Origin: a virus
Virus record (IMG/VR): IMGVR_UViG_3300045740_000037
Span: 1-33,469 of that record
Direction: 5' to 3' (one strand)
DNA length: 33,469 nt
A model generated the notes under the pieces. That model did not search any database and was not told the origin of the DNA. It saw nothing but the letters and a program-made list of their open reading frames with translations. Positions 1 to 33,469 of this stretch are shown piece by piece. Position 1 is the stretch's first letter; each line of letters starts with the position of its first letter. Made by a program: the position numbers and the translations under genes.

Positions 1-2
1 AC

Positions 3-1157
3 CAATACAAGGAGCTCTTTCCGGATATATCCCTCTCTGCGGACTCCAAGAGCGCCGGGCGGTGGAACACGAACTTCGGGGGTGAGTATTTCGCCGTGGG
101 TGTGGGCGGTGCGATCGCCGGACGCGGTGCAGACCTGCTGCTGATTGATGACCCGCATAATGAACAGGACATCATCAACGGTAACCTCGACGTGTTCGAC
201 AAGGCGTATGAGTGGTTCACCACCGGTGCCAGAACGCGCTTGATGCCGGGTGGGCGGGTGGCGATTGTGCAGACCCGCTGGGCTACGAATGACCTGACCG
301 GTCGTGTCGTCAAGGACATGACCATGAACGAGGGTGCGGACCAGTACGAGGTCATTGAGTTCCCGGCCATTCTCGAGCAGGAGGCCAACGGGGAAGTGTC
401 GGAGGTTTCCCTGTGGCCAGAGCAGTGGCCGATCGAGACATTGCTGCGAACCAAGGCATCGATGCCTGCGTTCCAGTGGAACGCCCAGTATATGCAGAAC
501 CCCACCTCGGAAGAGGGGGCCATCGTCAAGCGGGAGTGGTGGCGTGCATGGGAGGACGAGCGTCCCCCGCTATGTGACTTCATTGTCCAGACATGGGACA
601 CGGCGTTTGAGAAAACCTCCCGGGCGGACTTCTCTGCCTGTACGACATGGGGCGTGTGGTACCCCGAATCAGCCCCTGATGACAACACAACCGGGCGGGC
701 AAACGTGGTGCTGCTGGACGCCTTCAAGAACCGGATGGAGTTCCCGGAGCTGAAGAAAGTGGCCTACGAGAAATTCAAGGAGTGGGAGTCCTTCGGCGTG
801 CCCATGACGCTCATAGTGGAGAAGAAAGCATCGGGCGCACCCCTCATTTACGAGTTAAGACAAATGGGGCTGGTGGTGGGAGAATATACCCCGAGCAAGG
901 GGCAGGACAAAATCGCCCGGTTGAACAGCGTCAGTGATATGTTTGCTACCGGTATGGTGTGGGCACCACAGACGCGCTGGGCGGAGGAAGTGATCAACGA
1001 GGTGGCAGAGTTTCCGGCGGGCCAGCACGATGACTATGTGGACGCAGTAACTCTGGCGCTGATGCGGATACGGCAGGGTGGGTTCATCAGGTTGCCGCAC
1101 GACGAGCAGGACCCGGTGCGGGAGTTCAAGCGGCGCAGATATGCCGGATACTATTAG
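3..1157 (+). CDS. terL: Terminase large subunit, C-terminal part (5' end outside window)
   Basis: ATPase/nuclease motor that cuts concatemeric phage DNA and pumps it through the portal. The frame is open from base 3, so the true start and the Walker A motif lie upstream; 384 residues are visible. Walker B is the LLLIDDPH segment at about 138-158, followed by the RVAIVQTRW coupling-type motif (about 255-285). The C-terminal RNase H-like nuclease shows its acidic residues in WDTAFE (about 594-611), LIVEKK and HDDYVDAV (about 1026-1049). The GTG at 96 could be read as a start but would remove conserved sequence that continues upstream. The stop is ten bases before the portal start, with an AGGAG site in between, so the two are probably one operon. 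Identification is firm; the packaging type cannot be told. Confidence 0.95.
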   Translation, partial: QYKELFPDISLSADSKSAGRWNTNFGGEYFAVGVGGAIAGRGADLLLIDDPHNEQDIINGNLDVFDKAYEWFTTGARTRLMPGGRVAIVQTRWATNDLTGRVVKDMTMNEGADQYEVIEFPAILEQEANGEVSEVSLWPEQWPIETLLRTKASMPAFQWNAQYMQNPTSEEGAIVKREWWRAWEDERPPLCDFIVQTWDTAFEKTSRADFSACTTWGVWYPESAPDDNTTGRANVVLLDAFKNRMEFPELKKVAYEKFKEWESFGVPMTLIVEKKASGAPLIYELRQMGLVVGEYTPSKGQDKIARLNSVSDMFATGMVWAPQTRWAEEVINEVAEFPAGQHDDYVDAVTLALMRIRQGGFIRLPHDEQDPVREFKRRRYAGYY

Positions 1158-1167
1158 GAGATAACGA

Positions 1168-3576
1168 ATGTCGATCGAGAAAGCACTGTACGAAGCTCCG
1201 CAGGGACTGGACGCGCTGGTGGTAGAGGGCCCGGAGGTTGAGATCGAGATTGAGCTGGTGGGTGAAGAGCCGGAGCCGCCGACGATTGAGGAGGAGGACG
1301 AGTTCGGTGAAAACCTCGCGGAGAAGATCGACGACAACATTCTGCAGTCCATAGCAGGTGATCTGCTGGGTCATTACGACGCCGACTTGCGCAGCCGCAA
1401 GGACTGGATGGACACATACGTCAAAGGGTTGAAGCTGCTGGGTCTGAAGTACGAGGAGCGCAGCGAGCCGTGGTCGGGCGCGTGTGGCGTGTTCCACCCG
1501 ATGATCATGGAGAGCGCGGTCAAGTTCCAGTCCGAGACCATCATGGAGACCTTCCCCGCTGCAGGGCCGGTCAAGACGACGATCATTGGCAAGGACACCA
1601 AGGAGAAAGAAGAAGCCGCCTTGCGGGTCAAGGAGGACATGAACTACCAGCTGACGGAGAAGATGCCGGAGTATCGCCCGGAGCATGAGCGGATGCTGTT
1701 CGCCTTGTGTCTGGCGGGCAACGCGTTCAAGAAGGTGTACTTCGACCCGTCGCTCAACCGTCAGGTGTCGATGTTTGTCCCCGCTGAGGACATAGTCGTG
1801 CCCTATGGCGCGTCGGACCTGAACAGTACCCCGCGTGTATCCCACCGGATGCGCAAGACTAAGAACGAGCTCCGCAAGCTGCAGGTGGCCGGGTTCTACC
1901 GCGATGTCGAGCTGGGCGAGCCGATGCGTGTACTCGACGAGATCGAGAAGCAGAAGGCGACCGAGCAGGGGTTCAGCGCAGAGGTGGACGACCGGTTTCA
2001 AGTCGTCGAGATGTGCGTGGACATGGACTTGGAGATGTACGACTTTGCCGACAAGTACGCCAAGAAAATGGATGGCGTAGCGGTGCCCTACATTGTCACC
2101 ATCGAGAGAGGCACGACGAACGTGCTGGCCATCCGGCGTAATTGGCTGGAGGACGATGAGACCAAACAGAAGCGGCAGCACTTCGTCCACTACGGCTACA
2201 TCCCGGGCTTTGGCTTCTACTGCTTCGGGCTTATTCACCTGATCGGTGGTCACGCCAACGCGGCTACTTCGCTGATGCGTCAACTGGTGGATGCGGGCAC
2301 GCTGGCGAATCTCCCGGGTGGCTTCAAGTCACGCGGTCTGCGTGTAAAGGGTGACGATACGCCGATCGCTCCGGGCGAGTTCCGTGACGTCGATGTGCCG
2401 AGTGGCACCATGCGGGACAACATCCTGCCGCTGCCGTATAAAGAGCCCAGCCAGACGCTCGTGCAGCTGATGGACAAGATCGTGATGGACGCCCAGCGGT
2501 TCGCGGCGACGGCGGACATGAAGGTGTCGGACATGTCGGCGCAAGCGCCGGTTGGCACCACGCTGGCGATCCTCGAGCGGATGCTGAAGATCATGAGTGC
2601 GGTGCAGGCCCGCATCCACTACGCCATGAAGCAGGAGTTCAAGCTGCTGAAGGCAATCATCCGCGATAACACTCCCGAGGAGTATAGCTACGAGCCGGAG
2701 GTTGGCGACCGCAAGGCCAAGAAGAGCGACTACGACATGGTGGACGTGATCCCTGTGTCGGACCCGAACGCGGCGACCATGAGCCAGAAGGTCGTGCAGT
2801 ATCAGGCTGTGATGCAGCTCGCGCAGGGTGCGCCGCAGATTTACGACCTGAAGTTTCTGCACCGTCAGATGCTCGAGGTGTTGGGCATCAAGAACGCTGC
2901 CAAGCTGGTGCCGACGGATGACGACCAGAAGCCGACTGATCCGGTGACGGAGAACATGAACATCCTGATGGCCAAGCCGGTGAAAGCGTTCATGTATCAG
3001 GACCACGAGGCGCACATCGCTGTGCATATGGCGGCGATTCAGGACCCGAAGATCGCCGGGATCATGGGGCAGAACCCGATGGCGCAGACCATTATGGCTG
3101 CAGCCGCAGCGCACATCACCGAGCACGTTGCCTTCCAGTATCGCCGCGAGATCGAGAAGCAGCTTGGCAGCGCCCTGCCGAATCCTGAAGAGAAACTGCC
3201 GGAGGATATCGAGGTCGCTCTGTCGCAGCTCACGGCACAGGCGGCTTCGCGCCTCCTGCAGAAAGACCAAGCTGAAGCTGCAGCGCAGCAAGCCGCGCAG
3301 CAGGCTCAAGACCCGCTCATCCAGATGCAGATGAAGGAGCTGGAGATCAAGGACCGCGACTCCAAGACCAAGGAGAAGAAGGTTGCGATTGACGCTGCCG
3401 CCAAAGCCGACGAGCTTCGTCTGAAAGAAAAAGACCAGATGATCCGCGCTGCTTCTGAGGCTGATCGGGGTCGCCGCGAAGAGCTGATCGCCGGTGCGCG
3501 GATTGGTGCGGAGGTGGCTAAGTCCCGGGAGCAAGCACGGCAGAAGTCCCAGCAGCCGAAGAAGGGTGAAAAATAA
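1168..3576 (+). CDS. Portal protein
   Basis: 802 residues, probably the dodecameric ring at the capsid vertex through which DNA enters and leaves. It starts at ATG behind AGGAG (1156-1160). The N-terminal 50 residues are very acidic, a long mixed alpha/beta core follows with the WSGACGVFHPM and ETIMETFPAAGPVKT segments typical of large podovirus-type portals, and the last 120 residues are a charged Ala/Gln/Lys/Glu-rich coiled coil, like the barrel of long P22-class portals. Position directly after the terminase supports the call. The TAA shares one base with the next ATG, implying translational coupling. I recognise the family by its motifs and context; no similarity search was possible. Confidence 0.88.
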   Translation: MSIEKALYEAPQGLDALVVEGPEVEIEIELVGEEPEPPTIEEEDEFGENLAEKIDDNILQSIAGDLLGHYDADLRSRKDWMDTYVKGLKLLGLKYEERSEPWSGACGVFHPMIMESAVKFQSETIMETFPAAGPVKTTIIGKDTKEKEEAALRVKEDMNYQLTEKMPEYRPEHERMLFALCLAGNAFKKVYFDPSLNRQVSMFVPAEDIVVPYGASDLNSTPRVSHRMRKTKNELRKLQVAGFYRDVELGEPMRVLDEIEKQKATEQGFSAEVDDRFQVVEMCVDMDLEMYDFADKYAKKMDGVAVPYIVTIERGTTNVLAIRRNWLEDDETKQKRQHFVHYGYIPGFGFYCFGLIHLIGGHANAATSLMRQLVDAGTLANLPGGFKSRGLRVKGDDTPIAPGEFRDVDVPSGTMRDNILPLPYKEPSQTLVQLMDKIVMDAQRFAATADMKVSDMSAQAPVGTTLAILERMLKIMSAVQARIHYAMKQEFKLLKAIIRDNTPEEYSYEPEVGDRKAKKSDYDMVDVIPVSDPNAATMSQKVVQYQAVMQLAQGAPQIYDLKFLHRQMLEVLGIKNAAKLVPTDDDQKPTDPVTENMNILMAKPVKAFMYQDHEAHIAVHMAAIQDPKIAGIMGQNPMAQTIMAAAAAHITEHVAFQYRREIEKQLGSALPNPEEKLPEDIEVALSQLTAQAASRLLQKDQAEAAAQQAAQQAQDPLIQMQMKELEIKDRDSKTKEKKVAIDAAAKADELRLKEKDQMIRAASEADRGRREELIAGARIGAEVAKSREQARQKSQQPKKGEK

Positions 3577-3770
3577 TGGATGCAATCGACCTGCTACTCA
3601 AGCACAACGACGACGAGCGGCGGGCGCTAATCGAGGTCCTTGTTGATGGGGGCGTAAAGGACTTCGCGGAATATCGACACATCTGTGGGGTAATTCGAGG
3701 TCTCAACCTCGCAGATGCCAGCCTGAGAGACCTCGCAAAAAGGATGACACCCGATGACGACAGCGACTGA
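3576..3770 (+). CDS. Small conserved-type protein of unknown function
   Basis: 64 residues, beginning on the last base of the portal stop codon and overlapping the co-chaperonin gene by 17 bases, which argues that it is translated. It is mostly charged and predicted helical, with an EYRHICGVIRGLN segment in the middle and an acidic DDDSD tail. This short EY..CG.IRGL pattern, between portal and scaffold genes, is one I associate with small unknown proteins in tailed phages, but I know of no function. No membrane segment and no cysteine cluster are present. Confidence 0.75.
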   Translation: MDAIDLLLKHNDDERRALIEVLVDGGVKDFAEYRHICGVIRGLNLADASLRDLAKRMTPDDDSD

Positions 3771-4167
3771 GCAAGTGCCCCAAACCGCGCTTGAACAGAA
3801 GTGGGCCGCAGATAGTGAAGAAGCAGCAAGGAAAGCCAAACAGTTGCCCGACCCGCAAGGGTACCGGATTCTGTGCGCGATACCCGATATCGAGAATAAG
3901 TACGACAGCGGCATTATCAAGGCAGACATCACCCGTCAGCATGAGGAGATTCTGACCACGGTGCTGTTCGTCGTGAAGCTCGGTCCGGACGCTTACAAGG
4001 ACCCGGCAAAGTTCCCCACGGGCCCGTGGTGTAGAGAGGGTGATTTTGTGATTGTCCGCTCCAACAGCGGCACCCGTCTGGATATCCACGGCAAGGAGTT
4101 CCGCATCATCAACGACGATACGGTGGAAGCGGTGGTCGAAGACCCCCGTGGAATCCGCCGCAAATAA
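3754..4167 (+). CDS. GroES-like phage co-chaperonin
   Basis: 137 residues. After a 30-residue charged N-terminal extension, the chain follows the Cpn10/GroES beta-barrel pattern: PQGYRILCAIPD (first strands), YDSGIIKAD (position of the GroEL-binding mobile loop), VLFVVKLGPDAYKD, then CREGDFVIVRSNSGTRLDIHGKEFRIINDDTVEAVVE, which parallels the GroES VGD-(V/I)-(V/I) to D-I-LAIVE end. The role would be to cap the host GroEL chamber and adapt it to a phage substrate, as T4 gp31 does for its capsid protein. Its place between portal and scaffold/capsid genes fits a head-assembly role. It overlaps the preceding gene by 17 bases. Substrate is inference. Confidence 0.82.
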   Translation: MTTATEQVPQTALEQKWAADSEEAARKAKQLPDPQGYRILCAIPDIENKYDSGIIKADITRQHEEILTTVLFVVKLGPDAYKDPAKFPTGPWCREGDFVIVRSNSGTRLDIHGKEFRIINDDTVEAVVEDPRGIRRK

Positions 4168-4177
4168 GGAGTAACAC

Positions 4178-5143
4178 ATGAATCAACCCGCATTCAAATT
4201 CCCTGACGAGCAGGACGGCGAAGTCAAGGATGAGGTCAAGAACGACGCGTTCGAGATCGAGGTGGTGGACGACACCCCGCCCGAAGATCGTGGCCGGGAG
4301 CCGCTGCCCGAGGACGTCAAGAAAGAGCTGGAGGATGACACCCTCGAGGAGTATTCCGAGAAGGTCAAGAAGCGCCTCTCCCAGATGAAGAAGGTGTGGC
4401 ACGACGAGCGCCGGGAGAAGGAAGCGGCCCTGCGTGAGCGCGAGGAGGCCCTGCGGTTCGCGCAAGCAAAAGACAGTGAAATCAAGAAGTTGCGTGAAGA
4501 GCTTGGCACCGGGCGTCAAACTTATTTTGACGATATGACCAAGGCTGCGGAGACCGAGATTGCCGCTGCCAAAGAGAAGGTCAAGCAGGCATACGAGACT
4601 GGCGACCCCAGCTTGATTGCCGATGCGCAGGAGGCACTGACCGACGCTAAGGTCAAGATGCAAACGCTTAAATTTCAACGGCCCTCTTTACAAGCCGCTG
4701 AAAAAGAGGTAGAAACCACACAACAGGCTCAAGAACCCCAACCTGTACTGGACCCGAAGGCGCAAGCGTGGAAGGCCAAGAACAAATGGTTTGGGGTTGA
4801 TGAGGAGATGACTAGCCTCGCCCTTGGTCTGCACCAACGATTAGTCCGGCTGGGCATTGACCCGCGTAGTGACGAATACTACAGCCGTGTGGATGAAACC
4901 ATGAGAAAACGGTTTCCTGAAAACTTCAGCGAAGAGCTGGAAGAGGAACCGGAGACTCGAACGACGGCACGGGGTAAACCCGAGCCCCGCAAAGCAGCTA
5001 CTGTTGTAGCCCCGGCAACGCGAAGCACCGCGCCCAAAAAAGTGCAACTGACGCAATCTGCGCTGGCATTGGCCAAGAAACTTGGTCTGACGCCCGAGCA
5101 GTATGCAAGAGAGACTCTCAAACTGGAGCAAAACAATGGCTGA
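4178..5143 (+). CDS. Probable scaffolding protein
   Basis: 321 residues, ATG behind AAGGAG. The first 50 residues are acidic, residues about 55-185 are a long heptad-rich Lys/Glu/Ala/Gln coiled coil, and the last third is basic with a helical end (ALAKKLGLTPEQYARETLK). This composition, absence of cysteine and position immediately upstream of capsid-type genes match phage internal scaffolding proteins, which template the procapsid and are then removed. No protease motif is visible. The family assignment rests on architecture and gene order rather than on diagnostic residues. It overlaps the next gene by eight bases. Confidence 0.68.
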   Translation: MNQPAFKFPDEQDGEVKDEVKNDAFEIEVVDDTPPEDRGREPLPEDVKKELEDDTLEEYSEKVKKRLSQMKKVWHDERREKEAALREREEALRFAQAKDSEIKKLREELGTGRQTYFDDMTKAAETEIAAAKEKVKQAYETGDPSLIADAQEALTDAKVKMQTLKFQRPSLQAAEKEVETTQQAQEPQPVLDPKAQAWKAKNKWFGVDEEMTSLALGLHQRLVRLGIDPRSDEYYSRVDETMRKRFPENFSEELEEEPETRTTARGKPEPRKAATVVAPATRSTAPKKVQLTQSALALAKKLGLTPEQYARETLKLEQNNG

Positions 5144-5591
5144 AAATCGAATCAATCGTGAGTTACAGACACGCGAAACTACGCAACGCACGGCATCGTG
5201 GACGCAACCGAGCCTTCTTCCCACCCCTGCACCGCAGGACGGATACGGGTTCCGTTGGATTCGGACTAGCTTGATGGGGAAAGCAGACCCCACCAATATC
5301 TCCGCAAAATTTCGTGAAAGCTGGGTGCCGGTGAAGGCCGAAGATCACCCGGAAATGATGGTTTATGCCGATCCCCACAGTCGTTTCAAAGACAACATTG
5401 AGGTCGGCGGGCTGCTGCTGTGCAAGGCTCCGACGGAGATTATCGACCAGCGCAACGGGTTTTACGCGCATCAGGCGTCGTCTCAGATCGATGCAGTGGA
5501 CAACAGCTTCATGAAGGTTAGCGACGAACGGATGCCCCTGTTCAATGAACGGCGGTCCGAAGTTCGTTTCGGCAAAGGCTCTTCCAAATAA
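5136..5591 (+). CDS. Unknown phage head-module protein
   Basis: 151 residues from ATG 5136, chosen over an upstream in-frame start at 5103 because GGAG (5125-5128) is correctly spaced and the resulting eight-base overlap with the scaffold gene matches neighbouring junctions. The chain is soluble and mixed: a polar N-terminus, GYGFRWIRTSLMGKADPTNIS, a region with ESWVPVKAEDHPEM, and a C-terminus with NERRSEVRFGKGSSK. It has the look of a small minor head or scaffold-associated protein, and its position between scaffold and decoration genes supports this. I do not recognise a named family. Confidence 0.78.
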   Translation: MAENRINRELQTRETTQRTASWTQPSLLPTPAPQDGYGFRWIRTSLMGKADPTNISAKFRESWVPVKAEDHPEMMVYADPHSRFKDNIEVGGLLLCKAPTEIIDQRNGFYAHQASSQIDAVDNSFMKVSDERMPLFNERRSEVRFGKGSSK

Positions 5592-5608
5592 ATTCAAGGA
5601 GTTAAACA

Positions 5609-6202
5609 ATGGCATATCCGACTATCGACAAGCCGTATGGCTTGAAGCCGGTAAACCTGATTGGTGGTCAGGTTTTCGCCGGTTCGACCCGTCTGATGGC
5701 AATCGCCAGCGGTGAAGGCACCTCGATCTTCTTCGGGGATGCAGTCAAACTGTCTGGTGGTTACATCACCCGTGACCCCGCTGACTCGGCCATGACGCCG
5801 GTTGGTGTTTTCATGGGCTGTACTTACACCGATCCGAACAGCAACCAGAAGGTGTTCAAGCAGTATTTCCCGGCTGGCACCGTGGCTGCTGACATCAAGG
5901 CGTATGTCTGTGATGACCCCGATGCACTGTTCAAGGTCGCGGTTGTCTCGGGCACCACCGTTATCAGCGGTGTTACGCAGACAGCTGTCGGTCTGAACGC
6001 CGCTCTGGTGGACAACACCGGTTCGACGATCACCGGTGACTCCCTCGTCGCCGTTTCCGCGACTACCGCAACCAACGGCGCACTGCCGGTTCGCGTGGTC
6101 GATGTCGTGCCGGATACGGCCAACTCGCTGGGTTCGTACACCGAAGTGATCGTGAAGTGGAACTTCGGTATGCACCAGTACTACAACGCCGTCGGCGCGT
6201 AA
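5609..6202 (+). CDS. Virion protein, probable head decoration type
   Basis: 197 residues, ATG behind AAGGAG (5595-5600). The N-terminus MAYPTIDKPYGLKPVNLIGG leads into a beta-rich, small-residue chain with many Thr/Val/Gly and an aromatic C-terminus (VIVKWNFGMHQYYN). Such proteins directly upstream of the major capsid gene are usually abundant structural proteins in podovirus-like phages, perhaps capsid decoration. No enzymatic motif is present. Structural role is well supported by context; the exact location in the virion is inference. Confidence 0.75.
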   Translation: MAYPTIDKPYGLKPVNLIGGQVFAGSTRLMAIASGEGTSIFFGDAVKLSGGYITRDPADSAMTPVGVFMGCTYTDPNSNQKVFKQYFPAGTVAADIKAYVCDDPDALFKVAVVSGTTVISGVTQTAVGLNAALVDNTGSTITGDSLVAVSATTATNGALPVRVVDVVPDTANSLGSYTEVIVKWNFGMHQYYNAVGA

Positions 6203-6214
6203 GGAGACTGAACC

Positions 6215-7123
6215 ATGGCTATTTCACGTTCCCAACTACTGAAAGAACTGCTCCCCGGCCTGAACGCATTGTTCGGTCTGGAGTACAACCGCTACGGCGA
6301 AGAGCACAAGGAGATTTTCGAGACCGAGACCTCCGAGCGTTCCTTCGAGGAAGAGCAGAAGCTGTCGGGCTTCAGCGCCGCCCCCGTGAAAAACGAGGGC
6401 AACGCCATCGCCTACGACAATGCGCAGGAAGCGTGGACCGCTCGCTACAACCACGAAACCATCGCGCTGGGCTTTGCGATCACCGAAGAGGCTGTCGAGG
6501 ACAACCTGTACGACTCCCTGTCGTCCCGGTACACCAAGGCGCTCGCCCGTGCGATGGCCTACACCAAACAGGTGAAGGGCGCGTCGGTTCTGAACAACGG
6601 CTTCTCGGCTACCTACAAAGGTGGTGACGGCCAAGCCCTGTTCTCGACGGCGCATCCGCTGGTGAGCGGTGGCACGAACAGCAACACCCCCGCCACGGCG
6701 GCTGACCTGAATGAGACCTCGCTTGAGGCCGCTGTCATTCAGATCGCTGCTTGGACGGACGAGCGTGGCCTGCTGATCGCCGCCAAACCCCGCAAACTGA
6801 TCGTCCCGCCGAACCTGATGTTCGTCGCTACCCGCCTGCTCGAGACTGAGCTCCGCGTCGGCACGAACAACAACGACGTGAACGCGATCAAGACCATGGG
6901 TTCGATCCCGGAAGGTTTCCGCGTCAACCACTTCCTGACCGACACCAATGCGTGGTTCCTCTGCACCGACGTCCCGAACGGTCTGAAGCATTTCGTCCGC
7001 ACCCCGCTGGCAAACAGCATGGACGGCGACTTCGACACCGGCAACGTCCGCTACAAAGCTCGCGAGCGTTACAGCTTCGGCTGGAGCGACCCGCTGGGCG
7101 TGTACGGCAGCCCGGGTGCCTAA
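6215..7123 (+). CDS. Major capsid protein, Mu gpT-like
   Basis: 302 residues, the shell subunit, expected HK97 fold. The start is ATG 6215 behind AAGGAG. The sequence pattern fits the Mu gpT-like major head family: RSFEEEQKLSGFSAAPVKNEG near residue 45, ITEEAVEDNLYD near 90, then GDGQALFSTAHPLVSGGTNSN (130-155), the AAKPRKLIVPPNLMF beta segment, and the C-terminal ARERYSFGWSDPLGVYGSPGA end. Codon use is very strongly biased to C-ending codons, as expected for a highly expressed gene. It is the last gene before a strong terminator, consistent with stopping head-module transcription just after the most abundant product. Confidence 0.9.
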   Translation: MAISRSQLLKELLPGLNALFGLEYNRYGEEHKEIFETETSERSFEEEQKLSGFSAAPVKNEGNAIAYDNAQEAWTARYNHETIALGFAITEEAVEDNLYDSLSSRYTKALARAMAYTKQVKGASVLNNGFSATYKGGDGQALFSTAHPLVSGGTNSNTPATAADLNETSLEAAVIQIAAWTDERGLLIAAKPRKLIVPPNLMFVATRLLETELRVGTNNNDVNAIKTMGSIPEGFRVNHFLTDTNAWFLCTDVPNGLKHFVRTPLANSMDGDFDTGNVRYKARERYSFGWSDPLGVYGSPGA

Positions 7124-7139
7124 TCAGCACCTGTTCTGG

Positions 7140-7169
7140 AAAGGGCCTCTTCGGAGGCCCTTTTCTTTT
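7140..7169 (+). terminator. Rho-independent terminator after capsid gene
   Basis: A perfect 10-bp stem (AAAGGGCCTC 7140-7149 pairing with GAGGCCCTTT 7154-7163), a stable TTCG tetraloop at 7150-7153, and a following T-rich tract (TCTTTT). It lies 17 bases after the capsid stop codon. Confidence 0.93.
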
Positions 7170-7192
7170 GCCTATCTATCTGATATAAAGGC
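7161..7192 (+). promoter_or_regulatory. Candidate extended -10 promoter
   Basis: TGATATAAA at 7181-7189 fits the extended -10 form TG-n-TATAAT at eight of nine counted positions. Seventeen bases upstream lies only TTTTCT (7161-7166), a poor -35, which extended -10 promoters tolerate. It sits immediately after the capsid terminator and 92 bases before the next start codon, where a new promoter would be useful. Prediction from sequence only. Confidence 0.4.
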
Positions 7193-7211
7193 TGCAGACC
7201 CCAGATTTCCA

Positions 7212-7254
7212 CCTGTATCGACTGGCTGGGCAGACTTGTTAGAGACGATACAGG
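7212..7254. repeat. Inverted repeat in the leader of the 7282 gene
   Basis: CCTGTATCG (7212-7220) and CGATACAGG (7246-7254) are a perfect 9-bp inverted pair separated by 25 bases. It lies downstream of the candidate promoter and 27 bases before the start codon, so in RNA it would form a long-looped hairpin; on DNA it could be an operator. No T tract follows, so it is not a terminator. Confidence 0.6.
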
Positions 7255-7281
7255 GATGTGCTAACACACGAAAGGTATACC

Positions 7282-7821
7282 ATGGCTATTACGACTTTTG
7301 ACGGCCCGATCCGCTCGCTCGGCGGTATTTTCCAGCAAGGCCCGTCCACCATCGTTTCGATCACCTCCAGCACGACCCTGAACCCCGCAGCCCACGCCGG
7401 TCGCATCCTGACCGTTGGCGGCACTCTGGCGGCGAACGTCGTTCTGACCCTGCCGACCATCAACACCTCGGCCAACCCGTCCTCGTCGGGCCCGGGCAAT
7501 GACCCCAACACGGCCAACAACGAAGGCGTGACTTACACCATCTGGGTGCCGACGACCATCGCCACCAACAGCCTGAAGATCGGCACGGATGGCACTGACC
7601 GGTTTGTTGGCACGATTTTCGGTATCGACACCGACAGCTCGAACGCACTGGTCGCCTACACCGCTGGCGCTTCGGATGACTTCATCAACTTCAACGGCAC
7701 CACCACCGGTGGCGTCGCGGGTTCGTGGGTTCAGATCGTCGCCATCGACGCGCTGAAATACATGGTTCAGGGTGTTGCTCTCGGCACCGGCACTGTTGCT
7801 ACCCCGTTTGCTACCGCCTAA
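7282..7821 (+). CDS. Beta-rich virion protein, possible head decoration
   Basis: 179 residues from ATG 7282, chosen because AAAGG (7271-7275) is well placed and the first residues MAITTFDGP look like a normal structural N-terminus. The chain is rich in Thr, Gly, Ala and Val with almost no charge, typical of a beta-sandwich virion component. Codons are strongly C-ending, like the capsid gene, suggesting high expression. It has its own leader and is enclosed by two terminator-like hairpins, so it may be expressed as a separate, abundant transcript. Family not recognised; decoration protein is an inference from size, composition and place. Confidence 0.78.
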   Translation: MAITTFDGPIRSLGGIFQQGPSTIVSITSSTTLNPAAHAGRILTVGGTLAANVVLTLPTINTSANPSSSGPGNDPNTANNEGVTYTIWVPTTIATNSLKIGTDGTDRFVGTIFGIDTDSSNALVAYTAGASDDFINFNGTTTGGVAGSWVQIVAIDALKYMVQGVALGTGTVATPFATA

Positions 7822-7822
7822 T

Positions 7823-7846
7823 AGGGGGGCTTCGGCCCCCTTGTCC
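7823..7846 (+). terminator. Terminator-like GC hairpin
   Basis: GGGGGC (7825-7830), TTCG loop (7831-7834), GCCCCC (7835-7840): six GC pairs extended by a G-T and an A-T pair. The following TTGTCCTT is only weakly T-rich, so read-through into the next gene is likely. It directly follows the TAA/TAG double stop. Confidence 0.7.
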
Positions 7847-7861
7847 TTCAAGGAAAGCTAA

Positions 7862-8500
7862 ATGCGACCCATTTTTATCACGAAGCAGTTGGCTACCGCC
7901 GTGAGCACCGGGATTTGCACGTCTCAGTCACCCGGCGCAGGGGCTATCACGCTAAACGGCTCTCTGGTCTCAGCCGGTGTAGCAAACTTGGTTACCCAGC
8001 GGCAGGTCATCATCACATCCGCAGGAAACGATTCCGGAATTACGTTCACCATCACTGGGACGAACGACAACAACGTGGCAATTTCCGAGACGATCACCGG
8101 TGCGAACGTGGGCACGGCGACTTCGACGATTGATTTTCTGACCGTCACGTCGATCACGCACACGGGCTCAGTTGCTGGGGCGATCACTGCTGGCACCAAT
8201 GGTGTTGGCTGCACCCATCCGATTCCGCTGGCGCAATACCAAGCGCCGTTCAATACATCGCTCGCGCTGGAGTTCCCGACTGCCGGGTCCACTGCAACGG
8301 TTCAATACACCTATGACGATGTGTTCGATCTCAGTGTGATCCAGAGTAACGGACTTCGTTGGACCAGCGTTTCCAGCCTCACTGACAAGACGACCGACTC
8401 TGACGGTAGTCTGACGGCTCCGGTAGCTGCTGTGCGTATGAAAATCACTACCGGGACGGCTCCTGTAACAATCACTGTCCGTCAATCGGGATTGGGCTAA
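7862..8500 (+). CDS. Beta-rich virion protein of unknown function
   Basis: 212 residues, ATG behind AAGGA (7850-7854). Short basic N-terminus (MRPIFITKQL), then an uncharged Thr/Ser/Gly/Ala/Val-rich sequence suggesting stacked beta strands, with GITFTITGTNDNNVAISETITG resembling an Ig-like or head-fibre strand pattern. The C-terminus is VPITVRQSG-like (APVTITVRQSGLG). No signal peptide or enzyme motif. Probably a capsid or tail surface protein; no closer assignment is possible. Confidence 0.75.
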   Translation: MRPIFITKQLATAVSTGICTSQSPGAGAITLNGSLVSAGVANLVTQRQVIITSAGNDSGITFTITGTNDNNVAISETITGANVGTATSTIDFLTVTSITHTGSVAGAITAGTNGVGCTHPIPLAQYQAPFNTSLALEFPTAGSTATVQYTYDDVFDLSVIQSNGLRWTSVSSLTDKTTDSDGSLTAPVAAVRMKITTGTAPVTITVRQSGLG

Positions 8501-8503
8501 TCT

Positions 8504-9133
8504 ATGGGAATCGAAGGCGGTATTGTAGGTAGCGGCGCGGGTGGCGCTCCGGTTTCCATGGAGTTGTTGCAGCTGATCGCCGCTGATCCGGCTGAATTCC
8601 AACGCCGGATGGCCCTGATTGAGCAGGCCAAGAAGGACTTCGACGAGCAGCTGGAGAAAAACAACCTCGTTGGTGACATTCTGGCGCTGCGAAAAGAAGC
8701 GGCGGCAGCGGTAGACAAGGCCAACTCCGCATTGGAAAACGCCAACAATGCTGTGGCTACGCTCTTGTCGGACGCCGCTGCCAAGGCTGACCGGCTGATC
8801 GCTGCAGCGCAGGCCAAGGCTGAAGGCATTGTGAACGACGCCACCACCGAGGCCGAGGAGCAGAGAGCCGCTGCCAAAGCGGTTTTGAGCGATGCTCTGG
8901 AGAAGGCCGCTGCGGTTGAGTCCCGCGAAGCTGCTGCTGAGGCAACCATGAAAGATGCTGAGGCCAAATACGCATCCATCGAGCCGGATCGCAAAATGTT
9001 TCAAGAGGCCACGGCGAAGGCTGAACGTGCTGCCGAGCTTGCGGAACAGGCGAAGGCCGCTTATGAGGCCAAATGCGCCGATCTGGTCGCCGTATCCCAG
9101 CAGATAGCGAAAGCTCTGAGTGGGGCAGCGTAA
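8504..9133 (+). CDS. Alanine-rich coiled-coil protein
   Basis: 209 residues. A glycine-rich N-terminus (MGIEGGIVGSGAGG) precedes an almost continuous alpha-helical coiled coil of about 180 residues, dominated by Ala, Glu, Lys and Asp. There is no membrane segment and no cysteine except near the end. Such rods occur in phages as fibre shafts, minor scaffolds or internal virion proteins. Its place between beta-rich virion genes and the 958-residue fibre suggests a structural rod, but no family is recognised. It begins three bases after the previous stop. Confidence 0.78.
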   Translation: MGIEGGIVGSGAGGAPVSMELLQLIAADPAEFQRRMALIEQAKKDFDEQLEKNNLVGDILALRKEAAAAVDKANSALENANNAVATLLSDAAAKADRLIAAAQAKAEGIVNDATTEAEEQRAAAKAVLSDALEKAAAVESREAAAEATMKDAEAKYASIEPDRKMFQEATAKAERAAELAEQAKAAYEAKCADLVAVSQQIAKALSGAA

Positions 9134-9404
9134 TGGTATAGGGATTGTCGGAGGGGTTGTAAAGCAGTATGACCCCGAGGATTTTCCATGGGTTGTAGAG
9201 CAAGCGGCCCTTGCTCTACAATTTGATGCCTCTGCCAGTCCGATTTTGTATCTGGGCCAAGCGGAACCCGGGACCGCAACATCAGCTCCTCTATGGCAGA
9301 TCATGCGGATTGATACGACAAGCGGTGTCTCAATCACATATGCCAACGGGTCAGGTGACTACGTTAATATCTGGAATGACAGGGCATCCCTGCCATATAG
9401 CTGA
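9120..9404 (+). CDS. Small tail-associated protein, GTG start
   Basis: 94 residues from GTG 9120, which overlaps the coiled-coil gene by 14 bases; an ATG at 9133 is out of frame and stops at once, so GTG is the best start seen, though no clear ribosome site precedes it. The C-terminal half, ending in ANGSGDYVNIWNDRASLPYS, is a pattern I associate with short proteins next to tail-fibre genes in several environmental phages; function unknown. The stop shares a base with the fibre start. Confidence 0.7.
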   Translation: MGQRNGIGIVGGVVKQYDPEDFPWVVEQAALALQFDASASPILYLGQAEPGTATSAPLWQIMRIDTTSGVSITYANGSGDYVNIWNDRASLPYS

Positions 9405-12280
9405 TGAGTGATTTCAAGATAGTCAGCATCCTGAACCCGACTGTCGTTCTGACAGGGGGTCCCGTTATCTCCGCAGGGGCGTCGTCTCAGAGTGCGGGCA
9501 CTATCGTCTTCTCCAACTCGAACGGGGTTAGCTTCGGGTTGAGCAACGGAACCATGACTGCCTCTGCTGTTGGTGGTGGCGGCGGGGGCGGCGTTGCTAT
9601 TTCTGCAGGGACGAATTCGACCAGCACGGGCACCGTAGTCTTCAGCAACTCAAACGGCGTATCGTTTGGGATGGACACCAATGGTGTGATTACCGGAACC
9701 GTTGCGACCAATTACCAATCGCAGGGCGCATATCTGACTACTGCGATGGCGTCCAACCGGGGCACGGATTTCGTGCAGGCCACGGCGGCGTTTGCGGGGA
9801 CCAATGCTTCCGGCACTATAGCCAGTAACGGGATCAGCGTCAGCGTGGCCGCACCGGTTGCGCAGACGGCGTATGTGTTCTCCAACAGTAACGGGGTGTC
9901 TTTCGGTACTGTCGGGTCCACCGTAACCGCCACGGTGAAGACGGACTACCTCACTACGCAAACTGTTCAGACACAGGCGTCTGGCGCAATTGCCGGGACC
10001 GGCTTCACTAGCACGACCACTGCAGGAACCGCCGTTACTGCGGCTCTTGGGACAAACGGCCTGTCGATGGCGGTGCCGCAGTTCATCACCACATACGTCA
10101 ACGATCTGACCTCTGGGCGGGCAGGCACGGGCTTTACCAGCACCACCACTGCAGGGACTGCTGTTGCGGCCACTCTGAGCACCAACGGCCTTTCCATGGG
10201 TGTTCCGGCGTTCCTCACCACGGCGATGCAGTCGGGTGCCAGCACGCAGTTTGTTCAAGCGAATGCCAATTTCTTCGGCACAAATGCTTCTGGCACCATT
10301 GCCAGTAACGCCATTTCCATCAGCGTGAACGCTGGTGGTCCGGGCGGTGGCGGGGTTGCCATCTCCGCCGGAACCAATTCAACCAGCACCGGGACTGTGG
10401 TATTCAGCAATTCCAATGGCGTGTCGTTTGGTATGGACACCAACGGGGTTGTGACCGCCACAGTCAAGACGGATTATCTGACAACCCAGTCGGTGCAGAC
10501 GCAAGCCTCTGGGAACATCGCTGGTATCGGACTGACCACGACAACGACAGCTGGCACTGCGGTTGTCGGCACGAATTCGACCAACGGTTTGAGTCTTGGA
10601 ATCCCGGCGTTCATCACGACATTTGCCGCGCAGACCACCCAGACACAGGCGTCCGGGAACATTGCTGGCACCGGGTTTACCAGCACGACTACCGCAGGCA
10701 CCGCAATCGTGGGGACCAACTCTACGAATGGTTTGAGCCTCGGGGTTCCGGCCTTCATCACGACCTACGTCAACGATCTGACGTCTGGACGGGCAGGCAC
10801 GGGGTTCACCAGTACGACAACGGCTGGCACTGCTGTTGTTGCCACACTTAGCACCAATGGTCTGAGTATGGCTGTGCCGCAATACATTACGACCTACGTC
10901 AATGACCTCACTTCCGGTCGCGCCGGGACGGGGTTTACCAGCACGACTACTGCGGGCACCGCTGTTGTGGCTACATTGAGCACCAATGGTTTGTCCATGG
11001 CTGTGCCGCAATACATCACGACCTACGTCAATGATCTGACATCTGGACGAGCGGGTACCGGATTTACCAGTACGACAACGGCTGGCACCGCTGTTGTGGC
11101 CACTCTGAGTACCAATGGTTTGTCCATGGCGGTGCCGCAGTTCCTTACGACAGCGATGGCATCCAACCGGGGCACAGATTTTGTTCAGGCAAATGCCAAT
11201 TTCTTTGGCACGAACGCCTCTGGCACCATCGCCAGCAATGCGATATCTATCAGCGTGAATCCCGGCGGTGGCGGCGGGGCGGGCACGAATACGGCTTTGG
11301 CGCTGACAAATCTCACTGGAACTCTGTCGGTTGACACCAACGGCGTGTCGTTATCGCTCAATAATCTTGATGATCACTTCTCCGCGTGGAGTCTTGTCGG
11401 CAACACGGATGGTGCAAATTCGTATTCGCTGTCCACGGAGGGCCCCTTGGTGCTGGAGGGTGGCCCTAATGTAACTCTGTCAGGCAATTCAAATACTATT
11501 GTATTCAGCGCGGGCGGCGGAACGACCAATCAGACGGGCCCAAACATCGCTGCGGGCGGCGCGACCGCGACAAGCGGCACCGTGATTTTCTCGAACAGCA
11601 ACAACATCACGTTCGGGCTTAACGGTCAGACGATGACGGCTTCCTACGCCGATCCTACGGAGTCGGTATTTTTCCGTCCGAACGATTTCATTACAACGGT
11701 TGGTAACCCCATCAATGGTTCGGCGTCGGTGTTTTACTGCCCGATTGATCACAATCTGTCTGCCACCCGCTTTGATGTAATGGCGTCGGTGAGTGTAACC
11801 ACGGCGGGTAATACATCGTCTGCAGGGGTGTTATGGTCTTTGACGGCCTGCATATACACACTGAATGGCCAGACACTATCCAGCGTCTCTTCCGCAACCA
11901 CGAACAGCGAGTTTCGTTGGCAAAGCAACAGCACGGGTAGCGTGACGGGTGCATTGTTTTTCTCTGCCCCCCTGAATATCAATGCGAATGCAGACAAATA
12001 TTGGATGGCGGTTGCCATGTCCACCCGGGCTACCGGGCTCACGGGCGCTGCGACCACATCGTTGGGCAACACCATGTCGGTGTTCGGTGTTGGTTCTGCG
12101 CAAATCGGCGCGTTCTCTGCGCATGATCCGGGGCAGGCAACGGCTAACAGCTACGGCTGGTACACGGGCTTGGGGATGTATTCCGGCACGACCAACTTCA
12201 GCACCATTGGCCTCTCCAACTTGACTCAAGCAGGTACTAATGCGCAACGGGCAAATTTGGGTATAAGGATGCGGGGATGA
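9404..12280 (+). CDS. Repetitive tail-fibre-like protein
   Basis: 958 residues. Residues 1-640 are built from Ser/Thr/Gly/Asn-rich modules: FSNSNGVSFG units, FGTNASGTIASN units, and 43-residue units containing TTYVNDLTSGRAGTGF. Three of the 43-residue units are directly tandem. Four glycine runs act as hinges. From about residue 750 the sequence becomes non-repetitive and aromatic (FFRPNDF, WSLTACIY, DKYWMAVAM, SYGWYTGLGMY), probably a C-terminal receptor-binding or trimerisation head. This is the plan of a long fibrous adhesin. No chaperone peptidase or SGNH motif was seen. Synonymous differences between repeats show that the protein sequence is being maintained. Confidence 0.8.
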   Translation: MSDFKIVSILNPTVVLTGGPVISAGASSQSAGTIVFSNSNGVSFGLSNGTMTASAVGGGGGGGVAISAGTNSTSTGTVVFSNSNGVSFGMDTNGVITGTVATNYQSQGAYLTTAMASNRGTDFVQATAAFAGTNASGTIASNGISVSVAAPVAQTAYVFSNSNGVSFGTVGSTVTATVKTDYLTTQTVQTQASGAIAGTGFTSTTTAGTAVTAALGTNGLSMAVPQFITTYVNDLTSGRAGTGFTSTTTAGTAVAATLSTNGLSMGVPAFLTTAMQSGASTQFVQANANFFGTNASGTIASNAISISVNAGGPGGGGVAISAGTNSTSTGTVVFSNSNGVSFGMDTNGVVTATVKTDYLTTQSVQTQASGNIAGIGLTTTTTAGTAVVGTNSTNGLSLGIPAFITTFAAQTTQTQASGNIAGTGFTSTTTAGTAIVGTNSTNGLSLGVPAFITTYVNDLTSGRAGTGFTSTTTAGTAVVATLSTNGLSMAVPQYITTYVNDLTSGRAGTGFTSTTTAGTAVVATLSTNGLSMAVPQYITTYVNDLTSGRAGTGFTSTTTAGTAVVATLSTNGLSMAVPQFLTTAMASNRGTDFVQANANFFGTNASGTIASNAISISVNPGGGGGAGTNTALALTNLTGTLSVDTNGVSLSLNNLDDHFSAWSLVGNTDGANSYSLSTEGPLVLEGGPNVTLSGNSNTIVFSAGGGTTNQTGPNIAAGGATATSGTVIFSNSNNITFGLNGQTMTASYADPTESVFFRPNDFITTVGNPINGSASVFYCPIDHNLSATRFDVMASVSVTTAGNTSSAGVLWSLTACIYTLNGQTLSSVSSATTNSEFRWQSNSTGSVTGALFFSAPLNINANADKYWMAVAMSTRATGLTGAATTSLGNTMSVFGVGSAQIGAFSAHDPGQATANSYGWYTGLGMYSGTTNFSTIGLSNLTQAGTNAQRANLGIRMRG
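10766..11152 (+). repeat. Three tandem 129-bp repeats inside the fibre gene
   Basis: Units start at 10766, 10895 and 11024, marked by TACGTCAA and spaced exactly 129 bases (43 codons). A further isolated copy starts at 10094. Copies differ mainly at third codon positions. Confidence 0.9.
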
Positions 12281-12582
12281 TCAAGGTATTCATTCACCCG
12301 ACCAAAGAGATGTACTACGTCAATAACCCTGCCGATGGGTTTCAGATGCGGGTTCATTGGACGGCGGTCTTATCATCCGATCCTGTGACGGGTGGACCGT
12401 CCTCTTTTGCCGTGATGTCTGTCCTCGACTTTCCGTTGACCTCCTCCCCCGCTGAAGTGTTTGGTGCGGCCTACGCGGCTATTTTGGCCGAGTGTGCGGC
12501 CCGAGGATGGGAGACGCCGGAGAAGGCTGACATATATGCTTGGATGCCTACTGACTTTCAAACATTGATGGGGAACGGATGA
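12277..12582 (+). CDS. Unknown small protein
   Basis: 101 residues, joined to the fibre gene by an ATGA overlap and to the next gene by another, so translation is probably coupled across all three. Mixed composition with MIKVFIHPTKEMYYVNNPADGF at the start and an amphipathic helix (AAYAAILAECAARGW) near the end. No known motif. Given its place it could be a fibre-assembly or tail accessory protein, but this is only positional. Confidence 0.75.
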   Translation: MIKVFIHPTKEMYYVNNPADGFQMRVHWTAVLSSDPVTGGPSSFAVMSVLDFPLTSSPAEVFGAAYAAILAECAARGWETPEKADIYAWMPTDFQTLMGNG

Positions 12583-13289
12583 AACCGCAACTGATCGAGA
12601 CCGCTGGTATCCACAACGCGAATCTGGCCAAATCAACCGCCCGGATTATTCAGGGTGCGAGCTGGAAAAAGCAGCGCGTGGTCATGCTGATCCCCGCCGG
12701 AGCGCAAATTCCCACGAAGGTATACCTGTCGCACTGTGGATTGATATTCCCGCCGAATCAGGCGTCACATCGCATGGCGGCAATCGGCATGGAGGTTGGC
12801 GAAGCGTTCAGCAATTCTATCTCGGAGATCGTCAATCACCCGGAACTGGGGCAGTGGGAATACATTCTCACCATCGAGCATGACAATATCCCGCCTTCTG
12901 ACGGACTGATCAAACTGATCAAAAGGATGGAAGAGCACCCGGAGTTTGCCTGCATCGGGGGGCTATATTGGACGAAGGGGGAAGGTGGCGTCCCGCAGAT
13001 TTGGGGTGATCCCAAAGACCCCGTGCTCAACTTCCGACCCCAGCCGCCGGTACCGGGCCAACTGGTGGAGTGCTGTGGCACCGGTATGGGGTTCAATCTC
13101 TGGCGGATGAAGATGTTCCGGGACGAGCGTCTGCGCAAGCCGTGGTTTAAAACGCTGGCCGGGAAGGAGGGCGTGGGTACACAGGACCTGTATTTCTGGG
13201 GGGATGCCCGCAAATTTGGTTACCGGTGCGCGATAGACTGCGATGTCCTTGTCGGGCATTATGATATAAACACAGACATCTGCTGGTAG
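12579..13289 (+). CDS. GT-A glycosyltransferase-like protein
   Basis: 236 residues. A nucleotide-sugar-binding fold is suggested by KQRVVMLIPAG (residues 30-41), the metal-binding DxD position occupied by TIEHDNIPP (about residue 100), a CGTGMGFNLWRM segment (about 165) and TQDLYFWGDARKFGYR with GHYD at the end, the pattern of an acceptor-loop ED/QD and final His. It would transfer a sugar from a nucleotide donor; the acceptor is unknown. The DxD is EHD here instead of DxD, so activity is less certain than for the two other copies in this window (14075 and 19129). ATGA overlap with the previous gene. Confidence 0.72.
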   Translation: MKPQLIETAGIHNANLAKSTARIIQGASWKKQRVVMLIPAGAQIPTKVYLSHCGLIFPPNQASHRMAAIGMEVGEAFSNSISEIVNHPELGQWEYILTIEHDNIPPSDGLIKLIKRMEEHPEFACIGGLYWTKGEGGVPQIWGDPKDPVLNFRPQPPVPGQLVECCGTGMGFNLWRMKMFRDERLRKPWFKTLAGKEGVGTQDLYFWGDARKFGYRCAIDCDVLVGHYDINTDICW

Positions 13290-13298
13290 CGGCGGGCC

Positions 13299-13484
13299 AT
13301 GGACCGACAAACACTCGAACAGGCTTTTTGTGCGCGGCTCCCTATAGCTACATTACAGCGGTGCAGTGAGGTCGGGTTTGATGCGATGCACCTGTTTCAT
13401 CAGCGTGATGCGGCTTTTTTGGTCGCGGCACACACCAATGAAGGTATACCCTTAATCCAACGAGAGGACACGCAACGTGGCTAG
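13299..13484 (+). CDS. Small unknown protein
   Basis: 61 residues, filling the only gap between the glycosyltransferase and methyltransferase genes and overlapping the latter by eight bases, like many real junctions here. A GGCGGG site lies just before the ATG. The sequence is helical and charged with two cysteines (FCARLPIATLQRCSEVGFD). No family recognised; it could be a chance frame, but gene packing favours it. Confidence 0.55.
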   Translation: MDRQTLEQAFCARLPIATLQRCSEVGFDAMHLFHQRDAAFLVAAHTNEGIPLIQREDTQRG

Positions 13485-14025
13485 TTCCAAAAAGAAGCTG
13501 AAAGCAGTCGCCGCCCCCGAACTCATCAAGCTCGACCTTGGCTGCGGCAAAAATAAGAAAGAGGGCTTCTTCGGGGTGGACAGCTTGAAATTTGATGCTG
13601 TTGACCTCGTTTATGACTTGCGCAAGCCGTGGCCTTGGAAGGACGGCTCTGTTGATGAGGTGCATTGCAGCCATTTCATCGAGCATCTGACATGGCCGGA
13701 ACGGGTCCACTTCTTCAATGAGTTGTACCGGGTCCTGCGAGTTGAGGGTAAATGCACCCTGATCCTCCCCCACTGGGCGTCCAGCCGCTACTACGGGGAC
13801 CCCACCCACAAGGAGCCCTTCTCGGAATTCGCGTTCTACTACCTCGACAAGAATTGGCGGGACGCAAATGCCCCGCATGTTGGGTATGTCTGCGACTTCA
13901 TGGCGACTTGGGGGTATTCCATGCACCCCTCAGTCGTTTCCCGGAATCAGGAATATCAGCAACACGCCATGCAGTTTTTCAAGGAAGCGTGTCAGGACAT
14001 TATCGCCACATTGACGAAGCGGTAA
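13477..14025 (+). CDS. Class I SAM-dependent methyltransferase
   Basis: 182 residues from GTG 13477, with GAGAGGA (13461-13467) upstream. SAM-binding motif I is IKLDLGCGKNKK (residues 17-28), the acidic end of strand 2 is in FFGVDSLKFDAVDLVYDL, motif IV is EVHCSHFIEHL, and LYRVLRVEGKCTLILP is the usual helix-strand following it. This matches the Methyltransf_11/25-like fold. The substrate is unknown; lying between two sugar-transferase genes it may methylate a sugar or glycan rather than DNA, as no target-recognition domain or NPPY/PCQ motif is present. Confidence 0.85.
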   Translation: MASSKKKLKAVAAPELIKLDLGCGKNKKEGFFGVDSLKFDAVDLVYDLRKPWPWKDGSVDEVHCSHFIEHLTWPERVHFFNELYRVLRVEGKCTLILPHWASSRYYGDPTHKEPFSEFAFYYLDKNWRDANAPHVGYVCDFMATWGYSMHPSVVSRNQEYQQHAMQFFKEACQDIIATLTKR

Positions 14026-14074
14026 TGCTAATATACCGGTAATATTGATCAAAATTCCACTATACGGAATATCA

Positions 14075-14839
14075 ATGCAAAACCAACAGCAATTCGACAT
14101 AAGCGGGCGGAAGCTGTTTTTCGCGATTCCCGCTTACGACTTCAAGGTCGGCATCAAGATGATGGGTGCTTTGGTGGAGTTCGCTCGCATCGCCCCGCAG
14201 TACGGCATTCAGTTTGCCATGGGCACGATCAGCGGATGCTCGGTTGTGTCTAGAGCCCGCAACCTCCTTGTCGATGACTTCCTGCAGTCTTCCTGCGATA
14301 CCCTGATGTTCATCGACGCTGACATGACGTTCGATCCCAACGACATCATTCGGCTACTGGCCTTCTCCGGCAACCCCGCAAAGAACATCGTCGGCGGCAC
14401 CGGTGTCGCCCGCAAGAAACAAAAGACTTTTCACCTCAATCTCGACTCCGATGCTGATGGCAATCTGCTCATGGACTCCATGGGTCTTGCCCGGGCAAAA
14501 CAGATGGGCACCGGATTCATGATGGTGCAGCGTCAAGTGTTTGAGGTGCTGATCGACCGCCACCCCGAGTGGCGCTTTCATGATGTGGCATCGGGCCGCA
14601 CGATCTACTCTCTGTTCGATTTCAAATCCACTCCGGAGGGATACATCGGAGAGGACTACAACTTCTGCGACCGCGCTCGCGCCGAGGGCTTCCAAGTCTG
14701 GGTTGATCCGACGATCAAGCTGGGCCACATGGGTGTCACCGAGTTCGAGGGTGCGTTCGGGGAAGACTACCTTTACCCAATGATCAAGGCTGCGCAGGAT
14801 ACAGCTGAGACAGAATCTCTTATGGTGGCTTATGGCTAA
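14075..14839 (+). CDS. GT-A glycosyltransferase
   Basis: 254 residues from ATG 14075; a TTG 30 bases upstream is also in frame but the ATG has GGAA at a workable distance. The N-terminal strand KLFFAIPAYD, the SRARNLLVDDFL helix, and the metal-binding FIDADMTFDPNDI (DxD) are classic GT-A features. GTGFMMVQRQVFE and GEDYNFCDRARAEGFQVWVDPTIKLGHMG carry the usual catalytic ED and the terminal metal-binding His. It clearly resembles the 19129 product, sharing FIDAD..FD..DI, GTGFM and ED(Y)xFC. Acceptor unknown; fibre, capsid or host glycan are all possible. It overlaps the next gene by eight bases. Confidence 0.85.
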   Translation: MQNQQQFDISGRKLFFAIPAYDFKVGIKMMGALVEFARIAPQYGIQFAMGTISGCSVVSRARNLLVDDFLQSSCDTLMFIDADMTFDPNDIIRLLAFSGNPAKNIVGGTGVARKKQKTFHLNLDSDADGNLLMDSMGLARAKQMGTGFMMVQRQVFEVLIDRHPEWRFHDVASGRTIYSLFDFKSTPEGYIGEDYNFCDRARAEGFQVWVDPTIKLGHMGVTEFEGAFGEDYLYPMIKAAQDTAETESLMVAYG

Positions 14840-15086
14840 GAGTCCGGCATGGCAGCGAAAAGAAGGCAAGAACCCGAAGGGTGGTTTAAACGCGAAGGGG
14901 AGGGCCTCTTACAACGCGGCCAATCCCGGAAAGCCCGGCTTGAAGCCGCCGCAACCCGAAGGTGGCTCAAGGAGAGACAGCTTCTGCGCAAGGATGTCTG
15001 GCATGAAGAAGAAGCTGACATCGAAGAAGACGGCGAATGATCCGAACAGCCGGATCAACAAAAGCCTACGCGCATGGAAGTGCTAA
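14832..15086 (+). CDS. Small basic conserved protein, DUF6321-like
   Basis: 84 residues, very rich in Lys, Gly, Asn and Pro, opening with MAKSPAWQRKEGKNPKGGL and ending SRINKSLRAWKC. This pattern (PAWQRKEGKNP.GGLN.KGR.SYN..NPGK.GLK.PQPEG, then SFCARMSGMKKKLTS) is one I recognise as a widespread phage and environmental small protein, which I believe corresponds to DUF6321. Function unknown; the strong positive charge suggests nucleic-acid binding or packing inside the capsid. First of a run of similar tiny basic proteins. Confidence 0.82.
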   Translation: MAKSPAWQRKEGKNPKGGLNAKGRASYNAANPGKPGLKPPQPEGGSRRDSFCARMSGMKKKLTSKKTANDPNSRINKSLRAWKC

Positions 15087-15089
15087 GTC

Positions 15090-15341
15090 ATGGAAATGAT
15101 GCTGTGGAACGCTGTGCTGTCGTTCGTCGTGGCTGGAATGGCCATGCTGCTTAAAGGCAAGATGGACGAACTTGGTCGGCTCAGCATATTGCTGAACCGC
15201 ACCCGCGAGGAAGTTGCCCGCGAACATATCACTCGCAAGGAAGTGGACGACAAGGTAGACCGGATTGTTGAGCGCTTCGACAGCGGGTTTAAACGCCTCG
15301 AAGAGAAGATTGATGACCTTGCAAAATCGCAAAGGAACTAA
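15090..15341 (+). CDS. Small membrane/coiled-coil protein
   Basis: 83 residues. One hydrophobic segment near the N-terminus (residues 5-21, AVLSFVVAGMAMLL) followed by a charged coiled coil to the end (ITRKEVDDKVDRIVERF..GFKRLEEKIDDL). Topology resembles the protein at 26490 in the lysis region. Such small TM-plus-coil proteins occur in phage as lysis regulators, inner-membrane spanin-like or internal virion proteins; none can be chosen from sequence. It starts three bases after the previous stop. Confidence 0.75.
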   Translation: MEMMLWNAVLSFVVAGMAMLLKGKMDELGRLSILLNRTREEVAREHITRKEVDDKVDRIVERFDSGFKRLEEKIDDLAKSQRN

Positions 15342-15342
15342 C

Positions 15343-15549
15343 ATGGCTGAACAAAAGCAACAACTGACCCCCGGGCAACAACAAGCACTAGACGACGCCC
15401 GCGATAAAGAGCGCCGCAAAAAAGAAGAAAAGGCTCCGACTACAGCAACCACGATGGGCGAAGGCAAGCTGAAGTTCAAAAAAGGCGGTTATGTACGCGC
15501 CGCTGATGGCTGTGCAGCTCGCGGTAAAACCAAGGGCCGGATGATCTGA
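15343..15549 (+). CDS. Small basic protein with RGKTKGR C-terminus
   Basis: 68 residues from ATG 15343 behind AAAGGA (15331-15336); a longer upstream reading would overlap the previous gene. Gln/Lys/Glu-rich helical N-terminus, then KFKKGGYVRAADGCAARG and KTKGRMI at the end. The same GG...RGKTKG(R/K)MI end occurs in the very next gene, so the two tails are related. Probably a small virion or DNA-associated protein; function unknown. Confidence 0.78.
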   Translation: MAEQKQQLTPGQQQALDDARDKERRKKEEKAPTTATTMGEGKLKFKKGGYVRAADGCAARGKTKGRMI

Positions 15550-15965
15550 TGCCCTCCAAATCTCCAGCCCAACACCGCCTCATGGCGGCTGTCGCCCACA
15601 ACCCGGCATTCGCCAAAAAGGTCGGGGTTCCCACGTCGGTAGGGAAGGAGTTCGTGCAAGCCGACAAAGCCAAGGGCTATAGTACGCAAGCCAAAATCAA
15701 CCGGCCCAATACCGCTCATGGTAAGCTTGACATGCCGTTTCACTCCGTTCAATCCAAAGCTAAAGGTGGCGAGATGAAAGAATCGAAAGCAATGATGAAG
15801 AAAGAAGTGGCCTTCATGCAAAAGAAGGGCGCTCCGAAGTCCATGATCAAGCACGAGAAAGCCGAAGCCAAGGGCATGAAGTTTGCTCGCGGCGGTGGTA
15901 TCGAGTCTCGCGGCAAGACCAAGGGCAAGATGATCAAGATGGCCAAGGGTGGCCGGGCCTGCTGA
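15549..15965 (+). CDS. Basic protein, apparent fusion of two small phage proteins
   Basis: 138 residues, starting on the last base of the preceding stop. The first half (MPSKSPAQHRLMAAVAHNPAFAKKVGVPTSVGKEF) and the second (MKESKAMMKKEVAFMQKKGAPKSMIKHEKAE followed by a GGGIESRGKTKGKMIKMAKGG tail) each look like complete small proteins known to me as separate short phage genes. An in-frame ATG at 15775, preceded by GGTGGCGAG, could start the second half on its own. Lysine-rich throughout; function unknown, possibly nucleic-acid or capsid-interior binding. Confidence 0.78.
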   Translation: MPSKSPAQHRLMAAVAHNPAFAKKVGVPTSVGKEFVQADKAKGYSTQAKINRPNTAHGKLDMPFHSVQSKAKGGEMKESKAMMKKEVAFMQKKGAPKSMIKHEKAEAKGMKFARGGGIESRGKTKGKMIKMAKGGRAC

Positions 15966-16249
15966 TGCGGCCCTCTCGCGGCATGGGGGCGATCGCCCCC
16001 AGTAAAATGCCCAAAGCCCGGAAGATCGTCCGCAAGGACGGCACCGAGCCTACCAAGCTCTTCAGCAAGGGCGGGGCAAGCCGCGTCAACGAGGCTGGCA
16101 ACTACACCAAGCCGGGTATGCGCGAGTCGCTGTTCAAGAGCATCAAGTCTCGAGCGGTGCAGGGTACCGGGGCTGGTCAGTGGTCGGCCCGTAAGGCGCA
16201 ATTGCTGGCCAAGCAGTACAAGGCCAAAGGTGGCGGATACAAGGGATGA
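15965..16249 (+). CDS. Small basic conserved protein
   Basis: 94 residues, starting one base into the previous stop and overlapping the next gene by four. Basic, with the conserved-looking core FSKGGASRVNEAGNYTKPGMR and GQWSARKAQLLAKQYKAKGGGYKG at the end. I have seen this SRVNEAGNYTKPGMR...GQWSARKAQ.LAK.YK..GGGY pattern in many environmental phages as an unnamed family. Function unknown. Confidence 0.82.
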   Translation: MRPSRGMGAIAPSKMPKARKIVRKDGTEPTKLFSKGGASRVNEAGNYTKPGMRESLFKSIKSRAVQGTGAGQWSARKAQLLAKQYKAKGGGYKG

Positions 16250-16479
16250 AAGCTCCCCAGCAGAGCCTCAAGGCATGGACGGCCCAGAAGTGGCGTACCA
16301 AGTCCGGGAAGCCCTCCAGCAAGACAGGAGAGCGGTATCTGCCTGAAGCTGCCATCAAGTCGCTCAGTTCCGCTGAATATGCTGCCACCACCGCTGCGAA
16401 GCGCCGTGGCAAGCAGGCGGGCAAGCAGTTCGTGAAACAGCCGAAAGGCATCGCCAAGAAGACCGCGAGGTTCCGATAA
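16246..16479 (+). CDS. Small basic conserved protein
   Basis: 77 residues in an ATGA overlap. Pattern SLKAWTAQKWRTKSGKPSSKTGERYLPEAAIKSL..AEYAATTAAKRRG..AGKQFVKQPK.IAKKTARFR, a compact Lys/Arg-rich family that I recognise from phages and some giant-virus genomes, without a known function. The charge and aromatic Trp residues are compatible with DNA binding. It ends on the base where the neck protein begins. Confidence 0.82.
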   Translation: MKAPQQSLKAWTAQKWRTKSGKPSSKTGERYLPEAAIKSLSSAEYAATTAAKRRGKQAGKQFVKQPKGIAKKTARFR

Positions 16480-17204
16480 TGGCCTATAAGACGACCGACA
16501 CGACCGACTTCAATCTCGACCTGAACAGCCTCGTGGAAGAGGCGTTCGAGCGTTGCGGGAAAGAGCTGCGTTCGGGCTATGACCTGCGCACGGCGCGGCG
16601 GTCGCTTAACCTGCTGACGATTGAGTGGGCGAACCGTGGGACCAACCTGTGGACTATCGAGCAGGGTACCCAGACGCTGACCTACAACGTGGCAGACTAC
16701 GACATGCCGGTTGATACGATCGATCTGCTGGACCATGTAATCCGGACTGGCACCGGGGTGAACCAGCAGGACATCAACATCTCCCGGATCAGTATGCCGA
16801 CCTACGCCATGATCCCGAACAAGAACGCCACAGGGCGTCCGATTCAGGTGTGGTTCCAGCGTAAGACTGGTGCGACCAACGCCACCAACGTCGTTCAGTA
16901 CCCCCAGATTCACATCTGGCCGAAGCCTGATAACTCCCAGACCTACACGTTCGTCTACTGGCGGATGCGTCGTATGCAGGATGCCGGGAATGGTATCAAC
17001 GGCCAAGACATCCCTTTCCGGTTCCTGCCGCCGATGGTGGCCGGTCTGGCCTACTACCTGTCGATGAAGATTCCCGACGTGGACCCGCAGCGCAGGATGG
17101 AGCTCAAGATGGACTACGAGCAGCAGTACCAGTTTGCCGCCGAGGAAGACCGGGAGACCGCGCCGCTTCGGTTCGTGCCCCGCCAGCAGTTTATTGGCGG
17201 GTAG
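16479..17204 (+). CDS. Head-tail adaptor (neck) protein, SU10 adaptor-like
   Basis: 241 residues. Helical N-terminus (FNLDLNSLVEEAFERCGKEL...RTARRSLNLLTIEWANRG), a beta middle (TQTLTYNVADYDMPVDTIDLLD, the YxLP-type turn of adaptors), IHIWPKPDNSQTYTFVYWRMRRM, and a C-terminal helix pair after PFRFLPPMVAGLAYYLSMK. This order matches podovirus adaptor proteins that sit under the portal, such as the phage SU10 adaptor family. A second, shorter relative begins at 17980. The surrounding tiny genes separate the two. Confidence 0.72.
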   Translation: MAYKTTDTTDFNLDLNSLVEEAFERCGKELRSGYDLRTARRSLNLLTIEWANRGTNLWTIEQGTQTLTYNVADYDMPVDTIDLLDHVIRTGTGVNQQDINISRISMPTYAMIPNKNATGRPIQVWFQRKTGATNATNVVQYPQIHIWPKPDNSQTYTFVYWRMRRMQDAGNGINGQDIPFRFLPPMVAGLAYYLSMKIPDVDPQRRMELKMDYEQQYQFAAEEDRETAPLRFVPRQQFIGG

Positions 17205-17213
17205 GGGGCGTAA

Positions 17214-17624
17214 GTGCCCAGTCAGTTTTCATCCGGTAAATTCTCGATCGCGGAGTGCGATCGTTGTGGGTTCCGGTACAAATTGAAGCAGCTGAAGTCG
17301 CTGGTCATCAAGACCAAAAACGTCAATATTCTGGTCTGCCCGTCTTGCTGGGAGCCGGATCAGCCGCAGTTGTCGCTTGGCCTGTATCCTGTGAACGACC
17401 CGCAAGCGGTGCGTAACCCCCGCCCGGACGTAAGCTACCGGACCTCGGGAACCAGCGGGCTGCAGTTATCCCCTTCAGATGTGGGGACACCAGAGGGCGG
17501 TAGCCGTATAATTGAATGGGGCTGGGCACCTGTAGGCGGTGCCAGAGCTTTTGATGCCGGTCTGACGCCGAATGTGCTGGCCATGACCATTTCGTTAGGC
17601 ACGGTTACCGTGTCGGTTACATAG
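17214..17624 (+). CDS. Zinc-ribbon virion protein
   Basis: 136 residues from GTG 17214, preceded by GGGGGCG. Residues 12-45 hold two CxxC pairs (CDRC and CPSC, 27 residues apart), typical of a zinc ribbon, followed by WEPDQPQL and DPQAVRNPRPD, then a Gly/Thr-rich beta tail. The CDRCG.RY...L...VCP.CWEPDHPQL-like pattern occurs in small proteins beside neck genes of many phages, where it is probably a neck or tail component. Zinc binding is inferred from spacing. Confidence 0.78.
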   Translation: MPSQFSSGKFSIAECDRCGFRYKLKQLKSLVIKTKNVNILVCPSCWEPDQPQLSLGLYPVNDPQAVRNPRPDVSYRTSGTSGLQLSPSDVGTPEGGSRIIEWGWAPVGGARAFDAGLTPNVLAMTISLGTVTVSVT

Positions 17625-17633
17625 GAGATTCGC

Positions 17634-17780
17634 ATGGACGCGAAAAAAGCCGTTCGGAAACACGAGCAGAGGATGCACCCGGGGCAGAAGCCGACCTTCA
17701 AAAAAGGTGGCCCGACCTCGATGGACATGAAGAAAGTGGGTCGTAACATGGCCCGTGCCCGCAATCAAGGGAGCAAATGA
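17634..17780 (+). CDS. Tiny basic protein, 48 residues
   Basis: ATG behind AGGAG (17623-17627). Sequence MDAKKAVRKHEQRMHPGQKP, then FKKGGPTSMDMKKVGRNMAR and a short NQGSK end. The KKGGPTS...KK.GRN.AR..NQ pattern is one I recall as a conserved tiny phage protein. It carries the same KKGG element as its lysine-rich neighbours. It is joined by an ATGA overlap to the next gene. Function unknown. Confidence 0.8.
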   Translation: MDAKKAVRKHEQRMHPGQKPTFKKGGPTSMDMKKVGRNMARARNQGSK

Positions 17781-17971
17781 TGGAACCCATCAAAAAAGTC
17801 GCCACGGTTGAAGTCGGTGCAGCCAAGAACCAAGAGTGCATCAACGACATGCGTATGTCGGTGGGCAACATCAGCTCGAAGGGTTATCCCGAGCCGAAGA
17901 GCTCCGGCATCAAGACTCGCGGTAACGGCGCTGCCACCAAAGGAACTACGGCTCGCGGCCCGATGGCTTGA
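17777..17971 (+). CDS. Small conserved protein
   Basis: 64 residues, ATGATG start overlapping the previous stop (the second ATG is equally possible). Ends in GYPEPKSSGIKTRGNGAATKG, then RGPMA, a pattern I recognise as common in short phage proteins next to neck genes. Basic and glycine-rich, with no known function; probably a minor virion or assembly factor. Confidence 0.8.
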   Translation: MMEPIKKVATVEVGAAKNQECINDMRMSVGNISSKGYPEPKSSGIKTRGNGAATKGTTARGPMA

Positions 17972-17979
17972 GGTAAACG

Positions 17980-18684
17980 ATGAACTACTCGACGCTGTTC
18001 GTTGAAATCAAGGGGTATCTGGAAAATGACTTCCCCAACACTTCGTTCACCGGCTCCACCGGAGCAGAGGTGTCGCTTACTAGCGCCGAGCAGATCAACA
18101 CCTTCATTACCCAAGCCGAGCAGCGCATCTACAACACGGTGCTGTTTCCTGCTTTGCGGAAGAACGTCACTGGGTCTACCACGATCAACAACAAATATCT
18201 GAACTGCCCGACCGATTTTCTTGCCGTTTATTCTATGGCGGTTGTGAACGGCGCTGGTGCGTACAGCTTCTTGTTGAACAAAGACGTGAGCTACATCCGT
18301 GAGGCTTATCCGACGCCTACTTCGACGGGCCTTCCTGCGCATTACGCGATGTTTGGTCCGCTGTCCACGGATGAGACTGAGCTTACGTTCATTCTTGGCC
18401 CGACACCCGATGCCGCGTACGTGGTGGAACTGCATTACTTCTACTACCCTGAATCCATCACGACCGCTGCCAGCGGGACAAGCTGGCTTGCCGATAACTT
18501 CGATCCTGTGCTGCTGTATGGCTCCTTGGTGGAAGCCTACACGTTCATGAAGGGTGAGCCCGACCTGATTGCCGCATACGAGAAGAAGTATCAGGAATCC
18601 CTGATGATGGCCAAGCGTCTGGGTGACGGCATGGAGAAACAGGATCAATACCGGAGCGGGACGCCTCGCGTTCCTGTGAGCTAA
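17980..18684 (+). CDS. Second adaptor/neck-like protein
   Basis: 234 residues, ATG behind GAGG (17970-17973). N-terminal helices (FITQAEQRIYNTVLFPALRKN), then LNCPTDFLAVYSM (the P-x-D-F turn of adaptor-type proteins), a beta region ELTFILGPTPDAAYVVELHYFYYPES, and a C-terminal helical part with LLYGSLVEAYTFMKGEPDLIAAYEKKY. The plan parallels the 16479 product and fits the SU10 adaptor-type neck family. Two stacked adaptors are known in some podoviruses, so both may be used. Confidence 0.72.
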   Translation: MNYSTLFVEIKGYLENDFPNTSFTGSTGAEVSLTSAEQINTFITQAEQRIYNTVLFPALRKNVTGSTTINNKYLNCPTDFLAVYSMAVVNGAGAYSFLLNKDVSYIREAYPTPTSTGLPAHYAMFGPLSTDETELTFILGPTPDAAYVVELHYFYYPESITTAASGTSWLADNFDPVLLYGSLVEAYTFMKGEPDLIAAYEKKYQESLMMAKRLGDGMEKQDQYRSGTPRVPVS

Positions 18685-18685
18685 T

Positions 18686-19132
18686 ATGGCCTTTACCGGC
18701 AACGCACTGTGCAACGTCTTCAAGACCGGGCTGCTGGATGGCAGCTACGACTTCGGCACGGGCACCACGGACGTATTCAAGATCGCCCTCTACACCAACA
18801 GCGCGACTCTGGATGCCGACACGACTGCCTACTCCGCCACTGGTGAGGTTGCCGACGCTGGGTATACCGCAGGTGGTGAGACGCTGACCATCAGCCAAGT
18901 CCCGACGATCGGCACCCAAACCGGAAGCTCGGCGGTGACCTACCTGTCGTTCTCGAATGTCTCGTGGTCGGGTGCCATCACCGCTCGCGGAGCGCTGGTT
19001 TACAAGTACAATGGGACAACCAATCCGGCAGTCTTTGTTCTGGATTTCGGCTCCGACAAGACCTCCACGACGACCTTCACCGTGGAGTTCCCGACCGCAT
19101 CCAGCACGTCAGCGATTCTGAGGCTCGCATGA
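18686..19132 (+). CDS. Beta-rich virion protein, paralogue of the 20067 product
   Basis: 148 residues. TDVFKIALYTNSATLD, TTAYSATGEV, GYTAGGETLTI and the TSAILRLA end recur with few changes in the 20067 product, so the two arose by duplication. Thr/Ser/Gly-rich, uncharged, typical of a tail or capsid surface jelly-roll. No RBS stands out, but the start lies two bases after the previous stop. Overlaps the next gene by four bases. Confidence 0.8.
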   Translation: MAFTGNALCNVFKTGLLDGSYDFGTGTTDVFKIALYTNSATLDADTTAYSATGEVADAGYTAGGETLTISQVPTIGTQTGSSAVTYLSFSNVSWSGAITARGALVYKYNGTTNPAVFVLDFGSDKTSTTTFTVEFPTASSTSAILRLA

Positions 19133-19902
19133 AACTACTTGTTGCAACCCCGATGTTTGGTGGCATGTGCGCTGGAGAATATGCGCGTTCCTCGCTTGGA
19201 ATCATTCCCACGATGAATGGCCATGGGGTTGATGTCGCTTTCGCCTACATCTACAACAATAGCCTGATTACCAGCGCTCGGGATCAGCTTGCTGCGATTT
19301 TGCTGCAGCATGACTTTACCCATATGATCTTCATTGACGCTGACATCAAATTCGATGCCTCCGATATTTGGAAGATGATGCAGGCCGATAAGGACGTGAT
19401 CGCCGGGGTGTACCCAAAAAAGGAAATCAACTGGCACATGGTTCACAAAATGGCATTGGCTGGTGCTGGCCCTGAAGACCTCTCCCGTTACACCGGTTCG
19501 TTGGTGGTGAACTTGCTGGATTACGAGAAGGAGCAGGTGGTTAGCGCCTACGATCCAGTCGAGGTATTCGGCGCTGGCACTGGTTTTATGTTGATCAAGC
19601 GCTCTGTATTCGAGGCCCTCGCGCCGCATACCGATAAGTATGTGGACGGCACCAGTGAGAAGACGATCAACAGCTTCTTCTTTCTCATGAAAGACCCGGA
19701 GACTGGCAAGCAGCTTTCGGAAGACTACGCGTTTTGCCACCTGTGCCGACAGCATGGGATTAAAATACACGTTGCTCCTTGGGTTCGGCTTGGCCACGCC
19801 GGGTCGTATTTGTTCGAGGGTTCTGCTGTTCCTATTATCAAAGAGGCTATATATGGCGCTGGTGTTTACGACGAAAGGCGAGATGGACGAGTCACTTCTT
19901 GA
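19129..19902 (+). CDS. GT-A glycosyltransferase
   Basis: 257 residues from ATG 19129 in an ATGA overlap. The DxD motif is in HMIFIDADIKFDASDI (about residues 62-77). SLITSARDQLAAILL precedes it, GAGTGFMLIKRSVFEAL and SEDYAFCHLCRQHGIKIHVAPWVRLGHAG carry the acceptor-loop, catalytic ED and metal-binding His positions. It is a relative of the 14075 product. The two beta-rich paralogues on either side (18686 and 20067) may be its substrates, though this rests only on position. Confidence 0.85.
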   Translation: MKLLVATPMFGGMCAGEYARSSLGIIPTMNGHGVDVAFAYIYNNSLITSARDQLAAILLQHDFTHMIFIDADIKFDASDIWKMMQADKDVIAGVYPKKEINWHMVHKMALAGAGPEDLSRYTGSLVVNLLDYEKEQVVSAYDPVEVFGAGTGFMLIKRSVFEALAPHTDKYVDGTSEKTINSFFFLMKDPETGKQLSEDYAFCHLCRQHGIKIHVAPWVRLGHAGSYLFEGSAVPIIKEAIYGAGVYDERRDGRVTS

Positions 19903-20047
19903 GAAAAAAGAAGGTGTGGTCGAAAACGACCATGAGATGACTCAATGGATCGAATACTGGCATGAAGGTGAGCTTGTTCACCGCTCTGTCCATGTTGTTC
20001 TCAAAAGAAATGTTTTTGCAGATGGCGTTGCGGCAATGATCGCCTGA
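19853..20047 (+). CDS. Small unknown protein
   Basis: 64 residues from ATG 19853 behind AAAGAGG (19840-19846), overlapping the glycosyltransferase by 50 bases in another frame. Pattern MALVFTTKGEMDESLLEKKEG..DNEHE-like, then QWIEYWHEGELVHRSVHVVLK. I recall this ALVFTTKGEMDESLLEK.EG...YW..GELVHRSVHV.LK pattern from other phages, which supports the shorter start. Function unknown. Confidence 0.8.
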   Translation: MALVFTTKGEMDESLLEKKEGVVENDHEMTQWIEYWHEGELVHRSVHVVLKRNVFADGVAAMIA

Positions 20048-20066
20048 TTAACGAAAGGAAGACGAA

Positions 20067-20525
20067 ATGGCAAATACTCAAGCAATGGCAACTTCGTTCA
20101 AGGGCGAACTCCTGAACGCGTATCACAACTTCAGCGCGACCAACCCGGCCCGCACCCTCAATACCGCTGACTCGTTCAAGGCTGCGTTGTATCTCGCATC
20201 GGCCACGATGAACGCCAGCTCTACCGCCTACACGGCTACCGGAGAAGTCACCGGCACGAACTACACGGCTGGCGGCGTTGCCATCACCGCATGGAATGCC
20301 CCGGCGACAGGCGGCACGACCGGCTACACCACGCCAACGGCCAGCATCACCTACACTACCGTGACGTTGACCACTGCGTTCGATGCGGTACTGATCTACA
20401 ACAACACGCAGGCCAATCGTGCGGTGAGCGTTCATACGTTTGGTTCCCAGACGGTGACCGCAGGCACCTTTACGCTGACGATGCCGACCAACAACTCCAC
20501 GAGTGCGCTGATTCGACTCGCGTAA
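20067..20525 (+). CDS. Beta-rich virion protein, paralogue of the 18686 product
   Basis: 152 residues, ATG behind AAAGGAAG. ADSFKAALYLASATMN, STAYTATGEV, NYTAGGVAITAW and the TSALIRLA end match the 18686 product in order. Uncharged, Thr/Ala-rich, likely a surface beta-sandwich. Located directly before the 1228-residue repeat gene; either a fibre-base or capsid-surface component. Confidence 0.8.
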   Translation: MANTQAMATSFKGELLNAYHNFSATNPARTLNTADSFKAALYLASATMNASSTAYTATGEVTGTNYTAGGVAITAWNAPATGGTTGYTTPTASITYTTVTLTTAFDAVLIYNNTQANRAVSVHTFGSQTVTAGTFTLTMPTNNSTSALIRLA

Positions 20526-20532
20526 CCCGGGG

Positions 20533-20550
20533 CGCGGGGTAACCCCCGTG
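20533..20550 (+). promoter_or_regulatory. GC hairpin at the ribosome site of the 1228-residue gene
   Basis: CGCGGGG (20533-20539) pairs with CCCCGTG (20544-20550) around a TAAC loop, one G-T pair included. It ends six bases before ATG 20557 and occupies the place of the ribosome binding site, of which no other candidate is visible. An in-frame TAG at 20551 rules out an earlier start. Confidence 0.5.
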
Positions 20551-20556
20551 TAGCGC

Positions 20557-23500
20557 ATGTTCAGTGACGCCCCGTTTTCAGCAACGCCATTCAGTGCCAC
20601 AGCAACGGTACTGGCGTTTGTTGTTCTATCTGGCGTATCCGCCAGCGGGGCGGCGGGCAATGTATCGCCTTCAATATCCGTAGATGAGAACGGCACCGAG
20701 GCCACCTGCGCTGTAGGTAGCCTTGGCGTTTCATCGGATACCAGTTTAAACGGCACTGCAGCAACCGCAGGTGTCGGTTCTGTATCAGCAAATCCTAATA
20801 TACCGGTCAGCGGGGTCGAAGCCACTGGTGCTGTAGACAACCTCAGCTATACCGTCGCGCTATCTGGCGTTGAGTCAACCGTCAGTGCAGGAACTCTTCC
20901 GCCGACGATCACTGTTCCCACAGCATCATCCAGTGCTGATGGTGCTTTTAGTGATTCTCCGTTCTCTTCGATACCGTTCACCGGAACGCTTGGCTCACCG
21001 GGTGTGGAGGCTTCTGGCCAAGTTGGTAATGTTGCTGCGGTTATTACCTATGAAGCCGCTCTCACTGGAGTAGCAGGTTCAGGTGCGACTGGCAATGTTA
21101 CCGTTGATTTTTCTGTAGCTATTACCGGGGTTTCATCCACCTGCGCGGTTGGCGATGTCACTGAATCTACATCATCGCAAGAAGATGGTGTGATTGCTAC
21201 GGGTCAGGTTGGCAACACCGGAGTTCAGGTTGATATTGCGCTTACTGGCATCTCAGCCACTGGTGCGGTTGGTGATGTTGGTTATGCCGCACCCATATCA
21301 GGAGTCGCGTCAACCAGCGCCGTCGGGAGCGTTGGAACTAGCCGTGATGTTAGTTTAAACGGCGTATCGGCCACTGGCGATGTCGGAATTTTATCACCCG
21401 CATCTGAGTTTTCGCTTACCACGGCCAGCGCGTCTGGTGTTGCTGGTGATCTTGGGGTCACGTTATCTGTTGATACTGCGGCTATTGGTTCGTTGGGTGC
21501 GTTTAGTGACTCGCCGTTCTCAGATATACCATTCACCGGAACAATCAGTTATCCCGGTGTTGCCGCCATCGGTGATGTGGGTAGTGTTGGAACTCAGGTT
21601 TTATATGAAGCCGCCCTCACTGGTGTTGAAAGCACTGGTACTGCCGGAACCGTAGCGCCGAACACTGATGTCGCCATCTCCGGGGTTGAGGCTACCGGCG
21701 CAACAGGTAGCGTCACTGGGAACATCGATGTAGCCATATCCGGCGTTTCATCTTCATGTGCTGTAGGCAGCGCTGGGGTTTCTGTATCAATAGCCCAGAC
21801 CGGTGTTGAGGCTACCGGTGCTGTTGGTGATGTTGTCTACTCAGTCCCGATATCCGGTGTTGCTGGCACCGGCGCTGTAGGTTCCGTATCCCCATCTGTA
21901 TCTGTAGCGGAGACCGGGAATGAGACCACAGGCGCAGTTGGAGATGTCACTCTGTCATCTTCTGTTGCGCTGACCGGTGTAGAAGCCGCAGATGATGTCG
22001 GCACCCTTGGGGTTGATCTTTCCGTCCCGATCAGCACCGGCAATGCCCTTGGCGCGTTCAGCGATTCGCCGTTCTCTGACATCCCGTTTGGCGGGACTGT
22101 CGGGTATCCGGGCGTATACGCACTTGGCGTTGTCGGTGACGTAGAAGTAACGAACGTCTTAACTGGGGTAGAGGCCACCGGTGATGTAGGCAGTTTAAAC
22201 GTATCAGTAACGGTAGCGCTTTCCGGCGTTCAATCTGCCTGCGCGGTGGGCGATGTCACCGAATCCACCTCGTCTCAAGAAGATGGGGTTATCGCCACCG
22301 GTCAGGTCGGCAACGTAGGCATCCAATCGGCAGTAGGCATCACCGGGGTCTTTAGCACTGCTGCTGTCGGCAGTGTATCCGTAGACATTAGCGTCGAGGT
22401 CAATAGCGGCTACGCAGGCGCTGGTGCCTTCAGCGACTCGCCCTTTGCCTTTGCGCCATTCGGCGGTTACGCCGGGATGCCGCTTGTTCAGGCCACCGGT
22501 GAAGCAGGGGAAGTGGTTGGCGAGAAGACGTCTTTGGTATCCGGCGTTGAATCGACCGGCGCTGCCGGAACTGTAACGCCAAGCACTACAGTTGCAATTA
22601 CCGGGGTTGAAGCCACCGGTGCGACAGGAAATGTCGTAGCGAACCTCGATGTATCCATCTCTGGGGTTTCGGCAACAGGAGATGTTGGCGTCACCGGAGT
22701 TCAGGTTGATATCGCGCTCACCAGCGTCTCGGCAACGGGTGCGGTTGGCGATGTGGGCTATGCGGTACCGATATCAGGGGTTGAAGCGACCGGCGCGGCC
22801 GGGAATGTCGCTGCAGCATTGGCAGTCGATGAGAACGGCGTTTCGGCTACCGGTGAAACCGGAACCGTATCCACATCCAGTGAAGTAACGCTGAGTGGTG
22901 CGAGCGGCTCCGGCGCGGTTGGCTCGCTTGGTGTTGATCTTACAGTTCCGATCAGCACCGGCAATGCGCTGGGCGCGTTCAGTGATTCTCCGTTCTCGGA
23001 TATCCCATTCGGCGGCACGGTTGGCTACCCCGGCGTATACGCACTTGGCGTTGTCGGTGACGTGGAATTTGCCACGCTGCTTACCGGGGTTGAGTCTACC
23101 GGTAGCGTTGGCAATGTAACGCCATCCATTGAGATCAGCCTCTCCGGCGTTGAATCCACCTGTGCGGTCGGTGATGTAACGGAGTCCACCTCATCTCAGG
23201 AAGACGGGGTTATTGCGACCGGTCAGGTTGGCAATGTCAGCCCAGAGTCCACGGTAGATATAACCGGGGTATCTCTCTCAACTAGTGTCGGCTCGGTTAC
23301 GCCTTCCCTGTCGGTGCCGATTGCGCCATACATCTCCAGCAGCGGTTTTGGCGGGGAGGTGTTCTCTGAGAATCCGTTCAGCGGGGACTCTTACTACTCC
23401 GGAGCGGTTGCTCGTGGCGAGGTTGGCGATGTCACCTACGCATCCCCTGTAGACATATCTGGGGTTGAGGCCACCGGTGAGGTTGGCACCCTGTCCGTCG

Positions 23501-24243
23501 AAGAGCGGCAGATCGCACTATCAGGGGTATTTGCTACCGGCGAGGTCGGCCAGCTTGATATCGGCGCAGAGATACCGGGCGTAACCGCAACCGGTGAAGT
23601 AGGAACCACTGGGGTTGATGTCACCGTAGACCTGACCGGTGTTGCAGCAACCGGCGAGGTCGGCACAGTCGAGGGTGGGCTCCTGCTGTCAGGTGTTCAG
23701 CTTGTGGGCTCTGTCGGGGACTTCGGGGTTGCCCTGACCATCGCCTTGACGGGCACCTCTGCCACCGGATTTGCCGGGAACGTCGAGTCCAGCTACGGCC
23801 CAGCCCTGACCGGGGTGTTTGCTGCCGGTGCGGTCGGGTTCGTATACGCCCCGCCACCGTGGGAATTGATAAGTGACACCCAGACACCAAACTGGCAAAA
23901 TGTAGGCACCCCGGGAGGCACTGGTTGGACGCCGATCGGAACTACGCAGTCCGCTGGCTGGAGTCTGGTTATATCGGGCCCGGGCGGAAGTTGGACTGCG
24001 GTGAGTACCACGCAGACGGCAGGCTGGAGTATGATTGATCCCAACGGATCAACGACTTGGAGCCCAGTCGGGACTGCGCAAAGCGCTGGGTGGTCGAATA
24101 TCAACAGCAGTGAAGGTGCCGTGTGGACTGCAATACCAAATACGCAATCAGCAGCATGGTCTGCGGCAGTAACACCGAGTGCTGATGAGTGGGAAGAGAT
24201 CGACACCCAGCAACAGCCCGAATGGGAAGAAATTGAGACGTAA
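20557..24243 (+). CDS. 1228-residue repeat protein, probable tail fibre
   Basis: Built of 18-22-residue units around the core (I/L)(S/T)GVxATGxVGxV, about fifty in all, nearly uncharged. A second, rarer module GAFSDSPFSDIPF recurs at residues 1, 128, 313, 498, 622 and 805, with a degenerate copy near 930. A third, TCAVGDVTESTSSQEDGVIA, occurs three times. The last 130 residues change to tryptophan-rich units, W..I.TTQSAGW, ending in an acidic WEEIDTQQQPEWEEIET. The ATG repeats are a type I have seen in unnamed phage proteins, and W..I.DTQ.P.W units at the ends of their tail proteins. A long beta-structured fibre is the likeliest reading; no enzymatic motif is visible. Confidence 0.78.
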   Translation: MFSDAPFSATPFSATATVLAFVVLSGVSASGAAGNVSPSISVDENGTEATCAVGSLGVSSDTSLNGTAATAGVGSVSANPNIPVSGVEATGAVDNLSYTVALSGVESTVSAGTLPPTITVPTASSSADGAFSDSPFSSIPFTGTLGSPGVEASGQVGNVAAVITYEAALTGVAGSGATGNVTVDFSVAITGVSSTCAVGDVTESTSSQEDGVIATGQVGNTGVQVDIALTGISATGAVGDVGYAAPISGVASTSAVGSVGTSRDVSLNGVSATGDVGILSPASEFSLTTASASGVAGDLGVTLSVDTAAIGSLGAFSDSPFSDIPFTGTISYPGVAAIGDVGSVGTQVLYEAALTGVESTGTAGTVAPNTDVAISGVEATGATGSVTGNIDVAISGVSSSCAVGSAGVSVSIAQTGVEATGAVGDVVYSVPISGVAGTGAVGSVSPSVSVAETGNETTGAVGDVTLSSSVALTGVEAADDVGTLGVDLSVPISTGNALGAFSDSPFSDIPFGGTVGYPGVYALGVVGDVEVTNVLTGVEATGDVGSLNVSVTVALSGVQSACAVGDVTESTSSQEDGVIATGQVGNVGIQSAVGITGVFSTAAVGSVSVDISVEVNSGYAGAGAFSDSPFAFAPFGGYAGMPLVQATGEAGEVVGEKTSLVSGVESTGAAGTVTPSTTVAITGVEATGATGNVVANLDVSISGVSATGDVGVTGVQVDIALTSVSATGAVGDVGYAVPISGVEATGAAGNVAAALAVDENGVSATGETGTVSTSSEVTLSGASGSGAVGSLGVDLTVPISTGNALGAFSDSPFSDIPFGGTVGYPGVYALGVVGDVEFATLLTGVESTGSVGNVTPSIEISLSGVESTCAVGDVTESTSSQEDGVIATGQVGNVSPESTVDITGVSLSTSVGSVTPSLSVPIAPYISSSGFGGEVFSENPFSGDSYYSGAVARGEVGDVTYASPVDISGVEATGEVGTLSVEERQIALSGVFATGEVGQLDIGAEIPGVTATGEVGTTGVDVTVDLTGVAATGEVGTVEGGLLLSGVQLVGSVGDFGVALTIALTGTSATGFAGNVESSYGPALTGVFAAGAVGFVYAPPPWELISDTQTPNWQNVGTPGGTGWTPIGTTQSAGWSLVISGPGGSWTAVSTTQTAGWSMIDPNGSTTWSPVGTAQSAGWSNINSSEGAVWTAIPNTQSAAWSAAVTPSADEWEEIDTQQQPEWEEIET

Positions 24244-24252
24244 GGAGATAGC

Positions 24253-25110
24253 ATGGCGCTAGTTGTAAAAGATCGGGTCAAAGAGACTACAACAACCACC
24301 GGAACCGGTACAGTCACTCTTGCTGGCGCGGCTACCGGATATCAATCGTTTTCGGCCATCGGGAACGCCAACACCACTTACTACTGCATCGCCGGTCAGG
24401 GCACGAGTGAATGGGAGGTTGGCGTAGGAACTTATACATCATCCGGCACTACGCTGTCCCGCGATACTGTTCTTGCCTCCTCAAACTCTGGCTCTGCGGT
24501 CAATTTTTCTGCCGGAACCAAAGATGTCTTCGTCACCTTCCCTGCAAGCATAGCTTTGCAGCAGGGGACATATGCGCTTTATACGTCTGGTACTTCAACA
24601 TGGACTGCTCCCGCTGGCGTGACCGCAGTTAAAGTGGTTTGTATTGGCGGTGGCGGTGGCGGCTCATCGTGGTTTTCTACTCCCGGCGGAAACGGCGGTT
24701 TAGCGATAGGTTCTTACACAGTTACGCCCGGCACTGGTTACACGGTTACCGTGGGGGCTGGCGGCGCTGGCTCTAATGGCGGTAATGGCTCTAGTGGAGG
24801 AACTTCGTCATTTGGTTCTTTAATAAGCGCAACTGGCGGCGGCGGCGCAACAGGTGTTGATGGAACTCCCGGAGCCGGTTCAAGCGGGATATTTTTTAAT
24901 GGTACCAATCAATCGGCTTTAGACGGTATTGTTGCTCCTGCGTATATGCTTCCGGTTGCTTCAACTAGCGGCAAAAACACAGGCACAACTTCCGCAGTTA
25001 CTTGGGCCGTTGGTCAAACCTATGGGGGGCCGGGCGCGTTTGGTAATTACACCGGCCTTGTTGGTTATGGTGCCGTTGGCGGCGCAGTTCTCATTGAATA
25101 TGTGGGGTAA
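24253..25110 (+). CDS. Tail fibre protein with glycine-rich C-terminal region
   Basis: 285 residues, ATG behind AAGGAG (24242-24247). The first 105 residues (LVVKDRVKETTTTTGTGTVTL...TSEWEVGVGTYTSSGTTLSRDTVLASSN...KDVFVTFPA) are a common phage tail-fibre N-terminal module. STWTAPAGVTAVKVVCIGGGGGG then opens a glycine-rich domain of about 100 residues (PGTGYTVTVGAGGAG), like the glycine-rich receptor-recognising tips found in several phages. The end VGYGAVGGAVLIEYVG closes the domain. Third base use is more AT-rich than in the capsid gene, hinting at recent exchange. Confidence 0.8.
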   Translation: MALVVKDRVKETTTTTGTGTVTLAGAATGYQSFSAIGNANTTYYCIAGQGTSEWEVGVGTYTSSGTTLSRDTVLASSNSGSAVNFSAGTKDVFVTFPASIALQQGTYALYTSGTSTWTAPAGVTAVKVVCIGGGGGGSSWFSTPGGNGGLAIGSYTVTPGTGYTVTVGAGGAGSNGGNGSSGGTSSFGSLISATGGGGATGVDGTPGAGSSGIFFNGTNQSALDGIVAPAYMLPVASTSGKNTGTTSAVTWAVGQTYGGPGAFGNYTGLVGYGAVGGAVLIEYVG

Positions 25111-25113
25111 ACC

Positions 25114-25359
25114 ATGAAAGCATTGATTGATCCAAGAGTTTCTGTGCAGTACGTTGCTAGCTGGAGCGGCAACCCGCTAAAGCCGGTTTATGAGACCTAT
25201 CCGAACAGCGCCCGCGTTTGTCAGGTTGAGGATAATGAATTTGATGTTGCTGAGCCGTTGTTTTGGGTTGATTGTGACCCCTCCGTTGTTGCTGACCAAT
25301 ACTGGTATGACACAATTTCCGGTGAGATCAACCCGATAGTCAATGTGCCGTATCCTTAA
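25114..25359 (+). CDS. Small tail-associated protein
   Basis: 81 residues, starting four bases after the previous stop. MKALIDPRVSVQYVASW, then PVYETYPNSARVCQVEDNEFD, AEPLFWVDCDPSVVADQYWYD. This IDPR...V.......P.Y...PNSARVCQV....F.VA.PLFWV.C pattern is frequent next to tail-fibre genes in environmental phages. Unknown role, possibly fibre assembly or a fibre tip. Confidence 0.8.
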   Translation: MKALIDPRVSVQYVASWSGNPLKPVYETYPNSARVCQVEDNEFDVAEPLFWVDCDPSVVADQYWYDTISGEINPIVNVPYP

Positions 25360-25386
25360 AAACCTTAGATAAAAGCGGGAGAACAC

Positions 25387-26304
25387 ATGCCCGGATCGAC
25401 CTACTCTACCAACCTCAAGATCGAGCTTATCCCGCTCGGTGACCAGTCTGGCACTTGGGGCACCACAAACAACACGAACCTTGGCACCGCGCTTGAGCAG
25501 GCGATCGTGGGCTATGGCAACCCGAACTTCACATCCGATGCTGATCTCACGATCACCCTGACAGATTCCAATGCCTCGCAGACGGCCCGGAACTTCGCGC
25601 TCAATGTCACCTCCAGCGTATCGCTCACGACCACACGGAACCTGATTGTCCCGACGATCCAGAAGACTTACATGGTGCGCAATAACACCAGCGGGTCACA
25701 GAGTATCGTTGTCAAGACCAGCGCAGGGACGGGGATCACGGTGCCAAATGGATACCGCGTTCATCTTTACGTGGATGGAACTAATGTTGTCGCGTATGAC
25801 ATCCCCGGTTCTTCTGTTGGCGTAACGCAGGCATTCGGTACCAGCGACACCACCCTTGCGACGACCGCATTTGTGCAGGCAGCGCTCGCTGCGATGTATC
25901 CCGTAGGCTCGATCTACACAAACGCAACAAGCTCGACTAATCCCGCGACGCTGCTTGGCTTCGGCACATGGACTGCGTTTGGCGCTGGTCGCGTCATGGT
26001 TGGTTTGGACGCCGGGAACGCTGCGTTTGATACGGCGGAGGAAACGGGTGGTTCTGCTGACGCGGTTGTGGTGAGCCATACCCACACCGCAACGGTGACT
26101 GATCCGGGGCACAACCATACTGTATCCTGCTTTTCTTCCGGCGGCTCTTACGCCGCGTTTTCAAACATTGCCGGTCAGAATACCGTAACTACTTCGACAT
26201 CCACAACCGGTATCACGGTTGCAAACAGCACCGAAGGCGTCTCTGGAACGAATGCCAATCTGCAACCGTACATCGTCGTTTATATGTGGAAACGTACCGC
26301 CTAA
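25387..26304 (+). CDS. Tail-collar-domain fibre protein
   Basis: 305 residues, ATG behind CGGGAG. Residues 1-160 are a beta-rich shaft (LKIELIPLGDQSGTWGTTNN). From about 165 the sequence shows the phage tail collar/gp10 C-terminal type domain: YPVGSIYTNATSSTNPATLLGFGTW, FGAGRVMVGLDAG, ETGGS, the HTHTATVTDPGHNHT histidine motif that commonly binds iron in such fibre tips, and the terminal NLQPYIVVYMWKRTA. It is probably a receptor-binding tail fibre or short tail spike. Confidence 0.88.
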   Translation: MPGSTYSTNLKIELIPLGDQSGTWGTTNNTNLGTALEQAIVGYGNPNFTSDADLTITLTDSNASQTARNFALNVTSSVSLTTTRNLIVPTIQKTYMVRNNTSGSQSIVVKTSAGTGITVPNGYRVHLYVDGTNVVAYDIPGSSVGVTQAFGTSDTTLATTAFVQAALAAMYPVGSIYTNATSSTNPATLLGFGTWTAFGAGRVMVGLDAGNAAFDTAEETGGSADAVVVSHTHTATVTDPGHNHTVSCFSSGGSYAAFSNIAGQNTVTTSTSTTGITVANSTEGVSGTNANLQPYIVVYMWKRTA

Positions 26305-26316
26305 CAGGAGACCGAC

Positions 26317-26493
26317 ATGGCCGAGAAATGGATTCAGAAAGCGGTCAAGAAACCCGGTGCCTTGCGTAGCGCTCTGGGTGCCAAACCCGGCAAACCAATC
26401 CCGGCTGGAAAGCTGGCAAAAGCTGCCAAGGCTCCCGGCAAGATGGGTCAACGCGCACGACTCGCGCAGACCCTGAAGGGCTTGAAGAAGTGA
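26317..26493 (+). CDS. Small basic conserved protein, 58 residues
   Basis: ATG behind AGGAG (26306-26310). MAEKWIQKAVKKPGALRSAL, then KPGKPIPAGKLAKAAKAPGK and GQRARLAQTLKGLKK. This KWIQKA.KKPGALR..LG...G..IPA.KL..AAK..GK.GQRARLA.TLKG family is very common in phages, including ones close to lysis genes, but has no known function that I can state. Strongly positive and helical. GTGA overlap links it to the next gene. Confidence 0.88.
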   Translation: MAEKWIQKAVKKPGALRSALGAKPGKPIPAGKLAKAAKAPGKMGQRARLAQTLKGLKK

Positions 26494-26750
26494 GTTGGTC
26501 TGACGTACTGAAGGCGGTGATCCCGATTGTGGTAGCAGCGCTTGCTTGGCTGCTCGGTGAGGTGTCGTCCTTCAATACGCGCCTGACCAAGATCGAAGGG
26601 CAGATGCCTGCTCTGATTACTTCAAGCGGCACACCTACGGATAGCCCAATTTCTGCCGAGCAGCGACACAAGCTCAAGGAAGAGATATTCAAAGAAATCC
26701 ACGACCTTCAGGTGCGAACCCGCATGCTGGAAGAAAGGCAGAAGAAATGA
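26490..26750 (+). CDS. Membrane/coiled-coil protein in lysis region
   Basis: 86 residues from GTG 26490, a GTGA overlap. N-terminal hydrophobic helix (residues 6-22, VLKAVIPIVVAALAWLL), a Ser/Thr/Pro linker near 45-55, then a coiled coil (AEQRHKLKEEIFKEIHDLQVRTRMLEERQKK). Placed directly before holin and endolysin, it could be an inner-membrane spanin-like or holin-regulating protein. No lipobox partner was found nearby, which weakens a spanin reading. Confidence 0.78.
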   Translation: MSWSDVLKAVIPIVVAALAWLLGEVSSFNTRLTKIEGQMPALITSSGTPTDSPISAEQRHKLKEEIFKEIHDLQVRTRMLEERQKK

Positions 26751-27268
26751 GCGACTTCGATTGGAAAAGTTTGGTCAAGTCGGTTGCGCCGACTGCAGCT
26801 ACGCTACTTGGCGGGCCGTTGGCCGGTATGGCAGTTGAAGCGATTGCCGGTGCTATTGGCGAACCGAATGCAACCAAAGAGCAGATCATTGAGAAGCTGC
26901 AGACCGGAACTCTGACCGCAGAGCAGATGGCCGCGCTCAAGACTGCTGAAGCCAACCTGAAGATCAAGCTGCGGGAACTGGATATTGATCTGGAGAAGGT
27001 TCATGCGGCAGACCGCGCCAGTGCGCGGGATATGGCGGCAAAGACGGGTGACGTATGGACTCCCCGGATTCTGGCCTTCGTGGTGCTGGTAACGTGGGGC
27101 GTTGTGCAGTATCACCTGCTGACCGCTGTGGTTGATTCCACCATGCGGGAACTCGTTGCGCGACTGCTGGGGACGCTGGATGCCGCACTGATGGCCGTCC
27201 TGTATTACTACTACGGCTCGTCGGCTGGCTCCGCCGCTAAGAATGAAGCTCTGGTGAAAAAAGAATGA
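26747..27268 (+). CDS. Holin, 3-TM family
   Basis: 173 residues, ATGA overlap on both sides. N-terminal Gly/Ala helix (TAATLLGGPLAGMAVEAIAGAIG), a soluble charged middle (LKIKLRELDIDLEKVHAADRASARDMA), and two hydrophobic helices (TPRILAFVVLVTWGVVQYHLL and LLGTLDAALMAVLYYYYGSSAGSA). This order, with the D(R)xSAR and YY.GSSAGS signatures, matches the 3-TM phage holin family. It would form the lesion in the inner membrane that lets the endolysin at 27265 reach the cell wall. Confidence 0.88.
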   Translation: MSDFDWKSLVKSVAPTAATLLGGPLAGMAVEAIAGAIGEPNATKEQIIEKLQTGTLTAEQMAALKTAEANLKIKLRELDIDLEKVHAADRASARDMAAKTGDVWTPRILAFVVLVTWGVVQYHLLTAVVDSTMRELVARLLGTLDAALMAVLYYYYGSSAGSAAKNEALVKKE

Positions 27269-27705
27269 CCCAGCTATCCATCAACTTCTCCCTTGAGGAA
27301 CTGACGCGCTCAGAGGCTGCGGATCGCAACGGATGGGACAACACCCCAAACGAGCAGGAAACGGCTAACCTGAAGCGTTTGGCGGGCCTTCTGCAGCAAG
27401 TTAAAGCGGCAGTGGGTGGCAAGCCGGTCATGATCAACTCCGGGTTCCGATCGAAGCAGGTCAACGACTCCGTGGGATCAAAGGACAGCAGCCAGCATCG
27501 CACCGGTTGCGCGGCAGATATCCGGGTGCCGGGAATGAAACCTCGGGAAGTGGTGGAGGCGTGTATCGCTGCCAAAGTCCCGTTTGACCAGATCATCCTT
27601 GAGTTTGACTCGTGGACGCATATTTCGGTGCCGAGTATTGATGGCGCTCAACCGCGCAACTCCCGGCTGATCATTGACAAGCAGGGCACCCGCCCGTTCG
27701 TGTGA
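27265..27705 (+). CDS. Endolysin, M15A-type peptidase
   Basis: 146 residues, ATGA overlap with the holin. Peptidase M15 layout: NSGFRSKQVNDSVGSKDSSQH, with the zinc-binding residues in SSQHRTGCAADIRV (His78 and Asp85, H-x6-D) and His119 in SWTHISV; the nearby Glu113/Asp116 (ILEFDSWTH) provide the catalytic acid. It would cut peptide cross-links in peptidoglycan. No signal peptide is present, so it depends on the holin. Single-domain length is normal for the family. Confidence 0.9.
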   Translation: MTQLSINFSLEELTRSEAADRNGWDNTPNEQETANLKRLAGLLQQVKAAVGGKPVMINSGFRSKQVNDSVGSKDSSQHRTGCAADIRVPGMKPREVVEACIAAKVPFDQIILEFDSWTHISVPSIDGAQPRNSRLIIDKQGTRPFV

Positions 27706-27715
27706 GGGTTTAAAC

Positions 27716-29863
27716 GTGCCATTATCAAAGCTCCAGTTCAAGCCGGGTATCAACAGGGAAAACACCAACTACGCTGGTGAGGGTGGCTGGTTCGACTGCG
27801 ATAAGGTTCGCTTCCGTTCAGGCTACCCGGAGAAGATCGGTGGCTGGCAGAATATAGCTGCTTCATCCGCTGGCGTGGTCAACACGTTTAAAGGCGTGTG
27901 CCGTAACCTGTGGAACTGGATCACGCAAAACAACAGCAACATAACCGCGCTTGGCACGGAGCAGAAGCTCTACATCGAGAACGGCGGGGCCTTCTACGAC
28001 ATCACCCCGATCCGTGATACCAGCACGATCAACAACAATCCTTTCGCTATTACCAGCGGTTCCAAGCTGGCTACAGTCACGGACACAGCGCATGGCGCTA
28101 CCGTTGGCACCTATGTGACGTTCTCTGGAGCGACTGGTGCTGACTACACGGCGTTCAACGCTGAGTTCGAGATCGTCGTTATTGTGAGCGCAAACAGCTA
28201 CCAAGTGATTTTGCCGACCGCCGCTGCGGCTACTGGGTCTGGTGGTGGCGCTGCCGTATCTGCTGCATATCAGGCAAACTCCGGCAACTCGGTGGCTTCG
28301 GTCAGCACTGGCTGGGGTATCGGCCCTTACAGCCGCGATGGTTATGGCGAAGCGTATTCCGGCACTGCTGTCGTTCAGGAATCCAATGCTCTTCGTCTGT
28401 GGTCGCTGGACAACTACGGTCAGGACTTGGTTGCCGCGATCCGGGAAGGCGCTATTTACTACTGGGTTGCCGATACCACGACCAGCCCCGCCAGAGCGGT
28501 GACGCTGGAGAGCCTTGCTACGTTCTACGGCTACAGTGCGGCATTCGTCCCCAACCGGGTATACGAGATGCACACTTCGGGTGTGCAGCGGTTTGGTATT
28601 GCTGTGGGTGCCAATCCGTATGATCCGACCGACTCTGAGACGGACTTCGATCCAATGCTGGTGCGCTGGTCTGATCAGGAGAACATCTACCAGTGGGTTC
28701 CGGCTGCTGACAATCAGGCTGGTGAGCTTCGCTTGTCGCACGGCTCTCGGTTGGTTACGGGGCGGCATGGTAGGCAGGAGTTCGTGGTGTGGTCTGACAG
28801 CGCCATCTATTCCATGCAGTATCTGGGGCCACCCTATGTGTGGGGCATAACCCTGTTGATGGACGGAATATCGATCGCTTCCCCCAATGCGGTTGTCGGT
28901 GCGAGCAACCTGATGTTCTGGATGGGTGTGGACAAGTTCTACATGTATGACGGTCGTGTGCAGACTCTCCCCTGCACGGTGCGGCAGTTTGTGTTCGACA
29001 ACTTCAACTTCGACCAGAGCTTCCAAGTGGTCGCCGGTGGCAACGAGCAGTACAGCGAGGTCTGGTGGTTCTATCCGTCCGCTGGCAGCAACGTCAACGA
29101 CAGCTATGTCATCTACAACTACCTCGACAACGCGTGGTATTACGGCTCCTTGAACCGCACTGCGTGGCTTGATTCGCCTCTGCGGCAGCGTCCGATGGCG
29201 TCGTTCAGCGTCAGGACTACCTATCTGTCGGCTGCTGCCACATCGATAGACACCACGTTGAATGTCATTGACGCGTCTTCCTACCCATACGCTGGCGTGG
29301 TGCAGATCGACAGCGAGCAAATCTCTTACACCAGCAGGACGACCACAGCCCTGAGCGGATGCACTCGCGGGTTTAACAGCACGACCGCTGCGTCACACGT
29401 CGCGTACTCTACGGCTGGGTTGGTGGTGCCGAATCAAGTCATGTACCACGAGATTGGTAACGATGATCTGACAACCTCAACCCCGGTGCCGATTGAGGCA
29501 TACGTCAGTTCCTCGGACTTTGACATTGGTGATGGCCACAACTTCGGGTTCGTCTGGCGCATCATCCCTGACCTGACTTTCGACGGCTCCACAACTCCCG
29601 CCCCCAACTACCCTGCGGTGTCGATGGTATGCAAACCCCGGCAGTTTTCAGGTTCGGCTTATGGCACACCGGACTCCCCGAGTGTCACCAGTGCGCAGAG
29701 CTACAACACGCAGCGCGTCTACCCTGTGCAGCAATACACGGGGCAGGTTTACACGCGGGTGCGTGGCCGTCAGATGGCCTTCGAGATCAGGTCAACCGGT
29801 CAAGGTGTGGCATGGCAACTGGGTGTGCCGCGTATCGACATCCGACCTGACGGAAGAAAGTAA
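27716..29863 (+). CDS. Tail nozzle-like structural protein
   Basis: 715 residues from GTG 27716 with GAGGG (27703-27708) upstream. Opens with PLSKLQFKPGINRENTNYAG, then EGGWFDCDKVRFRSGYPEKI, and contains repeated beta-propeller-like elements: LVRWSDQENIYQWVPAADNQAG, FVVWSDSAIYSMQYLG, MFWMGVDKFYMYDGRVQTLP, and VWWFYPSAGS with YVIYNYLDNAWYYGSL. These match the nozzle (tail tubular B or P22 gp10 type) proteins of short-tailed phages. An Ig-like insertion lies near residues 500-560 (YLSAAATSIDTTLNVIDASSYP). It follows the lysis genes, so lysis and tail genes share a transcript. Confidence 0.75.
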   Translation: MPLSKLQFKPGINRENTNYAGEGGWFDCDKVRFRSGYPEKIGGWQNIAASSAGVVNTFKGVCRNLWNWITQNNSNITALGTEQKLYIENGGAFYDITPIRDTSTINNNPFAITSGSKLATVTDTAHGATVGTYVTFSGATGADYTAFNAEFEIVVIVSANSYQVILPTAAAATGSGGGAAVSAAYQANSGNSVASVSTGWGIGPYSRDGYGEAYSGTAVVQESNALRLWSLDNYGQDLVAAIREGAIYYWVADTTTSPARAVTLESLATFYGYSAAFVPNRVYEMHTSGVQRFGIAVGANPYDPTDSETDFDPMLVRWSDQENIYQWVPAADNQAGELRLSHGSRLVTGRHGRQEFVVWSDSAIYSMQYLGPPYVWGITLLMDGISIASPNAVVGASNLMFWMGVDKFYMYDGRVQTLPCTVRQFVFDNFNFDQSFQVVAGGNEQYSEVWWFYPSAGSNVNDSYVIYNYLDNAWYYGSLNRTAWLDSPLRQRPMASFSVRTTYLSAAATSIDTTLNVIDASSYPYAGVVQIDSEQISYTSRTTTALSGCTRGFNSTTAASHVAYSTAGLVVPNQVMYHEIGNDDLTTSTPVPIEAYVSSSDFDIGDGHNFGFVWRIIPDLTFDGSTTPAPNYPAVSMVCKPRQFSGSAYGTPDSPSVTSAQSYNTQRVYPVQQYTGQVYTRVRGRQMAFEIRSTGQGVAWQLGVPRIDIRPDGRK

Positions 29864-30750
29864 TGGCTGTCCTCAAGGCTACGAAAGCCCCGAATCTGAT
29901 CAATGCGCCGCAGCAGTATATGGCGCAGCATCACGACCAGACCTACCGGGAGCTTCGGGTTTATTTCAACGTGCTGGACAATGCTACTGCCGCGCTGTTC
30001 GGGCCGCGAGGCGGGGATTACCTGACCTGCAGTTATGGTGCGTTTTCCAGTTCGGTCAGTCAGGCTGATGGGTCAACCACCACTGCGTATCCCATAACAT
30101 ATAACACCGTGGACTTCAGTAACGGGGTTTCTTACGAGAACCGGACTGCCAGCTTCACCGGCACGATCGATGACGGAGCCCCTCCCGGCGCTGGCACTGT
30201 GCTTACGGTATCTGCGGTGGCTTCCGGCACCATCTACCCCGGCATGATCCTGACCGGTGGAACTATCACAGCGGGGACACGCATTGTCTCGCAGACCTCG
30301 GGAACCACTGGTGGCGTCGGCGTGTATGTGGTCAACACCTCGCAAGAGCGCACCTCTACCGCCATCACTGGCACGGTGGCATCGAAGATCGTGGTGGATA
30401 CCGCTGGCATATACAACATCCAGTTCAGCGTTCAGTTCGTCAACACCGATGCCCAGATTCATGACACGGATATCTGGTTCCGGAAGAACGGCGTGGATAT
30501 CACCAACAGCAACAGTCAGTTCTCCGTTCCAAACAGCCACGGCGGGATCGACGGGCACATCATCGGGGCGCTGAACTTCTTTGTGCAGTTGGCCGCTACC
30601 GACTACATCGAGATCATGTGGGCCACCAGAAACACTGCTACTACGATCCAAGCCATAGCTGCGCAGGTAAGCCCGACCCGTCCCGCAACCCCCTCGGTAA
30701 TCGTGACCGTGAGCCGGGTTTCGGATGTGGTTTCGGACATCTACGCGTGA
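29863..30750 (+). CDS. Jelly-roll virion protein with inserted module
   Basis: 295 residues, beginning on the last base of the nozzle stop. The N-terminal 45 residues look like a tail-binding helix region. Residues 60-97 and 172-295 together form a C1q-like jelly roll (VDTAGIYNIQFSVQFVN, DIWFRKNGVDI, INFFVQLAATDYIEIMWA). Between them residues about 98-171 are a separate module, TVLTVSAVASGTIYPGMILTGGTITAGT... GVGVYVVNTSQ, found in many phage and bacterial proteins. It is probably a tail-surface or head-fibre protein. Confidence 0.8.
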   Translation: MAVLKATKAPNLINAPQQYMAQHHDQTYRELRVYFNVLDNATAALFGPRGGDYLTCSYGAFSSSVSQADGSTTTAYPITYNTVDFSNGVSYENRTASFTGTIDDGAPPGAGTVLTVSAVASGTIYPGMILTGGTITAGTRIVSQTSGTTGGVGVYVVNTSQERTSTAITGTVASKIVVDTAGIYNIQFSVQFVNTDAQIHDTDIWFRKNGVDITNSNSQFSVPNSHGGIDGHIIGALNFFVQLAATDYIEIMWATRNTATTIQAIAAQVSPTRPATPSVIVTVSRVSDVVSDIYA

Positions 30751-30783
30751 TAATATGCTGAAAATCTTGGGGGTTTTTGTCCT

Positions 30784-32118
30784 ATGAAATCTACCGCTGC
30801 CGGACTCGCCGCGCTTGGGCGCGGGCCTGATTCGATGCTTGTCCACATGAGCCCCCGGGAAGTCGCTGGGCTGCAACAACTTGCTATGGCTCATGGTGGC
30901 TCCCTGACCACTAACCCGCACACCGGACTCCCCGAAGCTGGGTTTTTGGACAGCGTCCTGCCTATGGTGTTGGGTTTCGCTTTGACTCCTGTGCTGGGCC
31001 CGGTTGGTGCTGGTTTGGCTGTAGGCGGCATTCAGACTGCTCGCACCGGCGACATCGGCAAGGGCATCATGGCCGGTCTGGGGGCTTATGGCGGGGCTGG
31101 GCTTGGTGAGGGTCTGGCTGGGTTGGGTGCGAACAGCACTATGAATCAAGCGGTCACCGGCAATCTGGCTACGAATCTTGGCGCGGTTGATCAGGCCATA
31201 ACAGGGGCGGGTCAACTGCCGGATACGCTAACCAAGATTGGGGCCTACCCCGAAGCGTACAGCGATGGAATATCAATGGGATTAGATAAGGGTGTTCCCG
31301 CTACTTATACGGAGCCGATAACTTATCCTCGCCCTCCCGACTTTGCGACTAACCCTTATACCCCGGAGGGTGTTAAGTATATGCAGCAGTCCGGGCTATC
31401 CGCACCCGAAATAAAAACAAGCGCGGCAGACTACTACAGCAGTTTGCCCGCATCGGCTACTCCCAATAGCACCAATGCTCCTGTCATGGGTAGTCAGTAT
31501 CTGGGCGACGTTTCCGCCGGGGTCCGTCAACTTGGCGAACCGGGAGGCTTTTCCCAGCTCGGCACCGAACTCATGGGGCCGAAGGCTTACGGCGGGAAAA
31601 TGGGCGCAGCCGCTGCCGGTATCGGCGCTCTTGGTGCGCTGGGTGCGCTCGAGCAACCTCAACTGGGGGCTATTGCACCGCAGCAACAAGCGTCAAACTA
31701 CCGGGCGCAGCGCCCGATCCAGCGACCCTACGACCCTTCGGCCCCGGGCGGCTACTACTTCACCGATCGGGGTATCCTGCAGCCCGCCTACGCGGCCAAG
31801 GGTGGTGAGATGCACTCCGTGCCGGAGCTTGAGGATGGTGGTTTCGTTCTCACCAAGAAGGCTGTGGATGGCTTGGGCAAGGGGAGTAACGAGCGTGGGC
31901 AGCGTGCGGCGTCCGCCGGTCTTGGGGCGATCCCCATCAAGGGTCCGGGAACTGGTACCAGCGATTCCATCCCGACTACGATCGACGGCAAGCGTCCGGC
32001 GCTGCTGTCCAACGGCGAAGCCTACGTCCCGAGGGATCAAGTCAAACGCCGGGGCGGGGCCAAGAAGTTCTACGCCCTCATGAAGCAAGCTGAACGCGAA
32101 GCCGCCCGACGGGCATGA
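30784..32118 (+). CDS. Putative internal virion/ejection protein
   Basis: 444 residues, ATG behind GGGGG (30769-30773). An N-terminal helix region, a long hydrophobic Gly/Ala stretch at residues 55-120 (VLPMVLGFALTPVLGPVGAG and AGLGAYGGAGLGEGL), a Pro/Ser-rich linker, and a conserved C-terminal part with AAKGGEMHSVPELEDGGFVL, GTGTSDSIPT.IDGKRPALLSNGEAYVPRDQ, RRGGAKKFYALMKQAE. This end is common in phage proteins beside nozzle genes. The membrane-active middle suggests ejection into the host envelope; this is inference. Confidence 0.72.
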   Translation: MKSTAAGLAALGRGPDSMLVHMSPREVAGLQQLAMAHGGSLTTNPHTGLPEAGFLDSVLPMVLGFALTPVLGPVGAGLAVGGIQTARTGDIGKGIMAGLGAYGGAGLGEGLAGLGANSTMNQAVTGNLATNLGAVDQAITGAGQLPDTLTKIGAYPEAYSDGISMGLDKGVPATYTEPITYPRPPDFATNPYTPEGVKYMQQSGLSAPEIKTSAADYYSSLPASATPNSTNAPVMGSQYLGDVSAGVRQLGEPGGFSQLGTELMGPKAYGGKMGAAAAGIGALGALGALEQPQLGAIAPQQQASNYRAQRPIQRPYDPSAPGGYYFTDRGILQPAYAAKGGEMHSVPELEDGGFVLTKKAVDGLGKGSNERGQRAASAGLGAIPIKGPGTGTSDSIPTTIDGKRPALLSNGEAYVPRDQVKRRGGAKKFYALMKQAEREAARRA

Positions 32119-32546
32119 TGGTCAGTCTGGTTCCGCCGGAGCACATCCACGACTGCTGGCCCAACGTGCAGGGGTTCATGGCGGATGCCGCCCAGCTGAC
32201 GCACGGGAGATTTCACGAAGACGACGTGTATGACTTGGTGACGCAACGCCCTGATCACCATCTGTGGGTTGCCTTTGAGGATGGGCCTGTTTACTATGGG
32301 GCGGTCGTCACCGGATTCACAGACTACCCCAACAAGCGGGTGCTGACGATGCACTTTTGCGGTGGGGATGAGCTCCACCTCTGGAAAGACCCCATGCTGG
32401 CGCTGCTGCGCCGATGGGCCAAAGACATGCAGTGCGACGCCATTGAGTTCACCGGGCGCAAGGGATGGGCAAAAATATTCGCCAATGACGGCAATCAAGT
32501 TCAATGGGTAACCTGCGAGTTACCGCTAGGAGATAGCAATGGGTAA
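32115..32546 (+). CDS. Small GNAT-like protein
   Basis: 143 residues, ATGATG start overlapping the previous stop. MVSLVPPEHIHDCWPNVQGFM, then LWVAFEDGPVYYGAVVTGFTDYP, RVLTMHFCGG and WAKDMQCDAIEFTGRKGWAKIFA. The order of strand and helix segments is like a degenerate GNAT acetyltransferase; a convincing acetyl-CoA Q/RxxGxG/A loop is missing. Common beside internal virion genes in phages. Catalysis is doubtful. It overlaps the next gene by eight bases. Confidence 0.7.
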   Translation: MMVSLVPPEHIHDCWPNVQGFMADAAQLTHGRFHEDDVYDLVTQRPDHHLWVAFEDGPVYYGAVVTGFTDYPNKRVLTMHFCGGDELHLWKDPMLALLRRWAKDMQCDAIEFTGRKGWAKIFANDGNQVQWVTCELPLGDSNG

Positions 32547-33469
32547 AGGCGGCGGCGGAGCACCTCAACCGACTACACAGACTGTTCAACAGTCCAACAT
32601 CCCGGAATACGCACGTCCTTATTTTGAGGACATCATGAACCGAGGCACGACTGTCTCGAACACTGCGTATCAGCCCTACACCGGGGAACGTGTTGCAGGG
32701 TTTTCTCCTCTGCAAACCCAAGCATTCCAAAGCATCCAGAATCTCGGGCCTTCCCCGCTGCTTCAACCGGCTGCTGGTTTGACTGGCGCGGCGGGCCTTG
32801 GCGGTTTGGGTGCAGGTGCGCAGTATGCGCAGCAGGCGACGTCCCCCGGTGCGATGCAAGCCTACATGTCGCCCTACATGCAGAATGTCGTGGACTGGCA
32901 GAAGACACAAGCGATTCAGGACTACGGTCGGCAACTCCCGGGGCAACAAGCCGCAGCGGCACGCGCAGGGGCATTTGGTGGCTCCCGTCAAGCCATCGTG
33001 GAGGCCGAAGCGCAGCGCAATCTGCAGAACCAACTCGGTGGTATTCAGGCACAGGGTACGCAAGCTGCGTTCGACCAAGCCAACAAGAACCTGCAGTTTG
33101 GCTCACAGCTCGGGCTTCAGGGTCTGGGGCTGGCGGGTCAGATGGGTCAGCAGTTTGGTCAGCTGGGCCAGACCGCGTTCGGTCAACAAGCAGCGGCAGC
33201 GCAGGCTCAACAACAGGCCGGTGCCATTCAGCAGGCCCAAGGTCAGCAGCAACGCGATCTGGCCTACGAGGAGTTCATGCGGCAGCAGCTCTACCCGCAG
33301 TCTCAGTTGCAGTTCCTGAGCTCCCTGCTCCGTGGTTCCGTTGTTGCGCCGCAACAGACGATGTACTCCTACCAAGCGCAGCCGTCCATGGTGTCGCAGC
33401 TGGGTGGTCTGGGTCTGGGCGCACTGGGCTTGTCCAAAGCGTTCGGTGCCAAAGAAGGCGGCGAGGTGC
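32539..33469 (+). CDS. Glutamine-rich virion protein, 3' end outside window
   Basis: At least 310 residues from ATG 32539, preceded by TAGGAGA. The frame stays open to the window edge. Begins MGKGGGGAPQPTTQTVQQSN, then IPEYARPYFEDIMNRGT, YTGERVAGFSPLQTQAF, a Gly/Ala hydrophobic segment, and YMSPYMQNVVDWQK... AAAARAGAFGGSRQAIVEAEAQRN, followed by a Gln-rich helical region. This pattern (GAFGGSRQAIVEAE.) is common in unnamed virion proteins near ejection genes of short-tailed phages. Probable ejection or internal virion protein. It carries an AKEGGE element near the edge. Confidence 0.82.
   Translation, partial: MGKGGGGAPQPTTQTVQQSNIPEYARPYFEDIMNRGTTVSNTAYQPYTGERVAGFSPLQTQAFQSIQNLGPSPLLQPAAGLTGAAGLGGLGAGAQYAQQATSPGAMQAYMSPYMQNVVDWQKTQAIQDYGRQLPGQQAAAARAGAFGGSRQAIVEAEAQRNLQNQLGGIQAQGTQAAFDQANKNLQFGSQLGLQGLGLAGQMGQQFGQLGQTAFGQQAAAAQAQQQAGAIQQAQGQQQRDLAYEEFMRQQLYPQSQLQFLSSLLRGSVVAPQQTMYSYQAQPSMVSQLGGLGLGALGLSKAFGAKEGGEV

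Follow-up and report, generated by a model that had tools for sequence, protein, structure and literature searches.

Triple beta-spiral shafts, such as those of the adenovirus fibre and reovirus sigma1, consist of short repeats, each of about 15-20 residues and containing glycine, and their length is tunable. The protein that we describe here, encoded in a 33,469-nucleotide stretch of viral DNA (IMG/VR record IMGVR_UViG_3300045740_000037; the whole stretch is referred to below as the window), resembles these fibres in its short glycine-bearing repeats and tunable length, with no sequence match in the PDB. Variable fibre genes are also known in marine phages (PMC3909814). Like the tail fibres of T7-type and marine phages (PMC3909814), the window protein has a repeat-built middle, diverges fast and adjoins tail genes, but neither the N-terminal domain of T7 fibres nor any known tip domain was found in it.

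The family to which the protein belongs follows a common plan, consisting of an aromatic header, a number (n) of repeat units, a unit with the motif QEDG, and tryptophan repeats. Among described phages, a hypothetical protein of the freshwater phage DSL-LC04 (WJZ48131.1) shares with this family its ATGxVG-like units (22 aa), a W-rich end, four aromatic-glycine (WG) headers, a phrog_644 gene upstream and a fibre gene downstream; it differs in having WG instead of FS/PF headers, a length of 376 aa and no QEDG motif. A tblastn search with the relative L098 matched it (E 4e-14), and one with the window protein as query did not. In Pelagibacter phage HTVC027P, gp68 directly follows a phrog_644 relative, its repeats are interspersed with three WG headers, and it is linked to the family by place and plan only, its search having matched only itself with no significant alignment. 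Gp68 of Pelagibacter phage HTVC023P, also built of repeats, is short and ends in a W-rich part, and its match is weak (E 1e-3); in both gp68 proteins the ATGxVG register is less clean than in the window protein. In the searched text of the papers on HTVC023P, HTVC027P and CRP-901 the homologous genes are not discussed, and a literature search found nothing on a family combining header, ATGxVG, QEDG and W-repeats.

Organization of the repeat gene and its neighbourhood

The gene order in the window is terL (partial), portal, major head, two SU10-type adaptors, phrog_644, the repeat gene, two fibre-type genes, an M15 peptidase and a nozzle-like gene. The features around and within the repeat gene are as follows.

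20067..20525, + strand: phrog_644 protein (function unknown), 31 nt upstream of the repeat gene; constant neighbour in relatives
20557..24243, + strand: repeat protein ORF, 1228 aa; 4 K/R, 115 D/E, computed pI ~4.05
20557..20940, + strand: block 1, N-terminal header MFSDAPFSATPFS and 5 units; kept in relatives, 83% to L006
20941..21495, + strand: block 2, header and 8 units, 185 aa; first QEDG motif at 21166
21496..22050, + strand: block 3, header and 8 units, 185 aa
22051..22422, + strand: block 4, header and 5 units, 124 aa; second QEDG motif at 22264; sister of block 6
22423..22971, + strand: block 5, header GAFSDSPFAFAPFGG and 8 units, 183 aa; nearest to blocks of L005, L006 and L008
22972..23355, + strand: block 6, header and 5 units, 128 aa; third QEDG motif at 23185
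23356..23850, + strand: block 7, degenerate header EVFSENPFS and last units
23851..24240, + strand: C-terminal tryptophan repeats (W..I..T.Q..gW), 130 aa; relatives end with the same element
24253..25110, + strand: fibre-type protein downstream of the repeat gene (phrog_863 tail fiber assembly; Pfam Gly_rich_2)
25387..26304, + strand: fibre-type protein with a Gp10_C domain, downstream of the repeat gene

A preliminary description of this locus had proposed an array of ATGxVG units interrupted by header modules, and this is indeed what we observe: a position-specific scan places 47 units of ~20 aa within one ORF, which also carries seven 'xFSDSPFSxxPF' headers. The step from unit to unit is mostly 20 aa, sometimes 18, 21 or 22, and becomes 45-46 aa where a header intervenes. 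The headers begin at aa 1 (MFSDAPFS), 129, 314, 499, 623, 806 and 934 (nt 20557, 20941, 21496, 22051, 22423, 22972 and 23356); the first six are where they had been placed, and the seventh, given as 'about 23347', had been set 9 nt too low. Blocks 1 to 6 are thus 128, 185, 185, 124, 183 and 128 aa long (384, 555, 555, 372, 549 and 384 nt), so that the two preferred spacings noted earlier, near 555 and 375 nt, hold and simply represent blocks of 8 versus 5 units, with 384 nt as the true last spacing. The three copies of STSSQEDGVIATGQVGN, which bears the QEDG motif, are likewise present (aa 204, 570 and 877), but the motif belongs to one special unit of the array and is not a separate level of nesting. 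Third-position G+C of the repeat gene (0.52) is below that of most other genes (0.60-0.82); along the gene it rises from 0.38 (block 2) to 0.65 (block 7).

Searches against Pfam, PHROGs, NCBIfam and PDB sequences gave no match carrying a function for the repeat protein, and no known tail fibre or receptor-binding domain was found in it with Pfam, PHROGs or NCBIfam. A weak match to phrog_36982 (function unknown) was obtained with L011, L080 and L018 only. The window protein had no tblastn match among phage records, to which low-complexity filtering may contribute. A scan of genome contigs found no relatives, and therefore gives no host or prophage link.

Elsewhere in the window, a second long repeat protein (9404-12280, 958 aa) includes a 129-nt tandem repeat in three copies at 10756-11139 (82% matches) and has no clear family. 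Glycosyltransferase-like and methyltransferase genes lie within the structural module (12579-14839, 19126-19902), and the glycosyltransferase-like gene at 19126-19902 is flanked by two phrog_644 paralogues (18686-19132 and 20067-20525). This flanked gene occurs in L005, L007, L010 and L011 and is not found at that place in L006, L008 and L009. As pure speculation, the products of these genes might modify Ser/Thr-rich virion proteins.

Similarity between blocks and the history of duplication

To separate likeness between blocks from likeness between units, we compared the protein with 60 sequences made by shuffling its units, counting 40-residue self-match windows at >=55% identity. The observed number was 585, against 421 +/- 44 (maximum 517) in the shuffles, and the longest similar run was 123 residues against a maximum of 79, indicating block-level similarity beyond the 20-residue unit. 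The strongest self-offsets are 307, 185 and 492 aa, the first being the strongest of all and also pairing blocks 3+4 with blocks 5+6. The blocks at 22051 and 22972 (blocks 4 and 6), said earlier to agree over more than 100 residues, do so with 88 of 123 aligned residues identical. In a tree of header-proximal 75-residue pieces from the window and its relatives, these two are sisters (support 99/99), five blocks of L010 form their own clade (99/99) and the N-terminal headers form one group (100/96), while the other block types mix different phages, in differing numbers and order.

A stretch of 41 residues, starting 27 nt before the headers at 22051 and 22972, is identical in the two copies as protein, and the 16 bases (of 123) that differ in its DNA are all third codon positions. 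The two most similar blocks differ in 31% of their DNA over the full length and in 21% of the best-matching 202 nt. No exact direct repeat in the gene is longer than 32 nt, far under usual read length, which together with the exclusively synonymous differences makes mis-assembly unlikely, as collapse or false duplication would not yield identical protein with third-position changes. Hence, that the block structure is an artefact of assembly, as one may fear for any metagenome contig, seems to us extremely improbable: the exact repeats are too short, the copies are at most ~79% identical in DNA, and multi-block genes occur in seven separate contigs.

The proportion of synonymous differences (pS) between blocks of the window is 0.62-0.72, with dN/dS of 0.17-0.28, and pS of the neighbouring genes between the window and its relatives is 0.43-0.78. 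Because the blocks are about as far apart synonymously as neighbouring genes are between phages, the copies are not recent, although pS is high throughout and makes the dating coarse. The likeness between blocks is preserved by selective constraint, that is, by purifying selection within blocks, and gene conversion between blocks may have occurred. The earlier suggestion of growth by duplication of multi-unit blocks is therefore borne out in part, for blocks 4 and 6 and for the likeness of 3+4 to 5+6, but the synonymous divergence shows that these duplicates are old, and different phages have most block types in common. Block duplication did take place, partly within the lineage of the window, though not lately, and the history that emerges is one of old duplication, with blocks retained and reshuffled, plus smaller changes by a few units.

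Distribution and length variation of the family

Relatives of the repeat protein are found in more than 60 contigs, representing dozens of phages from environmental samples; members of the family, the window protein included, range from ~210 to 1228 aa. The window protein shows all four features of the family, namely an N-terminal header, an array of ~20-aa units, a QEDG unit and a phrog_644 gene close upstream. In 45 of 67 relatives the phrog_644 gene lies 3-44 nt upstream of the repeat gene; the others have it at most ~0.8 kb upstream, except for two whose contigs begin too late. The N-terminal headers of relatives combine aromatic residues with small ones (FSDAPFSAAPFS, AWGAGAWGDNSWGG or AYGSGYYGKGVYG). 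In the unit QEDGVIATGxVG, the QEDG, ATG and VG positions are invariant in 11 aligned relatives; QEDG has diverged to QDG or QDDG in some others and is absent in the most distant, and short members usually have one copy where the window protein has three. The preliminary description had called for a comparison of repeat number among related phages, and unit and header counts do differ between them: six IMG/VR relatives (L005-L010) have multi-header genes, and many others have a single header and ~7 to 28 units. Across the arrays, spacings of 18, 20 or 22 aa make up 371 of 403 cases, the relatives not being independent, a preference that fits beta strands keeping their in/out alternation.

Close pairs illustrate how length changes. 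The contigs L012 and L015 are ~95-98% identical apart from a length difference of 180 nt, which equals exactly three units, and both the long form (L012-L014) and the short form (L015-L016) were recovered from several samples each; some assembly error may affect L012, given its exact repeats of up to 103 nt. Between L076 (3289 onward) and L077, the upstream DNA has 99.7% identity over 1951 nt, and identity then falls to ~87% in the region of the repeat gene, with different lengths and a sharp, recombination-like edge. The protein of Octadecabacter Antarctic DB virus 2 annotated as 'ribonuclease E' (L045, 4642-6168) has ~20-residue repeats and the same W-rich end, and its label looks wrong. Taken together, these sequences form a coherent, uncharacterised family of repeat-built phage proteins and not a new kind of system, and the reuse of the N-terminal header inside the chain is its least ordinary point.

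Proposed role of the repeat protein

In comparisons with four relatives (L052, L050, L051 and L049), the repeat protein is 48-70% identical, against 84-89% for the second adaptor, 81-89% for the phrog_644 protein, 77-89% for the nozzle where present, and 52-73% for the downstream fibre genes. The repeat gene thus diverges as fast as the neighbouring fibres and much faster than the adaptor, phrog_644 and nozzle genes. Because of this fibre-like divergence, together with the variation in length, the acidity, the location among tail and fibre genes and the 18/20/22 spacings, we consider it rather probable that the protein is an elongated, strongly acidic, surface-exposed fibre or appendage, of variable length, on the virion of a phage with a short tail. 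That it occurs in the virion and is exposed there, its beta fold and oligomeric state, and its contact with a receptor are features that we infer.

The same observations bear on other possible roles. In favour of an appendage that decorates the head or collar, similar to a head fibre, and binds surfaces non-specifically are the strong acidity, the lack of a known receptor-binding tip (the end-repeats match no known receptor-binding domain) and the neighbouring phrog_644 genes, whose products have no known place in the particle. We nevertheless think a head or collar position unlikely, because the nearest genes are adaptors on one side and fibre-type and nozzle genes on the other, and the gene has diverged in the manner of the adjacent fibres. 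AlphaFold2 monomer models of residues 806-1228 and of the short relative L018 have unusably low confidence (mean pLDDT 35 and 43), and two thirds of the protein is composed of G, S, T, A and V, as might be expected of a flexible, acidic, low-complexity surface coat in which repeats merely keep composition; but the strict register of G and V, the strong preference in spacing, the 41 residues kept identical despite third-codon changes and the invariant QEDG motif all point to a fold, and a coat of irregular structure is in our opinion less probable still. Quantised length and a location among fibre genes would also suit a ruler, scaffold or fibre chaperone that is absent from the mature particle, yet a ruler would not be expected to diverge so fast or to be so loose in length, and there is no likeness to known chaperones, making such an assembly role very improbable.

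If the protein is indeed a fibre, the ~20-aa units would form a beta-rich shaft, punctuated every 5 or 8 units by headers that copy the protein's own N-terminal motif, and the C-terminal tryptophan repeats would make the opposite end. Recombination between repeats would alter the number of units and blocks, so that fibre length and header count vary between phages, as would be expected of a part that contacts the host or determines reach. More tentatively, and with a good deal of doubt, we suggest that this may be a new type of modular fibre, in which the N-terminal module is reused in the shaft, and attachment or branching points and length evolve through duplication and exchange of blocks.

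Implications

This is a widespread family in environmental virus contigs, with a fixed place in the structural module and no curated name. With 4 lysine or arginine residues in 1228, the window protein would be nearly invisible to trypsin-based virion proteomics, which may help explain why it has been overlooked. The family also provides a natural length series, from ~8 to 47 units and from 1 to 7 headers, with which one could test whether repeat number tunes host adsorption.
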